Assembly: GCA_018815325.1 (NCBI GenBank)
Contig: JAHIYE010000009.1
Span: 1 to 64,000 of the forward strand
Origin: Gammaproteobacteria bacterium
GTDB taxonomy: Bacteria; Pseudomonadota; Gammaproteobacteria; Burkholderiales; Burkholderiaceae_C
Reading direction: 5' to 3'
DNA length: 64,000 nucleotides
The first letter of the stretch is position 1. Every line of letters begins with the position of its first letter. Under the pieces are notes generated by a model. It worked only from the letters and a program-made list of their open reading frames with translations, made no database searches and was not told the DNA's origin. Shown here piece by piece: positions 1-64,000 of the stretch. The translations under genes were made by a program, and so were the position numbers.

Positions 1-1429
<1,429 letters not shown>

Positions 1430-1650
1430 GATCTTGAATTTTTTCGCTTATTTCTAAGCAACTCATAAAAACGGAATTGAAGTGAACTTCACTTCTATTC
1501 TCATGAGCGTTTGCAAGTCAATCAAGACTTGGTTCCGAAGAACTTGGCAATCGCCTTCAAACGCCCACGCTTATCGGCTGTATATTTTTAAGGAACCACC
1601 GTAAAACTTGACGCCTTACGTTTGCTTCACTGCGATCAGCGAAGCCTTGA
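1430..1650 (-). other. rrn leader with BoxA-like element
   Basis: This is the transcribed leader between the predicted rrn promoter and 16S. It contains a BoxA-like antitermination sequence, TTCCTTAAAAATA on the minus strand at 1583-1595. It also contains a perfect 8-bp inverted repeat, GAAGTGAA-C-TTCACTTC, at 1479-1495, and a small hairpin GCTTA-GAAA-TAAGC near 1446-1459 just before the mature 16S end. These probably take part in antitermination and rRNA processing. The assignment rests on position and motif likeness only. Confidence 0.6.
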
Positions 1651-1680
1651 ATTATAACACGCTTTTTTCGACTCCGTCAA
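1651..1680 (-). promoter_or_regulatory. sigma-70 promoter of the rrn operon
   Basis: On the minus strand TTGACG (1680-1675) is followed after 18 bp by TATAAT (1656-1651). This is a near-consensus housekeeping promoter about 220 nt upstream of mature 16S, pointing into it. From 1681 to 2027 I see no gene and no further convincing site; this stretch is the divergent space in front of the Uup gene. Confidence 0.75.
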
Positions 1681-2027
1681 CACACTGAGTTTTTTCGCTT
1701 CCGGCATTTACCGCTTGCAACCCCTGTGTAAGCCTCTCATCCAGCGCCCTCACCTTGTAATCAAAATTAATTTGAATTTCAGAAGCGAAGCCCATGACTA
1801 TAGCATGAGTTTTCATCGGCGCAAATAATCTTTAAACTTCCCTCGCATGAGGATGCTCCCCTCATCAGGTGAGAGGTGCTCATTGCTAACAGCCGATAGA
1901 TGACATCTGATCCAGGCTAGGCATGCATCGTTTCTCGTCTGCAAAGCAACGAGCTTCGTCGCGAAGCACGTCCATACAAATAACCCGCCACGGCGATTCA
2001 GTCCTGCACGAGGATAATCCTCACCCT

Positions 2028-3917
2028 ATGGCACTCATCACCTTACTGAACGCACAACTGGCCTTTGGCCATGTCCCACTTCTCGACAAGACGGACTTTT
2101 CACTCGAAGCAGGCGAACGGGTCGGACTCATCGGCCGCAATGGCGCCGGCAAATCCTCACTGCTGAAAATTCTGGGGGAATTGGAGAAACCTGATGACGG
2201 CACTCTGCAATTTCAGCAAGGCCTTCGTATTGCCTATGTTTCCCAGGAGCCCGTTCTTGATCAACAAGCGACAGTTTTTACGGCCGTCAGCTCTGGCCTT
2301 TCCAGGGTCATTGAACTGATAGATCAGTACTCCCTCGGCACGGGAGACCTGGATGCCCTGCAAAGTGAAATCGAAGCCCGAGATGGCTGGAACTGGTCGC
2401 AACGGGTAGAGGAAACACTGCATCGCCTGCACCTGGACCCAGTCGCATTGATCGGCACACTCTCCGGCGGCACCAAGAAGCGCGTGGCCTTGGCGCAGGC
2501 CCTTGTTACGCGACCTGACGTTCTGCTCCTAGATGAGCCAACCAATCACCTAGACCTTGATTCCATTGAATGGCTAGAAAACCTGCTGGTCGAATTCAAA
2601 GGCAGCATCGTGACCATTACCCACGACCGCGCCTTCCTGGATCGCGTCGCCACACGTATTGTTGAACTGGACCGAGGACACTTGCTCTCCTATCCGGGTA
2701 ACTTTGCCCAGTATCTGCTGCAGAAGGAAGATCAACTCGCGCAGGAGGCTGTTGTCAGCGCCAAGGCCGACAAATTGCTGGCACAAGAGGAGGTCTGGGT
2801 AAGAAAAGGGGTGGAAGCGCGCCGCACCCGGAGTCAGAGTCGCATCAGTCGACTTGAACAGCTACGCACCAACCGCATGGCACGGCGCACAGCTGTAGGC
2901 AGCGTCAAAATGGATGTTGCCTCGGGCGCCCCCAGTGGAAAGCTGGTGGCAGAGTTAACTGAGGTCAGCAAGTCATTTGGCGACAAGAAAATTGTCAACA
3001 ACTTCTCTGCAACCGTTCTGCGAGGAGACAAGATCGGTCTGATCGGCCCCAATGGCGCAGGGAAGACGACACTGCTGAAGCTTATTCTGGGAGAGCTCCA
3101 ACCTGATAGCGGCAAAGTCCGCCAGGGCGCAAATCTGCAGGTTGCGTACTTCGACCAGATGCGGAATGCCTTGGATCTGGATGCCACCCTGGAAGACTTC
3201 ATCAGCCCCGGGAGCGAGTGGATTGAGATAGGCAATCAACGTAAACACGTCAAAAGCTATTTGGGCGACTTCTTGTTTTCACCCGCCCGCGCAACCTCCC
3301 CTGTTCGATCACTATCGGGCGGTGAGCGCAATCGCCTGCTGCTGGCCCGTCTGTTTGCACTTCCCGCCAATGTACTGGTTCTCGACGAACCTACCAACGA
3401 TCTGGACATAGATACGTTAGAGCTGCTGGAAGAGCTCCTCCAAAATTATGCAGGCACCGTGTTTCTGGTCAGCCATGACCGTACTTTTCTTGACAACGTA
3501 GTCACCAGCACGATTGCGTTCGAGGGGGAGGGGCGCTGGCGCGAATACGAAGGCGGCGTTCAAGACTGGCTGACACAATCACGTCGCAGCAAAGCGCTTC
3601 TGAATGCTACCAATTCAATAGTGCCCGACGCAACATCCAAAAGGGCCACGCCCCCAAAATCCAGCGAATCAGCTTCGCCCCTCAAGCCTGCAGGCTCTAA
3701 CAAACTCAACTTCAAGGAGCAGAGGGAACTGGACACCCTCCCTCAATTACTGGACCGACTGGAACGAGAGCAAGCCTCATTAAGGGAAGAGTTGGCTGAC
3801 GGCACCTTGTTCAGCAAGGATCCGCAACGTGCGACGGAGCTTTACAAACGCGATGCGGCAATCGAAGAGGAAATGACCGCCGTACTTTCGCGCTGGGAGA
3901 AACTGGCCCCTCGATAA
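2028..3917 (+). CDS. uup: ABC-F family ATPase, Uup type
   Basis: Soluble twin-ATPase ABC protein of 629 residues, close to E. coli Uup. It has no membrane segments. The first nucleotide-binding domain has Walker A GRNGAGKSS and signature LSGGTKKRVALAQ; the second has GPNGAGKTT and LSGGERNRLLLAR. The charged linker between the domains and the basic, coiled-coil C-terminal region (last 80 residues or so) are typical of Uup. ABC-F proteins act on ribosomes, and Uup also affects precise excision of transposons and DNA branch structures. The ATG at 2028 is chosen because family similarity begins at MALITLLNAQ. An upstream in-frame ATG at 1923 would add 35 residues without family character. The gene diverges from 16S and converges on cheB. 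Confidence 0.92.
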   Translation: MALITLLNAQLAFGHVPLLDKTDFSLEAGERVGLIGRNGAGKSSLLKILGELEKPDDGTLQFQQGLRIAYVSQEPVLDQQATVFTAVSSGLSRVIELIDQYSLGTGDLDALQSEIEARDGWNWSQRVEETLHRLHLDPVALIGTLSGGTKKRVALAQALVTRPDVLLLDEPTNHLDLDSIEWLENLLVEFKGSIVTITHDRAFLDRVATRIVELDRGHLLSYPGNFAQYLLQKEDQLAQEAVVSAKADKLLAQEEVWVRKGVEARRTRSQSRISRLEQLRTNRMARRTAVGSVKMDVASGAPSGKLVAELTEVSKSFGDKKIVNNFSATVLRGDKIGLIGPNGAGKTTLLKLILGELQPDSGKVRQGANLQVAYFDQMRNALDLDATLEDFISPGSEWIEIGNQRKHVKSYLGDFLFSPARATSPVRSLSGGERNRLLLARLFALPANVLVLDEPTNDLDIDTLELLEELLQNYAGTVFLVSHDRTFLDNVVTSTIAFEGEGRWREYEGGVQDWLTQSRRSKALLNATNSIVPDATSKRATPPKSSESASPLKPAGSNKLNFKEQRELDTLPQLLDRLEREQASLREELADGTLFSKDPQRATELYKRDAAIEEEMTAVLSRWEKLAPR

Positions 3918-3939
3918 GCCAATGAGTGCTCACCGATGC

Positions 3940-5019
3940 TCAGACACGGTACCGATCGGTGGAGGCGCTCAACCTGGTTAGCACAGCCGGCGCGATCTCA
4001 GTCAGTGGCAAGACCTCATCAGCCGCTCCGTGTGCAATGGCTTCGCGTGGCATGCCAAACACGATACAGCTGGCTTCATCCTGCACATAGTTGTAGCTAC
4101 CTGCATCTTTCATTTCACGCATCGCCTTGGCACCATCATTGCCCATACCCGTCAGCATGATGCCCAGCGCATTGCGCCCCACGACCCGGGCAGCAGACTT
4201 GAACAACACTTCTACCGAGGGCTTGTGCCGGTTCACCAGCTCACCATCCTCGACCACGGCGACATAATTCGCACCACTGCGGTCAAGCCTGAATTGCTTA
4301 CCGCCGGGGGCAATATACGCATGTCCCGGCAGGATCCGCGCACCATTCACGGCCTCTTGCACCTTGATTTGGCACAGATTATTCAAACGCGCTGCAAAAC
4401 TGGTGGTAAATCCTGGTGGCATGTGCTGCGTGATTACGATCCCAGGTGAGTCTGCCGGTAAGCGAACCAATATTTCCTTGATCGCCTCCGTCCCCCCCGT
4501 TGAGGCCCCTATGCAAATCAATTTTTCAGTCGATAAGCGGCCTAAGGGTGTAAGTTCTGATCGAACCGGGATAACCCCATCCGCGGAGACCGAGGCTACA
4601 GGCGCCATGCGCTTGATCTGCGCTGATGCCGCTACGCGAACTTTATCCACAATCTGGGCCGACAACTCTTTAATGCCATCAGCCAAACCGATGCGCGGTT
4701 TCGCAACGAAGTCCACCGCACCCAACTCCAATGCCCGCATGGTGACTTCGGCGCCCCGTTCAGTCAATGTAGAAATCATGACCACAGGCATCGGCCTCAA
4801 ACGCATGAGTCGCCCCAGAAAGTCCAGGCCATCCATGCGAGGCATCTCGACGTCCAGGGTGATCACATCAGGATTGAGCTCCCGAATCATCTCCCGGGCC
4901 ACAAGCGGATCATTCGCCGTGCCTACACACTCCATATCACTCTGGCGATTGATGATTTCGGCCAGCAGGCTTCTGACCAAGGCCGAATCGTCGACCACTA
5001 TCACACGTATCTTCTTCAA
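3940..5019 (-). CDS. cheB: chemotaxis response regulator and protein-glutamate methylesterase CheB
   Basis: CheB removes methyl groups from, and deamidates, chemoreceptor glutamates. An N-terminal receiver domain carries acidic residues VVDDS and phospho-acceptor D56 in TLDVEMP. The C-terminal methylesterase shows the catalytic triad S173 (GASTGG), H199 (TQHMPPG) and D295 (TGMGNDG). I place the start at a TTG at 5019 because GAGGTAAT sits just ahead of it and the protein then begins directly with [15 protein letters not shown] at 5049 would overlap cheD and add ten non-conserved residues. cheB is the last gene of the chemotaxis operon, 7 bp after cheD. Confidence 0.95.
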
Positions 5020-5026
5020 AATTACC

Positions 5027-5731
5027 TCAGAACAGATCCACAGAGCCACCCGAAGTAGATTTCGCGACTACGGCAGCATTCCCGCGACGCTCCTCCACCG
5101 CCAAGGTCTCGGGATGAGAGTGCGCCAAGCGCTTGACCAGTGCTTTACCCGTTACAGGGAAGAAGCAAACTTTTCGGGGATGGATGTCCAGAACATCCTG
5201 CGAAACAACCGGAATTCGCTCAGTCTGCAAATAGTCAAGCACAAACTTGGTATTACGCTCCCCTACATTCATTGTAGTGAAACCGGCCATGACTTGAGCG
5301 CCGCCAAATATCTTCGCTTGCATCGACTCACGGCGTGCGCCCAGCTTGAGCATTTCATTGATCAACAACTCCATTGCATAAGAGCCGTAACGACCAAAAC
5401 CATCAGCATTGTCCCCGTCTGGCAACATGAAGTGATTCATGCCACCAGCACGAACCTTGCCGTCCCAGATGCACGCAGAAATACAGGACCCCAGCACCGT
5501 CATGACGACCAGATCCTCGGACGACACATAGTATTCACCAGGCAGAACCTTGACGGCGTCATATTGAAAATGATGGTCGTTGTAAAAGAACGATGCTTCC
5601 CCTGGCTTACGTGGTTGCGCCTTGAGTTGATCTACCCGTGAAACCCGCCCACTGGGTAAAACCTTGCCAGCCTGGAGGCTCTGATGCGGACGCGACATGG
5701 ACGAAGCAGCCTTAGATTCGAGCAGAGTCAT
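5027..5731 (-). CDS. cheD: chemoreceptor glutamine deamidase CheD
   Basis: CheD deamidates glutamines on chemoreceptors and can bind the CheY-P phosphatase CheC in other bacteria. The catalytic Cys83 lies in LGSCISAC and His100 in GGMNHFMLP, both in the conserved core (about 55-200). At 234 residues it is longer than the roughly 160-residue Bacillus and Thermotoga enzymes. It has a basic N-terminal extension of about 45 residues and a C-terminal tail ending in GGSVDLF. The same ending, GSVELF, occurs in the CheZ-like protein at 9760-10203, which hints at a shared docking peptide. It sits between cheR and cheB. Confidence 0.93.
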
Positions 5732-5757
5732 GTGTTTCTTGCCTTGAAATGGGCGAC

Positions 5758-6651
5758 CTAACGACGCTCGTATACCGTTTTGCCGCGCAAGACGAACAGA
5801 TCACGCGACTCATTGAAGTTCTCTGAGTGCCCCACAAACAGTAGCCCTCCAGGCTTCATGACTCGGTGGATACGCTCCAGCACCTTGCGCTGCGTCTGCG
5901 CATCAAAGTAAATCATCACATTGCGACAAAACACCACATCGAAAGGATCTCGAAATGGCCAATCATCACGAATGAGATTCACACTCAAAAACTCAACAAA
6001 CCGTTGCAGTTCAGGCTTGACCCTCGCCATGCCCTCATTCGCCCCCTTGCCGCGCATGAAGTAGCGCTCCAGCTGCTCGGCATCAACACCTTTGATATTG
6101 TCCAGACGATACACGCCACGCGCAGCCGAAGCCAGCACTTTCGAATCAATATCACTGGCCCACAACTTGAAGTCCGCCTTCGCTCCAAGAACGTCTACAG
6201 CCGTCATGATGATGGAATAAGGCTCCTCTCCGGTTGAGGCAGCATTGCACCAAACTCGCCACGCCGTGTTAGCTGGTTTTGATTTCAGATGACTGGCAAG
6301 GATTTCGAAATGATGCTGCTCACGGAAAAAAGAAGTGAGATTGGTGGTCAACGCATTGATGAATTCCTGCCACTCAGGTCCATCATGCCCCTCCAACCAG
6401 CCAAGGTAGTCACGAAAACTTTGATAGCCTGTCTCACGCAAACGCCGTGACAGCCGGCTATAGACCATCGCATGTTTTCCATCGTGCAGATTGATGCCGG
6501 CACGCTGATAAATCAGCGTCTGCACCCGATCAAAATCAGCACTGGTCCATACAAACTCTCGTGCTTGATCACCACCTGTACCGACTTCAGATGCACCTCC
6601 TGCGAGGCCCTGTGCCGATGCCCACAAACTGCCTTGCTTACGCATAGTCAT
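5758..6651 (-). CDS. cheR: chemotaxis protein methyltransferase CheR
   Basis: SAM-dependent methyltransferase that methylates glutamates of chemoreceptors, opposing CheB. It is 297 residues, with an N-terminal helical CheR domain (about 30-95) and a C-terminal Rossmann catalytic domain. The SAM-binding region is visible as NAASTGEEPYS, followed by the DPFDVVFCRNVMIYF motif typical of CheR and the C-terminal GGLLFVGHSE. A poorly conserved, flexible stretch occupies the first 30 residues. No receptor gene is linked to this operon, so its substrates must be encoded elsewhere. Confidence 0.95.
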   Translation of the reverse strand: MTMRKQGSLWASAQGLAGGASEVGTGGDQAREFVWTSADFDRVQTLIYQRAGINLHDGKHAMVYSRLSRRLRETGYQSFRDYLGWLEGHDGPEWQEFINALTTNLTSFFREQHHFEILASHLKSKPANTAWRVWCNAASTGEEPYSIIMTAVDVLGAKADFKLWASDIDSKVLASAARGVYRLDNIKGVDAEQLERYFMRGKGANEGMARVKPELQRFVEFLSVNLIRDDWPFRDPFDVVFCRNVMIYFDAQTQRKVLERIHRVMKPGGLLFVGHSENFNESRDLFVLRGKTVYERR

Positions 6652-6686
6652 TTTCTAAAATTCCGACAACGCACAAGCCACGCTAT

Positions 6687-7175
6687 TTACTCCGGAATAG
6701 CTACCAACCCCATGTCAACACTTGACATGAGTTTTTCAATGTCCAAGAGAATCAACATTCGATCCCCCAGCGAACCGAGCCCCAGTACGGCACTGCTGTC
6801 AATCACGCTGTCGATCTCGGGCGCGGCCTTCAGGCTTTCAGGAGGAAGCTCCATCACGTCACTGACCGAATCCACCACAATCCCGACAATCCTGGTTCCC
6901 AGGTTAAGGATGATGACAACCGTGAAATCGTTGTACTCGGCCTTGGAGCAATTGAATTTCAGGCGCATGTCAACAATCGGAACTATCGTTCCGCGAAGAT
7001 TGACCACGCCTTTGATGAATTCAGGCACGTTCGCAATCCGGGTCGGCGGCTCGTAACCACGAATCTCCTGTACTTTCAGGATATCAATGCCGTACTCTTC
7101 CTGATCCAGTCTAAACGTCAGATATTCGCGTGCACCTGTGGCATTCATCTCGTCCATTTTTTCCATCGCTCCCAT
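6687..7175 (-). CDS. cheW: chemotaxis coupling protein CheW
   Basis: CheW bridges chemoreceptors and the kinase CheA in the signalling array. It is 162 residues and consists of one CheW domain. Conserved stretches include [20 protein letters not shown], the [19 protein letters not shown] segment and [23 protein letters not shown] sequence precedes the ATG. It lies 24 bp downstream of cheA and upstream of cheR in the same operon. Confidence 0.95.
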
Positions 7176-7199
7176 ATTGATCTCCTGTGAACTAGCAGC

Positions 7200-9314
7200 T
7201 TAGTGCCGCGAGCGGCGAACCAATGCGCCAGTATCCAGAATCAGGGCAACTTTGCCGTCCCCGAGAATCGTGGCACCCGATACGTTCGGTACCTTGCGAT
7301 AGTTCGATTCCAGGTTTTTCACCACCACCTGTTGCTGCCCCAGTAATTCATCAACAAGCAAGGCAACACGGCTGCCATCAAATTCAACGACGACCATGAT
7401 GTCGCTCGCCTTTTCCGAACCAAAGCGAGGGATCTGAAATACTTTTTCCAGTTCAATAACTGGCATGTATTCGTCGCGCACTTTGACCAACTGCGAGCCC
7501 TGCCCGACCGTACTAACGGCATCGGACTTGACCTGAAAAGACTCCACGACCGAAGACAGCGGCAACAAATACACCTCATTGCCCACACCAACCGACATGC
7601 CATCCATGATGGCCAGGGTCAGTGGCAGGCGCACAGCCACACGCATCCCAAAGCCTTCAGAAGACTCGATCTCCACCGTACCATTCAAGGCCGCGATGTT
7701 CTTCTTTACAACATCCATACCGACACCGCGACCGGACACATCCGTGACCACGGCTGCTGTAGAAAAACCCGGGGCGAAGATCAATTGCCAAACTTCCGAA
7801 TCAGGCATCTGATCCGAGACATCAAGACCTCGCTCACGCGCTTTCTCCAGAATTTTCTCTCGGGACAAGCCACGACCATCATCGCGGACCTCGATCACGA
7901 TAGAGCCCCCTTGGTGTGAGGCAGACAAGGTAATCGTGCCACTTTCAGGCTTGCCGGCGGCAACACGATCGGCCGGCATCTCAACTCCATGGTCACAGCT
8001 ATTGCGGACCAAATGTGTCAATGGATCGGTGATTTTCTCCACCAAGCCCTTGTCAAGCTCGGTCGCCTCACCCTGCGTCACGAACTCCACTTTTTTACCC
8101 AATTTCGAGGCAAGATCCCGCAACATCCTCGGGAAACGGCTGAACACGATAGACATCGGAATCATCCGGATCGACATCACCGACTCCTGCAAGTCGCGTG
8201 TATTGCGATCTAGGTCCGCCAATCCGGCGAGCAGTTGCTGGTAGACGGCTGGATCAAGTGCCCGGCTGTTCTGTGCCAGCATGGCCTGTGTAATGACCAA
8301 CTCCCCCACAAGGTTGATCAATTGATCAACCTTGCTGATTGCGACGCGAATGGTTGCCGCCTCGGGTTGAGCCGCAGGTGCAACAGGTTTGACTCCCGGC
8401 TTGGCCGTCGCTTTGGCTTCCGATGCTGAAGCAGGCGCCGTTGGTGCTCCGGGGGACCCATCGAAAAAGCCGAACCCTGGCAGCGGCGCCAATGGAGCAC
8501 CGGGCAGCGGATCATCATCATATGGATTGACAGCGGCGTCGGTGCCAACTTCTTTGATGACAATCTGATCTCTTGAAACATGAAATGCGAATAAATCCAG
8601 TAAATCGTCATCCGCAGAGTTGGTATCCACCTCGAAAACTCGGGTATCTGGCCGGTCGCTCACCGCATCCCGAATTTGTCCTAACCCTGCGATATCCCGG
8701 AACAGCTCTTTAATTGCATCGGCTTGTTCAGGTACTGTCAGGGGGCCAATGGCGATAACCAACGAGCGACTTGACTTGGGCCCTGCTGGAACAACAGGAG
8801 CGGCGACACTGACAGGCTGAGCAACTGGCGTCGGAGCAACCGCAGGAGCAGCAGGCACAGCAACAGACGCTGCAGGCGCCTCAATATGGGCGCCTCCCGA
8901 GGCTAACTCACTGATTCGACGCACCAGATCTGCCGTTGACGGCACCTCTCCTTCGCCACCCGCCTGATGTCTCGCCAGCAGACCTCTTGAGGCGTCTGCA
9001 GACTCCAGCAAGACATCAACCATCATGGCATTTGGCTGCAGTTCATGACGACGCAATTTGTCGAGCAAAGACTCCATCTGATGCGTCAGTTCAGCCACAT
9101 CAGAGAATCCGAACGTCGCGGCCCCGCCCTTAACTGAATGAGCACAGCGAAAAATGCCATTCAACTCTTCATCATCTGCGGCCTCAAGGTTCAAATTGAG
9201 CAGCATCTGCTCCATCAGATCCAGGTTTTCTGCTGCTTCTTCAAAGAAAATTTGATAGAACTGACTCAGGTCAAAATCACCTGCTCCGCCAGATTCCTGA
9301 TGCGTATCTGCCAT
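7200..9314 (-). CDS. cheA: chemotaxis histidine kinase CheA
   Basis: Central kinase of chemotaxis; it autophosphorylates and passes phosphate to CheY and CheB. Domains in order are P1 Hpt with H59 in CAHSVKGGAATF, a P2-like region (about 185-260), an Ala/Pro-rich linker, and the P3 dimerisation helices (about 330-395). The P4 ATPase domain has an N-box LVRNSCDHG and a G-box RDDGRG, with further glycine-rich motifs downstream. A P5 CheW-like domain forms the C-terminus. The start is ATG at 9314 with GGAG upstream; a TTG two codons earlier is less likely. The length (about 704) is normal for proteobacterial CheA with a long linker. Confidence 0.96.
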   Translation of the reverse strand: MADTHQESGGAGDFDLSQFYQIFFEEAAENLDLMEQMLLNLNLEAADDEELNGIFRCAHSVKGGAATFGFSDVAELTHQMESLLDKLRRHELQPNAMMVDVLLESADASRGLLARHQAGGEGEVPSTADLVRRISELASGGAHIEAPAASVAVPAAPAVAPTPVAQPVSVAAPVVPAGPKSSRSLVIAIGPLTVPEQADAIKELFRDIAGLGQIRDAVSDRPDTRVFEVDTNSADDDLLDLFAFHVSRDQIVIKEVGTDAAVNPYDDDPLPGAPLAPLPGFGFFDGSPGAPTAPASASEAKATAKPGVKPVAPAAQPEAATIRVAISKVDQLINLVGELVITQAMLAQNSRALDPAVYQQLLAGLADLDRNTRDLQESVMSIRMIPMSIVFSRFPRMLRDLASKLGKKVEFVTQGEATELDKGLVEKITDPLTHLVRNSCDHGVEMPADRVAAGKPESGTITLSASHQGGSIVIEVRDDGRGLSREKILEKARERGLDVSDQMPDSEVWQLIFAPGFSTAAVVTDVSGRGVGMDVVKKNIAALNGTVEIESSEGFGMRVAVRLPLTLAIMDGMSVGVGNEVYLLPLSSVVESFQVKSDAVSTVGQGSQLVKVRDEYMPVIELEKVFQIPRFGSEKASDIMVVVEFDGSRVALLVDELLGQQQVVVKNLESNYRKVPNVSGATILGDGKVALILDTGALVRRSRH

Positions 9315-9355
9315 ACCCAATTACTCCTTTATTAGCTGCTCTGTCAGCTATTGAT

Positions 9356-9718
9356 TCATCGAATCACTTTTTTGATGACATCCAGCAAGCGCGCTGGATC
9401 AAAAGGTTTAACGAGCCATCCCGTGGCGCCTGCAGCGCGGCCTGCCTGCTTCATTAAGTCACTGGATTCCGTGGTCAATACCAATATTGGAATGGTTTTG
9501 AATTGCGGGTGCTCGCGCAGCTTGCGCGTCAAACCCAGCCCATCCAGACGAGGCATGTTCTGATCGGTTAAAACCAAATCAAACGTCTGCTGTTGAGCCT
9601 TTTCGTAGGCATCTTGCCCATCTACCGCCTCCACCACCTGGTAACCGGCTCCTGTCAAGGTAAAAGAAACCATCTTGCGCATGGATGGTGAGTCATCGAC
9701 TGCGAGAATTAAAGGCAT
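9356..9718 (-). CDS. cheY: CheY-like single-domain response regulator
   Basis: Single receiver domain of 120 residues. Acidic pocket residues lie in AVDDS, phospho-acceptor D52 in LTDQNMP, the conserved threonine/serine in VLTTES and K104 in WLVKPF. It sits directly upstream of cheA and downstream of a CheZ-like gene, so it is probably a phosphorylation target of this CheA. A second CheY (42463-42852) resembles the E. coli motor-binding CheY more closely. This one may therefore be a phosphate sink or serve a different output; that split of roles is inference. Confidence 0.92.
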   Translation of the reverse strand: MPLILAVDDSPSMRKMVSFTLTGAGYQVVEAVDGQDAYEKAQQQTFDLVLTDQNMPRLDGLGLTRKLREHPQFKTIPILVLTTESSDLMKQAGRAAGATGWLVKPFDPARLLDVIKKVIR

Positions 9719-9759
9719 GTGAGGCTCCGGAAATCAGTTATTAGGGTTGGATACAAATG

Positions 9760-10203
9760 TCAAAACAGCTCGACTGAGCCCGCTTCCATTTCATCCTGTG
9801 TGACAGGGTTGGGACGCTCAGGAACATCTTCTACAAAAGGAAGCGCTTCGCCATCCTCCAGCCCCATCGACTCAGAAGCCAGCCGATAAGCGCAACCTTG
9901 AAGGATTTTTGATGTGTGATTGATCAATTGCGACGCCATGTCCTGGAATTGCAACTCCGTAACTGCCGCACGCAAAGCGCTGCGCACGCCATCGAGCTCT
10001 TTCGCATCTGCCAAGCCTGGATCGGCCAAGTTCGCACTGGCGCTGGTGAACCGTTGCATCAGGTTCTCCATCGTATGTGCCAACAGGCCATCAAGCCGAT
10101 TCAGATCATGCACAACCACAAGCAGAGAGTCCTGAACATCCGCCACAAGCATTACAGGCAATTGAACGGCAGGCACAGTTGTCATTGTCGATGTTGGTTG
10201 CAT
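9760..10203 (-). CDS. CheZ-like protein, candidate CheY-P phosphatase
   Basis: Small helical protein (147 residues from the ATG at 10203, with GGAG sequences just upstream). The helix containing LQFQDMASQLI carries an Asp-x3-Gln pair (D88 and Q92). This matches the spacing of the catalytic Asp and Gln in CheZ (compare FHDLTGQVI in the true CheZ at 42857). The acidic tail ends in GSVELF, reminiscent of the CheY-binding C-terminal peptide of CheZ. It is the first gene of the cheY-cheA operon. Overall similarity to CheZ is low, so this could also be another chemotaxis scaffold protein. The gene call is firm; the function is inferred. Confidence 0.75.
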   Translation of the reverse strand: MQPTSTMTTVPAVQLPVMLVADVQDSLLVVVHDLNRLDGLLAHTMENLMQRFTSASANLADPGLADAKELDGVRSALRAAVTELQFQDMASQLINHTSKILQGCAYRLASESMGLEDGEALPFVEDVPERPNPVTQDEMEAGSVELF

Positions 10204-10287
10204 TGTCTCCACTCCTCTGGTCCGACGATCAAATCACCCACAACGCTGTCTTGCGGCATTAAACTTTCCAGCGAACTAGATTATCAG

Positions 10288-10314
10288 TAATCGGCTCGAT
10301 TGGGTAAAAATGAA
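10288..10314 (-). promoter_or_regulatory. possible sigma-28 promoter of the chemotaxis operon
   Basis: On the minus strand GCCGATTA (10295-10288) is one base off the sigma-28 -10 consensus GCCGATAA. TTCA lies exactly 15 bp upstream (10314-10311), a weak match to the -35. It would start transcription about 75 nt before the CheZ-like gene. The good -10 and right spacing support it; the poor -35 weakens it. Confidence 0.4.
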
Positions 10315-10426
10315 GGCAAATCGAGTCTTTTTGATCTACGCTACAGGCTGCTTTTTCCCCGTACATCTCGCTTTAACTCCTGCAGGCAATCATACTGCCG
10401 AATATACGAACTGAAACCCTAACGCC

Positions 10427-11515
10427 ATGCTACGAATTCTGCACCTTGAGGACTCCGACCTGGATCACGAGCTGGTGCAGCTATCACTGCGCAAATCAGG
10501 ACTCGAGTTCAGCATGGATCGAGTGGAAACCCTTGTCGAGTTTCGCCTACAAATCGAAAAATTCGCATTTGACGTCATCCTTGCCGACTATCGCTTGCCC
10601 GGATTTACTGCACTTGATGCGTGGGAGGCCTTGTCTGACCAGTCGCACCGGCCGCCGTTCATCCTGCTGTCAGGCGCGATCGGCGAGTCCGCAGCGGTAG
10701 CCGCGATCAAGCTCGGAATGAGCGACTACCTGCTCAAGGATGACACTGCCAAACTTGCACAAGTGATTCGCCGAGCGATTGAGGTGCAAGATGCCCGACG
10801 TGCAAAGGAAAAGGCCGACGCTGAGCTTGCCGCATCAGAGCGTCGCCTGGCCAACTTCGCTGAACATTTGCAATCCACCATCGAGCAAGAACGTGCTGCG
10901 ATAGCCAGGGAAATTCATGACGATATTGGAGGCGCACTGGCAGCGGTCAAACTGGATCTTTCCTGGATCGAGCGCCATACATCTGATCCCGTTACCCAAA
11001 GTCATATTGATGCAGCGACCGAAATGCTTCAGCATGCCTTAGGTGCCAGCCAACGCATCATGATGAACTTGCGTCCAGCGATCCTTGACCAAGGACTCGA
11101 GGCTGCCGTTTATTGGCTGGCTGGCAGCTTCGAAAAGCGCACCGGCATTCGTACGGCCTTCAGAGCTAATCTCGCCAAAGAGGTTATCTCCAAGGAGGTA
11201 CAGCTGACCGCCTACCGCACTGCACAAGAAGCCCTGACCAACATCTCCAAGTACGCACAGTGTGATCAGGTCACAATAGACCTTACTGATGCGGAGGATG
11301 TTTTGACACTTGAGGTTTCAGATAATGGGATTGGAATTACCCCATCCAACCTGGACAAGGCCAAGGCGTTTGGACTGAAAGGCTTGAGCGAGCGCGCCAA
11401 GTCTGTGGGTGGCTGGTTAGACGTCAGTTGTCCAAGCGGCATAGGCACCTCTATCATCTTGTCTGTCCCATTGACCCCCGTACCTTTGCAGAATAACCAG
11501 GATACCTTTCAATGA
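10427..11515 (+). CDS. receiver-histidine kinase hybrid (NarX/HisKA_3 type)
   Basis: Cytoplasmic sensor kinase of 362 residues with no membrane segment. The N-terminal receiver domain (about 3-120) has phospho-acceptor D54 in LADYRLPG. A coiled-coil linker follows. The HisKA_3 dimerisation domain has H164 in AREIHDDIGG. The ATPase domain carries the N-box-like AQEALTNISKYA, VSDNGIG and FGLKGLSERA. The receiver-first order means the input is another kinase rather than a ligand domain. It overlaps the next gene by 4 bp (ATGA), so the two are translated together. The target genes are not evident; position between che and fli operons suggests a role in motility control, which is inference. Confidence 0.9.
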   Translation: MLRILHLEDSDLDHELVQLSLRKSGLEFSMDRVETLVEFRLQIEKFAFDVILADYRLPGFTALDAWEALSDQSHRPPFILLSGAIGESAAVAAIKLGMSDYLLKDDTAKLAQVIRRAIEVQDARRAKEKADAELAASERRLANFAEHLQSTIEQERAAIAREIHDDIGGALAAVKLDLSWIERHTSDPVTQSHIDAATEMLQHALGASQRIMMNLRPAILDQGLEAAVYWLAGSFEKRTGIRTAFRANLAKEVISKEVQLTAYRTAQEALTNISKYAQCDQVTIDLTDAEDVLTLEVSDNGIGITPSNLDKAKAFGLKGLSERAKSVGGWLDVSCPSGIGTSIILSVPLTPVPLQNNQDTFQ

Positions 11516-12141
11516 TTCGAGTTGTTCTTTGTGATGACCATGCCGTGGTGCGCCGCGGAATCCGTGACACACTCTCCGAAGCCGTCGACATTCAGGTTGT
11601 CGCTGAAGCAGGAAGCTACGCCGAAGTGCGTGAGGTATTACGATCTAACCCCTGTGATGTGCTTGTCCTTGACATCAATCTGCCAGGCAGGGGCGGCATG
11701 GAGGTATTAGCCAGCCTGCGCGAATCCGAATCCCCCACCAAAGTACTGATGGTTTCCATGTTCCCCGAGGATCAATATGCCATTCGTTGCCTGCGCGCCG
11801 GGGCGCAAGGCTATCTGAACAAAGCAGGCGATCCTGACAATCTGATCAATGCCGTACGTACCATTGCGCAGGGACGGAAATATGTCACCGCAGAAGTATC
11901 ACAAATGCTGGTGGAAAGTCTTTCCTCACCGACTGATTTGGCGCTACACGCATCACTTTCTGAACGTGAGCTTCAAACCTTGCTAAAAATTGCATCCGGC
12001 AAGCGCCTTTCAGAAATTGCAGAAGAGTTGATGCTCAGCCCCAAAACGGTCAGTGTCTATCGCTCACGCGTCTTGGAAAAACTCAAGCTATCGAATAATG
12101 CGGAGCTGACCGTATACGCCATACGCAACGAACTGGTTTAG
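11512..12141 (+). CDS. NarL/FixJ-family response regulator
   Basis: DNA-binding regulator of 209 residues. The receiver domain has CDDH near the N-terminus and phospho-acceptor D54 in VLDINLPG. The C-terminal LuxR-type helix-turn-helix (about 148-200) shows LSERELQTL and the recognition helix region LSPKTVSVYRSRVLEKL. It is translationally coupled to the hybrid kinase just upstream and is its probable partner. It converges on fliR with a 14-bp gap. Confidence 0.93.
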   Translation: MIRVVLCDDHAVVRRGIRDTLSEAVDIQVVAEAGSYAEVREVLRSNPCDVLVLDINLPGRGGMEVLASLRESESPTKVLMVSMFPEDQYAIRCLRAGAQGYLNKAGDPDNLINAVRTIAQGRKYVTAEVSQMLVESLSSPTDLALHASLSERELQTLLKIASGKRLSEIAEELMLSPKTVSVYRSRVLEKLKLSNNAELTVYAIRNELV

Positions 12142-12155
12142 TTCTTGCCTCGCAT

Positions 12156-12923
12156 CTATCTCCCCAGAAACAGGCCGATTGCCCGTTCCATCAGGCTCAT
12201 AAATGGCTGGTCGAGCATGGGGAGTGTCACCACCACCCCAATAATTCCAACCAGAATGGTAATGGGAAAGCCAATCGAATAGATATTGATTTGGGGCGCA
12301 ACACGAGAAACGATTCCCAGCGCCAAGTTCACAAAAATAAGCATGCCCACCATGGGCAATGCCATCCAAAGTGCACTGGCAAACAAATCTGTGCCTAGCT
12401 GGTACAGATTCAAGCGCTTGTTTGCCTCAAGAAAGTTTTGATTCACAGGGAATGCTTCAAAACTTCTGATGACTGCCATTAACACCATCAAATGGCCATT
12501 CAAAACAATAAACAGCAGGGACGCCATATAGGCGAAAAAGCGCGCCATGGCGCTGACTTGTGCATTGCTGGTGGGATCAAAGAATGAAGCGAAGTTAAGC
12601 CCCATCTGGAGACCGACCATCTCTCCTGCCAACTCAAATACCGCCATCATGGTCCGAACCGCAAATCCAATCGCGAGCCCAATGCCGACCTGTTGCACCA
12701 CGGCGCCCATAGCCTCAGGCCCATTCATGCTGATTACAGGTTGATTCTCCAAGCTCGCTTGTGCAGCGACCGCGATGAAAAAAGCCAATCCCACACGTAC
12801 TCGAATGGGAACTGATTTAATGGAAAAGATTGGCGCAGTCGTGAACACTGCAAGTACCCGCAAGAAAGGCCAGAGTATGGGCGACAGCCACGCAACAAGT
12901 TGAGACTCCGTGAATGTAATCAC
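12156..12923 (-). CDS. fliR: flagellar export gate protein FliR
   Basis: Integral membrane component of the flagellar type III export gate (FliPQR core). It is 255 residues with several hydrophobic segments and the FliR/SpaR family features, for example the N-terminal MITFTESQL and a run of Leu/Val/Ile helices to the end. The start appears to be GTG at 12923. It is the last gene of the large fli operon, preceded by fliQ with a 16-bp gap. Confidence 0.95.
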   Translation of the reverse strand: MITFTESQLVAWLSPILWPFLRVLAVFTTAPIFSIKSVPIRVRVGLAFFIAVAAQASLENQPVISMNGPEAMGAVVQQVGIGLAIGFAVRTMMAVFELAGEMVGLQMGLNFASFFDPTSNAQVSAMARFFAYMASLLFIVLNGHLMVLMAVIRSFEAFPVNQNFLEANKRLNLYQLGTDLFASALWMALPMVGMLIFVNLALGIVSRVAPQINIYSIGFPITILVGIIGVVVTLPMLDQPFMSLMERAIGLFLGR

Positions 12924-12939
12924 ACTCGTTCAATCCAGG

Positions 12940-13209
12940 TCACGACACCACAGATGGAATCGACTCGATGGTGCGACGTATGTACTCAACAAGAATATTC
13001 AACATCCAAGGACCGGCCAAGGCAAATACAGCAACAGCAGCAACCAACTTTGGTACAAATACCAGGGTAGCCTCCTGAATTTGTGTCACAGCCTGGAACA
13101 GGCTGACCAGCAGACCAATCACCAAAACAGTTAGCAAGATAGGCGCGGAGACCATCAGCAGCGTCAAAAGAGCCTCCTGCCCCATGGTCAATACCATTTG
13201 CGCATTCAT
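12940..13209 (-). CDS. fliQ: flagellar export gate protein FliQ
   Basis: Small membrane protein (89 residues) with two transmembrane hairpin helices, the standard FliQ size. The N-terminus MNAQMVLTMGQEAL and the segment LVSLFQAVTQIQEATLVFVP are characteristic. It packs around FliP and FliR in the export gate. It lies between fliP and fliR. Confidence 0.96.
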   Translation of the reverse strand: MNAQMVLTMGQEALLTLLMVSAPILLTVLVIGLLVSLFQAVTQIQEATLVFVPKLVAAVAVFALAGPWMLNILVEYIRRTIESIPSVVS

Positions 13210-13218
13210 TTTTCAGCC

Positions 13219-14013
13219 TCAGGTTACAAAACTGGCTGCGAGTGAGCCAATCAGAAGATTCCAGCCATCCGCCAATACAAATAGCATCAACTTGAATGGC
13301 AAGGCCACCAGCACCGGTGACAACATCATCATGCCTAGTGACATCAACACGCTGGACACCACAATATCAATTACCAGAAATGGAATAAAAATCATGAATC
13401 CAATCTGGAATGCTGATTTAAGCTCACTCGTGACAAAGGCGGGGACGAGGACACGGATTGGTGCACTCTGAATCTGGGCGTTAGGCTCCAGTTTGGCCAA
13501 TTTGGCAAACAAAGCGAAATCTGACTGCCGCGTCTGTTTGACCATGAATTGACGCATAGGATCCTCAGCTTTTGCCAGCGCCTCTTCAAACGCAATAGTA
13601 TTCTGGCTATAGGGCAGGTAGGCTTCGTTGTAGACCTTATCCAAGGTAGGTCCCATGACAAAAAAAGTAAGAAAAAGCGAAAGCCCGACAATCACCTGAT
13701 TAGGTGGTGCAGACTGCGTCCCCAGTGCTTGCCGCAACAATGAAAGAACAATCACGATACGGGTAAATCCCGTCATCATGAGCAATACGGCCGGGAGAAA
13801 TGACAAGGCCGTAAAAAAGAGCAGCGTCTGGATCGGCACCGAGAAGCTGACGCCTGACGCGCCCGAGCCGACCAGCAATGGAAGCTGCCCTGCGGCCTGC
13901 GCCATCACGGCAGAATGCCCCAGCAGCACCATGACGCCAGCAAAAATGCGTCGCAACATTCGAAGCTTCCAAAACGCCAGAATACTTCGTCGCATCAACA
14001 ATAATGATCTCAT
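13219..14013 (-). CDS. fliP: flagellar export gate protein FliP
   Basis: Core export gate protein of about 264 residues. It has an N-terminal cleavable-type signal region (to about residue 40), then transmembrane segments with the family stretches [20 protein letters not shown] and MGMMMLSP. FliP forms the pentameric pore of the gate. The ATG at 14013 overlaps the fliO stop by one base; a GTG just before it is an alternative. A start further in (MLRRIF) would give a shorter signal peptide. Confidence 0.95.
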
Positions 14014-14327
14014 CACAATTGCCGGGCTACTTGCGGTAAGGCTGAGACTGGGTCTCTAGCTGCGTTCAAATCCACATCCATGCTGTGCAAGCAAGTCACT
14101 GACTGCGTCGTCACGCCGAGCACAAGCCATGTTCTGCCACCTTCCGGACCTACTTCTACAGTTACCACGCGCTGATGAGGGCCAACCGCGACCGCAGAAA
14201 TGATTTTTGCTGCTGTTGCAGATGTCGCAGCGCCCCCCTGAGCGCGTCGCTGCATCCATTTGATTGCCACGGGAATCAAGCCCAAAAGCACCAGAAATGC
14301 GACAACCGAAATAAACGTCTGTGTCAT
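14013..14327 (-). CDS. fliO: flagellar export protein FliO
   Basis: Small single-span membrane protein that stabilises FliP during gate assembly. One hydrophobic helix near the N-terminus ([20 protein letters not shown]) is followed by a basic stretch and a short cytoplasmic domain with [22 protein letters not shown] at 14327 is chosen; a GTG nine bases earlier, overlapping the fliN stop, is also possible. Confidence 0.9.
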
Positions 14328-14335
14328 ATGGAACA

Positions 14336-14773
14336 CTAACCTTTACTGACTCGGCGCAGCCTCTCGGACGGCGTCACCACATCAGTGAGCCGGATACCAA
14401 ATTTGTCATTCACCACCACGACCTCCCCTTGGGCGATCAGGTATCCGTTGACCAGCACATCCATAGGTTCACCGGCCAATGCATCCAGCTCAACGACAGA
14501 ACCTTGTCCAAGCTGCAAGATATGCTTGATCGGCACCTTGGTGCGCCCCAACTCAACCGAGAGTTGAACCGGGATATCAAGCACCATGTTAATGTCATTG
14601 GTCGTTCCATCTGCGGACGCACCTCCTCCAGAAAATGGCCTGGGCGCATCTCCTGAGAGCACACCGCCAGGCTCCGCCGCCGACCCACCGTCGTCTGAGC
14701 TTTTCTGCTCCATGAGCGCTTCCGCCCAATCCGCCATACCGTCATCTTCGCCGGGTTTTTCTTCAACCGCCAT
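14336..14773 (-). CDS. fliN: flagellar motor switch protein FliN
   Basis: C-ring component of 145 residues. The C-terminal SpoA domain (about 65-140) shows VQLSVELGRTKVPIKHILQL and the GEVVVVNDKFGIRL signature. The first 60 residues are acidic and of low complexity, an extension common in proteobacterial FliN. It overlaps fliM by 11 bp, and fliO starts at once after it. Confidence 0.96.
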   Translation of the reverse strand: MAVEEKPGEDDGMADWAEALMEQKSSDDGGSAAEPGGVLSGDAPRPFSGGGASADGTTNDINMVLDIPVQLSVELGRTKVPIKHILQLGQGSVVELDALAGEPMDVLVNGYLIAQGEVVVVNDKFGIRLTDVVTPSERLRRVSKG

Positions 14774-15767
14774 GCCGTTCTCCCATCCAGTTTTGATCGT
14801 TCCCTCTCAGACTCTTGTCAATCCTGATGGCGTATTTGGCATTATGTGTCCCATATTGACACTCAAACACGGGGACACCATCAACAGCAGCCTGAATACG
14901 AGGCTCTCGATCCAGTTCAATGAAATCGCCCACCTTCATGGATAGCAACTCTTCTACTGTTGCATCCGCTTGCGCCAAGACGGCGACCAAGGTAACTTCC
15001 GCAGCCTGAATTTCGCGCGTCAAAACGTTTACCCAGCGACGATCCATTTCAATGGCATCACCTTGTGTCGACGAATACAGCACATCCCGAATAGGCTCCA
15101 GCGTTGCATAGGGCATGCAGAAGTGAATCGCCCCGGTAATCTCGCCAATTTCCAATTGGAATGAAGTGCAAATCACAATTTCGCTGGGGGTGGCCACATT
15201 CGCAAACTGAGGCTGCATCTCGGAACGCTGATAGTCCAACTCGAGCGGATAAATTCCCTTCCAGGCCTTTTTGTACTCTTCCGTCACAACGGTCACCATG
15301 CGATTAATCACCCGCTGCTCCGTCGCGGAAAAATCACGCCCTTCAATGCGGGTTTGAAACTTGCCGATTCCACCATACAGCGTGTCAATCACACCAAAAA
15401 CCAGCGACGGCTCAAAAACGATAAGACCACTGCCACGCAGCGGCCTAATCGCCATGATGTTGAAATTTGTCGGCACTGCTAACTCACGTAAAAATGCGCT
15501 GTACCGCTGTACCGCTACAGGACCTACGGATATCTCTGGGCTTCTTCGTATGAAGTTGAACAAGCCGATGCGCAAATTTCGCGCAAATCTTTCGTTGACG
15601 ATCTCCATCGTCGGCATGCGGCCACGAACGATCCGCTCTTGGCTAGACATGTTGTATGAGCGAATCTCCCCCGCTTCGGGCTCATCCTCTGTCGTTTTCT
15701 GGCTCTCGCCAGTCACTCCCTCAAGGAGTGCATCGACTTCTTCCTGGGAAAGAAAAGATTCACTCAT
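14763..15767 (-). CDS. fliM: flagellar motor switch protein FliM
   Basis: C-ring protein that binds phosphorylated CheY. It is 334 residues. The N-terminal CheY-P-binding peptide is clear (LSQEEVDALLEGV). A middle CheC-like domain (about 45-230) and a C-terminal SpoA domain (about 250-320, MKVGDFIELD) follow. It lies between fliL and fliN, as in most proteobacteria. Confidence 0.96.
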   Translation of the reverse strand: MSESFLSQEEVDALLEGVTGESQKTTEDEPEAGEIRSYNMSSQERIVRGRMPTMEIVNERFARNLRIGLFNFIRRSPEISVGPVAVQRYSAFLRELAVPTNFNIMAIRPLRGSGLIVFEPSLVFGVIDTLYGGIGKFQTRIEGRDFSATEQRVINRMVTVVTEEYKKAWKGIYPLELDYQRSEMQPQFANVATPSEIVICTSFQLEIGEITGAIHFCMPYATLEPIRDVLYSSTQGDAIEMDRRWVNVLTREIQAAEVTLVAVLAQADATVEELLSMKVGDFIELDREPRIQAAVDGVPVFECQYGTHNAKYAIRIDKSLRGNDQNWMGERHGG

Positions 15768-15788
15768 ACAAACGTTCCTGCTTCGTTA

Positions 15789-16316
15789 TCACTGCACAAT
15801 GAAACTGGAAAAGAGAACCCCCCGCACCGGGTTTTCTTCAGGCTTTTTCTGATCTGCCTCGCCCCCCACAAAGTGGCGCGATGCTTCCACCAAGATATCG
15901 GCAGCAAGTTTTTCTTTACCCTCTCGCTGCAGCAACTCTTCTGCTGTTCGCTGTGACAATATCAACAGTATGTCACTACGAATCGCCGGAAGATACACCT
16001 TGACCTTCTCAGGCGCCTTGGCGTCCGCAAGTTCCAGTGTCACACCGACTTGAGCAACCTTCTCGCCCCCTGGGTTTGCCAAATTCACGATCATGTTGTC
16101 AAGTGGAAGGTACGTCGGCGGGCCTTTGGGCTCCACCTTTACATGCACCTCCTCCTCACCATCGAGCGAGGCATGCTGACGGCTAATCAAATAGAGCCAG
16201 CCCCCACCTGCTGCTAACGCCAGGAGCAGAACACTCCCTACGATGATCAGGAGCATTTTCTTGCTTTTTTTTGGCGGCGCAACAGCATTTTCTGCCGAAT
16301 TGGGTTTATCTGACAC
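15789..16316 (-). CDS. fliL: flagellar basal body-associated protein FliL
   Basis: Inner-membrane protein (175 residues) that forms a ring around the stator and supports torque. A short charged N-terminus with PPKKSKK precedes one transmembrane helix (about 20-42). The periplasmic domain contains PTYLPLDNMIVNLANPGGEKV, and RTAEELLQREGKEKL follows. Start is a GTG at 16316 with AAGGAAATA upstream. Confidence 0.94.
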   Translation of the reverse strand: MSDKPNSAENAVAPPKKSKKMLLIIVGSVLLLALAAGGGWLYLISRQHASLDGEEEVHVKVEPKGPPTYLPLDNMIVNLANPGGEKVAQVGVTLELADAKAPEKVKVYLPAIRSDILLILSQRTAEELLQREGKEKLAADILVEASRHFVGGEADQKKPEENPVRGVLFSSFIVQ

Positions 16317-16333
16317 ACTATTTCCTTAAGAGT

Positions 16334-16352
16334 CCGGACTGTCATCGTCCGG
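16334..16352 (-). repeat. inverted repeat upstream of fliL
   Basis: A 6-bp perfect stem CCGGAC/GTCCGG with a 7-nt loop lies about 20 nt upstream of the fliL GTG, in the 153-bp gap after fliK. There is no T-tract, so it does not look like a Rho-independent terminator. It could shape fliL translation or mRNA stability. Confidence 0.4.
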
Positions 16353-16469
16353 CTTATGAATTCCCGCCCACTTATACAAGCCATTATTGAGCATGTTCAT
16401 GGTGACAGTACCGAGATTAGCGGCAAAAATACATGGCATACATAGCCGATGGATGGCTTCTGATAATTG

Positions 16470-17741
16470 CTATACAAACAGGTCAACCGTCTTCCCTGAG
16501 TTCCGTACTTCGCGCGACACACTCTGAGTCGAAACCGGATCCGGCACTGTGATCCGCATCTGCCTTGCGTTCTCAGAAAATCGTGGTTGACGATCTTGTG
16601 TACCCCGTCCATCCTGTTGCCCAGACGCCCCCACGGAAACACCGGAGAGAAGCAAGCCTTCGGTCTTCAACATCTCCTCAAGATGAGGAACTGTAGCCTC
16701 CAAAAGATCGCGAGTCGCCGCCTGATCTGTCCTGAAGGCCACATGCGCCTCATTGCCCCGCAACGCAATACTGACTTCTACCGCATCTTTGCCAAAGCCA
16801 TCAAGCTTCAGCTCCGCATTTTGAACATCATGTGACGCCCAGTAACTCACCTGCTCCGCCACCAGGATTTCCGGCGATGGCAAGGCCGCATTTACCACGG
16901 CAGTTGGCGTTTCGACCCGTGCAGTGGCAAACAAAGCTTGCGCACCCCAAGCTCCGTCGGAAGCCCCTCCAACCTGCTTGGCAACAGCCTTTTCTGACAA
17001 CTTTTCCTGCTGCCGGAATCCAAGCTCCCCAGCAGCTACCGGCAGAACCATCTCAGGTCGCGCTACTGCCTGGTCAATGACATTAACTCCTTGCGTCATC
17101 CTGGCATCCCGCCAATCTGGCGCAGTCGCTGCTTTACTTGAGTCAACATTACTTATGCTGCTTTTGGCGCTGACATTTGGCGATGGCTTGGCGACAAGAT
17201 TACCCGCGCTCGATACAGTGTCAACTTGCGCTTGAATCCCAGCCAGACCGGGACTCTCTTTCACGCCCGATTGGGGAGCTTGGAGTTTGGATGTTGATGC
17301 AATTCCCTGCGGAGAAACCTCAGTAGCAGCACGCGTGATCCCATGCGATACCGGCACATCTGACACCGCAACACTTTGCATGCCGCCAGGTACCCCGCCC
17401 TGCACCATGGACTGCGATGCCAATAGCATACTCAGGTCGGCCGGCTCCTCTGGAATTCCCGCCTCTACAACCGGTTTCGCTCCAACCAAAACAAGTGAAG
17501 GATCCGAGGAATCCGGCAATAGTGGCGTCACCGGCATATCGGGCAAAATGCCACCCGTCGCCAGCAAGACGCTATCTGAATCTGTCCCTGCGTCAGCCTC
17601 AAGCTCACTCATGAAAGACAAGAAGTCCCCTGGCACAGTCGAACTGGCGTCTCCCACAGCATGCCCCTTCGTCTTGGCATGGTGACCATCAGATCCCGTC
17701 GCCTTATTTCCAACGGGATTGCTAATGCGTTCAATGCTCAT
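16470..17741 (-). CDS. fliK: flagellar hook-length control protein FliK
   Basis: Secreted molecular ruler that sets hook length and switches export specificity. It is 423 residues. The N-terminal two thirds are low-complexity, Ala/Ser/Val/Pro-rich and poorly conserved, as usual. The C-terminal Flg_hook domain (about 305-390) has LKLDGFGKDAVEVSIALRGN and LKTEGLLLSGVSV. The ATG at 17741 has GGAG seven bases upstream and overlaps the fliJ end by 11 bp. Confidence 0.92.
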   Translation of the reverse strand: MSIERISNPVGNKATGSDGHHAKTKGHAVGDASSTVPGDFLSFMSELEADAGTDSDSVLLATGGILPDMPVTPLLPDSSDPSLVLVGAKPVVEAGIPEEPADLSMLLASQSMVQGGVPGGMQSVAVSDVPVSHGITRAATEVSPQGIASTSKLQAPQSGVKESPGLAGIQAQVDTVSSAGNLVAKPSPNVSAKSSISNVDSSKAATAPDWRDARMTQGVNVIDQAVARPEMVLPVAAGELGFRQQEKLSEKAVAKQVGGASDGAWGAQALFATARVETPTAVVNAALPSPEILVAEQVSYWASHDVQNAELKLDGFGKDAVEVSIALRGNEAHVAFRTDQAATRDLLEATVPHLEEMLKTEGLLLSGVSVGASGQQDGRGTQDRQPRFSENARQMRITVPDPVSTQSVSREVRNSGKTVDLFV

Positions 17742-18204
17742 GTGGATTCTCCAATTGATTTTCACCCATTACTCTTCGAAACTGCATAGCCGCAAATTCA
17801 TCAGTCTGCTTTTGCTCTCTGCGCACTTGCCCGGCCATTGCTTCTGCCTGTCTTGTTGCAAGAATTCGCTTCAAGCCATTGAGACGGAACTCGGCATCCA
17901 GCAGGACTTTTCTAGCCACATCGGCCCGTCGCAACAAATCGCGCAAAACACCTTCCTGCAAACCCATCGCATGATGAAGTCGGTCCATGAACTGGTAGTG
18001 ATGCCGCATTAATTCAGGTGTGGCACAAACTCTTGCCACACTCGTCCATCGCGCATCCGTATCTCCCGAATAGGCCTGTAACTGCTCCAGTTGTCCTTGC
18101 GAAAACAGCATGGTTTTCTGAATTTCAGCCAGCTCTTTACTCAACTGATCACGCTTTTTCGTAGCAACGTCAATAGCTAACCGGATACTATGCAAACCTG
18201 ACAT
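17731..18204 (-). CDS. fliJ: flagellar export chaperone FliJ
   Basis: Coiled-coil protein (157 residues) that links the FliI ATPase ring to FlhA. Long charged helices fill nearly the whole chain, with the FliJ motifs RLAIDVATKKRDQLSKELAE and the C-terminal EQKQTDEFAAMQFRR. It lies directly after fliI and overlaps fliK. Confidence 0.93.
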   Translation of the reverse strand: MSGLHSIRLAIDVATKKRDQLSKELAEIQKTMLFSQGQLEQLQAYSGDTDARWTSVARVCATPELMRHHYQFMDRLHHAMGLQEGVLRDLLRRADVARKVLLDAEFRLNGLKRILATRQAEAMAGQVRREQKQTDEFAAMQFRRVMGENQLENPHEH

Positions 18205-18228
18205 TGTTGGCTCTCAAGGTTTGGACCA

Positions 18229-19650
18229 TCATGCTGCGGCGAGCTCGCCTACTGAGATTGCAGCAGCCATCTCTTTCACACTTTCTGCAAGCGAAGCCGA
18301 CACATGCATATCTTGCTGCAGAAACTCGGCCATCGCATCATGCAACTGAACTGACTCATCCAGCGCGGGGTCTGAACCGCAGACATAGGCCCCAATCTGG
18401 ATCAAGTCCCGTCCTCGTTCATAACGAGAGCCAACAGCCCGGAATCTACGAGCCATTTCAAAGTCCGCCCGGGACACCACGTTATGCATTACTCGTGAAG
18501 CCGATTGCTCAATATCGATTGCCGGGTAATGCCCCGATTCCGCCAACGACCTGGAGAGAACAATATGCCCATCCAGAATAGCTCTGGCAGCATCTGCGAT
18601 AGGGTCCTGCTGGTCATCCCCTTCCGAAAGCACCGTGTAAAAAGCCGTGATAGAGCCCACGCCATTCAACCCATTGCCACTTCGCTCAACCAATTGCGGA
18701 AGCTTTGCAAAACAAGAGGGCGGATAGCCTTTGGTAGCGGGCGGTTCACCTATGGCCAGCGCAATCTCTCGCTGCGCCATCGCATACCGCGTCAATGAAT
18801 CCATGAGCAACAACACGTGCTTACCTTGATCTCGGAAGCTTTCTGCAACTGCCGTCGCATAGGCCGCGCCCTGCATACGCAGCAAAGGAGGCGCGTCTGC
18901 AGGAGCAGCAACCACTACTGATCGTGCGCGGCCATCAGCGCCCAAAATATCTTCAATGAACTCCTTGACCTCACGCCCCCGTTCACCGATCAAGCCAACC
19001 ACAATCACATCGGCCTCTGTATAGCGAGCCATCATCCCAAGCAATACGCTTTTCCCGACGCCAGAACCCGCAAACAAGCCTATCCGTTGTCCACGGCCAA
19101 TCGTCAATAAGGCATTGATTGCCTTGATCCCTGTATCCAATGCCACTCGTACCGGCGCCCTATCCATCGCATTGATTTGCTTTCGATCCAGAGGTAATGC
19201 GGCCACGCCGGTTAGTGGACCCATACGATCCATTGGCATGCCTTGCGCGTCCACCACGCGGCCTAACAAGCCCTCCCCCAAAGGCAAGCGGAGCATGCCA
19301 GTGGATGCCCGGTGGTCGATGGACTCAACATCTCCCAGACGCGGAACAGGGACATAAGCCGCCGCTGGCACCACACTTGCGCCACTTGTCAGCCCATGGA
19401 CATCCCCTGCGGGCATCAGGAAGGCACGATCCCCTGAGAATCCAACGACCTCGGCCAGCACCGCAGGTTGATTCTTCAGCGATACCATGCATTGAGACCC
19501 GACAGGCACTCGAATCCCGGCGGCTTCCAACACCAATCCTGTCAATCGCGTCAACGTTCCTCTCACCTCCAGCGAGCTACCAGTACTGACGCGTTGACAC
19601 GCATCACCCAAAAACCGTTCCCACCTGCCAACCGCTGCATCATTGTTCAT
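18229..19650 (-). CDS. fliI: flagellum-specific ATPase FliI
   Basis: Hexameric ATPase of the flagellar export apparatus, 473 residues. The Walker A motif is [15 protein letters not shown], Walker [14 protein letters not shown], and the family segment [19 protein letters not shown] is present. The N-terminal beta-barrel domain occupies about 20-95. It overlaps fliH by 11 bp at the start. Confidence 0.97.
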
Positions 19651-20320
19651 TGACCGGCTCCTCCCAAGGCGTAGACAGCCCCAGGTTGGCTATTGCACGC
19701 ATCCACCTTTTCTCCAGGCCACCGTCCACAACCGCGCCCGCCGATTCCACGAGGCAACCTCCGCGGGCCACCGCCGCATCAGCCACAAAAGTCAGCGCCA
19801 GACCAGCAAACTCTTCACGCAAAGGATCTTCCAACACCTCTAAATCCAAGGAATTTAGGCGCACGACAGCGCCCTTTCCATCCGTTGTCAGCAGCCCCAG
19901 CGCCTCTCGCACAACAGGCTGTAACGCGTGAGGATTAACCGCCAATTCATGACGCAATACCTGACGCGCCAATTCACAAGCAAGATCAAGAACACCCCGC
20001 GCCATGACCTGCTCCAGCTCCTCCAGCTGGATCTTTGCCGATTCAAATATCTCCGCAAAACGTTTTGCAGCCTCCGCCCCTTGGTTATCAATTTGATCTT
20101 TTATTTGACGCTGCCCCTCCAGGGTGGCCTGAGCATGACCTTGCGCAAAACCTTCGGCATAAGCTTCCTCTCTTATGGCTTCGGGCGTTGGCGTGGGAGG
20201 GACATCACGCACATCTTTCCGAGCAGCCAGCAACAAAGAGGCCGCATCCACCCCATGGAATCTCCACTGGGAAATATCGTCAATTTGTTCGCCAGGAATG
20301 AATCGAGTAGAGCTACGCAT
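19640..20320 (-). CDS. fliH: flagellar assembly protein FliH
   Basis: Regulator of FliI that tethers it to the C-ring, 226 residues. The N-terminal domain has the [20 protein letters not shown] region with GxxxG-type repeats (about 50-80) typical of FliH. A coiled coil and a V-ATPase-E-like C-terminal domain follow. ATG at 20320 is chosen; a TTG two codons earlier overlaps the fliG stop. Confidence 0.93.
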
Positions 20321-20322
20321 GA

Positions 20323-21321
20323 TCAAACCATCGCATCTTCAGCGCCACCGCCAATCACGATTTGCCCCTCATCGGCAAGGCGTCGGACAGTTTTCAATAT
20401 TTCTTTCTGCTGCGCTTCCACTTCAGAAAGGCGCATCGGACCGCGTGACTCAAGGTCTTCCCGCATGGTGTCAGCCGCACGCGAAGACATATTGGCAAGG
20501 AATTTATCCTTGAGCGCGGGCTGAGCCCCTTTGAGTGCAACAATCAAGGCATCAGAAGCCACCTCTTTGAGCACCATCTGTATGGCCTTGTCATCGAGCT
20601 TGATGACATCATCAAACACAAACATCTTGTCCATGATCTTCTGGGCCAAGTCTGCATCATGTGAGCGGATTGACTCAATTACCGTGCCCTCAATGACGGT
20701 TCCCATCAGATTGATCATCTCCGCCGCAGTTTTGACACCTCCGAGCGAGGATTTTCGGACCTTGTCCCCACCCGCCAGAACCTTGAAGAGGACCTCATTC
20801 AGATCCTTGAGTGCTGTCGGCTGAATACCCTCCATGGTCGCTATGCGCAACATAACCTCATTGCGTTGACGCTCCGTGAGATGCCTGAGGACGTCGACAG
20901 CCTGGTCGTAATCAAGATGCACCAGAATAGCGGCCACAATCTGGGGGTGTTCATTGCGAAGCAATTCGGCCACTGACAAAGGATCCATCCATTTCAGACT
21001 CTCAATGCCTGAAACGTCGCCCCCTTGCAAAATTCGATCAATTAGCAGCGCGGCCTTATCATCCCCCAGCGCCCGCTTCAGCACCGAACGCACATAGTCA
21101 CCCGAATCTGACACCAACAGACTTTGCGAGGCCGCCACTGACGTGAACTTGTCCACGACTTCGTCAACCCGCTCCCGCGAAATGGTTTTGGTCTTTGCTA
21201 TCGCCTCGCCCAGTTTTTGGACTTCTTTGGGTGATAAATGCTTAAAGACCTCCGACGCCTCCTCCTCTCCCAGAGACATAAGGAGAATTGCAGCATCTTG
21301 CAGGCTGGAATCTTGTGCCAT
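20323..21321 (-). CDS. fliG: flagellar motor switch protein FliG
   Basis: C-ring protein that contacts the MotA stator and makes torque, 332 residues. The N-terminal FliF-binding domain, the middle domain with EHPQIVAAILVHLD, and the C-terminal torque helix with charged residues (QKIMDKMFVFDDVIKLDDKA) are all present. It lies between fliF and fliH. Confidence 0.97.
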   Translation of the reverse strand: MAQDSSLQDAAILLMSLGEEEASEVFKHLSPKEVQKLGEAIAKTKTISRERVDEVVDKFTSVAASQSLLVSDSGDYVRSVLKRALGDDKAALLIDRILQGGDVSGIESLKWMDPLSVAELLRNEHPQIVAAILVHLDYDQAVDVLRHLTERQRNEVMLRIATMEGIQPTALKDLNEVLFKVLAGGDKVRKSSLGGVKTAAEMINLMGTVIEGTVIESIRSHDADLAQKIMDKMFVFDDVIKLDDKAIQMVLKEVASDALIVALKGAQPALKDKFLANMSSRAADTMREDLESRGPMRLSEVEAQQKEILKTVRRLADEGQIVIGGGAEDAMV

Positions 21322-21341
21322 GTTCTATCAGCTCAGCGCCC

Positions 21342-23021
21342 TCAGGCGGCACCCTCGCCACTTACCCAGCCCTTGATGATATTCGCAACTGCCGCAGGAT
21401 TGTCCCTTGTCAATTTACGAGCATCTTCTAGGCGTAATTCCTCAACGGTTGGACCCAGTGGAATCGCTGACTTAGCTGGCGCAGGCAATTGCGGCCGCTC
21501 AGGCTCTTCTGCCAAAACAGCGTCCAGCGTATTGTTTCTCATTTTGACCGGAGGTTTAGCCATGGCTTTAGCGGCAGGGCGGATCAAACCCACCAGAACC
21601 AGCATGGCGAACAACAAGGTTCCGACTGGCCATGCAAAACTACGGACCAGCTCCTGTATTTCAGGCTGCCTCCAGAGCGGCACCTCAACCTGAACAACTT
21701 GCTCAACAGTAAATGGAGCATTCATAAGGTTCACGGAGTCACCTCGGTCCTTACTGAAACCAATTGTCTCACGTACAAGCGCAGTCATCTGTTCAATCTG
21801 CTGCTCTGTAAGAGGCACCGTTGTGACCTTTCCCTTAGCATCCGTTTTGCTCTGGTGATTGACCACCACAGCGGCACTGAGGCGCTTCACAACACCTGTT
21901 CCTGCACGCACGACCTTGACAGTCTTGTCAACCTCATAATTAATGATGGACTCGCGCTTCGAACTCCCAGCATTTGCTGCTGCAGCACCAGCCGCGGGGG
22001 CCAAGGTCTGCGCCGGTCCATTGATGGGTGCCGCTGCAGGACTGGGGGGCTGATTTGTTGTTGCACCCGGTACGCCGGCCGGAGGCGCTCCTGCACCCGC
22101 ACCATTGCTTTCAACCAGCTGCTGACTCCGGATGGCTCCCGCATCTGGTCCCTGATTGGGCCTATGCGACTCGGAAGTCGACTCGACCTGAGTGAAGTCC
22201 ACTTCAGCACTGACTTGCGCTTTGATATTCTGTCGCCCAACCACTGGCTCAAGAATATCAAGAATGCGCTTGCTGTACATCTGCTCTATTTGCTGCACAT
22301 ACTGCAACTGCTGAGCATCCACGGCACTCGCAGCTCCATCAGCTTTGTCTCCTGGCATTGACAGCAGCTTCCCCGTATCGTCCAGCACGCTGACTGCAGC
22401 TGGATTCATTTCAGGCACGCTCGAAGAAACCAGGTGAACAATGCCAGACAACTGCGACTTTTCAAGCGCCCTGCCTGGATAGAGGCTCACCAGAACAGAT
22501 GCTGATGGCTTCTGTTGCTCCCTGAAGAATCCATTCTGGTTTGGCAAGGCCAGATGCACACGGGCACTCTGAATAGAAGATAGTGACTGGATCGAACGCG
22601 TTAACTCACCTTCAAGTCCGCGCTGAAATGTTAGCCGCTCCTGAAATTGAGTCATGCCAAACCGGTTGGCCTCCATCATTTCGAAGCCTGCTACTGACCC
22701 CTTGGGCAGCCCCTGCGATGCCAACCGCAGCCTTGCATCATGCACGCGATCAGCCGGCACCAAAATGGCTCCGCCACCCTCGGCATACTTATAAGGCACA
22801 TTCATCTGGGACAGCTGCGCAATGATGGCCCCCCCATCTTTATCTGCGAGATTAGCGTATAGCACCCGCCACTCGGCCTGTCGCCCCATGACAAGCCCGA
22901 CGATGCCGATAGCCACAAAAAGAGCCACGCCCAAGGCCAACCGAAGCATTTGACCCCGATCCAGCCCGGACAATCTATCGGCGAAAGACAGGTTAACAGG
23001 GATTGTGGCGGCGGCAGTCAT
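21342..23021 (-). CDS. fliF: flagellar MS-ring protein FliF
   Basis: Forms the MS ring in the inner membrane. It is 559 residues. Transmembrane helix 1 is near residues 25-45 and a second near 450-470. The YscJ-like ring-building motifs lie at about 55-180 (YKYAEGGGAILVPADRVHDA). A Pro/Ala/Gly-rich linker lies at about 300-355. The cytoplasmic tail that binds FliG is at the C-terminus. The ATG at 23021 (MTAAATIPVNLSF) is chosen over an upstream in-frame start that adds 48 residues with no family character and reads toward fliE. Confidence 0.94.
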   Translation of the reverse strand: MTAAATIPVNLSFADRLSGLDRGQMLRLALGVALFVAIGIVGLVMGRQAEWRVLYANLADKDGGAIIAQLSQMNVPYKYAEGGGAILVPADRVHDARLRLASQGLPKGSVAGFEMMEANRFGMTQFQERLTFQRGLEGELTRSIQSLSSIQSARVHLALPNQNGFFREQQKPSASVLVSLYPGRALEKSQLSGIVHLVSSSVPEMNPAAVSVLDDTGKLLSMPGDKADGAASAVDAQQLQYVQQIEQMYSKRILDILEPVVGRQNIKAQVSAEVDFTQVESTSESHRPNQGPDAGAIRSQQLVESNGAGAGAPPAGVPGATTNQPPSPAAAPINGPAQTLAPAAGAAAANAGSSKRESIINYEVDKTVKVVRAGTGVVKRLSAAVVVNHQSKTDAKGKVTTVPLTEQQIEQMTALVRETIGFSKDRGDSVNLMNAPFTVEQVVQVEVPLWRQPEIQELVRSFAWPVGTLLFAMLVLVGLIRPAAKAMAKPPVKMRNNTLDAVLAEEPERPQLPAPAKSAIPLGPTVEELRLEDARKLTRDNPAAVANIIKGWVSGEGAA

Positions 23022-23191
23022 ATTGCTTTCCGTAACGTGGTGCCTAAGGGCATATCGATGCCGCCAATTATTCGACCTCCCCCCGAAAACATTAGGTTGA
23101 TAAGCCCCGGATTTACCCCCTACTTCAAATTCAACTTTTCCTGGGTCGTTGCTAGCATCAGTCACCCCATTACTTCCCGGGAAGCCCTGAT

Positions 23192-23509
23192 ATGGATCTT
23201 AAAATCTCAGCCTCGTCGATGCCACTGACTTCGCGCATGGGTATTGCCCCAATATCCGGCACGTCGCAAGCCACGTCTGCGCAGGTCGGCGGATTCTCGG
23301 GTGCGCTCAAATCTGCCCTCAGCTCAGTTAGCCAGACTCAAAATGAAGCCACGCGTCTACAAAGAGAGGTTCAACTGGAAAACCCAAAGGTCAGCCTCGA
23401 AGAAACCATGGTTGCGATACAAAAGGCCCAGATAGGCTTTCAGGCCACGCTACATGTTCGCAACCGCATGGTTCAAGCTTATACAGACATCATGAACATG
23501 CAAGTCTGA
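23192..23509 (+). CDS. fliE: flagellar hook-basal body protein FliE
   Basis: Small rod protein (105 residues) joining the MS ring to the rod. It has the FliE C-terminal signature VSLEETMVAIQKAQIGFQA and the ending VRNRMVQAYTDIMNMQV. It is transcribed away from fliF across a 170-bp gap that must hold both promoters; I saw no convincing sigma-54 or sigma-28 site there. Confidence 0.96.
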   Translation: MDLKISASSMPLTSRMGIAPISGTSQATSAQVGGFSGALKSALSSVSQTQNEATRLQREVQLENPKVSLEETMVAIQKAQIGFQATLHVRNRMVQAYTDIMNMQV

Positions 23510-23610
23510 AAAAGCCCAGTCATCACGCAATGTTTGTGAAAAACATGCCTTCTGAGTCGCCCCGGGAGTTGAGGAAGCTCCAAGCGTGAATAGATTACGG
23601 TATCTGCACC

Positions 23611-23884
23611 AAATCAGACAGATTTTCCCCGGAAGTGCGGGGGCGTGCTGTATGCATGGTGCAAGTGACCCAAGGCGATTACCCGTCGCTGTGGGCTGCC
23701 CTTGAGTCGATCACCCCGAAGATCGGCTGCATGCCCCAACCACTGCTGCATGGAGCGAGAGCGCAGCAAGGTACTGAAACAGAAATTCAAGGAATTGCGC
23801 CTGCTCCCTGAACCCCTCAAGACGGACACCTGTTTTTGCCTTGGCGACGCTCTGACCGCCATTGCCCTCAAAAACCTGGGGTGA
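23611..23884 (+). pseudogene. decayed IS3-family transposase OrfA remnant
   Basis: One frame from 23611 reads RFSPEVRGRAVCMVQVTQGD and then YPSLWAALESITPKIGCMPQ. This is the N-terminal part of IS3-family OrfA (helix-turn-helix region). After about 23735 the homology jumps to another frame, where ERERSKVLKQKFKELR matches the leucine-zipper end of the same protein family. So there is a deletion of roughly 20 codons plus a frameshift. No OrfB, no terminal inverted repeats and no target duplication are visible. The flanking bases 23510-23610 show no gene. Confidence 0.7.
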
Positions 23885-23894
23885 CACTCAACCG

Positions 23895-24194
23895 CTAATG
23901 AAGAATCACCTGTTGGCTGCCAATTTCTCTGTCCAGATGCGCCAGCCACGGCTCAGCCAAATAGCGAACCTGCGCATCATTGTGCAGTATCCGTTGCATG
24001 ATCTTCGACTTTTCCAGTCGCTGCTGAGGGAGCAACTCTTCGCTATGTGCCCTGACGCGTAGCTGCTCGATAAGTACCGCACAAACCCCCTCAAACCTGA
24101 CAACTTCTTCCCAGTCCTCAGCCTTGGCGGCATCCAGCATTCCACGGCTGCTGACCTCGATGGCCTTGTAATAGTCAATCAGGGTCTTTGTCAT
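23895..24194 (-). CDS. fliT: flagellar export chaperone FliT-like protein
   Basis: Small helical protein of 99 residues directly downstream of fliS (1-bp gap). Length, charge pattern and position fit FliT, the export chaperone for the filament cap FliD that also binds FlhDC in enterics. Sequence conservation in this family is low, so the name leans on context. Confidence 0.8.
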   Translation of the reverse strand: MTKTLIDYYKAIEVSSRGMLDAAKAEDWEEVVRFEGVCAVLIEQLRVRAHSEELLPQQRLEKSKIMQRILHNDAQVRYLAEPWLAHLDREIGSQQVILH

Positions 24195-24195
24195 C

Positions 24196-24630
24196 TCAAG
24201 CCCCCTTGCCGACCTGGGATCCTGGCGTGGTTGTGACTTCGCTGCGGATTTGATTCCAAGCCTCAGCGACGGGGCGAATCAATTGCTCAACTTCTTCCAG
24301 CATGCTCTTGTCCGTATGCAGATTTGCTTCGGAAAGCCTCACGATGCAATAGTCATATAAACCACGAAGATTGGCAGCCAACTCTCCACCTTGCGCATCG
24401 TTCAGTGCAGCCTTCAAGCCTTCTTCGATCAAGCGTACAGCACGCCCAATTGCCTGACCTTTTCCTGCAATGTCGTTCGCCTCGATTGCCACCTTGGCCT
24501 TACCCACCGACTGCAACAACGCATCGTAGAGAAGGCCAACCAACTGATGGGGATCCGCCCCTGTCACAGAGGTTTCTACACTTACTGTCCGGTAAGCATT
24601 TGCAGAGCGCATATTGACTGGTGTGAACAT
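24196..24630 (-). CDS. fliS: flagellar export chaperone FliS
   Basis: Cytosolic flagellin chaperone of 144 residues. It has the family landmarks AYRTVSVETSVTGADPHQLV and LLYDALLQSVGKAKVAIE, and a central RLIEEGLKAALN. It prevents early flagellin polymerisation. It precedes fliT and has its own sigma-28-like promoter. Confidence 0.95.
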   Translation of the reverse strand: MFTPVNMRSANAYRTVSVETSVTGADPHQLVGLLYDALLQSVGKAKVAIEANDIAGKGQAIGRAVRLIEEGLKAALNDAQGGELAANLRGLYDYCIVRLSEANLHTDKSMLEEVEQLIRPVAEAWNQIRSEVTTTPGSQVGKGA

Positions 24631-24662
24631 CTTGAATTCCGGTTGTGTGCTCGATATTTAAT

Positions 24663-24689
24663 TTATCGGCATATCTACGGGTAACTCAA
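24663..24689 (-). promoter_or_regulatory. sigma-28 promoter of fliST
   Basis: A perfect GCCGATAA (24670-24663, minus strand) has TTGA exactly 15 bp upstream (24689-24686). It lies 33 bp before the fliS ATG and just after the fliD stop, so fliST can be made as late genes apart from fliD. Confidence 0.75.
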
Positions 24690-24707
24690 GACCACTTTTA
24701 TTCAATT

Positions 24708-26120
24708 TCAGCTAGTTTTATTCCATTGCGCCAGTTGAGCCGTCACAAATGAGCCTAAGGATTGCATTTGCACCATCCGCGCATCCAGATCCGAGTATTG
24801 CTTGCGGAGTTGCGTCTCTACGCGGGCCGCCCGGTCCGTCACCCTGGTTTGCTCATCCGTATTTCGTGTGATCGAGCCCTGAATTGCGGTGGACTTATTC
24901 GTAACCGTACCGTCGGATGCAATCAACCCCTTGGCAAAGTCTCGGAATTTGAGACCAAAGCCATTGGTGGTGGCATCTCCATTGTTTGTCGTGAATAAGT
25001 TTTGAAGATTGCTCATATCCTTCATGGCTGTCGTCAGCTTGGCCGTGTTCAGCGTCAGTGAGCCATCGGCCTGGCGCTCCAGACCCACCTCGGAAAGCCG
25101 GGAGAAAGTTGATCCAAGGCTGCCAGAATTAAGTACGCTATTCAATACACTTTGAATGCCCACGGTAGTGGAGTCTCCCTGAAGCGCGCCTGACCTGCCC
25201 CCTGGCACATACTTGGTGGAGTCAGTAAGTGTCTTGTTCAACGCGGTGAATGCATCAGCCAAAGCTTGAACCTTTTTCTGCAAGGCTTCCTGATCCTGCT
25301 CGACCGTGATGTCCACGGGTGCAGTCGTTACCTGGTTCAATTTGAGTGTAAGGCCAGGGACGATATCTGTCAGGACATTGGTTGCCGACTGAATCGCAAC
25401 TCCATTGAGTTTTGCAGTTGCATCCAGCCCTGACTGCCCCAATTCCATGCCGGCAGTGCTGCCCGGAGGATTCGCCAAACTTGTGAAAGAAAGGCTGTCC
25501 AAGCCAGCAAACCCACTCGAAGAGATTTGGAATCCAGCCGCCTCCCCCGTGGTACTCGATCGAAAAACCAGACGCTCCTGTGTACCACTGCGCAGCACCG
25601 TAGCAGCCACACCCGCATTGGCCGCGTTGATCTTTCCTGCGATCACCGTGAGTGAATCATCCCCATTGATACTGACTGCAACAGGTCCGCCTGCCCCAAC
25701 AAAGCTGCCTGTACTCCAGTTGCCCAGTTCAATCGTCAGATCACCCGTTTCACCGGCAATTCCGAGTGTTCCTCCCGTTGCGATGTTGCGCGAGGCGGTT
25801 GTTTGGGCACGCGCCAGCTGCGTCACCTCAAAGCCAAATATCGCTGGCGCAGCCGAAGAGCTTGCCGTAGCTGTAACGGCTGATGTATTCGAAGACGTTG
25901 CCTTGTATTGCGCCCAGCCATCCGTGGTCGCGAGTGCTGCAGCCGCATCCCCTAGAGCCGAAACCTGCGACTTGATACTTCCGTACAAAGACAGCTGCGT
26001 TTGGAGGGTGCTGGCCTTGACCTGCAATGGCTGCAAAGGCTGCTTCTCAATTGCAACCAGCTGCGAGACGATGCTGTTGACATCCAGACCACTGCCGACA
26101 CCCGGTGATGATATTGCCAT
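24708..26120 (-). CDS. fliD: flagellar filament cap protein FliD
   Basis: HAP2 cap that folds and inserts flagellin at the filament tip. It is 470 residues. The N-terminal FliD_N domain is clear (SSPGVGSGLDVNSIVSQLVA). The C-terminal FliD_C domain has coiled-coil ends (NTDEQTRVTDRAARVETQL). The C-terminal residues QFAQWN-like (TAQLAQWNKTS) are typical. GGAGGCC precedes the ATG. A strong terminator separates it from the flagellin gene upstream. Confidence 0.95.
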   Translation of the reverse strand: MAISSPGVGSGLDVNSIVSQLVAIEKQPLQPLQVKASTLQTQLSLYGSIKSQVSALGDAAAALATTDGWAQYKATSSNTSAVTATASSSAAPAIFGFEVTQLARAQTTASRNIATGGTLGIAGETGDLTIELGNWSTGSFVGAGGPVAVSINGDDSLTVIAGKINAANAGVAATVLRSGTQERLVFRSSTTGEAAGFQISSSGFAGLDSLSFTSLANPPGSTAGMELGQSGLDATAKLNGVAIQSATNVLTDIVPGLTLKLNQVTTAPVDITVEQDQEALQKKVQALADAFTALNKTLTDSTKYVPGGRSGALQGDSTTVGIQSVLNSVLNSGSLGSTFSRLSEVGLERQADGSLTLNTAKLTTAMKDMSNLQNLFTTNNGDATTNGFGLKFRDFAKGLIASDGTVTNKSTAIQGSITRNTDEQTRVTDRAARVETQLRKQYSDLDARMVQMQSLGSFVTAQLAQWNKTS

Positions 26121-26173
26121 ATTGGCCTCCTACGATACTAAGTCTAGTGCGGAATCGCGACTTCGAAAACGCC

Positions 26174-26206
26174 AAAAAGCGGCGTTGGCATACGCCAATC
26201 GCCGCT
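26174..26206 (-). terminator. Rho-independent terminator after flagellin gene
   Basis: On the minus strand a GC-rich stem AGCGGCG-A-TTGGC pairs with GCCAA-CGCCGCT around a GTAT loop, and a T-run follows (26178-26174). It lies 44 bp after the flagellin stop and before fliD. Confidence 0.88.
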
Positions 26207-26249
26207 ATTGAAAAGCCGGGGAGTTCCACCCCGACCTTTCTTGCCGTGC

Positions 26250-27017
26250 TTAACGCAACAAGGCGAGAACACCCTGTGGACCTTGATTGGCCTGCGCCAC
26301 CATGGCCGTACCCGCTTGCTGGAGCACTTGCGCACGTGACAGATTCGCTGTCTCCATGGCGTAGTCAGCATCCATGATACGACCACGAGCAGCCGAGAAA
26401 TTCTCTGCCCCCACGCGCAGATTGGCCACCACTGACTCAAAACGATTCTGTGTAGCACCCCAGGTTGCACGCACGGCGTTGATAGCCGTGATATCGGCAT
26501 CAGCAGTCGCAATGCTCAGCGTGCCTGCAGCCGACGTTTGCGAAGCAGCTGTGGTCGTAACCGTGATGGTATCAGCGGTATTGGCCCCAACCTGAAAGGT
26601 CGAAGAGACTGCTGCCATCAAGTTCACACCATTGAAACTTGTGCCACCAATGATTCGGGTATTTTCCGCCTGGAGCAGTCCCCACTCAGCCGTCAGCGCC
26701 GTGGTGTTCGCACCAGCATTGGCACCCTGCACAGCCAATTCACGCATACGCTGCAGGTTGTTAGCGATGGTGCCGAGTGCGCCGTCAGCAGTTGCCGCCA
26801 TGGAGATAGCATCATTCGCATTGCGAATGGCCACATTCATGCCGCGGGCTTGTGCCTCCAGGCCGGCTGCAATTGCCATGCCGGCGGCATCGTCTTTGGC
26901 GCTGTTGACACGCAAGCCTGAAGACAGACGCGCCATGGCAGACTGCAGGGAAACACCGGTATTTGCCAGCCAGCGTTGGCCAGTCATCGATGCAACGTTT
27001 GTATTGATACTAGACAT
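26250..27017 (-). CDS. fliC: flagellin (minus-strand copy)
   Basis: Filament subunit of 255 residues. It consists of the conserved D0/D1 N-terminus (MSSINTNVAS, then RLSSGLRVNSAKDDAAG) and the C-terminus (ANLSRAQVLQQAGTAMVAQA), with only a short Ala/Thr-rich middle. It thus lacks the outer D2/D3 domains. The D0 segment SMTGQRWLANTGVSLQ departs from the usual SLNAQRNL pattern kept in the plus-strand flagellin. The ATG at 27017 with AAAGGAGC upstream is the real start. It has a sigma-28-like promoter and a strong terminator. Confidence 0.95.
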   Translation of the reverse strand: MSSINTNVASMTGQRWLANTGVSLQSAMARLSSGLRVNSAKDDAAGMAIAAGLEAQARGMNVAIRNANDAISMAATADGALGTIANNLQRMRELAVQGANAGANTTALTAEWGLLQAENTRIIGGTSFNGVNLMAAVSSTFQVGANTADTITVTTTAASQTSAAGTLSIATADADITAINAVRATWGATQNRFESVVANLRVGAENFSAARGRIMDADYAMETANLSRAQVLQQAGTAMVAQANQGPQGVLALLR

Positions 27018-27151
27018 TTGAAGCTCCTTTAAAGCTAAGTTAATCCGGCATTCCTGCCATGCCCCTCCAGCCCTGCTGATAGGATTAGACCGGGACGCCC
27101 CCATGGCACCAGCCGGACGACGAGCCCTAGTTGAAGAACCCGTTGGATTAG

Positions 27152-27178
27152 CTTTCGGCCAAAATTGCTGGAAACTTA
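27152..27178 (-). promoter_or_regulatory. sigma-28 promoter of minus-strand flagellin
   Basis: TAAG (27178-27175) and GCCGAAAG (27159-27152) on the minus strand are 15 bp apart. The -35 region reads TTAAGTTT, close to TAAAGTTT. The leader to the flagellin ATG would be about 130 nt. Confidence 0.65.
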
Positions 27179-27255
27179 AGGGCTAATTGAAATTCTCAGC
27201 CCCGAAACATCGGAATTAACCCGCTTTCCCCGCTTTTATCTGGCAAACAAGAAGT

Positions 27256-27282
27256 TCAAGTTTCTTCAGAATTTGCTGACCG
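27256..27282 (+). promoter_or_regulatory. possible sigma-28 promoter of plus-strand flagellin
   Basis: TCAA (27256-27259), within TCAAGTTT, is followed after 15 bp by GCTGACCG (27275-27282). The -35 and spacing match the other flagellar late promoters here; the -10 is weak (four of eight). It would start about 70 nt before the flagellin ATG. Confidence 0.5.
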
Positions 27283-27356
27283 TGTACTTAAGTCGGCGCA
27301 GGAGCTGACACCATCGGGGATTAGCCCGGAACTACTCAGCTTTAAAGGAGCTACAA

Positions 27357-28160
27357 ATGGCAGCATCGATCAACACCAACGTCGCTTCGTTGAATGCGCA
27401 GCGCAACCTGTCGACATCATCCAGCTCTCTGCAGACATCCATGCAGCGGCTGTCTTCAGGCTTGCGTGTCAACAGCGCCAAAGACGATGCCGCCGGCCTT
27501 GCCATTGCCGAGCGCATGGACACTCAGACCCGCGGCATGAATGTGGCCATTCGCAATGCGAATGATGCTATATCCATGGCACAAACAGCGGAGGGTGCAC
27601 TGGGCGCCATCTCCTCGAATTTACAACGCATGCGCGAACTCGCGGTACAAGGCGCCAACGGTACAAACACCGGCGCCGATCTCGCCTCGCTGGATGCTGA
27701 ATATGTGCTCCTTGCTGCAGAAAACACCCGGATTCTCAGCTCCACAAAATTCAACGGTGTATCGGTCCTGGCTGCTGTGAGCTCACAATTCCAAGTAGGT
27801 GCCAATGCAGGAGATGTGATCACTGTGTCTGTCGGCGCTGCCAGTCAGACAGCAACGACCCTGGGCTCCACAAATGCAACAGCCTCGGCACAGTTAACGG
27901 CGATTGATACCGACATCAACACCATGACAACGATTCGCGCTACCTGGGGTGCCTCACAAAACCGCTTTGAGCAAGTTATCGCCAACTTGCGCGTCGGCGC
28001 CGAAAACTCTGCCGCGGCACGTGGACGCATCGTTGATGCCGACTACGCCATGGAAACGGCAAACCTCTCACGCTCGCAAATCTTGCAGCAAGCAGGAACG
28101 GCAATGGTTGCTCAAGCGAATCAGCTGCCCCAAGGCGTACTGGCACTTTTACGCCAATAA
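27357..28160 (+). CDS. flagellin (plus-strand copy)
   Basis: Filament subunit of 267 residues with canonical D0/D1 ends (INTNVASLNAQRNL; SSGLRVNSAKDDAAGLAIAE; C-terminal RSQILQQAGTAMVAQANQ). The central region is short and rich in Ala, Ser and Thr, offering many hydroxyl residues for O-glycosylation. It is about as long as the minus-strand copy but closer to the family consensus, so it may be the main subunit. GGAGCTACAA precedes the ATG. The gene is followed at once by two GT41 glycosyltransferase genes on the same strand. Confidence 0.95.
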   Translation: MAASINTNVASLNAQRNLSTSSSSLQTSMQRLSSGLRVNSAKDDAAGLAIAERMDTQTRGMNVAIRNANDAISMAQTAEGALGAISSNLQRMRELAVQGANGTNTGADLASLDAEYVLLAAENTRILSSTKFNGVSVLAAVSSQFQVGANAGDVITVSVGAASQTATTLGSTNATASAQLTAIDTDINTMTTIRATWGASQNRFEQVIANLRVGAENSAAARGRIVDADYAMETANLSRSQILQQAGTAMVAQANQLPQGVLALLRQ

Positions 28161-28286
28161 TCTAGATATCGGCCTTCTCCTGACTAAATTTAGTCCAATT
28201 TGTTCGGAAGGGTATTTGTATTTGCCCGTCTGATGCGTGTGGTTTCAGCTCCATGCATCCGGCTTTGACCCTCATTGATAGCGCAC

Positions 28287-30254
28287 ATGCCACGATCTTC
28301 TGCACTTGCTAATGGCTCACGTGAGAAGGAGATTAACAGCATTCTTCGCTTGTACAAGAAGGCGCAGTATGGTTCGGCTGAAATACGGATACTCAAGCTA
28401 CTGCGACAATGCCCCGAATTTGGCCTGGGCTGGAAAGTCAAGGGGCTTGTCCTGCAGGCACTTGGGCGTTTGGATGAGTCATTACAGGCCAAGATAAAGG
28501 CCGTCGAGCTTCTACCGCATGACTGGGAAGCCCACTTCAATCTCGGTTATGCCTACCAATTGCAAGGAGCTCCGGCCAAAGCAGTGGAAAGCTACTCCAA
28601 GGGCCTGACCATCAATCCCCATCATGCAGATGCCTACAACAATATGGCAAATGCGCTCAAGCAGCTTGGTCAACTCAAGGACGCCGAGTTGATATGCAAG
28701 CAGGCACTTGCCATTCAGCCGAACATGGCAAATGCCCATCAGAATCTAGGAAATATCTATCACGCACAAGACAAGTGGCTCCAAGCCGTGGGCTCGTATC
28801 ACGAGTCTCTCAAGCTCAGACCAGACTGGGCTGAAGCCCATAGCAATCTGGCCATTAGTTTGCAATACCTAGGACTGACACCCGAGTCTGCACACCACTT
28901 TCGAAAAGCACTGGAACTTCGCCCGGATTGGGACGCAGCTCACAGCAATCTGCTTTTTTCCCTCAGTCATGATGTCATGCTTGACGCCCAAGCCATATTT
29001 GCAGAACACTTGGCATTTGGCGAGCGATTCGAAGCGCCCCTGCGCCCAAGTTGGCGCCCGCATGAAAACAGCAAAGATCCTCATCGAATACTCAAAATAG
29101 GCATCGTTTCGGGTGATCTATACCACCATGCTATTGCCAACTTCCTGGAGCCCGTACTCAAGCATTTATCCCGCTCCAAGTCCCTTTCACTCCACGCCTA
29201 TTACACAAACACGATTAACGACAATGTGACCATACGCCTTCGGGGCTATTTCCCGCATTGGCATGCCATAGCCCATTTGTCGGCGGCGAACTTGGCGGAT
29301 CAAATTCGCTCCGATGGCATTGACATCCTGATAGACCTTTCTGGTCACACTGCCCACAACCGTCTTCTTGCTTTCGCCAGAAAACCTGCCCCTATTCAGG
29401 CAAGTTGGATGGGCTACCCTGGAACGACAGGACTGCAGGCGATGGACTACCACTTCTGCGACCATTTTTGGATACCCCCTCAACTGGGCTGGCAATTTAC
29501 GGAGAAATCAGTTCTATTGCCTGTTTCGGCCATTTTCCTGCCTAGCGAACACGCTCCGGCTATCAATGTGCTGCCCGCCAAGGAAAAAGGCTACATCACA
29601 TTCGCCAGTTTTAACCGGCCCAACAAAATCAATGACTCTGTCATTGCACTGTGGTCAATGCTTTTGCGTGGCCTACCCAATTCCAGAATGTTGCTGGGAT
29701 CCATATCTCCAGATCGTCAGCACGCGCTAATTGAATGTTTTTCCCGGCAAGGCATCGAGCCGGACCGGCTGATTTTTTATCCCCGGCTATCGATGCAAGA
29801 CTACCTGGGCTTGCATCATCAGATCGATATCTGCCTGGACACCTTTCCCTACAGCGGAGGCACCACGATCCATCATGCGGCATGGATGGGCGTGCCCACT
29901 CTGACTCTGGCTGGCGAAACCCCAACAAGCCGCGCAGGAGCTGCTGAAATGCACTTTTGGGGACTGGATGATTTCATCGCATCAAGCATTGAGGAGTTCA
30001 TCAACAAGGGACTATTCTGGGCTGAAAATCTCACCTCGCTGGCTGATATCCGCGCCAACATGCGGGCACGGCTTGAAGCCTCCCCCTTGGGCCAACCCGC
30101 TGTGTATGCCGCCAGCCTTGAGGCCGCATTTCGTGCCATATGGCAGCGATGGTGCAATGACTTGCCCGCCGCACTTATTGATACGCTACATGGTGATGAA
30201 TCATCCGCTGCGCTATCAGTTGAAAACACCCAATCCCCAATTGAAACAAGCTGA
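28287..30254 (+). CDS. TPR and GT41 (O-GlcNAc transferase-like) protein, first copy
   Basis: Protein of about 655 residues. An N-terminal array of five or six tetratricopeptide repeats (about 10-225) is followed by a SPINDLY/OGT-type catalytic region. Its key marks are IVSGDLYHHAIANFLEPVL, the DLSGHTAHNRLLAFARKPAP block running into QASWMGYPGTTG, and HHAAWMGVPTLTLAGETPTS (about 530). Family members transfer a sugar from a nucleotide donor to Ser/Thr. Place next to a flagellin suggests flagellin as acceptor, which is inference. Start uncertain: ATG at 28287 or an upstream TTG at 28275, neither with a clear ribosome-binding site. Its stop overlaps the start of a paralogue. Confidence 0.88.
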   Translation: MPRSSALANGSREKEINSILRLYKKAQYGSAEIRILKLLRQCPEFGLGWKVKGLVLQALGRLDESLQAKIKAVELLPHDWEAHFNLGYAYQLQGAPAKAVESYSKGLTINPHHADAYNNMANALKQLGQLKDAELICKQALAIQPNMANAHQNLGNIYHAQDKWLQAVGSYHESLKLRPDWAEAHSNLAISLQYLGLTPESAHHFRKALELRPDWDAAHSNLLFSLSHDVMLDAQAIFAEHLAFGERFEAPLRPSWRPHENSKDPHRILKIGIVSGDLYHHAIANFLEPVLKHLSRSKSLSLHAYYTNTINDNVTIRLRGYFPHWHAIAHLSAANLADQIRSDGIDILIDLSGHTAHNRLLAFARKPAPIQASWMGYPGTTGLQAMDYHFCDHFWIPPQLGWQFTEKSVLLPVSAIFLPSEHAPAINVLPAKEKGYITFASFNRPNKINDSVIALWSMLLRGLPNSRMLLGSISPDRQHALIECFSRQGIEPDRLIFYPRLSMQDYLGLHHQIDICLDTFPYSGGTTIHHAAWMGVPTLTLAGETPTSRAGAAEMHFWGLDDFIASSIEEFINKGLFWAENLTSLADIRANMRARLEASPLGQPAVYAASLEAAFRAIWQRWCNDLPAALIDTLHGDESSAALSVENTQSPIETS

Positions 30255-32284
30255 TGTCCCGCCCCCATCTATCTTCCCGAAACGATCCACCGCCCAGAGA
30301 GCTTGAGCGCCTTGCCAAGCTCTTCGGCCAGCAACATCTGGATCAAGCAGAGGCGTTGTCTCTTACTTTAACGAGTCAATACCCCAGGCATCCTTTTGGA
30401 TGGAAAGTGTTGGGGGCCGTTTACCAGGCGCAATCGCGACTTGACGACTCCTTGGCGGCCACTCAGAAAGCAATCCGCTTGCAACCAGGTGACGCCGCGC
30501 TGCATAACAATCTGGGCACATCCTTATTGGCCCTTGACCGTCTTGATGAAGCCGAAGTCTGCCTACGTACTGCTTTGTCAATCGCACCCGACTATGCAAA
30601 AGCCCTCAATAATTTGGCCGGGCTGCTAAAACTCAACAAACAATTAGCGGAAGCCGAGCGCCTTTGTCGCCGTGCTTTGGAAATTGAGCCGGGCTATGCC
30701 AAAGCTCACTTCAACCTCGCCAAGATACTGGAAGCCAAAGGGGAAATTCCAGCGGCTATCGCAAACCTGCGTCGTGCCGTTGACCTCAACCCCGATGACA
30801 TGGACTCACTGATATGTTTGTGTGAACTCCTCAAGCAGCATGATGCACTTTCTGTAGCGCAATCCTTCTATCGAAAAGCGCTTGATAGAAACCCGACCAA
30901 TCCCAGCCTCAATAACAATTACGGAAGTATTTTGAAGGATGAGGGAAAGCTTGCAGAAGCACAACTCTGCTTTCGCAAGGCCCTGGAGTCACGACCTGAC
31001 TGGGCGTTCACTCATAGCAACTTGCTCTTCTGCCTCAGCCATGATGTCATGCTCGACCCCAGCGCCCTATTCGCCGAGCACCTTGCATTTGGTGAGCTCT
31101 TTGAAGCCCCTCTGCGCCCTAGTTGGAAGCCACATCGCAATACAAAAGACCCCACCCGCCAACTCCAAATAGGCATTGTGTCAGGTGACTTTTGCAACCA
31201 TGCGATTGCGAGTTTTCTCGAACCTGTGCTCAGATATCTGCGCGACTACAACTCTCTGTCACTCCACGCTTATTACACGCATACCGCTAAAGATGACGTA
31301 ACAGAGAGAATTCGTACTTATTTCGCAAATTGGCACGACGTGGCCTACTTGAACGAATCCGAATTGGCCGATCACATCCGCACCGATGGCATAGATATTT
31401 TGCTCGATCTATCTGGCCATACGGCTCACAACCGCTTGCTCACCTTCGCCAGAAAGCCGGCTCCCATCCAGGCCAGTTGGATGGGATATCCTGGTACTAC
31501 GGGGCTGCAGGCCATGGACTACCATTTCTGTGATCACTTCTGGATACCTCCCGGCAAGATGGACTGGCAATTCACCGAGAAGTCAGCCTTCTTGCCCGTA
31601 TCGGCCATTTTCCAGCCTGATCAACAGGCCCCAGATATCCATGCTTTGCCAGCACAAAAAAATGGCTACATTACTTTTGGAAGCTTTAACAGGACGAGCA
31701 AACTCAATACCTCTGTGATTGCCTTGTGGTCCATCCTTCTGCGCAGCATCCCGAACGCCAGAATGGTGCTGGGATCCATACCACTGGATCGCCAAGACGC
31801 GTTAATAGCAAGTTTTTCCCAAGAAGGCATTCTTCGCGATCGACTGGTTTTTTATCCTCGCCTGCCAATGCAGGACTACCTGGGTCTTCACCACCAGGTT
31901 GATATCTGCCTTGACACCTTCCCCTATAGCGGAGGAACCACAATCCATCATGCTGCATGGATGGGCGTTCCCACCCTGACATTGGCTGGCGACACCCCAG
32001 CCAGTCGCGCAGGCGCCTCTGAAATACACTTTTGGGGACTCGATGAATTCATCGCGACAAGCATCGAAGAGTTCATCAGCAAGGGGCTGTTCTGGGCCGC
32101 GAATCTGAACTCGCTGGCCGAGATTCGCGCCAGTATGCGCGCACGTCTTGCTGCCTCACCCATAGGGCAACCCCAACTATATGCAGACAGCATTGAGGCC
32201 ACATTGCGCACAATGTGGCAGCGTTGGTGCAATGACCTTCCACCCGCACTTATTGACGTTGAGACAGGCAACTCTACCGGTTAA
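30254..32284 (+). CDS. TPR and GT41 (O-GlcNAc transferase-like) protein, second copy
   Basis: Paralogue of the preceding gene, 676 residues. It has the same plan: TPR repeats (about 10-245) and a GT41 catalytic region with IVSGDFCNHAIASFLEPVL, DLSGHTAHNRLLTFARKPAP and HHAAWMGVPTLTLAGDTPAS. Long stretches of the catalytic half are identical in both copies, while the TPR half differs far more. This points to tandem duplication followed by change in acceptor recognition. The ATG overlaps the upstream TGA (TGATG), so translation is coupled. Flagellin glycosylation is the likely role, by context. Confidence 0.9.
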   Translation: MSRPHLSSRNDPPPRELERLAKLFGQQHLDQAEALSLTLTSQYPRHPFGWKVLGAVYQAQSRLDDSLAATQKAIRLQPGDAALHNNLGTSLLALDRLDEAEVCLRTALSIAPDYAKALNNLAGLLKLNKQLAEAERLCRRALEIEPGYAKAHFNLAKILEAKGEIPAAIANLRRAVDLNPDDMDSLICLCELLKQHDALSVAQSFYRKALDRNPTNPSLNNNYGSILKDEGKLAEAQLCFRKALESRPDWAFTHSNLLFCLSHDVMLDPSALFAEHLAFGELFEAPLRPSWKPHRNTKDPTRQLQIGIVSGDFCNHAIASFLEPVLRYLRDYNSLSLHAYYTHTAKDDVTERIRTYFANWHDVAYLNESELADHIRTDGIDILLDLSGHTAHNRLLTFARKPAPIQASWMGYPGTTGLQAMDYHFCDHFWIPPGKMDWQFTEKSAFLPVSAIFQPDQQAPDIHALPAQKNGYITFGSFNRTSKLNTSVIALWSILLRSIPNARMVLGSIPLDRQDALIASFSQEGILRDRLVFYPRLPMQDYLGLHHQVDICLDTFPYSGGTTIHHAAWMGVPTLTLAGDTPASRAGASEIHFWGLDEFIATSIEEFISKGLFWAANLNSLAEIRASMRARLAASPIGQPQLYADSIEATLRTMWQRWCNDLPPALIDVETGNSTG

Positions 32285-32346
32285 GCGGCTGCTGGAGACG
32301 GGGTATAAAAACTTAGTTCATCACGAATCACGCTGTCGCGGATACC

Positions 32347-32380
32347 TTATGCCATTTGCCTTCAGTGGCAAATGGCATAA
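32347..32380. repeat. long perfect inverted repeat at convergent gene ends
   Basis: TTATGCCATTTGCC (32347-32360) and its exact complement (32367-32380) flank a 6-nt loop TTCAGT. The stem of 14 bp covers the stop codon and last codons of the minus-strand methyltransferase and lies 63 bp after the GT41 stop. No T-tract follows on either strand, so it is not a classic terminator. It may still block 3' exonucleases or act on both converging transcripts. Confidence 0.8.
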
Positions 32381-33084
32381 ATACTGGCACAGAAGTCAGG
32401 ATACTTTTTCCCTAACTCATAGCAGCCATCAAGATAAGCGGCGTCTATCACGCTGTGCTTGAGCATCTTGTCAAATTGAAAATTTGCGAACGGCTTGAAG
32501 AAGACGCCCCCACTCTTCTCCAGTCTCAAGCCACTTTGCTTAATTTCATGCTCCAGACCATCTAAAGTGTAGGTACGCCGATGTCCGTGTAAAAACTCCC
32601 CTGGCGTTACACAAGTCTGATAGTCAACCGCTCCCATTTTGACCGCAATTTGACGTGATATTGCATTTGCATTTGGTACAACAACGTACAGCCGGCCCGT
32701 AGGCTTTAGCCAGTCCCGGATCCTCTTTAACACGAACTGCGGCTCATCCAAATGCTCTAGCGTGTGCATCAAGAAGACAGCATCGAATTTTTTTTCATCG
32801 AGATTCGCGGTCTCAAAGGTAGACAGCACGAACTGAGGCACAGATGATGTCCGTATCTTCGCCTTCTCTATCAATTCGGAAGAAGCCTCGATCACCGTAA
32901 CCATGGAGAAATGCTCGGTCAACTTAGCCGTGAACTCCCCCTCGAAGCACCCTAACTCCAAAGCGCTGTCCCCACTGAACTGCGGGGAAAACTCGCGCAA
33001 GAGGTAGTCATGCATCAAATAGTCAAAGTCATACGCATACTTGCGCTGCACAGTTTCTTCAAATTCCCGGTTGTAATCTCGCAT
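32362..33084 (-). CDS. class I SAM-dependent methyltransferase
   Basis: Methyltransferase of 240 residues with a Rossmann fold. SAM motif I is ALELGCFEGEF (about 41-51), with an acidic residue after the second strand (VTVIEAS). DAVFLMHTLEHLDEP is motif IV-like and WLKPTGRLYVVVPN follows. This Methyltransf_23 pattern is frequent in polysaccharide and glycan clusters. The substrate cannot be read from sequence; a sugar hydroxyl or a lipid/glycan intermediate is plausible. It is the last gene of the island operon, 3 bp after a PhyH-like oxygenase gene. Confidence 0.85.
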   Translation of the reverse strand: MRDYNREFEETVQRKYAYDFDYLMHDYLLREFSPQFSGDSALELGCFEGEFTAKLTEHFSMVTVIEASSELIEKAKIRTSSVPQFVLSTFETANLDEKKFDAVFLMHTLEHLDEPQFVLKRIRDWLKPTGRLYVVVPNANAISRQIAVKMGAVDYQTCVTPGEFLHGHRRTYTLDGLEHEIKQSGLRLEKSGGVFFKPFANFQFDKMLKHSVIDAAYLDGCYELGKKYPDFCASIYAICH

Positions 33085-33087
33085 TCC

Positions 33088-33870
33088 TCACCCCTGATTG
33101 CTTTTGTACATACGCTTTGCGGGCGGTTGATACCATTCATCGAGGCTGGCGGGTATCCTGGCGTTGTATCCCAACACTTGACGGGTCAGCTCAGAGAACT
33201 CAGCGCCACGCTCATACCCCAGAACACGCGGATAGTCGAACTGTGACTTCACAAAAGGACGCGAATACATTGGCGTCACGGAGCGCCGGTTCGTGAATGA
33301 CCGGCTCTTGCCGGCCGCATGCCAAACATTTGAATCAAATATCAAGATGCTGCCGGCCGGCCCGAGTATTGGCTCTGCATAAGCAGAAAAATAGCCCTCC
33401 TCGGGCTTTTCCTCCAGCAGATGAGAACCGCTCAACAGCAGGGTTGCACCATTTTCCTCGGTGAAATCATCCAGCATCACCAGCGTATTGATGATCAAAG
33501 GAAACTCTCTGGAGTAGGACCGAACATCCCTGTGTATGTTGTGCGCGTAGTTTTTCGTCTGCTGTTTGTTCAGTGCGGCCCCAAAAGAATTGAGCACATA
33601 GTTTCCTGAAAAATGCTGCTCCAGATAGGGATGGATGTAATGTCCATCCAGGTACTCCAGGAAACTGGCTCCCTGCCCGATCAGATGATGAACCGTATTT
33701 TCGGTGTCACCCGCTATTCCATTGAGCTCCTGGATAGCGCGGCAATGCAGGTAAGCCGCCTCCAGATCGATTGTCATCCGCGCGATCAAATTGGGGGGCA
33801 CAAGCCCCTGGAGCAGGACCCAGCCCTTCTCCTTCATTCGACGACTAAACTGCTTAAGTTCCATGGTCAT
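33088..33870 (-). CDS. phytanoyl-CoA dioxygenase (PhyH) family oxygenase, copy A
   Basis: Fe(II)/2-oxoglutarate-dependent oxygenase of 260 residues. The metal triad is visible as H113-x-D115 (NIHRDVRS) and H184 (VWHAAG), with an Arg pair shortly after (TNRRSV) for 2-oxoglutarate. The ENGATLLLSGSH motif between them is typical of PhyH. It probably hydroxylates or oxidises a sugar or acyl part of the glycan; the substrate is unknown. The ATG at 33870 overlaps the previous stop by 4 bp (ATGA), which fixes the start. Confidence 0.85.
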   Translation of the reverse strand: MTMELKQFSRRMKEKGWVLLQGLVPPNLIARMTIDLEAAYLHCRAIQELNGIAGDTENTVHHLIGQGASFLEYLDGHYIHPYLEQHFSGNYVLNSFGAALNKQQTKNYAHNIHRDVRSYSREFPLIINTLVMLDDFTEENGATLLLSGSHLLEEKPEEGYFSAYAEPILGPAGSILIFDSNVWHAAGKSRSFTNRRSVTPMYSRPFVKSQFDYPRVLGYERGAEFSELTRQVLGYNARIPASLDEWYQPPAKRMYKSNQG

Positions 33871-34634
33871 TTCATGGTCACAATTGTTTTTGATGGGTAG
33901 AGTTTTATTTTTTCTATGCTGTATTCGTTCGGCCGAAACAACTCTTTGAAAGCCAGCGCCTCTCCAGGAGCTTCGGGCCAAGTCAGCTCATCCAGGAGAA
34001 TCACACTTCCGCTCACCATATGGGATTTAATCGTGTTCAGCGCTACCTTGGTTGGCTCATATAGACCCATGTCGAAATACGCAAACGCGACGATTGTTTC
34101 TGGATGCTGCGTGAAGTATTCAGGCACTTTTTGAATCACATCACCTTTCACCAACTGGTGTACCCCCTGGAGATGACCAAGCACATTGCCGGCCTCATGC
34201 GTCTTGATCAGCTCCTCCAGGTACTCCACATAATCTGCTGAAGTCGCATATGAGCCTTCCTGCCAAACCGCGCTATTTCCATCTGCGTCCGTAGGTAAGG
34301 GATAGCCCGAGTAGGTGTCAAAGCCGATAATTTTTCTTTGCTTGTTAAATGGCTCAAGTATCGAACGCAAGTTCTCCAGCAACACCAGATTTTGTCCCCA
34401 CCATGTACCAAACTCCATGATCACGCCAGGCACATTCAGGAATTTTTGATAGACCTCGTACATCACGAGGAACTTCACCAGCAAAGATGAGCGCGTATAC
34501 AGCCCCAGATTGAATAGCAAATCGGGACTTGGCAAAGGGCTGTTTTTGAACAACTCCATCAGCCTGTTTCTGCTCTCTTGCTGCTTCGTGTTGGCGGTTG
34601 TCTCCAACGCATATGTTTGTTGCTGTGTATCCAT
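33867..34634 (-). CDS. TylF/MycF-like sugar O-methyltransferase
   Basis: SAM-dependent methyltransferase of 255 residues. It has PGVIMEFGTWWGQN (motif I), IIGFDTYSGYP (acidic loop), FAYFDMGLYEPTKVAL and VSGSVILLDELTWPEAPGEA. This layout is that of the TylF family, whose members methylate deoxysugar hydroxyls using a Mg-binding acidic pair. I infer a sugar methyl decoration of the flagellar glycan. An upstream GTG at 34667 inside the preceding gene is an alternative start; ribosome-binding sequences do not decide. Confidence 0.83.
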   Translation of the reverse strand: MDTQQQTYALETTANTKQQESRNRLMELFKNSPLPSPDLLFNLGLYTRSSLLVKFLVMYEVYQKFLNVPGVIMEFGTWWGQNLVLLENLRSILEPFNKQRKIIGFDTYSGYPLPTDADGNSAVWQEGSYATSADYVEYLEELIKTHEAGNVLGHLQGVHQLVKGDVIQKVPEYFTQHPETIVAFAYFDMGLYEPTKVALNTIKSHMVSGSVILLDELTWPEAPGEALAFKELFRPNEYSIEKIKLYPSKTIVTMK

Positions 34635-34654
34635 ATCTAATCTGCAATCCTCGG

Positions 34655-35593
34655 TTATTCCTGCCACTCTGCATAGCCAAAGCCACTGCGACCAAAGCCA
34701 TTTCCGTTATAGAACATATACCTCTTTTTCCCGCGCCCAGATTCGACATCGATCACATGCGGGTAGCATTGCATCTCACACTCCCAGGCCTCAGCCTCAC
34801 GCATCCAGTCCACCAGATGGTCCTTGCGCACCCAGCTAAAGCCATCTTCAGATTCTGCATAACCTAACCTATAACTTCCACGCCCCCCCCGATAGTCGAC
34901 ACTCTCCCGAAAACAGAACCACATCTTGTACAGCGCCCCGTCCTTGATGACACAAGGCCTGGAAAATGCCTCAAGCTCATGCTTGGGGGGAATACAAACT
35001 TCGGGCGGACGAACCCAGCTGACACCATCGGACGAATAGGCGTGCTTGATCACATAAACCGGCTCAAACTTCCCCTCTATCTCTTGCCAGGAAAGACCTG
35101 AGACGTACCACATCTTCCATACACCGTCGTCAATCAGCACTGTTGGCGTAACCGCCAGATAGGGTTCGGTTGGAATCCGGTCCAGCACCGGGCCTTCAAA
35201 TGCACGTTCAAACGAGTTCCCGCCATCCTGACTGACCAACAGACCCGTTGCATTGTGATAGGGACTGGTTAGCCGCCGATTCCAGCCACTGTAGTACATG
35301 TACACCGTCTCTTTATCGACGACAACCTCACTGGGCATCATGCCCTCGTCATCAAAGGTCCCCGTTTTACCCAAGGGCAGAATCGGTGCGTTGTGTACGT
35401 ATTCAATGCAAGCTGGATCATCCTTATTTACATCAACATAGGTAATAAAGCTGGTTCCTTTTTGATTGCGTCCTGCATAAAAAACTCGAATACAGTGTGG
35501 CATCTCGAACGCGGTTGGAACTTGCGCATGTGAATGTACCCAAGGTGCCTGCACGCCGGGATCGAAAATCAGTCCTCGCTTTAGCCACGTCAT
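34655..35593 (-). CDS. beta-propeller glycosidase-like protein
   Basis: Protein of 312 residues built of repeated blades with Asp/Trp/Tyr motifs: VYMYYSGWN, DGVWKMWYVSG, LYKMWFCFRES, KRYMFYNGNG. This is the five-bladed propeller of the GH43/GH32/GH130-like superfamily. Acidic residues in PSEVVVDKE and EMQCYPHVID could serve catalysis, but I cannot align them securely. There is no signal peptide, so it acts in the cytoplasm, where a glycan phosphorylase, transferase or editing role is as likely as hydrolysis. ATG at 35593 (MTWLKRG) is preferred to one 21 bp upstream. Confidence 0.7.
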   Translation of the reverse strand: MTWLKRGLIFDPGVQAPWVHSHAQVPTAFEMPHCIRVFYAGRNQKGTSFITYVDVNKDDPACIEYVHNAPILPLGKTGTFDDEGMMPSEVVVDKETVYMYYSGWNRRLTSPYHNATGLLVSQDGGNSFERAFEGPVLDRIPTEPYLAVTPTVLIDDGVWKMWYVSGLSWQEIEGKFEPVYVIKHAYSSDGVSWVRPPEVCIPPKHELEAFSRPCVIKDGALYKMWFCFRESVDYRGGRGSYRLGYAESEDGFSWVRKDHLVDWMREAEAWECEMQCYPHVIDVESGRGKKRYMFYNGNGFGRSGFGYAEWQE

Positions 35594-35627
35594 CTGGCAC
35601 CGCCTTTTACTCAAAGAAATCCGTTAG

Positions 35628-36470
35628 TTATGGCTGGAAAATCGCCTGGACTTGATCACGTGTCGGAAAATTCTCGACAATCAGCTCACGCTTCACAATA
35701 TTGTGTTGACAGTAGGGATATGCATGCTCTACAACATGTCTCTCCATCGCGTTTTCATAGCGGCAGCTGGCGGCAAGTCGTACATCATGATCACGCCCAT
35801 CCACCACGCTGCGATGCAGATTGAAGGCCGTCATGAAAATCACATCGCCTCGACTTGCTTCCAGACGGACAAAATCCGACTCGTTATATGCCAACGGATC
35901 AATTGTGCTGATGTGCTCAGATACCCCGCCCTTGACCAAGCCGTTCAAATGACTTCCTGGTATTACCTCTATGGGGAACAGTTCTGCATCAACATCCACC
36001 AGTGGAATCCAGACCGTGATCATGTCCAGGCTACTTTGCAAAGAAGGCCAGTCCTGATGCACATCAAAACCAAAGTAACCATTTGGAAATTTCAATTGGT
36101 TGGCCATCACATGAAACACAGTCCTCGACTGCATGACAGGCATTTCAATACCTAACGCCTTCGTGTATGCCAGGATCGCTGGGTGCATCATCAAAGATTG
36201 CAAACTGTACAGGCGCGCAATCAACCGCAAGCACGCAAGGTAGCGGCCTTGATCTTTCTTGAACAAGGCTCGTAACAGCTCATACACCGAATTCCCCGAG
36301 GTGCTCAAATGTGTACCTGGATCCAGATATCTGATTTGCCCCAATAAAATCCGGGCTATTTCATGATGAATTTCAGCAATCTGCGCCTCGGGCAAGATGT
36401 TTTTGGCCACCAGATAGCCTGACCGCTTATAGAACGCCATGTCTTGCGTAGAACAGTAACCGTTACTCAT
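35628..36470 (-). CDS. phytanoyl-CoA dioxygenase (PhyH) family oxygenase, copy B
   Basis: Second Fe(II)/2-oxoglutarate oxygenase of the island, 280 residues. H138-x-D140 (DVHQDWPS) and H219 (FNLHRSV) form the metal triad; PIEVIPGSHLNGLV and a following Arg are family features. It shares little sequence with copy A beyond these motifs, so it is not a recent duplicate and likely acts on a different position or substrate. ATG at 36470 (MSNGYCST) is preferred over one 30 bp upstream. Confidence 0.84.
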   Translation of the reverse strand: MSNGYCSTQDMAFYKRSGYLVAKNILPEAQIAEIHHEIARILLGQIRYLDPGTHLSTSGNSVYELLRALFKKDQGRYLACLRLIARLYSLQSLMMHPAILAYTKALGIEMPVMQSRTVFHVMANQLKFPNGYFGFDVHQDWPSLQSSLDMITVWIPLVDVDAELFPIEVIPGSHLNGLVKGGVSEHISTIDPLAYNESDFVRLEASRGDVIFMTAFNLHRSVVDGRDHDVRLAASCRYENAMERHVVEHAYPYCQHNIVKRELIVENFPTRDQVQAIFQP

Positions 36471-36516
36471 GCGTGCACTCCATATCCATCCAAGATACAA
36501 GCCATTCTGGAGGCCT

Positions 36517-37176
36517 TTAAAACTTAACCCGTGTACTGGGAATTTTCATTTTCTCCGCCGGATTTCCTTTGTAGACACTCCATGCCTCCGTATCCTCCAT
36601 CACTGCTGAGGCCATCGCAATAAAGCTTCCCTCAGCGATCTTCAGTCCATTTCGCAATGTCGAGTTCACGCCGAAAAAACTGTAGGAGCCAATATTGCAA
36701 TGTCCAGACATAACTACATGCGAAGTAAAAGTCACATGATCATGAATAACGCCATGATGACCAATGTGGTTACCGCTCCATAGCATTACGTTGTTGCCAA
36801 TTTTGGTAAACGGCTGAAGGGTGTTGTCTTCCAGAATGAAGCAGTTTTCCCCAATCTCATTCTCAAATGTTGTGGCTTTGCTGCTCACATAACTGATCAT
36901 CGAATATTGCTTTCCCTTGATCTCGTTGTAGACCCGTTCCCGCTCACGATTCATTTTGTTGGGAGCCAGTGGGGCAAAGAACACATACTCATCGGGGCGG
37001 AATCGGGAAGTGACATCTTCAAAAGCCACCACAGGCAAACCTTGGAACTCGCCGCTCGTCGGTACATAGTGCTGATTCACACAGAAGGCCACGACTTCGT
37101 GGGGGGAGTCGCTCTTCAAATAGTAGTGGGCCAGTTCAGCATTGTCTTGAACACCAAATATGATGACCTTGCTCAT
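36517..37176 (-). CDS. NeuD/PglD-like sugar O/N-acyltransferase
   Basis: Acyltransferase of 219 residues. The N-terminal PglD-type Rossmann domain starts SKVIIFGVQDNAELAHYYL. The C-terminal left-handed beta helix consists of hexapeptide repeats (IGNNVMLWSGNHIGHHGVI, VTFTSHVVMSGHCNIGSYSF), with GSFIAMASAVMEDTE near the end. Such enzymes acetylate amino sugars using acetyl-CoA, which fits the aminotransferase three genes upstream in the pathway order. The ATG at 37176 begins 4 bp after the WbqC stop. Confidence 0.87.
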   Translation of the reverse strand: MSKVIIFGVQDNAELAHYYLKSDSPHEVVAFCVNQHYVPTSGEFQGLPVVAFEDVTSRFRPDEYVFFAPLAPNKMNRERERVYNEIKGKQYSMISYVSSKATTFENEIGENCFILEDNTLQPFTKIGNNVMLWSGNHIGHHGVIHDHVTFTSHVVMSGHCNIGSYSFFGVNSTLRNGLKIAEGSFIAMASAVMEDTEAWSVYKGNPAEKMKIPSTRVKF

Positions 37177-37180
37177 AGCA

Positions 37181-37906
37181 TTAAACTCCCGCCAATTCCG
37201 AAGCACCCGGGGCAACCAGACTTCTCTTTTGCAGCAACTCTTTGACGACGTCTACGCTGTTAAACATCAAGACATCCAGCACCGACAATCCGGCTATATT
37301 TTCATCACGAAACTGTTGATACAGCAACTCTTCCGGATACAAAATAAGCAGCTTGATGGCCTTTTCTTCGAACATCTGCTGGCTGTATAAACTGGCCCCG
37401 CCAGGTGCGTTGACATAAACATCCGCTTGTTCACGCTGACAAATGTCCAGTATTCTCATCTGGCCCTTCAGTTCTGAATTTTTGTAAACCCGGGAACTGG
37501 TCACGACCGACGCGCCAATCTGGAGCCTCTGCGCAAGCAGCTCCAGACTATTCAAGATGTAGCCATCCAGCATTGGTGAATCGCAATTGATTATTTGCTC
37601 ACACAGTTCGAACGTCTGATGAAAATGCGGGGCCCTGGCATATGCCAGTTGTATTGTTCGGAGAAGTTTGGGGCGCCACGGACCTGGCGCAAGCTCGAGG
37701 TCGCATATCTGACGATTCTGACTTGCCCCAACCAGGGGAATCGTGAATGTATGCGCCTCACCATTCAACAGAATTCTGTTGCGATTTATCCAGCCCCGCT
37801 GGATGTAATTGACGTCATCAAAAATGACAAACTTGTCAACTGCAGACATGAGCTGGAAATACCCTAAGTAGGGAAGGAAATAGGGCTGCATGATGGCCAA
37901 TTTCAT
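37181..37906 (-). CDS. WbqC family protein
   Basis: Protein of 241 residues beginning MKLAIMQPYFLPYLGYFQLM, the hallmark of the WbqC family, with FVIFDDVNYIQRGWINRNRI following. WbqC proteins occur in O-antigen, capsule and flagellin glycan clusters; their reaction is not well established. I therefore claim only the family. The start is ATG at 37906; an upstream in-frame start would overlap the aminotransferase gene. Confidence 0.88.
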   Translation of the reverse strand: MKLAIMQPYFLPYLGYFQLMSAVDKFVIFDDVNYIQRGWINRNRILLNGEAHTFTIPLVGASQNRQICDLELAPGPWRPKLLRTIQLAYARAPHFHQTFELCEQIINCDSPMLDGYILNSLELLAQRLQIGASVVTSSRVYKNSELKGQMRILDICQREQADVYVNAPGGASLYSQQMFEEKAIKLLILYPEELLYQQFRDENIAGLSVLDVLMFNSVDVVKELLQKRSLVAPGASELAGV

Positions 37907-37940
37907 GTATGCCTCACTACTAACCGGTAGTCTGAATTTC

Positions 37941-39056
37941 TCACGCAGCCTGGGCAGCAATGAATTGGGTGATTTCATCCACCACAGAAATATCCAGGTC
38001 AGGATAAATTGGCAAGCACAACACCTGCTGCGAGGCCGCCATTGCCACCGGTAAATTTATCTTGTCAGCCGACTTCAAGCCTCTGTACATAGGAAATTCG
38101 GATATCAAGGGATAAAAGTAACGCCGCGGGTGAATACCTTGATCCTTGAGACCTTGATACAGCACGTCTCGGCTGATGGGATAGCTGTCCTGAACGAGAA
38201 TCGGAAAGTACGCATAGTTGGGCGTCTTCTCTGCCTCGTTACTTACACAGCTGATGCCTTTGACGTTTTTCAGCCGCTCACGATATGCCGCATCAACAGC
38301 CTTGCGCTGCAGGAGCGCTTTGTCAATGTGCTTCAGTTGCAACAAACCAAGTGCCGCATTGAATTCACTCATCTTCCCATTGATGCCTGGGGCCACTACG
38401 GTAGTCTCACCCACATGGCCGAAATTCTTCAACCTGTCTATGCTTGTTTTTGTCTTGGCATCAGGACAAACAATGGCCCCTCCCTCAAAGGTATTGAACA
38501 CCTTGGTCGCATGAAAACTCAAAACCGATAGGTCACCATGCCTGAGAGTACTTCCCCCTGCGTCCTCTACACCAAAGGCATGTGCTGCGTCATAGATTAT
38601 TTTGAGGTTGTAGTTGTCCGCTATCCGCTGGATTGACTCAACATCACATGGATGCCCATAGCAATGAACCGGCATGATGGCGGTAGTTTGCGGCGTAATG
38701 GCGGCTTCTATTTTTTCGGGATCCAGATTAAGTGTGTTCGGGTCGATGTCAACGAATACCGGCTTGATCCCATTCCATAACAAGGAGTGCGACGTGGCCA
38801 CAAAGGAGTATGGCGTCGTGATAACTTCGCCTGTAACCCTCAACGCCTGAAGAGCGGTCACCAATGCAATTGTTCCATTTGTGAACAGCGCAATGTGCTC
38901 AACTCCCAGGTATTCGCACAACGATGCCTCCAGCTGCTGGTGAAACGGCCCCCCATTTGTAAGAACCTTGTTCTCCCAGATTTCCTCTAAATAGGGTATG
39001 AACTCCTCCAGCGGAGGCAGGTATGGCTGAGTAACGTAGATTGACTTATCTCGCAT
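37941..39056 (-). CDS. DegT/DnrJ/EryC1/StrS sugar aminotransferase
   Basis: PLP-dependent aminotransferase of 371 residues that makes amino sugars from nucleotide-bound ketosugars. The PLP lysine is K185 in SFHATKVFNTFEGG, the cofactor aspartate region is IIYDAAHAFG (about 154-163), and GPFHQQLEASLCEYLG lies near the N-terminus. It resembles the FdtB/QdtB/VioA subgroup (3- or 4-amino-deoxysugars). It is the first gene of the minus-strand island operon. No sugar dehydratase or nucleotidyltransferase is linked, so the ketosugar substrate must come from genes elsewhere. Confidence 0.92.
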   Translation of the reverse strand: MRDKSIYVTQPYLPPLEEFIPYLEEIWENKVLTNGGPFHQQLEASLCEYLGVEHIALFTNGTIALVTALQALRVTGEVITTPYSFVATSHSLLWNGIKPVFVDIDPNTLNLDPEKIEAAITPQTTAIMPVHCYGHPCDVESIQRIADNYNLKIIYDAAHAFGVEDAGGSTLRHGDLSVLSFHATKVFNTFEGGAIVCPDAKTKTSIDRLKNFGHVGETTVVAPGINGKMSEFNAALGLLQLKHIDKALLQRKAVDAAYRERLKNVKGISCVSNEAEKTPNYAYFPILVQDSYPISRDVLYQGLKDQGIHPRRYFYPLISEFPMYRGLKSADKINLPVAMAASQQVLCLPIYPDLDISVVDEITQFIAAQAA

Positions 39057-39517
39057 CTTCGACTCCTGAACTCATTCACTAGATCATTCCACATGCATCC
39101 ACATGCATGGGTACCGGGGTGCGCAACGGCCTTGTGGTCTACGGATTTAAAGTCAGCGCACTAGGGCTCACACCGCCCAGAACGACGCTACAGGCATCAG
39201 CCCAGAACGAACACCCAAGCTCGAAGTCTGCCAACATCTCACGATGCTTATTCATATTCTCTCGAAACACGGTTGTTGAATATGCATCACTGAATTCAGA
39301 GTTTAGAGACAAGTTGCCCTGCTCAAGCGCAGAAATGATGAGTTTTCCCGCCGCATATGTACCGTATCACTCGCCTCATGTAGGAATTTTCCTTACAACC
39401 CCTCACTCCACACCCGACAACGCAAACAGGCAGACACCGATTCAAGTTTCTTGAGCTTCCGCCCAGAATTGACTCCAACGTAATCACGGCGTGACTGCCC
39501 CACAGAAGGAGTGCAAT
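39057..39517. other. intergenic region between glycan island and flhDC
   Basis: This 461-bp gap must hold the promoters of flhDC (plus) and of the island operon (minus). Visible elements are a 10-bp near direct repeat ACATGCATCC/ACATGCATGG at 39091-39110 and a protein-like minus-strand reading frame (39139-39366). I see no clear sigma-70 or sigma-28 promoter. Confidence 0.5.
39139..39366 (-). pseudogene. possible gene fragment, unknown protein
   Basis: A minus-strand frame of 75 codons ends at a TAG at 39141-39139 and is bounded upstream by a stop. It reads like coding sequence (AAGKLIISALEQGNLSLNSE, then FRENMNKHREMLADFELG). It has no good start codon or ribosome-binding site, so it may be the tail of a lost gene left at the island edge. 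It could also be chance. I do not recognise the family. Confidence 0.25.
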
Positions 39518-39844
39518 ATGACGAGCGACCAAATCTTGGCTGAAATCCGGGAAGCCAACCTAACCTACCTGATGCTGGCACAGAACCTGATCCGCAATGA
39601 CCGTGGTGAGGCACTGTTCCGCTTGGGCATGTCTGAAGAAGCAGCCGACCTGATTGCCAACCTTTCATCGGCCCAGATTCTGAAAATCGCTTCCGGCAAC
39701 ATGCTGCTTTGCCGATTCCGCGTGGACGACGACATCGTGTGGAACCTGCTTACGAACCATAACGTGGGCAAGGTGGATAACGATGCGACAACCCGACTTC
39801 ATGCCAACATCTTGATGGCCGGCCGTTTCGCCGAAGCCATATAA
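39518..39844 (+). CDS. flhD: flagellar transcriptional activator FlhD
   Basis: Partner of FlhC in the class I master regulator, 108 residues. It has the FlhD landmarks EIREANLTYLMLAQNLI, EALFRLGMSEE and LSSAQILKIASGNMLLCRFR. AGAAGGAGTGCAAT precedes the ATG at 39518, which decides the start. Together FlhD4C2 turns on class II flagellar operons such as fliF, flgB and flhB. It is followed by flhC. Confidence 0.97.
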   Translation: MTSDQILAEIREANLTYLMLAQNLIRNDRGEALFRLGMSEEAADLIANLSSAQILKIASGNMLLCRFRVDDDIVWNLLTNHNVGKVDNDATTRLHANILMAGRFAEAI

Positions 39845-39886
39845 GCCTCTGCCGCTTGCACTTCTAATATTTTCCGGAGATCCAAC

Positions 39887-40423
39887 ATGGTTGCCAAAAG
39901 CGTATTGAATGAGTCCAGGCAGATTGAGCGAGCTGTAGCGCTCATTCAAATGGGGGCACGGTTGCAGATTCTCGAGAGCGAAACCGAACTTTCCTACGAA
40001 CGGCTTTTGCGCCTGTACAAAGAAGTCGCCGGCAAATCACCCTCCAAAGGTCAGCTGCCGTTCTCGACCGAATGGTTCCTGACTTGGCAGCCAAATATCC
40101 ATGCATCCCTCTTCCTCAATACCTACGAATACCTGACGAAAGTCAGTGCCATGGAGGATATTGATGCCATCATGAAGGCTTACAAGCTCTACACGGAACA
40201 GATTGCTTCCTGTGGCGTTGAAGCCATCCTGTCCATCACGCGCGCTTGGCGTCTGGTGAAGTTCATTGACAACAATATGCTGTCGATGACACGCTGCTCC
40301 ACGTGTGGCGGACACTTTGTAACCGAGCCTTACGAGAACTCCAGAAACTTTGTCTGTGGACTTTGCGTGCCACCTGCACGCGCCGGCAAGAGTGCAGTAG
40401 CTGGTGGAATCTTGCTGCACTGA
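39887..40423 (+). CDS. flhC: flagellar transcriptional activator FlhC
   Basis: DNA-binding partner of FlhD, 178 residues. Four cysteines bind zinc in the pattern CSTCGGHF ... VCGLC near the C-terminus. The family stretch RAVALIQMGARLQILESETE lies at the N-terminus, with YERLLRLYKEVAGKSPSKGQ next. A terminator follows 31 bp downstream, closing the flhDC operon. Confidence 0.97.
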   Translation: MVAKSVLNESRQIERAVALIQMGARLQILESETELSYERLLRLYKEVAGKSPSKGQLPFSTEWFLTWQPNIHASLFLNTYEYLTKVSAMEDIDAIMKAYKLYTEQIASCGVEAILSITRAWRLVKFIDNNMLSMTRCSTCGGHFVTEPYENSRNFVCGLCVPPARAGKSAVAGGILLH

Positions 40424-40453
40424 TCACGAAGCTCCCGAACTTAACACCCATAT

Positions 40454-40476
40454 AAAGGCTCATTACGAGCCTTTTT
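40454..40476 (+). terminator. Rho-independent terminator after flhDC
   Basis: AAAGGCTC and GAGCCTTTTT form a 7-8 bp stem around the loop ATTAC, with a run of T immediately after. It separates flhDC from motAB. Confidence 0.88.
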
Positions 40477-40578
40477 CTTGTTTTCTCAGGCTACTTTGAT
40501 CCCATAGAATGAATCCACGCATGACATAGTTTGCCGTTTAGCTATGGTTGTATCTTTTTATTTTGACATGGCACGAAC

Positions 40579-41439
40579 ATGATAGTTATCGTCGGTTACG
40601 TCGTCTCCATGGGCTGCATCTTCGGTGTTTACGTCTTTCACGGCGGCAATATCAAGGTCATCCTGGAAGCACTGCCCTTTGAGCTCATCACAATTTTTGG
40701 TGGCGCCTTGGGCGCGTTTGCAGTCAACAACCAACCCAAGGTATTGAAGGCAACCATTGCGCTCATCCCCCAGGCACTCAAAAGTTCAAAATACACCAAG
40801 GCTCGCTATCTTGAGTTGCTTGCACTACTTTACGATATCCTTCAAAAAGCGCGCAAGGAAGGGTTAATGGCCATCGAGAAGGATGTGGAATCTCCCCATG
40901 AATCCACTGTTTTTCAGAAATTCCCATCCGTTGGCAATGATCACCATGTTGTCGAGTTCATGACCGACTATCTCAGGATGATGGTCTCAGGCAATTTGAA
41001 TGCGCATGAAATCGAATCTCTGATGGACAGCGAGATTGAGACTCATCATCAGGAGGCGCACGCCCCCGTTGCTGCTATCACTCGCCTAGCCGGCGCTCTG
41101 CCTGCATTTGGCATCGTGGCGGCGGTTCTTGGCGTTGTCAACACCATGGGTTCTGTTGGCCAGCCGCCTGCGGTGCTCGGCGGCATGATTGCTTCCGCCC
41201 TGGTCGGCACCTTTCTTGGTATTCTTCTGGCTTATGGCGTGGTCGAACCCTTGGGCGGCTTGCTGGAACAGAAAATGGAAGACAGCGCAAAAGAACTGCA
41301 ATGCATCAAGACAACATTGCTCGCAAGCATGCAAGGCTACAACCCGACAACCGCGATCGAGTTCGGCCGCAAGGTCTTGTTCTCAACCGAGCGGCCAAGC
41401 TTTATTGAGCTTGAAGGCCATGTCCGTGGTAAAAAATAA
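40579..41439 (+). CDS. motA: flagellar motor stator protein MotA
   Basis: Proton-driven stator subunit of 286 residues with four transmembrane segments (about 1-20, 30-50, 170-190, 200-225). Family features are PFELITIFGGALGAF, the cytoplasmic ARYLELLALLYDILQKARKEG that meets FliG, and LAGALPAFGIVAAVLGVVNT. It lies 17 bp ahead of motB. No sigma-28 match was seen upstream in the 102 bp after the flhDC terminator. Confidence 0.97.
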   Translation: MIVIVGYVVSMGCIFGVYVFHGGNIKVILEALPFELITIFGGALGAFAVNNQPKVLKATIALIPQALKSSKYTKARYLELLALLYDILQKARKEGLMAIEKDVESPHESTVFQKFPSVGNDHHVVEFMTDYLRMMVSGNLNAHEIESLMDSEIETHHQEAHAPVAAITRLAGALPAFGIVAAVLGVVNTMGSVGQPPAVLGGMIASALVGTFLGILLAYGVVEPLGGLLEQKMEDSAKELQCIKTTLLASMQGYNPTTAIEFGRKVLFSTERPSFIELEGHVRGKK

Positions 41440-41456
41440 GCCTACTGGAGTTTGAC

Positions 41457-42401
41457 GTGGCCGGGGATCCCAAAAAACTGCAGCCGATCATCGTCAAGAA
41501 GGTCAAGAAGGCTGGCCATTCCGCCCATGGTGGCGCATGGAAAATTGCCTATGCCGATTTTGTCACCGCAATGATGGCCTTTTTCCTGCTCATGTGGCTG
41601 TTGGGTTCCACCTCCAAAGGTGACCTCAAGGGCCTGTCGGACTATTTCAGTGCGCCGCTGAAGGTCTCCATGGCGGGTGGCAGTGGCGCAGGCAGCAGCA
41701 ACAGCATCCTGCCTGGCGGCGGCAAAGATCTGACCCTGGTGACAGGTCAGTCGCAACAAGGGGCCGGCAACGACCCTGTGAAACGGAAGTTTGGTGCTGA
41801 GGCGCTGAAGGCCGAACTGGCGCGTCAGGACGAACAGAAGCTCACCGCGTTGAGCACTAAAATCCGTTCGCTCATCAGCAACAACCCCAAACTGGGCGAG
41901 TTCAGCTCGCAAATCAGGCTGGAAACAACGCCAGACGGGCTTCAAATCCAGATCGTCGACGATCAGAAACGCCCCATGTTTGACAGCGGCAGTGCCGTGG
42001 TCAAACCCTATATGCGGGATATCTTGAGAGAAATTGGCAGCGCATTGAATGGCGTCGAGAATAAAATCAGTCTGGATGGGCACACTGATCGTGCAGCCTA
42101 CGGCAATGGGGATCGCGGTTATAGCAACTGGGAGCTATCTGCAGACCGGGCCAACGCATCCCGCCGTGAACTTGCCGCCGCAGGCATGCCAGATGACAAA
42201 CTTGCCAGGGTGGTCGGGCTAGCCTCAAGTAATCTTCTTGACACCCAAAACCCCCTGAGCCCGACCAACCGTAGAATCAGTATCATTGTGATGACGCGTG
42301 AGGCCGAGGAGCGGCTGATTGGCAGTTCTCGTACCCCAGTCCTGACAGGTGCAGATTCGGGGCAGACTGAAGAAAAGCCGGAACCCAAACAAACGCCTTG
42401 A
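41457..42401 (+). CDS. motB: flagellar motor stator protein MotB
   Basis: Stator subunit that carries the proton-binding aspartate and anchors to peptidoglycan, 314 residues. D34 lies in AYADFVTAMMAFFLLMWLL at the start of its single transmembrane helix. A Gly/Ser-rich stretch follows (about 75-100), then the OmpA-like domain with SLDGHTDRAAY and LSADRANASRREL (about 150-280). The start is GTG at 41457 with TGGAG upstream. Confidence 0.97.
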   Translation: MAGDPKKLQPIIVKKVKKAGHSAHGGAWKIAYADFVTAMMAFFLLMWLLGSTSKGDLKGLSDYFSAPLKVSMAGGSGAGSSNSILPGGGKDLTLVTGQSQQGAGNDPVKRKFGAEALKAELARQDEQKLTALSTKIRSLISNNPKLGEFSSQIRLETTPDGLQIQIVDDQKRPMFDSGSAVVKPYMRDILREIGSALNGVENKISLDGHTDRAAYGNGDRGYSNWELSADRANASRRELAAAGMPDDKLARVVGLASSNLLDTQNPLSPTNRRISIIVMTREAEERLIGSSRTPVLTGADSGQTEEKPEPKQTP

Positions 42402-42462
42402 AACTTTATGTACCGTTACGAACAGACAATAATCGGGCTGCCCGCCACTGAAAGAAATACCT

Positions 42463-42852
42463 ATGGCCAATGAACTTCGTTTTTTAGTCGTTGACGACTT
42501 CTCCACCATGCGGCGGATCGTACGGAACTTGCTCAAAGAAATCGGTTTTACCGAAGCCGACGAAGCTGAGGATGGTGTTGTTGCCTTGGCGAAACTGCGA
42601 TCCAGCAAGTTTGACTTCGTGGTCAGCGACATCAACATGCCCAACATGAACGGCTTTCAGTTGCTGGCCGAAGTCAAGAAGGATGAAAAACTCAAGCACA
42701 TTCCGGTTTTGATGGTGACCGCTGAGGCACGCAAGGAGGACATTGTGCTTGCGGCGCAGCAGGGTGCGGCCGGCTACATCGTAAAACCCTTCACCAAAGC
42801 GACGCTCGAAGACAAATTACTCCACATTCTCAAGAAAACAGGATTGCAGTAA
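42463..42852 (+). CDS. cheY: chemotaxis response regulator CheY
   Basis: Single receiver domain of 129 residues, the same length as E. coli CheY and very close to it in sequence. D56 ([12 protein letters not shown]) is phosphorylated, D11/D12 form the acidic pocket, and K108 ([12 protein letters not shown]) is the conserved lysine. It should bind FliM's N-terminal peptide and reverse the motor. It is followed by cheZ after 4 bp. Confidence 0.96.
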
Positions 42853-42856
42853 TCTC

Positions 42857-43486
42857 ATGCAGGCGAGCGACATGACACAAAATCCAGATGGCTCCTCACC
42901 CGATGTGCACCAGAAAATCGGGCTTTTGACGCGTCAATTGCACGATTCCCTCAGCGGTCTTGGATTAACTGAGAAAGTGCAAAGCTGGGCTGGAGAAATC
43001 CCGGACGCCAAGAGCAGGCTGTCATATATCGCAAGGCTCACTGGAGAGGCCGCCGAAAAGGTTCTCAATCGCGTGGATCAGGCCAAAAGCGCTGATGACC
43101 ACATCGCTGCAGAGACCAGGCGCATCACGGCACTGATTGTTCAGGACCCTGTTGCGGCTGTGGCCAAAGGGCATGTCATGAACTTCCTGACCGACGTTGA
43201 GCAGTCAACCAAGGAAATCGACCAGCATCTGACCGAGATCATGATGGCACAGGATTTTCATGATTTAACCGGTCAGGTCATTGCTAAAGTAGTCAGTCTG
43301 GCAGCTTCTATCGAGGAGCAACTGGTTCAATTGTTGATCCAAACCGCGCCGCCAGAAAGCATCAAACCCGTACCAACCGAATACAAGCCGGCACTGGCTG
43401 GCCCTGTTGTCGATGTGGCCGGGAATCCTGATGTTGTCACCGATCAATCCCAGGTTGACGATCTCCTCGCCAGTCTCGGCTTTTGA
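42857..43486 (+). CDS. cheZ: protein phosphatase CheZ
   Basis: CheY-P phosphatase of 209 residues, a long four-helix-bundle hairpin dimer. The catalytic Asp and Gln are D136 and Q140 in AQDFHDLTGQVI. The C-terminal CheY-binding helix VDDLLASLGF is complete. It pairs with the adjacent cheY. Confidence 0.95.
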   Translation: MQASDMTQNPDGSSPDVHQKIGLLTRQLHDSLSGLGLTEKVQSWAGEIPDAKSRLSYIARLTGEAAEKVLNRVDQAKSADDHIAAETRRITALIVQDPVAAVAKGHVMNFLTDVEQSTKEIDQHLTEIMMAQDFHDLTGQVIAKVVSLAASIEEQLVQLLIQTAPPESIKPVPTEYKPALAGPVVDVAGNPDVVTDQSQVDDLLASLGF

Positions 43487-43497
43487 GCCTTACGGCA

Positions 43498-43556
43498 CCG
43501 GCAACGGGATGCCGGAACAAGCGGGTCAAAAGCCTCCTTTTTGACCTTTAGTTTTT
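43498..43556 (+). terminator. tandem hairpins after cheZ, probable terminator
   Basis: A first hairpin has stem CCGGCA/TGCCGG (43498-43515). A second, GGTCAAAA/TTTTGACC (43524-43546), is followed by TTTAGTTTTT. The second with its T-tract can work as a Rho-independent terminator on the plus strand, ending the motAB-cheYZ unit before flhB. Confidence 0.6.
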
Positions 43557-43600
43557 CTGGCCCTTGGGGACAATGATGGGAACTTCACAGCCCCATCATC

Positions 43601-44758
43601 ATGGACTCCAGTAGCCAGGACCGTAATTTACCCGCTTCGGAACGCAAGCTTAAAAAAGCGCGCGAAGACGGCCAGGTCTTACGCTCCAAGTACCTGTCAC
43701 ACTTGGCAATACTGGGTACAGGCGGCCTCGTCTTGATGGCTGCCTCACCGCTCATGTTCGAGCGATTCAAGCTGGGTCTGAGTCAGCAGCTCTCCTTCAA
43801 CGCAGCGTCCATTATTCAGCCTGCCGACATGCTCGTGCGTCTGGAGACCATGGCATTTATTGGCATCATCGTTTGTGTCCTGTTCGCTGCGATCGTCCTG
43901 ACGGTAGCCTTGGGCAGTTCGATCGCTACAGGGGGCTGGGTTACGAGTTTCAAGCCATTGACGCCGGACTTCAGTCGTATCAATCCATTGTCTGGTTTTG
44001 GAAAGCTATTCAGCAAGGAGAAGGTTACTGACGTTCTCAAGCTGGTATTCCTCACGACAATTCTGATCACCATTGCCACGTCCTATTTCAACTCCAGCAT
44101 GCAAGGTGTTGCCACATTGGTTCGCCAACCCTCAGCCGCCATCATCCAATACCTGGCAGATTGGCTGAGTGCAGGCATGGGTTTGCTCCTGCTTGTGATC
44201 GTGACCGTGACGCTCGTTGACATTCCGCTTCAGGCTTACCTGCATAAGTCCCGCCTCAAGATGTCGCATCAGGAGGTCAAAGAGGAGCACAAGGAATCAG
44301 AGGGAAATCCGGAGGTGAAAAGCAAACGGCGTGCCCGGCAACGCGAGATCGCCAACGGCAACAGCATTCGAGAAGTTCCCAAGGCTGACTTCGTGGTGAT
44401 GAACCCGACTCACTTTGCAGTGGCAATCAAATACGACGAGAAAAGCATGCGTGCCCCACAAGTCATCTCCAAAGGTGCCGACATGCTGGCCATGAGGATA
44501 CGGGACCTGGCCAAGAACAACGCCATTCCGGTGCTGCAGTCACCCATGCTGGCACGTGCGCTGTACGCAAACTCCGAGCTCAATCAGGATATCCCGTCTG
44601 GCCTCTATACCGCCGTTGCCCAGGTACTGGCATATGTCTACAGACTCAAGGCAGCCATGCGTGGTGAAGGTCCGATGCCTGCGGATATGCCCGAACCCTT
44701 TGTTCCCGCCGAGCTTGACCCTCAAGCCAACATCACAACGAAAGCATCCAAGCCATGA
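43601..44758 (+). CDS. flhB: flagellar export switch protein FlhB
   Basis: Export gate protein controlling substrate specificity, 385 residues. Four transmembrane helices lie in the N-terminal half. The self-cleavage motif NPTH is present (VVMNPTHFAVAIKY) in the cytoplasmic domain (about 225-360). The N-terminus SSQDRNLPASERKLKKARED is typical. Its stop overlaps the flhA start by 4 bp (ATGA). Confidence 0.97.
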   Translation: MDSSSQDRNLPASERKLKKAREDGQVLRSKYLSHLAILGTGGLVLMAASPLMFERFKLGLSQQLSFNAASIIQPADMLVRLETMAFIGIIVCVLFAAIVLTVALGSSIATGGWVTSFKPLTPDFSRINPLSGFGKLFSKEKVTDVLKLVFLTTILITIATSYFNSSMQGVATLVRQPSAAIIQYLADWLSAGMGLLLLVIVTVTLVDIPLQAYLHKSRLKMSHQEVKEEHKESEGNPEVKSKRRARQREIANGNSIREVPKADFVVMNPTHFAVAIKYDEKSMRAPQVISKGADMLAMRIRDLAKNNAIPVLQSPMLARALYANSELNQDIPSGLYTAVAQVLAYVYRLKAAMRGEGPMPADMPEPFVPAELDPQANITTKASKP

Positions 44759-46833
44759 CGCTGCGGATCAAAAATTTGCCGGAGTGGTTAAATCCCGGCG
44801 CCATGCTTCAGGGCATCTCGGCACCCATCATGGTCATGGCGATTCTTGGAATGATGGTTTTGCCACTCCCGCCTTGGCTGCTGGATGTGTTTTTTACACT
44901 CAATATCTCAGTTGCCCTGATGGTGATGATGGTGGCCGCTTACATGCTGCGCCCACTCGACTTTGCGGCCTTCCCTTCCGTGCTGTTGTTGACAACCCTG
45001 ATGCGACTGTCATTGAACGTGGCATCGACCCGGGTAGTTTTGCTGGAAGGACACACCGGGGCCGGCGCAGCAGGAAGCGTTATCGAAGCGTTCGGTCACT
45101 TCCTGATTGGCGGGAATTTTGCCGTCGGCTTGATCGTTTTCGCGATTTTGGTGGTGATCAACTTTGTCGTCGTGACCAAAGGCTCCGAGCGGATCGCCGA
45201 AGTGTCAGCCCGCTTCACCCTGGATGCCATGCCCGGCAAACAGATGGCAGTTGATGCCGACCTCAATGCCGGACTGATCAATGAAGACGAAGCCAAGCGC
45301 AGGCGTGCCGAGGTTGCCGAGGAAGCCAATTTCTTTGGCTCCATGGATGGTGCAGCCAAGTTCGTGCGGGGCGATGCCATTGCTGGCATTTTGATCCTGC
45401 TGATCAACATCTTTGGCGGGTTTGCCATTGGCATACTGCAGCACGGTTTGAGTGCTTCACGTGCAGCTGACACCTACATTCTGCTGGCTGTAGGCGACGC
45501 GTTGGTTGCCCAGATCCCAGGACTTCTGATTTCAGTCGCTGCCGCCATGGTCGTCTCGCGCGTCGGGAAAGATAACGATATCAGCAAACAGATCGTGAAC
45601 CAGATGTTTGCCTCTCCCCGTATTTTGGCTGTGACTGCCCTCATCATGGGCATCCTCGGGATGATTCCCGGCATGCCACACATGGTGTTTGTGGGCATAG
45701 CGCTGCTCATTGGCTGGGGCGCCTGGCTTCTGGCCAACAAGCCCCCTGTCGTTGATCCCGAGACCATCCCTGCCCCGGCCATAACCGATGGCGAAGCCAC
45801 CTGGGACGACCTTCAGCCTGTTGACCAACTCGGCCTTGAGCTCGGCTACCGCTTGATTGCACTTGTTGACAAGAACCGCCAAGGTGACCTTCTAACACGC
45901 ATCAAGGGCGTGCGTCGAAAATTTGCCCAAGAGGTTGGGTTTCTGCCACCGGCTGTTCATGTGCGCGATAACCTTGAGCTCAAACCCAGCGCATACAGAC
46001 TCACGTTGCGCGGTGTCATTGTCGGTGAGGGCGAGGCATTCCCGGGCTTGTTCCTTGCCATCAACCCTGGCGGCGTCTCAACGCCCCTCATCGGCACAGC
46101 CACCACCGACCCTGCATTCGGATTACCAGCACACTGGATTGATGCCAATCAGAAGGAAGCGGCACAAATGGCAGGGTTTACGGTCGTTGATCCCGAGACC
46201 GTGATGGCCACGCATTTGTCACACTTGATGCAAGTGCATGCCTCCAAATTATTGAGCCGCACAGAAACGCAACAACTGATCGAACATGTCAGTAAATTGG
46301 CTCCCAAATTGATTGATGAAGTCGTCCCCAAAATGGTATCCATCGCAGCATTCCAGAAAGTTCTGCAATTGTTGCTGGATGAGTCTGTTCACATCCGGGA
46401 CATTCGAACCATCATCGAATCGCTCGCAGAACACGCAGGCACGACCACTGATCCCGCCGAACTTGCTCGTCGTGTGAGGGTGGCTCTCTCACCAGCCATC
46501 GTGCAACAGATCTACGGCCCTTCGCGCGAACTCAATGTCATCGCGATAGATCCGTCACTTGAGCGTCTGCTGGTGCAGTCACTCGGGAATACGGTAGCCC
46601 CTGCACTTGACCCCGGCGTAGCAGAGATGCTGACCCGCTCAGCTGCTGAGGTTGCGCTGAAACAAGAGGAGATCGGCATTCCCGCCTGCCTGCTCGTTCC
46701 CGATCAAATCCGCAGTGCCATCTCCAAGCTGGTGCGTCGTGTCGCGCCGCGCCTGCAGGTTCTTGCACACAGTGAAATTCCAGAAACCCACACCATCCGC
46801 ATTGGTCCGATTCTCAGAGGTGCCACAGCATGA
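44755..46833 (+). CDS. flhA: flagellar export gate protein FlhA
   Basis: Largest export gate protein, 692 residues. The N-terminal half has about eight transmembrane helices with the FHIPEP motif region (LLTTLMRLSLNVASTRVVLL, then GAAGSVIEAFG). The C-terminal cytoplasmic domain (about 350-690) docks chaperone-substrate complexes. Overlaps of 4 bp at both ends couple it to flhB and flhF. Confidence 0.97.
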   Translation: MTLRIKNLPEWLNPGAMLQGISAPIMVMAILGMMVLPLPPWLLDVFFTLNISVALMVMMVAAYMLRPLDFAAFPSVLLLTTLMRLSLNVASTRVVLLEGHTGAGAAGSVIEAFGHFLIGGNFAVGLIVFAILVVINFVVVTKGSERIAEVSARFTLDAMPGKQMAVDADLNAGLINEDEAKRRRAEVAEEANFFGSMDGAAKFVRGDAIAGILILLINIFGGFAIGILQHGLSASRAADTYILLAVGDALVAQIPGLLISVAAAMVVSRVGKDNDISKQIVNQMFASPRILAVTALIMGILGMIPGMPHMVFVGIALLIGWGAWLLANKPPVVDPETIPAPAITDGEATWDDLQPVDQLGLELGYRLIALVDKNRQGDLLTRIKGVRRKFAQEVGFLPPAVHVRDNLELKPSAYRLTLRGVIVGEGEAFPGLFLAINPGGVSTPLIGTATTDPAFGLPAHWIDANQKEAAQMAGFTVVDPETVMATHLSHLMQVHASKLLSRTETQQLIEHVSKLAPKLIDEVVPKMVSIAAFQKVLQLLLDESVHIRDIRTIIESLAEHAGTTTDPAELARRVRVALSPAIVQQIYGPSRELNVIAIDPSLERLLVQSLGNTVAPALDPGVAEMLTRSAAEVALKQEEIGIPACLLVPDQIRSAISKLVRRVAPRLQVLAHSEIPETHTIRIGPILRGATA

Positions 46834-48308
46834 ACTTCCAACGATTTACCGCCCCCACTTCTCGTGAAGCACTGGCAAAAGCCCGCATGGCCTTCGGTGA
46901 AGGCACGCTGATTCTTTCCAACCGCCAGACGGATCATGGCGTCGAGGTCGTCGCTACCACAGAGCACACGCTCAGCGCAATGGACCAGCCGGCTGTGGCC
47001 CAGGCCCGTTTCAGCGAGCCTACAGCCGCCCAGCGGCAACTGGCGCGCACCAGGGCCCAGGATCCTGCCAGCCCGGTTGCCGAGGATGCGGCACAGCTCG
47101 CCATGAGCACCCTGTCCTTTCAGGACTACGTTCGGGAAAGAATGTTGCGCCGCCGCCAGGAGGATGCGGTAGCACGCAAAGAGACTGCACCTGCCATGCC
47201 AGCAGCTACGGCACCAGCTGCACCCATACAGACCCAGCGCCCCACAACGCAGGCTGGCACCGGCACAAAACCTATCATGGTCCGGCATGCACCGGTTGAG
47301 CCGGCGCTGAAGCAGACACCCGCCGCAGAGTCGGCGCAGACGGCCATGACACCCGCGACATCAAAAGGTATTTTTGATGAGCTGCATGCCATGAAGGAGA
47401 TGATCGAGGATCGCTTCAACACGCTGACCTGGCTTGGCCAGGCACGCCAGAATCCCATCCAGTCCAACTGGATGCTCAAACTGATTCGTTCCGGCTACTC
47501 GCCCGCCTTGGCACGCTCCGTCCTCGAGCGCATGCCTACCGACATTGATGCAACCGAATCCATCCATTGGGTCATGGACGTACTGCAGCGCAATTTGAAG
47601 ACGGACGAAGGTCTGCGCCCCTTGCACGACGAAGGTGGCATTTACGCCCTGGTCGGCGCAACGGGTGTAGGCAAAACCACGACGGCCGCCAAGTTGGCCG
47701 GACTGTGTGCCCGCACGTATGGCGCGGCCAGTGTCGGGCTGATCACACTGGACACTTACCGCGTTGGTGCTCACGAGCAATTGCGTGCCTACGGTCGCAT
47801 GCTGGGCGTGGTTGCACATCTGGCTCATGACCGGGCGGCCTTGCAGGACTTGCTGAGCCTGCTGTCCAGCAAGAAAATGATTTTGATCGACACCACCGGT
47901 CTGGCCCCTCGCGACCCCCGCAAGCGGGACATGCTCGATGCTCTCGAACTCCCCAATGTCAACCGTTTGCTGGTTCTCAATGCCGGCGGACATGGTGACA
48001 CCCTGGATGATGTGGTTTCCTCCTTCAAATCCACGGGGGTTCAACAGGCTGTGCTGTCAAAAATTGATGAGGCCGTCAAGCTCGGACCGGCACTGGATGC
48101 CGCCATCCGTCACCAGCTGCTCTTGCGTGGCGTGACCACCGGTCAGCGCGTCCCAGAGGATTGGGAATCTGCTGATGCCAACAAGCTGGTGCGCATCTCC
48201 ATGCGGGCACCTGGGAACTCCGCCTTTGATCCGAAGGGCACGGACCTGGGTTTCTTCTTCAGCCAGTCTTCGCGCCAACTTCAACCACAGGGTCACTTTG
48301 ATGCTTGA
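46830..48308 (+). CDS. flhF: SRP-like GTPase FlhF
   Basis: GTPase that sets the place, often polar, of flagellar assembly. It is 492 residues. The N-terminal B domain is variable and Ala/Pro-rich (about 95-175). The NG domain follows with G1 LVGATGVGKTTTAAKLAG, DTYRVGAHEQL, G3-like DTTGLAPRD, and SKIDEA in the G4 position. FlhF needs FlhG to stimulate GTP hydrolysis; the adjacent FlhG-like gene overlaps its end by 8 bp. Confidence 0.95.
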   Translation: MNFQRFTAPTSREALAKARMAFGEGTLILSNRQTDHGVEVVATTEHTLSAMDQPAVAQARFSEPTAAQRQLARTRAQDPASPVAEDAAQLAMSTLSFQDYVRERMLRRRQEDAVARKETAPAMPAATAPAAPIQTQRPTTQAGTGTKPIMVRHAPVEPALKQTPAAESAQTAMTPATSKGIFDELHAMKEMIEDRFNTLTWLGQARQNPIQSNWMLKLIRSGYSPALARSVLERMPTDIDATESIHWVMDVLQRNLKTDEGLRPLHDEGGIYALVGATGVGKTTTAAKLAGLCARTYGAASVGLITLDTYRVGAHEQLRAYGRMLGVVAHLAHDRAALQDLLSLLSSKKMILIDTTGLAPRDPRKRDMLDALELPNVNRLLVLNAGGHGDTLDDVVSSFKSTGVQQAVLSKIDEAVKLGPALDAAIRHQLLLRGVTTGQRVPEDWESADANKLVRISMRAPGNSAFDPKGTDLGFFFSQSSRQLQPQGHFDA

Positions 48309-49104
48309 CTCCAGCATCAGCCAGGCCGATGGCTTGCGTCTTCTCGCTGCGCCCAATGCAGCGCGAGTGATCGCCATGGCAAGCCATGGCGATCAGCAAG
48401 ACGAGCTGCCACTGCTCTGGAGTCTTTGCACAGCCATTTTCGAGTCTGGCTACTCGGTTGCCGTTCTCGATGCAACCACCACCGAAAGCGCGGAAAACCC
48501 TGGCTTGGCCAACCTGATGGATGACTCCCACTGGTACGGGAACGTACTGGCCGATCAGATGCCCTGGTCGGTCATCCCTTCGGCACATGGACTGGATATT
48601 CTGACCGAGGCCGGGCTTGACTCCGACGATGCCCTGCAACAACTCGGCAAGCTTTTCCCCCGTTACGGCGTATTGGTGATCTATGCCCCAACCGAAGCGC
48701 TGGTTTCCTTATTGCCGGACAGCGGTCTTGAACCCCTGCTCGCTGTATCATCGATGCAGAGGTCGCTTGTCAGCGCATACCAGGCTCTCAAGCGTCTTTT
48801 GCTAGACGCCAATTTAAAGCCGACAATTGCCTCCATCATGCCCTTTCCCGTTCGCAGCAATAATGTTGATTTGAGTCAGACCATGAGCCAGCGTTTGCGT
48901 GAATGCGCCATGACCTATCTTGGCTACAAGCTCGATGCTCAAAGTGTACCGGCTCACTTGTCCGATGAGTCTCCTTCGGATGAGATCAGCCTGCTTTCAA
49001 CACGCCTGCTGGAAAATGCCAAGTCCTTGTACCGCGACACCATGGGTAGCCCCCGGGAACCGGACACTCATCATGTGCATAACAAACTTCTGGGGAGTCA
49101 CTGA
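48301..49104 (+). CDS. FlhG/FleN-like protein lacking Walker A
   Basis: Protein of 267 residues in the flhG place between flhF and fliA. The N-terminus SQADGLRLL resembles the DQAxxLR helix by which FlhG activates FlhF. A MinD-like fold is suggested by ARVIAMASHG and YSVAVLDATTT. However, the deviant Walker A (KGGxGK[T/S]) expected after the first strand is replaced by HGDQQDELPL; neither signature lysine is present. It may keep an FlhF-activating role without ATP-driven dimerisation. ATG at 48301 is the start; an in-frame upstream start would lie deep inside flhF. Confidence 0.82.
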   Translation: MLDSSISQADGLRLLAAPNAARVIAMASHGDQQDELPLLWSLCTAIFESGYSVAVLDATTTESAENPGLANLMDDSHWYGNVLADQMPWSVIPSAHGLDILTEAGLDSDDALQQLGKLFPRYGVLVIYAPTEALVSLLPDSGLEPLLAVSSMQRSLVSAYQALKRLLLDANLKPTIASIMPFPVRSNNVDLSQTMSQRLRECAMTYLGYKLDAQSVPAHLSDESPSDEISLLSTRLLENAKSLYRDTMGSPREPDTHHVHNKLLGSH

Positions 49105-49820
49105 TGTACACCGCAAAAGGCCAGTTAGATCGCGATGCGATGATTCGGCAGTATTCGCCACTGGTGCGGCGACTGGCCCATCACATGATGGCCAAGCTGC
49201 CTGCCAATGTCCAGGTAGATGACCTGATCCAGGTTGGGTTGATCGGACTCTCCGAAGCGCTTGTACGCTTTGAAGCCTCGCAAGGCGTCCAGTTCGAGAC
49301 CTTCGCCACGCAGCGAATCCGCGGCGCCATGATCGATGAGTTGCGCGAGAACGACTGGATGTCTCGTGGCTCCCGCAAGAGCCAGAAAGAGATCGAGCAG
49401 GCTTTGCGCCGACTTGAACACCAACTCGGCCGCAGTCCTACAGAGTCTGAAATCGCTGCGGAGTTGGGCATGGACCTGTCTGACTACCAGAGTCTGCTCG
49501 GCAAAGTTCGCGGCACCCAACTCGTGTACCTGGAAGACATGAGGGGAGACAACGATGATGAGGGCGGCTTTCTTGATCGCCATGTCGGCGACAGTGATGC
49601 CGACCCGATGAACGTGCTGCGGGACCAGCGACTTCGCCAATCGCTTGTCAACGCCATCAAGACCCTGCCCGAGCGTGAGCAGTACATCATGAGCATGTAC
49701 TACGAGAATGACATGAACCTGAAGGAAATTGCCTCGGTTCTGGGCGTAACGGAGTCCCGGGTATGCCAGCTGCACAGCCAGTCGATTGCGCGACTACGCG
49801 CCAAGATGCGCGCGCACTGA
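49104..49820 (+). CDS. fliA: flagellar sigma factor FliA (sigma-28)
   Basis: Sigma-28 directs late flagellar genes (flagellin, flgM, fliS). It is 238 residues with region 2 (IRQYSPLVRRLAHHMMAKLP and DDLIQVGLIGL), region 3 (LGRSPTESEIAAELGM) and region 4 (LPEREQYIMSMYYENDMNLK then EIASVLGVTESRVCQLHSQS). Its ATG shares a base with the FlhG-like stop (TGATG). A terminator follows. Confidence 0.97.
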   Translation: MYTAKGQLDRDAMIRQYSPLVRRLAHHMMAKLPANVQVDDLIQVGLIGLSEALVRFEASQGVQFETFATQRIRGAMIDELRENDWMSRGSRKSQKEIEQALRRLEHQLGRSPTESEIAAELGMDLSDYQSLLGKVRGTQLVYLEDMRGDNDDEGGFLDRHVGDSDADPMNVLRDQRLRQSLVNAIKTLPEREQYIMSMYYENDMNLKEIASVLGVTESRVCQLHSQSIARLRAKMRAH

Positions 49821-49836
49821 AGCTTCGGAAAAGACC

Positions 49837-49863
49837 AATAGGCCCGTTGAGGGCCTATTTTCT
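49837..49863 (+). terminator. Rho-independent terminator after fliA
   Basis: A 9-bp stem AATAGGCCC/GGGCCTATT around GTTGA is followed by TTTTC. It ends the flhBAFG-fliA operon and, being near symmetrical, may also serve flgN, whose stop lies 42 bp away on the other strand. Confidence 0.9.
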
Positions 49864-49904
49864 TTGTGACAGGAATCGGCTGTGAAGCCGAGAAAAACCC
49901 CGCT

Positions 49905-50288
49905 TCAAGCTACGAGCAGCTTGAAAGCTCCGCTGGATTTTCCGCTGCTTGCATACGGACCAGATGCATTCGCATAGGTTGCGGCGGGCTGGGCGCCCTC
50001 AACCAGGACATGCAAGCCTCTTTCAACCGTGACCGCGCGCCGAATCAGGGCTTCGCGCTGGTGCTGCACCCCCCCGGCGATCCGTTTGATACGCAACCTC
50101 AGCGCAGGCTGACGCAGAATGGCCGGTTCTACCCCCTGAAGCAGCCTGGAGATCTCCATCGCTGTCTGCCTGAGCTGATCACTGACCAAGTCCAGTTCAG
50201 TCAGATCACTGGCTAAAAGGGCATTGGAAACCGCATCAAGCCGCAACTCGGCTTGTGTCAGTGCATTTTCAACTTGTGGCAGCGGCAT
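49905..50288 (-). CDS. flgN: flagellar chaperone FlgN-like protein
   Basis: Small helical protein of 127 residues, 29 bp downstream of flgM. FlgN is the export chaperone for hook-associated proteins FlgK and FlgL. The helical N-terminal 90 residues fit the family; the last 30 residues are Ala/Ser/Gly-rich and probably disordered. The family is weakly conserved, so the name depends partly on the flgAMN order. Confidence 0.82.
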   Translation of the reverse strand: MPLPQVENALTQAELRLDAVSNALLASDLTELDLVSDQLRQTAMEISRLLQGVEPAILRQPALRLRIKRIAGGVQHQREALIRRAVTVERGLHVLVEGAQPAATYANASGPYASSGKSSGAFKLLVA

Positions 50289-50317
50289 GGTGAGGTAATC
50301 CCTAATGACTGCAACGA

Positions 50318-50623
50318 TCAGCTGCGAGTTCTGTCCAGCATTTCCTTGGCATTGGCCAGCAGCTTGTCGGCAATTGCCTCGGGATTCACCACATAGGTGC
50401 CCTGCTGAATGGCCGCACGAACAGACTCCACCTTCTCGGTGTCGACCTGTTCGGTTTCTGTTCTGCTGGTCTGCTCCAGTTCACGTGCCCGCGCGGACAT
50501 CGTGACGGCAACACCCGCCGTCTGAGCTTCCCGAGTAGGGCTTGCACCGCTGCTTTGCCCGGCTTTGGGCGTCGCTGGCGGTGTGAGCGCTACTGACGTA
50601 TCTGATGGTTGACCTATCTTCAT
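50318..50623 (-). CDS. flgM: anti-sigma-28 factor FlgM
   Basis: Binds and blocks FliA until the hook is complete, then is exported. It is 101 residues: a disordered Ser/Thr/Pro-rich N-terminal half, and a C-terminal sigma-binding part with VESVRAAIQQGTYVVNPEAI and ADKLL. ATG at 50623 has GGAG seven bases upstream; a TTG 12 bp earlier lacks one. A strong sigma-28 promoter precedes it, so FliA drives its own inhibitor. Confidence 0.95.
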   Translation of the reverse strand: MKIGQPSDTSVALTPPATPKAGQSSGASPTREAQTAGVAVTMSARARELEQTSRTETEQVDTEKVESVRAAIQQGTYVVNPEAIADKLLANAKEMLDRTRS

Positions 50624-50665
50624 TGCATTCTCCAAAACTACCTGATATGTAGCCTCGTACGATAG

Positions 50666-50692
50666 CTATCGGCACGATCGCAGCCGACTTGA
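50666..50692 (-). promoter_or_regulatory. sigma-28 promoter of flgMN
   Basis: TCAA (50692-50689) and GCCGATAG (50673-50666) on the minus strand are exactly 15 bp apart; the -10 matches consensus GCCGATAA in seven of eight bases. It lies between the flgA stop and flgM, 43 bp ahead of the flgM ATG, as the class III flgM promoter does in Salmonella. Confidence 0.82.
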
Positions 50693-50711
50693 GAGATTTC
50701 TACAATTTTCT

Positions 50712-51458
50712 TCATATTTCGACCTGGACTGTACGGGCATCCAGCACCAAGGCTGACATCACACGGCCATTATCCACCCGCACACGGGCGCGCTGCCCAA
50801 CCACCCCGGCAGACAAAGCCTGTCCATCCGAGCTGATCTGGAAACCGCCGCCCTGGGCAATGATACGTACCATCGCACCGGCCTGGAACACCTGGGCCGG
50901 CCTCAGCATACCCTGCCGCAAAGCCTGCCCCGCCATGAGCGGGCGCATGGTCACCTGGCCCACCCACTGGGATGCATTTGTAATGACGGGGCTGTTGTCC
51001 TCGGCCCAGTCCACTTCCGCCTCCATGACGTCGTCCTCGGTCAGGATGGCCCCGGCCGAGGCATTGCCCTTGAGTACCCAGGCCTGCCCATATGCCTTGA
51101 CGGTCACAGGCATGAAGACGTTCCAGCGTGACTGGCCGTCTACACAGCGAATGCCCAGACGGGTTCTCCCCCACAGTCGCATACCCGCAGGCATATAGGG
51201 TTCCACCTTGGCGCAACGGGCCAGGCGCAGGCGAGAGTCGATATTTCCAATGGAGACTTCCATTCGCAGAGGGGCTGAGCCTGACGGGTTGGCATTCGCG
51301 ACCTCACTGTCGAGCCAGCGCTGCGTGGCGCCGATGAACTCAGGCGCTGCTTCCGGCACCTGTCCATGCGCGCCCATGGTGACGCCCATGAGCATCGCCA
51401 GCAGCGCGGAGCGCATGCTCCCGTATCGCGCAAACGAACTTCTCATCCAGTCAAACAT
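50712..51458 (-). CDS. flgA: flagellar P-ring assembly chaperone FlgA
   Basis: Periplasmic chaperone for P-ring formation, 248 residues. It has an N-terminal signal peptide (hydrophobic SALLAMLMGVTMGAHGQ, cleavage near residue 30). The C-terminal SAF/ChapFlgA domain shows AWVLKGNASAGAILTEDDV, AGQALRQGMLRPAQVFQAG and the ending MSALVLDARTVQVEI. The ATG at 51458 has GGGAG upstream. It diverges from flgB. Confidence 0.94.
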   Translation of the reverse strand: MFDWMRSSFARYGSMRSALLAMLMGVTMGAHGQVPEAAPEFIGATQRWLDSEVANANPSGSAPLRMEVSIGNIDSRLRLARCAKVEPYMPAGMRLWGRTRLGIRCVDGQSRWNVFMPVTVKAYGQAWVLKGNASAGAILTEDDVMEAEVDWAEDNSPVITNASQWVGQVTMRPLMAGQALRQGMLRPAQVFQAGAMVRIIAQGGGFQISSDGQALSAGVVGQRARVRVDNGRVMSALVLDARTVQVEI

Positions 51459-51595
51459 GGGGCACTCCCTATTCAGAACAGGCACTGGGACACAGTCGCC
51501 TGTGGGTTGATCACGCTTGAAACTATAGACAGCGACAGCATGGACAAAGCACCCAAATACAGGCCGTTCACCCACTTATTCACGGCATCAAAAAT

Positions 51596-51622
51596 TAAAG
51601 TTTTTCCCATAATTGCCAGACA
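51596..51622 (+). promoter_or_regulatory. possible sigma-28 promoter of the flgB operon
   Basis: TAAA (51596-51599), in TAAAGTTT, is a perfect -35. After exactly 15 bp comes GCCAGACA (51615-51622), matching the -10 at five positions. It lies about 55 bp before the flgB ATG. flgB operons are usually class II (FlhDC-driven), so a sigma-28 site would be an added late input. Confidence 0.6.
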
Positions 51623-51676
51623 TCGGCCCCCGGGACTGCCTTCTGGACCGGCTCTCACAGAAAGTTGAGGTGTTTC

Positions 51677-52078
51677 ATGTTTGCTCAAATGACCAATGGA
51701 CTGGACTTTCATGCCAAGGCCCTGGTGCTGCGCGCAGAACGTCAACGCGTCATTGCCAGCAACATCGCCAACGCCGACACCCCGGGCTATGCCGCCCGGG
51801 ACCTGGATTTCAAGGAAGCCATGAGTGAAGCCAGTGGCAGCCCCCAGTTGTCCGGTAGCGGCACCACCAATTCCCGTCACATTCCCCTGACCGGGGCGAC
51901 GGGTGGCGCCCCCCGGCTGGCCTATGTTGCCCAAACCCAACCCAGCATGGACGGCAACAGTGTGGACCTGGACCGCGAGCGCGCCAACTTTGTCGACAAC
52001 TCGGTTCGCTACGAGTCAACCCTGCGCTTCATCAACAGCCAGTCCAAAACCTTGCTGAGTGCCATTACGGGGCAATAA
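51677..52078 (+). CDS. flgB: flagellar proximal rod protein FlgB
   Basis: Rod subunit of 133 residues. The N-terminal rod motif is visible (AERQRVIASNIANADTPGYA), followed by a loop region and the C-terminal helix VDNSVRYESTLRFINSQSKT. ATG at 51677 has GAGGT upstream; a TTG four codons earlier is less likely. First gene of the flgBCDEFGHIJKL operon. Confidence 0.96.
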   Translation: MFAQMTNGLDFHAKALVLRAERQRVIASNIANADTPGYAARDLDFKEAMSEASGSPQLSGSGTTNSRHIPLTGATGGAPRLAYVAQTQPSMDGNSVDLDRERANFVDNSVRYESTLRFINSQSKTLLSAITGQ

Positions 52079-52109
52079 CGCAACCAAACAGCTGCGGAGA
52101 TTCATCACC

Positions 52110-52514
52110 ATGTCCATGTTCTCAATTTTCAGTGTCTCTGGCAGTGCTGTCAGTGCCCAGTCACAACGCCTCAACGTGGTCGCCAGCAACCTGGCGAACG
52201 CAGACGCGGTCGCAGGACCTGATGGGCAGGCCTACAAGGGACGGCAGGTGGTTTTTCAGACCGAACCCATGGGGTCAGAAGCATCTTCCGGTGTGCGGGT
52301 CACCTCCATCAAGGAGAGTAACGAGCCGGGCCGCAAAGTCCATAACCCCAGCCATCCATCTGCTGATGCACAAGGTTATGTGACCTATTCCAACGTGAAC
52401 CCCGTCGAAGAGATGGTCAACATGATTTCCGCTTCGCGCTCATACCAGAACAACGTTGAAGTCATGAACACGGCCAAGACGCTGCTTCTCAAAACCCTGC
52501 AAATGGGTCAGTGA
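52110..52514 (+). CDS. flgC: flagellar proximal rod protein FlgC
   Basis: Rod subunit of 134 residues with the rod motif QSQRLNVVASNLANADAVAG and the C-terminal helix VEEMVNMISASRSYQNNVEV. The ATG at 52110 (MSMFSIFSVSGSA) is the family start; an in-frame start at 52059 would overlap flgB. Confidence 0.96.
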   Translation: MSMFSIFSVSGSAVSAQSQRLNVVASNLANADAVAGPDGQAYKGRQVVFQTEPMGSEASSGVRVTSIKESNEPGRKVHNPSHPSADAQGYVTYSNVNPVEEMVNMISASRSYQNNVEVMNTAKTLLLKTLQMGQ

Positions 52515-52534
52515 AATTTTAGAAAGTAACCACC

Positions 52535-53191
52535 ATGGCTATCAGCAGTGTCAACAATAGCTCGACCGCAGCACTCTCCGGTCTGACCTCCAGCTCGAAC
52601 CAGGCACTCAGTGATGCCAATGCAGCGCAGGACCGGTTCCTGAAACTGCTGGTGTCGCAATTGCAAAACCAGGATCCGATGAATCCGATGGACAACGCCC
52701 AGATGACCAGTCAGATGGCGCAAATCAACACCGTCACCGGCATTAATCAGCTCAACGAAACCATGAAGAGCATGTCGTCTCAATTCATCTCGATGCAAAT
52801 CCTGCAGGGATCTTCCATGGTCGGCCACTATGTTGCGGTAGACGGCAACACGATGTCCAACTACAACGGCGTTGCAAAAGGCGCCTTCAACCTCGCAGGA
52901 AACGCTGATTCAGTCACCGTCGAGGTCATGACGCCGGGTGGTCAGCTGCTCGACAAACTGGAGCTTGGTCCACAGACTGGCGGTCGCCAGACATTCTCCT
53001 GGGATGCCTCTGAATATAACGGTCAGGCATTGACATTCAGTGTCAGTGCCAAACAGGGCACCCAGACCGTTTCTTCTACGCCCGAGGTCCTCGACACCAT
53101 TACGTCCGTCAGCAATGAGAACGGCCTCATGAACATGCAACTGCGTAATGGCAACAGCGTTCCATATAGCGCGGTCAAAGCCATTTTCTAA
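52535..53191 (+). CDS. flgD: hook assembly scaffold protein FlgD
   Basis: Cap needed for hook polymerisation, 218 residues. It has the conserved N-terminal export and cap region QDRFLKLLVSQLQNQDPMNP and MDNAQMTSQMAQINTVTGI. The C-terminal FlgD Ig-like/Tudor domains span about 110-210. Confidence 0.96.
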   Translation: MAISSVNNSSTAALSGLTSSSNQALSDANAAQDRFLKLLVSQLQNQDPMNPMDNAQMTSQMAQINTVTGINQLNETMKSMSSQFISMQILQGSSMVGHYVAVDGNTMSNYNGVAKGAFNLAGNADSVTVEVMTPGGQLLDKLELGPQTGGRQTFSWDASEYNGQALTFSVSAKQGTQTVSSTPEVLDTITSVSNENGLMNMQLRNGNSVPYSAVKAIF

Positions 53192-53254
53192 AAGCTTCGC
53201 GCCCGAGAAATACTCAACCCATCGTCAGCTATTTTCTAGAAAGAAACATACATC

Positions 53255-54508
53255 ATGGCTTTTCAGACCGGTCTTTCAGGCTTGAACGCAGCAAGCAAAA
53301 ATCTCGACGTCATCGGCAACAACATCGCCAATGCCGGTACAGCAGGCGCCAAGAAATCACGCGCAGAATTCTCCGAGGTGATCGCTTCGACAGTCGGTGC
53401 AGGTGGATCAGGCGGATCCGCCGGCATCGGTGTTGAAGTGGCCGCCGTTTCCCAGGAGTTCTCCCAAGGCAACATCTCCGTTACTGGCAACGAACTGGAC
53501 CTGGCCATCAACGGCAACGGGTTCTTCCCCTTGATTCCGCTCAACGCGCAGGGACAGGACAAGGACAACCCATCCCTATACAGCCGCGCAGGCATTTTCA
53601 AGCTCGACAATGCCGGCTTCATCGTCAACAACAACGGTGAAAAGCTGCACGGCATCAACTACAGCCTCACAGGCGGACAGACCGTTGGGCCTCTGAAGAT
53701 TGACACCAGCTCCAGCAACAGCCCCACGGCCAGCAGCAAGCTCACCATGCAGTTCAATCTGGATGCCCGCGCAGCGGTATGGAATGCTGTGACACCCAAC
53801 ACCGCCCTCACGACCTATGGTACGTCGATCACCGCCTATGACACGCAAGGCAGTCCGATTGACGTCAAGGTTTACATGCGAAAAGTTGCAGACGCTCCCG
53901 GCCCGCCTATTCTGAATCAATGGGAGATGTATACCGATCCGACGAGTGCCGCTACTGCCACTGCAACGAACATCACCACGATGCAGTTCGACGCTACCGG
54001 CAAACTGGTAGCCCCCACCGGCACGGTGCCAATCACGCTGACTTCGCCAAACGCGGCCATCGGCACTTTTGCATCCACGCTCACTGTGGAGGGTTCAACC
54101 CAGTATGCGTCTTCTTTTGGTGTGACCACCCTGGCCCAGGACGGCAACCCCGATGGCTCATTCACCGGAATCAAGATCTCCGAAGATGGCGTTATCACGG
54201 CCCGTTACTCCAATGGTCGCAGTGTGGACGCCTGTCAAATCCAGCTGGTGTCCTTCCGAAATAACCAGGGCCTCCAGCCGGTCGGCGGTGGTAACTGGAT
54301 TGCGACCAATGCCTCAGGCGTTGCCACGCCTGGCACACCGGGCACCGCCAGTCTGGGCTCTGTGCGTTCTGGCGCACTGGAAGACTCCAACGTCGACTTG
54401 ACAGCAGAGCTGGTCAACATGATGACCGCACAGCGTGCTTATCAAGCTAACGTGCAAACCATCAAAACCCAGGACCAGGCGCTGTCCGCCCTGACTCAGC
54501 TGCGCTAA
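53255..54508 (+). CDS. flgE: flagellar hook protein FlgE
   Basis: Hook subunit, 417 residues, near the usual size. The rod/hook N-terminal motif is LNAASKNLDVIGNNIANAGT. The middle domains (D1/D2) contain ISEDGVITARYSNGRSVDAC, and the C-terminal helix is VDLTAELVNMMTAQRAYQAN. Its N-terminal motif has GAKKSRAEF in place of the usual GFK(K/S)SRA, a small departure. Confidence 0.96.
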   Translation: MAFQTGLSGLNAASKNLDVIGNNIANAGTAGAKKSRAEFSEVIASTVGAGGSGGSAGIGVEVAAVSQEFSQGNISVTGNELDLAINGNGFFPLIPLNAQGQDKDNPSLYSRAGIFKLDNAGFIVNNNGEKLHGINYSLTGGQTVGPLKIDTSSSNSPTASSKLTMQFNLDARAAVWNAVTPNTALTTYGTSITAYDTQGSPIDVKVYMRKVADAPGPPILNQWEMYTDPTSAATATATNITTMQFDATGKLVAPTGTVPITLTSPNAAIGTFASTLTVEGSTQYASSFGVTTLAQDGNPDGSFTGIKISEDGVITARYSNGRSVDACQIQLVSFRNNQGLQPVGGGNWIATNASGVATPGTPGTASLGSVRSGALEDSNVDLTAELVNMMTAQRAYQANVQTIKTQDQALSALTQLR

Positions 54509-54539
54509 TCGACGCTGACCCACCCGGAGACGAATAACC

Positions 54540-55280
54540 ATGGATCGCCTGATTTACACCGCCATGACAGGAGCCAATGCGGCTGCCCAGCGCCAGGCCG
54601 TGCTGTCGAACAACCTGGCCAACGCCTCCACCAATGGTTTCCGGGCCGAATTGTCTTCCTTCCGGGCCGTGCCTTTGCGTGGCGATGGCGCATCCACCCG
54701 CGTTTTTGCGCTGGAGGCCACATCAGGCGCGCTCGACACCCCTGGATCGGTGCAGCGGACCGGACGCAGCCTGGACGCCATGGCGCAAGGCAACGCATGG
54801 TTTTCGGTTCAGGCGCTCGATGGCGTGGAAGCCTATACCCGCAACGGTTCGTTTGAGGTTTCCACCACCGGGAATCTGCAAACCAGCAACGGACTGACAG
54901 TCCTGTCAGACGGGGGCGCTCCCCTGGTAGTGCCGACTGGTGCGGAGGTCAGCATTGGATCCGACGGCACCGTCAGTGCCCGCACGGGCACGCAAGCGCC
55001 CACCAGCATCGGCCGGCTCAAGATGATCACGCCCAATGCGGATGACCCTCTCAAGCGGGGTGAAGACGGATTATTTCGTGCCCAGTCCGGTGATGCCCTG
55101 CCCACCGACGCCAACGCCAAGCTCCAGGTCGGCGTGCTCGAAGGCTCCAACGTAAACCCTATCGAAACCATGGTGGGGATGATCCAGTCCGCTCGACAGT
55201 TTGAAACCCAGATGCGTCTGCTTCAAACCGCCGAATCCAATGACCGCTCTGCAGGCCAGCTGCTGGGCCTGCAAGGCTAG
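54540..55280 (+). CDS. flgF: flagellar rod protein FlgF
   Basis: Proximal rod subunit, 246 residues. It has the N-terminal [20 protein letters not shown], the motif [11 protein letters not shown], and the C-terminal [20 protein letters not shown]. It lies between flgE and flgG as usual. Confidence 0.96.
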
Positions 55281-55315
55281 GCCGTCCGCGCCCGCCCCGT
55301 TCCAAAGGAATCATC

Positions 55316-56098
55316 ATGATCAACTCTCTCTGGATTTCCAAAACAGGCATGGAAGCCCAGCAAATGCAGCTGGACGTCATCTCCAATAACCTGGCCAACG
55401 TATCCACCACTGGCTTCAAGCGCTCGCACGCCATGTTCGAAGATCTGATGTACCAGAATCTTCGGCAGGTTGGCTCCAACAGCTCCGAACAATCACAATT
55501 GCCCACCGGTCTGCAGGTTGGCCTTGGCGTGCGCACCGTAGCGACCAGCCGCAACTTCTCCCAAGGCAATGTCCAGCAATCCAACAATAACCTGGACGTG
55601 GCCATCCAGGGCAATGGCTTTTTCCAGGTGACCATGCCCGATGGCACGCTCGCCTACACCCGCGACGGCTCGTTCCAGATCGACAACCAGGGGCGTGTGG
55701 TCACCAACTCGGGCTACCCCATTGCCAACGGCATCTCGGTACCTGCCAACGCGCTGAGCATCACGATCGGCGCCGACGGCGCTGTCACCGCATCCGTCCC
55801 CGGCAGCACCGCACCCCAACCCATCGGCACCATCGCACTGGCCAGCTTCGTCAATCCGGCTGGCCTGGAACCTCGTGGGCAGAACCTCTTTGCCGAAAGC
55901 GTGGCCTCCGGCCAACCCAATACCGGCACCCCCGGCGTCAACGGCATGGGCACCGTCATGCAGGGCTTTGTGGAAACCTCCAACGTCAACGTGGTGCAGG
56001 AACTGGTTTCAATGATCCAGACCCAGCGGGCCTATGAGATGAACTCCAAGGCCATTCAAACCTCTGACCAGATGCTCCAGAAACTGGGCCAGCTTTGA
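55316..56098 (+). CDS. flgG: flagellar distal rod protein FlgG
   Basis: Distal rod subunit of exactly 260 residues, the standard length. It begins [20 protein letters not shown] with [20 protein letters not shown], and ends with [20 protein letters not shown]. Very high conservation makes the call secure. Confidence 0.97.
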
Positions 56099-56142
56099 TC
56101 CACCAGGGTCTTATGCATCACCGCTCACGGAAACACGAACTC

Positions 56143-56856
56143 ATGAAAGCAAGCTTCCCTACATCGCGACTGGTCGCCTTCTTGCGCCTTGGCGTTGTGG
56201 CGCTCGGTGTTGCGCTGCTGAGCGCCTGCGAAACCATGCCGCAAGCGGTCAAAGTCGATTTTGTCGAACCCAAGGCGGCAGCACCGATACCGACAGCCGC
56301 ACCGGCTGCACGCCCCGTGACGGGTAGCTTGTTTCAAACTGCCAGCTACCGCCCCTCATTTGAAGACCGCCGCGCACGTGTTGTGGGTGACACAGTGACG
56401 ATCCAGATCGTCGAGAACATCACCGCGAGCCAGAAGTCCACCTCCACAGTCAACCGGACTTCCAGTGCCTCGGCCGGCATAAGTGCATTGCCACTCATTT
56501 CTCCGATCGACCGCTCCAATCTGAGCATCGGCACAACGTCAGCCAACGACTTTGCCGGCAAGGGCGGTACCGAAAGCGCCAACACCTTCTCGGGATCGAT
56601 CACCGCCACGGTGATCGACGTGCTGCCCAACGGTCATCTGGTCGTCTCCGGCGACAAGCAGATTGGCGTCAACCAGAATGTTGACGTGCTGCGCTTCTCC
56701 GGCACGGTGGATCCACTGGCCATCCAGCCAGGCAACATCGTGAGCTCGACCAAGGTGGCCAACGCCCGGATCGAGTCCAAAGGACGCGGTGCGCAGGCCG
56801 AAGCCCAAACATTTGGCTGGTTGTCACGGTTCTTTTTGAGCTTTCTGCCCTGGTGA
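56143..56856 (+). CDS. flgH: flagellar L-ring lipoprotein FlgH
   Basis: Outer-membrane L-ring subunit of about 237 residues. The lipoprotein signal peptide ends in the lipobox LLSAC with acylated Cys29. Family features are VGDTVTIQIVENITASQKST and VIDVLPNGHLVVSGDKQI. ATG at 56143 gives a standard signal peptide; ATG at 56113 and a TTG at 56095 overlapping the flgG stop are alternatives. Confidence 0.95.
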   Translation: MKASFPTSRLVAFLRLGVVALGVALLSACETMPQAVKVDFVEPKAAAPIPTAAPAARPVTGSLFQTASYRPSFEDRRARVVGDTVTIQIVENITASQKSTSTVNRTSSASAGISALPLISPIDRSNLSIGTTSANDFAGKGGTESANTFSGSITATVIDVLPNGHLVVSGDKQIGVNQNVDVLRFSGTVDPLAIQPGNIVSSTKVANARIESKGRGAQAEAQTFGWLSRFFLSFLPW

Positions 56857-56905
56857 TTGCCGCCAAAATTTGATCACGTGACTCTGTTTCAGACCACCTG
56901 ACCCC

Positions 56906-58051
56906 ATGATTGCCCACATGAATACCCATACTCTTCACCAACTCAAACAGCTGGCCAGCTTGTTGCTGCTGTCTTGCCTGCTGGTGTCGGGCGTGGCGCA
57001 GGCGAGCCGCATCAAGGAAATTGCGGCAATCCAGGGCGTGCGCAGCAACCAGTTGACCGGTTTCGGACTGGTCGTGGGACTCGACGGCACGGGCGATCAG
57101 ACCACGCAGATGCCCTACACCAGTCAGGGCCTGAACAATTACCTGCAACAGCTGGGCATCACCCTGCCAGCCGCCTCCCTGACACAGCTGCAACTCAAGA
57201 ACGTCGCGGCCGTACTCGTGACGGCGCAATTACCTGCATTTGCCCGCCCCGGCCAGACCATCGACGTCAACGTTTCGTCACTCGGCAACTCCAAATCCCT
57301 CAAGGGCGGCATGCTGATTTCCACCCCCATGCGGGGTGCGGATGGTGAGGTCTATGCGCTGGCTCAGGGTAGCCTGGTGGTTGCCGGCGCTGGCGCCTCC
57401 TCGGGCGGCAGCAAGGTCCAGGTCAACCACCTCAGTGCCGGCCGCATTCCGAATGGTGCCCAGGTTGAGCGATCCATCCCCACACCACTGCAGGAGGGTG
57501 ACAGCATCAACCTCGATCTGAATGCCTCCGACTTCCAGACTGCACACCGAGTCGCTCAGGCCGTCAACCGGCGTTTCGGCCCCGAAGCCGCACGTGCACT
57601 CGATGGTCGCACGGTGCAGGTCAGGGCGCCCACCGACGCCAACGCACGCGTTACCTTCATTGCCGAACTGGAAGAACTCAAGCTCGAGAACTCCGTTCCA
57701 GCTGCCAAGATCGTGATCAATGCCCGCACCGGCTCGATCGTGATGAACCAGGCTGTCACGCTCGGCCCCTGCGCCATCGCACACGGCAACCTGTCCATCA
57801 GCATCAGCTCGACCCCCGTCATCAGTCAGCCCAACGCCCTGTCCACTGGCGGGCAAACCGTGGTGACCGAGAAGTCCAACATCCAGATCAAACAGGAGCC
57901 TGGCATCCTGATTCAGGTTCCAGAGTCCCCACAGCTGTCCGACGTGGTTCGTGCCCTCAATGCACTGGGTGCCACGCCGCAGGACCTGCTGGCCATCCTG
58001 CAGGCCATCAAGGCTGCAGGCGCACTGAATGCGGAACTGGAGGTCATCTGA
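56906..58051 (+). CDS. flgI: flagellar P-ring protein FlgI
   Basis: Periplasmic P-ring subunit, 381 residues with a Sec signal peptide (hydrophobic LASLLLLSCLLVSGVAQA, cleavage near residue 33). The mature start is SRIKEIAAIQGVRSNQLTGF, and GLVVGLDGTGDQTTQMPYTS is conserved. The C-terminus VVRALNALGATPQDLLAILQ is typical. ATG at 56918 is an alternative start; neither has a strong ribosome-binding site. Confidence 0.96.
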   Translation: MIAHMNTHTLHQLKQLASLLLLSCLLVSGVAQASRIKEIAAIQGVRSNQLTGFGLVVGLDGTGDQTTQMPYTSQGLNNYLQQLGITLPAASLTQLQLKNVAAVLVTAQLPAFARPGQTIDVNVSSLGNSKSLKGGMLISTPMRGADGEVYALAQGSLVVAGAGASSGGSKVQVNHLSAGRIPNGAQVERSIPTPLQEGDSINLDLNASDFQTAHRVAQAVNRRFGPEAARALDGRTVQVRAPTDANARVTFIAELEELKLENSVPAAKIVINARTGSIVMNQAVTLGPCAIAHGNLSISISSTPVISQPNALSTGGQTVVTEKSNIQIKQEPGILIQVPESPQLSDVVRALNALGATPQDLLAILQAIKAAGALNAELEVI

Positions 58052-58052
58052 T

Positions 58053-58925
58053 ATGAACATCAGCTCATCCAATGCGCTGGCTGCTGACGGCCGCTCGCTC
58101 AATGACCTGAAGTATCTGGCTGGCCAGGACGGCCAGGGGGCCATCAAGGAAGCCGCGAAACAGTTCGAGTCACTGTTCATGCGCGAGCTGCTCAAGAGCA
58201 TGCGGGACGCCACCATGCAGTCCGGCATGATGGACGGTGAAGGCACCAAACTCGGCACCGACTTGCTGGATCAGCAGTTTGCGGTCCAGATGTCGGGCAT
58301 GCCCGGCGGCCTCTCCGACCTGATTGCCCAGCAACTGTCACGCCAGACGGTGCCAGCCGACCCCAATGCGGCCACGTCCGGCAAAGGCACGGCTGACAAG
58401 CTCAGCCGTCTGCAACGCACGGCTTCCGTCGCCGCTTATGCGCCGCCCACGGCCACTCAAAGCAGCTTTGTGCAACAACATGCCGCGGTCGCCGCGCAGG
58501 TGGAAAAAACCAGCGGCATCCCGGCCGGCTACATGCTGGGCCAGGCAGGCCACGAGACCGGCTGGGGCCGGCGCGAAATCACCAAGGCTGACGGCAGCAA
58601 CTCCTTCAACCTTTTCGGCATCAAGGCCGGCGCCGGCTGGACAGGCAAGGTAGCCGAAGTCACCACGACCGAATACGTCAACGGCACGGCACAGAAAACC
58701 GTGGCCAAGTTCCGTGCTTATGACTCGTACGCAGACTCCTTCCGCGACTATGCCCGGCTGATCTCCGAGAGTCCGCGCTACGCCCAGGCCCGACAGCAGA
58801 CCGACTCGGCGTATGCCTATGCCAACGGACTGCAGAAGGCAGGCTATGCCACTGACCCCGACTATGCCTCCAAGCTCAGTCGCGCCATCAACACCACGCT
58901 GCAATTGCAGCGTGCCCAAGCCTAA
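58053..58925 (+). CDS. flgJ: rod-cap and peptidoglycan hydrolase FlgJ
   Basis: Two-domain protein of 290 residues. The N-terminal rod cap (about 25-110) has AAKQFESLFMRELLKSMRDA. The C-terminal GH73 glucosaminidase (about 140-285) cuts peptidoglycan for the rod; the likely catalytic Glu lies in GQAGHETGWGRREI, and NSFNLFGIKAG follows. GGAGGT precedes the ATG at 58053. Confidence 0.96.
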   Translation: MNISSSNALAADGRSLNDLKYLAGQDGQGAIKEAAKQFESLFMRELLKSMRDATMQSGMMDGEGTKLGTDLLDQQFAVQMSGMPGGLSDLIAQQLSRQTVPADPNAATSGKGTADKLSRLQRTASVAAYAPPTATQSSFVQQHAAVAAQVEKTSGIPAGYMLGQAGHETGWGRREITKADGSNSFNLFGIKAGAGWTGKVAEVTTTEYVNGTAQKTVAKFRAYDSYADSFRDYARLISESPRYAQARQQTDSAYAYANGLQKAGYATDPDYASKLSRAINTTLQLQRAQA

Positions 58926-58934
58926 GAGGTCAGC

Positions 58935-60926
58935 ATGGCAGGCCTGCTCAGTATCGGCACCAGCGCCCTCGCTGCCAACCAGGCTGCGCTCAATACCGCT
59001 GGCCACAATATTGCCAACGTCAACACGGCCGGGTATTCACGGCAGTCCGTGGTCACGACGACTCGGCCTGGCCAATTCACGGGCAGCGGCTTCTACGGCA
59101 ACGGCGTTGATGTCACCACCGTTGTCCGCAATTACAACGACTTCCAGTCTCGTCAGGTTGCCGTGGCAACCGCCATCAGCTCGTCTGATGCGGCACGCTA
59201 TCAAAGGCTGAGCCAGCTCGAGCAGGTTTTCCCGACAGGAACGGCCGGACTTGGCTCCGGCATCAACCAGTTTCTCAATGCTTTTTCAGACGTGGTTCAG
59301 AGCCCCACCGACCTCTCGGCACGCTCGGTAGTCCTGTCGCGTGCCGATGAATTGGCTGCGCGTTTCCGCACCGCGTCATCCAATCTGGATGAAATCCAGA
59401 ACAGCGTCACCGCACAGCTCAAGGGAAGTGTGGCGGCCATTAACAGCCTTGCGACACAGATCGCCGCCGTCAACAAGCAGATTGGGGACGCCACGGGCTC
59501 CGGACAGACCCCCAATGACCTGATGGACGCCCGCGATCAACTGGTGCGGGACCTGAACAAGTACATCCAGACCTCCAGCATCCCCTCTTCGGATGGGACA
59601 GTTACCGTCATGGTCGCCGGCGGTCAACCGCTGGTGTCGGGCGCAAACAGTGCTTCCGTGGTGTTGAAGCCGAACTCGCTGGATCCGACGAGACAGGTTC
59701 TGTATTTCCGGCAAAACGGGCAAGATGCCACGCTGGGCGAAAGCTCATTAGGGGGCGGCGAGTTGTCTGGCCTGATGAAATTCCAGAATACCGATCTGCA
59801 GCTGGCAAAAGACCAGCTCTGGAAAATGGCACTCACCGTGGGCGATGCCCTTAACAAGCAAAACCAGCTGGGTGTTGACTTGAGCGGCACGGCGGGCGGC
59901 AATGTCTTCAACCTGATCCCAGTAGAACCCACCAGCGCCAACGCAGGCACGGCAACGCTGAATGTGAGCGTGAACCCGACAACCGGCAACGTTGACCCCA
60001 CAGCCCTGGTTCGTTCAGACTATGTAGTGTCTGTTGCCTCCTACAACGCCGGCACCGGTGCTGGTACGGTCAACATCACACGCCTGTCCGATGGCAGCAC
60101 CCTGGCAGGTGGCCCCTTCGCCTTCAGCAACCCGCCTTCTGCGGTTGTCGCCGCGACGGCGGATGGCCTCGACTTTGAATTCACCAATGCCAGTGCCACA
60201 CTGGCTGCGGGAGACACGTTTACCATCCGGCAAAGCGCTGCCGCCGGTCGAATTGCCTCAGCCATCACCTCCCCCACGAAGCTGGCGATGGCCAACGCCG
60301 TGGTGGCAGTTCCGGCGGCAACCAACACCGGTTCGCTTGCACTCGACAACCTGCAGGCCTCCCAGGCCAATCCAAATCTGTCTGCCACCGTGACCCTGAC
60401 CTTTGACGGTGCAGGCGGCTTTACTGTCGCCGGTGCTGTCCCTGCTGTCGGTGCTACCGTGTCCTACTACCCAGGACAGCCTATCACCTACAACGGCTGG
60501 ACCTTGTCACTGAAAGGGGTGCCTGCAGCCGGTGACACGATCACCGTACAGGCGAACGACTCTTCCATTGTGGTCCCTGGTGGCACCAACCTGACGGGAC
60601 CGGTCACGAGCGATGCCGGCAATGCCCGGGCCATGCTCAACTTGCGTGACAAGTCGGCCCCGCTGATCAGCAGTTCGCCCATCAGCGACATCTACGCCAA
60701 CGTGCTGTCCGACATCGGCATTGCCGTTCAAGGCGGAAAGGCTGCTGCCGAAATTTCCAAATCACTGGTCACTGACGCAGAACAGGCGCGCGCCGCCATC
60801 TCGGGCGTCAACCTGGATGAAGAAGCGGCCAAACTCATTCAGTTCCAGCAGTCGTATCAAGCGTCAGGAAAAATGCTTCAGGTATCGCAGGCTATTTTCG
60901 ACTCCTTGCTGCAAGCGGTCCGATGA
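58935..60926 (+). CDS. flgK: hook-filament junction protein FlgK (HAP1)
   Basis: First hook-associated protein. At 663 residues it is longer than the 550-residue Salmonella protein. The conserved ends are ALNTAGHNIANVNTAGYSRQ and VNLDEEAAKLIQFQQSYQAS. The extra length lies in the middle (about 310-560), where two or three beta-rich domains end in similar motifs (LAAGDTFTIRQS, PAAGDTITVQAN). A related motif is found in the FlgL insert. Confidence 0.96.
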   Translation: MAGLLSIGTSALAANQAALNTAGHNIANVNTAGYSRQSVVTTTRPGQFTGSGFYGNGVDVTTVVRNYNDFQSRQVAVATAISSSDAARYQRLSQLEQVFPTGTAGLGSGINQFLNAFSDVVQSPTDLSARSVVLSRADELAARFRTASSNLDEIQNSVTAQLKGSVAAINSLATQIAAVNKQIGDATGSGQTPNDLMDARDQLVRDLNKYIQTSSIPSSDGTVTVMVAGGQPLVSGANSASVVLKPNSLDPTRQVLYFRQNGQDATLGESSLGGGELSGLMKFQNTDLQLAKDQLWKMALTVGDALNKQNQLGVDLSGTAGGNVFNLIPVEPTSANAGTATLNVSVNPTTGNVDPTALVRSDYVVSVASYNAGTGAGTVNITRLSDGSTLAGGPFAFSNPPSAVVAATADGLDFEFTNASATLAAGDTFTIRQSAAAGRIASAITSPTKLAMANAVVAVPAATNTGSLALDNLQASQANPNLSATVTLTFDGAGGFTVAGAVPAVGATVSYYPGQPITYNGWTLSLKGVPAAGDTITVQANDSSIVVPGGTNLTGPVTSDAGNARAMLNLRDKSAPLISSSPISDIYANVLSDIGIAVQGGKAAAEISKSLVTDAEQARAAISGVNLDEEAAKLIQFQQSYQASGKMLQVSQAIFDSLLQAVR

Positions 60927-60957
60927 CTGACTACCGCACGGACGAAAGGTACAAGAC

Positions 60958-62199
60958 ATGAGAATCGGCACCGCCAACATGTATGACAACGCGCTGGACA
61001 ATCTGACCGCGCGGCAAAATGACCTGGCCGCCAGCCAGGAGCAACTCACATCGGGCAAGCGCGTTTTGCGCAGCAGTGATGACCCGGTGGCCGCATCGGT
61101 CGCCGAGCGTGCCACCACGCGTATTGAACGCATCAAGATGGAACAGCGCACACTTTCAGCGCAGCGTGACACGATCAGTCAAATCGAATCCACGCTGGGT
61201 TCTGCCAATGTGTCGCTGCAACGCTTTCGCGAGCTGACCGTGCAGGCCGGCAGTGCCGCCATGTCGGCCAATGACCGCACCAGCCTGGTACAGGAAATGC
61301 GCGGACTGCGCGATGAGATTCTCAAGGTGGCCAACTCCACGAACATCGCAGGCTTGCCGCTGTTCAGCGGACTGGGCAGCAATGGTTCGCCCTTTGTAGA
61401 CAACGCCACTTCCGTGGATTTCCAGGGAATTCGCGGCCAGGCTTCAGCCAGCGACGTCAGTTTGCCGATCTCGATGGACGGCCATGTTATTTTCGAGAAT
61501 ATTGCCAAAGACAACGGTTACTTCAACATCACCGGCCAAAGTGCAGCAGCCGGCCAGATATGGACCGACCAGGGACAGGTCACCAACCCCACCACCTTCA
61601 CCGCTGGCAATGACTACACCGTGCAATTCACCACGGTCGGGCCCACTACCACCTACACCGTCAGCCGTGTCGCACCCGCGGCCGTCCTGGCCGCAGCGCA
61701 ACCCTATACAGCCGGACAAACGATTGCAATCAACGACCCGCTGGATCCGACCCACACGCTGTCTTTTGCCACCAACGGCTCACCCCAGACCGGTGACACG
61801 CTCACCATAGGCACCAGTGCGCTGGCCCGTCCGCCTGCCCAGGCCACCATGAACGTGTTCGAAATGATGGACAGCATGATTTCCACCATCTCCAATGCCC
61901 CCAGTACGCAACCCGGCCTCACGCAAGCCATCCAGAATGCCCTGGTCCAAATTGACGCCAGCATCAATCGCATGAGTTCTGCGCGCACGCAGGCTGGTGC
62001 CTTGCTGAACCGTGCAGACTCCATCAGCAATTCACAGGAAACACGCACGCTGCAACTTGAAAATGACCGCGTACGCTCCGAGGATCTGGACATGGTGAGT
62101 GCCATCTCTGATTTCCAGAACAAGCAGACCGGTTATGAAGCTGCACTGAAGTCCTACGCCCAGGTGCAGCGCCTCTCATTGTTCAACTACTTCAACTGA
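60958..62199 (+). CDS. flgL: hook-filament junction protein FlgL (HAP3)
   Basis: Second junction protein, 413 residues, longer than the 317 of Salmonella. The ends are flagellin-like: LTARQNDLAASQEQLTSGKR and EDLDMVSAISDFQNKQTGYE. An inserted domain (about 170-290) has beta-strand-rich sequence with YTVQFTTVGPTTTYTVSRVA and SPQTGDTLTIGTS, like the FlgK insert. Confidence 0.96.
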   Translation: MRIGTANMYDNALDNLTARQNDLAASQEQLTSGKRVLRSSDDPVAASVAERATTRIERIKMEQRTLSAQRDTISQIESTLGSANVSLQRFRELTVQAGSAAMSANDRTSLVQEMRGLRDEILKVANSTNIAGLPLFSGLGSNGSPFVDNATSVDFQGIRGQASASDVSLPISMDGHVIFENIAKDNGYFNITGQSAAAGQIWTDQGQVTNPTTFTAGNDYTVQFTTVGPTTTYTVSRVAPAAVLAAAQPYTAGQTIAINDPLDPTHTLSFATNGSPQTGDTLTIGTSALARPPAQATMNVFEMMDSMISTISNAPSTQPGLTQAIQNALVQIDASINRMSSARTQAGALLNRADSISNSQETRTLQLENDRVRSEDLDMVSAISDFQNKQTGYEAALKSYAQVQRLSLFNYFN

Positions 62200-62210
62200 C
62201 ACATAAGTCC

Positions 62211-63464
62211 ATGGCCCAAACAGTTCTCGGTGGCATCAGCCTGGGGTACCAAGCCCTCTGGAGCCCCTTGCGCCAGCTTGCCGGTTTCCAGCTTTTTATT
62301 GCATCCACCGAAGACAGCCACTTCGATGCCGAGCATCTGCTCAGCACCCTCAAGGAATCCTGGTCACAGCAAGCGCCCCAGCTCCTGCTGAGCGTGCAGG
62401 CACCTGGCCTGCTGGCCGACATCCTTGCGCACGGCGCGACGGATGTGGCCTGGATCAAGGTTCCCCAATCCTGGCTGGCCGACGCGGCCATGGCGCAACG
62501 CGTGCACCAGGCGCACCAGCGCGGCATGCAGCTTGTCTGGCAGGGCGAGCCTGGCCAGCAGCCCAGTGCGGCGCTGGCACGCTGTTTTGCCCGCACCCTG
62601 GTGACATTAACTCCGGAGCAGGCGGGCATCGCCATGCGCATCGCGCTCGGCCATACCCCCGGTCATCTGCCAGAACCGCCGGCCGAACTCAACAGCCCCG
62701 TCGCAGCAGGACAGATATACGAGGGTGTGGCCAGCCGCGTGCTGGCCCATCACTGTCTGGATGAGCAGGGCGCCTGGGCACTGGCTGGCTGGCCCACTGA
62801 CGACGTGCTGCACAGCCTGCCTCACCAGCTCATCCAGCCCAGCCAGCCCGCCTTGGCCAAGCTGGTCGACGCGATCGATGCCGACGCATCCATTGATGAG
62901 ATCGAACACAGCTTCAATGAACAACCCATACTGGCCTACCGCTTCCTGCGCTACACCAACTCCGCCGGCCTGGGCCTGCGTCAGGAGATCGAGACGCTTC
63001 GCCAGGGCCTGATGGTGCTTGGCTACACCCGCATCAAGCATTGGCTGCAGACGCAATTGCCCACCGCCAGCCACGAGCTTGACCTGGTACCCATCCGCAG
63101 TGCCATGGTGCTGCGTGGCCGCCTGATGGAACACTTGATGAACGCGGGTGCTGAAGACAACCTGCGCCGCGAAATTTACATGTGCGGCATGTTTTCACAA
63201 ATCGACCTGCTGCTGGGCGAGCCACTGGACATGGCACTGCAACACCTGCCCCTGCCCGAGCGCACCCTCAGTGCCCTGCTGAAGCACAGTGGCCCCTACT
63301 ACCCCTACCTCGAGATTGCCATGGCCCTGGAAACGCCAGACACGCAGGCCACCGCCCAGCTGTGCCAGACACATGAGTTGAGCATCGAGGATATCAACCG
63401 GGCCCTGCTGCGCACACTGACCACCTTCCAGCGGCGTACTGACCAGCCAGGCCCACCCGCCTGA
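62211..63464 (+). CDS. HDOD-domain signalling protein with degenerate EAL-like N-terminus
   Basis: Protein of 417 residues starting 11 bp after flgL. The C-terminal half (about 210-405) is a HDOD domain: LVDAIDADASIDEIEHSFNE, YRFLRYTNSAGLGLRQEI, and LMVLGYTRIKHWLQTQL. The N-terminal 190 residues match the plan of YuxH-type EAL-HDOD proteins but keep no EAL or metal-binding motifs. A cyclic-di-GMP phosphodiesterase activity is therefore not expected. A protein-interaction role in signalling is likely; a link to motility is inferred from its place. Confidence 0.82.
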   Translation: MAQTVLGGISLGYQALWSPLRQLAGFQLFIASTEDSHFDAEHLLSTLKESWSQQAPQLLLSVQAPGLLADILAHGATDVAWIKVPQSWLADAAMAQRVHQAHQRGMQLVWQGEPGQQPSAALARCFARTLVTLTPEQAGIAMRIALGHTPGHLPEPPAELNSPVAAGQIYEGVASRVLAHHCLDEQGAWALAGWPTDDVLHSLPHQLIQPSQPALAKLVDAIDADASIDEIEHSFNEQPILAYRFLRYTNSAGLGLRQEIETLRQGLMVLGYTRIKHWLQTQLPTASHELDLVPIRSAMVLRGRLMEHLMNAGAEDNLRREIYMCGMFSQIDLLLGEPLDMALQHLPLPERTLSALLKHSGPYYPYLEIAMALETPDTQATAQLCQTHELSIEDINRALLRTLTTFQRRTDQPGPPA

Positions 63465-63473
63465 GGCGCAGCC

Positions 63474-64000
63474 TCACATCGCATCGCGCAGGCGCGCAAA
63501 GACCCGCCAGAACTGCGCATCCTGCGTGGTCGCAAAATTCACCCGCATCAGCGTGCTGGGCTGGCGCATGGCATGAAACAGCCCGCCCGGCGCCAGCAGA
63601 TAGCCCTCATCGAGCATGCGCTGCGCCAATGCATCGGTATCCACCCCCGTATCCACCCAGCCGAACAGGCCGGCCGGCGGCGCCGCAAAACTGCAGCCAT
63701 GCGACAGGGCCAGACGCACGCTGCGCGTGCGGGCCAGGTCGAGCCGGGTGCGTATGCGCTCGGCATGGCGGCGCAGCTGCCCCTGGTCGATGCACCAGGC
63801 CAGGGCCTTCTCCAGCAGGGCCGGTGTGGTCAAGGTCGTGAGCAGCTTTGTGTTCAGCAGCCGCTCCACCAGTTCCGGCGCCGCCGCCAAAAAGCCGACA
63901 CGCCAGCCTGGTGCCAGAATCTTGGCAAAGCCGCTCACGTAAATCGTGCGCTGCAGGTTGTCCAGCGCGCACAGGCGCGTTGCATGCTCAGGCGCGATGT
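63474..64000 (-). CDS. PLP-dependent aminotransferase, MocR-like (N-terminus outside window)
   Basis: C-terminal part of a class I/II aminotransferase fold, cut by the right edge. The PLP lysine region is YVSGFAKILAPGWRVGFLAA. The remainder shows LFGWVDTGVDTDALAQRML and the MRVNFATTQDAQFWRVFARL ending. This matches the aminotransferase domain of MocR/GntR-type regulators (YdcR, YjiR), but the helix-turn-helix part is not in view, so a stand-alone aminotransferase is possible. It converges on the HDOD gene with a 9-bp gap. GC content is higher than in the flagellar genes. Confidence 0.8.
   Translation of the reverse strand, partial: IAPEHATRLCALDNLQRTIYVSGFAKILAPGWRVGFLAAAPELVERLLNTKLLTTLTTPALLEKALAWCIDQGQLRRHAERIRTRLDLARTRSVRLALSHGCSFAAPPAGLFGWVDTGVDTDALAQRMLDEGYLLAPGGLFHAMRQPSTLMRVNFATTQDAQFWRVFARLRDAM

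Follow-up and report, generated by a model that had tools for sequence, protein, structure and literature searches.

A small DxxxQ protein encoded ahead of cheY in Burkholderiales: a putative CheY phosphatase resembling CheT and CheZ but belonging to neither family

In E. coli, Lys92 of CheY pairs with the Asp of CheZ. For Sinorhizobium, the 2024 work of Agbekudzi is said to point to CheY1 as the single CheY on which CheT acts. CheT has a DxxxQ motif and a predicted CheZ-like structure, discriminates between two CheYs and binds CheR (review, PMC12654446). The Gln of DxxxQ has the same catalytic role in the HisKA_3 kinases (PMC5231405). We analysed a 64,000-nucleotide stretch of DNA from a member of the Burkholderiales (the window), in which a preliminary description made from the letters alone had pointed out a second CheZ-like phosphatase beside a first cheY. 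The protein in question, here called P0001, lies among the following genes.

3940..5049, minus strand: cheB, an open reading frame named by sequence and gene order; its true start is probably inside this frame
5027..5731, minus strand: cheD, an open reading frame with the C-terminus GGSVDLF, a tail of the P0001 type
5758..6651, minus strand: cheR, an open reading frame named by sequence and gene order
6687..7175, minus strand: cheW, an open reading frame named by sequence and gene order
7200..9320, minus strand: cheA, named by sequence; found after cheY in 79 named loci
9356..9718, minus strand: cheY of the P0001 operon, the proposed substrate (Response_reg, E 1.2e-28)
9760..10203, minus strand: P0001, a 147-aa DxxxQ protein; open frame, stop at 9760-9762, GGAG before the ATG
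42463..42852, plus strand: a second cheY, of motor type, partner of CheZ (Response_reg, E 2.3e-29; surface K92, I95, A99, Y106)
42857..43486, plus strand: canonical cheZ (Pfam CheZ, E 6.7e-62; PDB 1kmi, E 2.6e-33)

The open reading frame that had been placed at 9760-10203 exists, on the minus strand (the strand had gone unstated, and the plus strand is not open), and its translation runs from the ATG at 10203 to 9763. It was rightly described as a small protein ahead of cheY-cheA, being the first gene of an operon that continues with cheY-cheA-cheW-cheR-cheD-cheB; the full CheZ announced at 42857 is likewise borne out, downstream of the second cheY. Divergent from P0001, between the che and the flagellar genes, the window encodes a receiver plus HisKA_3-like kinase (REIHDDIGG) and a NarL-type regulator (10427-12141, plus strand). 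At 26250-32284, two flagellin-like genes in opposite directions are followed by two large TPR proteins resembling OGT-type glycosyltransferases, and flagellin glycosylation is possible there.

D88 and Q92 of P0001 are where the preliminary description had put them, in LQFQDMASQLI. The DxxxQ spacing alone is no evidence, because it is carried by 52% of all proteins predicted in the window and in 80 related loci (527 of 1021). The longer F[QH]DxxxQ is found in 56 of the same 1021, which are the P0001 orthologues and the window CheZ and nothing else; within the window it is limited to P0001 and CheZ. It is conservation that is the real evidence for the motif. D88 and Q92 are invariant among 25 orthologues, at identities down to 44%, as are Q85 and F86; also kept in these are a helix 1 pattern (A21, Q24, D25, L27, D33, L34, R36, L37, L40, L48) and the tail (P131-N-P-V-x-Q-x-E, G142, L146, F147). 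As a control for circularity, we used a profile with the eight motif columns masked (E<1e-3), the locus pool itself having come from unmasked searches. D and Q are present in all 74 of the loci matched in this way, and Q85, D88 and Q92 alone are invariant among them, the residues in between varying freely. Even divergent copies found by position still have the D and the Q (LQSHDLVNQ in L231, LQFGDLVSQ in L166), as does a plasmid copy in Comamonadaceae OTU4NAUVB1 (L236:3408-3869), with the diverged module LQSEDALVQ and the tail GSIDLF. This plasmid copy is annotated as hypothetical and is followed by a response regulator and a CheA-like gene.

P0001 was rejected as a member of the CheZ family. 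It has no match in Pfam or NCBIfam; in a profile search against CheZ (PF04344), neither P0001 (at E 1) nor any of the 25 family members matched. Similarity between P0001 and the window CheZ is not detectable beyond chance, and the direct comparison of the 25-orthologue profile with CheZ is not significant. A profile of 23 receptor tails found only via P0001 does match 28 of 31 CheZ (E<1e-3, with a median of 2e-5; hhalign 79%), while none of the 31 reversed CheZ, of the genome's ordinary receptors or of the remaining open reading frames of the window is matched. When the eight residues of the motif were masked in both, the similarity was gone (hhalign P 1%, 0 of 31 CheZ by HMM), and since masking traces the match to the motif, we claim no homology to CheZ. 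The PDB profile matches of A1 and A2 are coiled-coil noise, 1kmi appearing only at E 0.43, yet in register. CheC, CheX and FliY gave no Pfam match either, and the P0001 model is all-helical, not an alpha/beta fold. To judge from these comparisons, P0001 and CheZ have in common the motif, its helix and the layout, for which homology is possible and convergence equally so.

This layout is seen in an AlphaFold2 model of P0001 built with 25 sequences, the parts of which are encoded as follows.

10027..10155, minus strand: helix 1 of the hairpin, residues 17-59 (pLDDT about 80-97)
9868..9999, minus strand: helix 2, residues 69-112, bearing D88 and Q92 (pLDDT mostly 80-97)
9922..9954, minus strand: LQFQDMASQLI, residues 84-94, with D88 at 9940-9942 and Q92 at 9928-9930; Q85, D88 and Q92 unchanged in all 74 loci
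9799..9867, minus strand: flexible linker, residues 113-135; no helix predicted, lowest pLDDT (residues 119-130 under 50)
9763..9816, minus strand: C-terminal peptide RPNPVTQDEMEAGSVELF, residues 130-147, kept in orthologues; fused receptors terminate in it too

A short C-terminal helix (136-141) is also predicted. By the same method, the window CheZ has helices 49-96 and 100-163, a linker and a helix 197-206, so that hairpin, linker and C-terminal helix are common to both models. The preliminary description had named, as what would speak against a phosphatase, an Asp and a Gln that were buried or off one helix face. By the hydrophobic moment, from which we judged exposure rather than from coordinates, D88 lies 146 and Q92 174 degrees from the core centre (172 and 148 in CheZ), which would place both on the exposed face of the second hairpin helix, as in CheZ, so that this objection is not borne out. 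A Foldseek search with the P0001 model returned generic helical hairpins only; this says nothing for or against, because a control search with the model of a true CheZ also missed 1kmi in the top 50.

P0001 is single copy in its own genome. Among 61 related genomes searched, orthologues were found in 25 of the 37 belonging to the same family, named relatives being Rhodoferax, Curvibacter, Hylemonella and Acidovorax, which assigns the window to the Comamonadaceae. An orthologue of the adjacent CheY (at least 77% identity) is present in exactly the same 25, and both genes are absent from all of the remaining 12. The cheY gene directly follows the module in 25 of 25 genomes; in 79 of 80 named loci it comes 20-126 bases after the module and is followed by cheA, the 80th locus ending at a contig end. 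At least 557 candidate stretches for a P0001-type gene were found in one scan. A P0001 query against plasmids and a CheY 9356 query against viral contigs gave no match. One exception to the linkage is L230 (G040), where a module-type CheY stands with neither module nor receptor, flanked by unrelated genes. A Rhodoferax-like che operon also occurs in a genome bin labelled Akkermansia muciniphila (L079), probably through an error of binning or labelling.

The CheYs linked to the module form a surface class of their own. In 55 of them we found K95, R99 or K99, and W106, and in nearly all an acidic residue, Asp or Glu, at 92, the position of Lys in E. coli CheY; the CheZ-linked CheY 42463 has K92, I95, A99 and Y106. 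The module-linked CheYs retain N59, E89, T87 and K109. A. fabrum CheY1 has S, A, K, R, W and V at the equivalent sites, including K91, R95 and W102 (PMC8225110), and these three residues are those of the module-linked class. S. meliloti CheY1, 48% identical to CheY 9356, has been called a phosphate sink (PMC8429497). By analogy, CheY 9356 may have this role or that of a side branch; CheY 42463 would be the one that regulates the motor, with CheZ as its phosphatase. That P0001 is a divergent true CheZ, dephosphorylating both CheYs and partly duplicating the function of the CheZ at 42857, would account for the F[QH]DxxxQ context and the bundle layout that the two have in common. It is made very unlikely by the outcome of masking, by the family match of 0 among 25 members, by a similarity to the window CheZ not beyond chance, and by the linkage to one CheY subtype only. 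Moreover, one genome (L245, G267:C20) has a canonical CheZ gene immediately ahead of the module, within one operon; CheZ and module are kept side by side, and thus are not substitutes.

Outside its own family, the P0001 profile matches the C-terminal ends of receptor-like proteins of 380-550 aa across the Burkholderiales, and a profile built from such receptor tails finds further ones throughout the class. These fused proteins carry [LM]QF[QEH]DxxxQ and end 42-85 residues further on, commonly in NPVxQxxMxxGxIELF. Split in three, P0001 aligns collinearly with them: its two helices fall on either side of the signalling domain, helix 1 first, and its tail at the very end. The match survives motif masking (1e-10). 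Since the three pieces match in order, P0001 has the appearance of a receptor stalk and tail deprived of the signalling tip. P0001 is not among the 18 matches of its own genome to the PF00015 signalling domain, though its helices match receptor stalks. In the Burkholderiales the gene next to the fused form nearly always encodes a CheY that is 57-70% identical to CheY 9356 and 30-38% to the CheZ-linked CheY, and the CheY tree has one change between solo and fused, in either direction (support 77). We found no name for these proteins with their C-terminal DxxxQ and -ELF/-TFF tails, and no receptor-fused CheZ-like domain turned up in our searches of the literature. They have the same module in stalk and tail and the same adjoining CheY; they differ from P0001 by the signalling domain between the two helices and by N-terminal hydrophobic segments, both of which P0001 lacks. 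Within the class there are also receptor-like proteins of a second kind (L182-L192), marked by LQFQDRxxQ and -FF tails; their genes precede that of another CheY type, 38-48% identical to CheY 9356. One might tentatively propose that the fused form is a receptor-like protein with its own CheY phosphatase in the stalk, where the state of the receptor could gate dephosphorylation, and that solo P0001 is that stalk without the tip.

The same alignment lends itself to a different reading, in which P0001 serves the receptor array as a structural or targeting component, a tipless stalk that pairs with receptors or gathers CheY, CheD or CheR, and whose DxxxQ helix docks CheY without catalysis. The ordered, masking-robust match to receptor stalk and tail is what such a part would give, and the tail is common to CheD; but Q85, D88 and Q92 as the only invariant residues, amid others that vary, make a catalytic rather than a packing pattern, and both the D and the Q point outwards. 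We regard this reading as unlikely.

The tail itself, MEAGSVELF, is acidic, as the preliminary description had it, but its value as CheZ-like evidence is weakened: a plain CheY-binding peptide is an improbable reading of it, because the CheD of the operon has the same tail type. Set side by side, the P0001 peptide is RPNPVTQDEMDAGSIELF and CheD ends GGSVDLF. Among the CheDs of named loci, picked by tail pattern, 62 of 62 have the ending of the window CheD. CheDs of distant module operons end GDIELFG, QVELF, AVELF, EVELFG, DVELFT and DIELF, and that of S. meliloti SPIEFF, whereas the receptors of those distant operons end DWEEF, DWAEF, EWQEF, SWEEF, NWQEF and DWQEF. The likeness of the tail to CheZ tails (shuffle P 0.02), which would have made it CheZ/FliM-like, was dropped as the main reading once the same tail was found on CheD. 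That P0001 and CheD share a peptide unlike the receptor tether suggests one docking partner for both; candidates are CheR, CheB, CheA and CheY. Were adaptation the main job of P0001, the tail would mimic the receptor pentapeptide and recruit CheR or CheB, the DxxxQ part being secondary. The tail, PHI-[ED]-x-F-COOH, is indeed in register with the W-E-x-F tethers of receptors, and CheT is reported to bind CheR (PMC12654446). We hold this to be quite improbable: receptors of the same operons keep the [DNES]W-x-EF tether while module and CheD have G-x-[IV]-[ED]-L-F, which suggests another partner, and the longer conservation NPVxQxxM is left unexplained.

From the conservation, the layout, the linkage, the separate CheY types and the solo and receptor-fused occurrence, all of them observed, we infer the activity, substrate and tail partner of P0001. 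What stands of the proposed CheZ-like phosphatase is that a CheY phosphatase for the first cheY is still the best reading, in view of the invariant, outward-facing D and Q, the layout and the CheY linkage; what does not stand is that it is a CheZ, for want of a family match, of similarity after masking and of Lys92 in its CheY. We thus think it reasonably likely that P0001 is a CheT-like DxxxQ phosphatase of phosphorylated CheY, acting on the CheY encoded next to it, and probably a second, separate off-switch for CheY. P0001 would fold as a hairpin of two antiparallel helices and, like CheZ, presumably dimerise into a four-helix bundle. From the outward side of helix 2, D88 and Q92 would reach into the phosphorylated site of CheY, the Gln positioning the attacking water as in CheZ. 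The C-terminal peptide, on its flexible linker, would dock P0001 to a partner, likelier an adaptation or array component (CheR, on the precedent of CheT) than CheY alone, because this peptide also closes the CheD of the operon. The canonical CheZ would act on the other, motor-type CheY.

If this is true, each CheY has a separate off-switch of its own in bacteria that possess two CheYs, a widespread nameless gene gains a testable function, and the precedent of CheT is extended from the rhizobia to the Burkholderiales. The receptor-fused form would let a single protein both control the kinase and terminate the signal, and the tail common to P0001 and CheD points to a new docking site. Should the proposed reading of the fused form hold, then CheZ, CheT and the P0001 module would fall into a single mechanistic class, that of the helical-bundle phosphatases with DxxxQ, with each of the three matched to a CheY of one surface type.

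P0001 would thus work like CheZ and CheT and yet belong to neither family, a view we hold with somewhat more belief than doubt as regards phosphatase action on its own CheY. With the HisKA_3 sensor kinases (NarX, DesK) it has the DxxxQ phosphatase motif in common, but it lacks the phosphoacceptor His region and the ATPase domain. CheZ (PF04344; E. coli, PDB 1kmi) resembles it in the FQDxxxQ on the outer face of the second hairpin helix, the flexible linker and the C-terminal peptide ending in Phe; P0001 differs in having no family match, no N-terminal region, a similarity limited to the motif, a partner CheY without Lys92 and a tail common to CheD. In S. meliloti, the plasmid record gives the operon cheY1-cheA-cheW-cheR-cheB-cheY2-cheD, and the next protein, annotated as hypothetical, has LQGIDLAVQ and ends AGDFEAF; from gene order and the DxxxQ motif we take it to be CheT. 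Sequence homology of P0001 with this CheT was rejected, the similarity not being significant (hhalign E 0.21; 15 of 2865 scored shuffles reach the HMM score) and the D and Q being out of register. The CheT gene is last in its operon and the P0001 gene first, and S. meliloti has no CheZ whereas the P0001 genome does. Nevertheless, the CheT of Sinorhizobium meliloti and Agrobacterium fabrum is, like P0001, a small helical DxxxQ protein (LQGIDLAVQ against LQFQDMASQ) of a che operon with cheD, with a comparable C-terminus (AGDFEAF against AGSVELF) and a CheY of the same surface class alongside. CheT would be the closest functional parallel of P0001, closer than CheZ.
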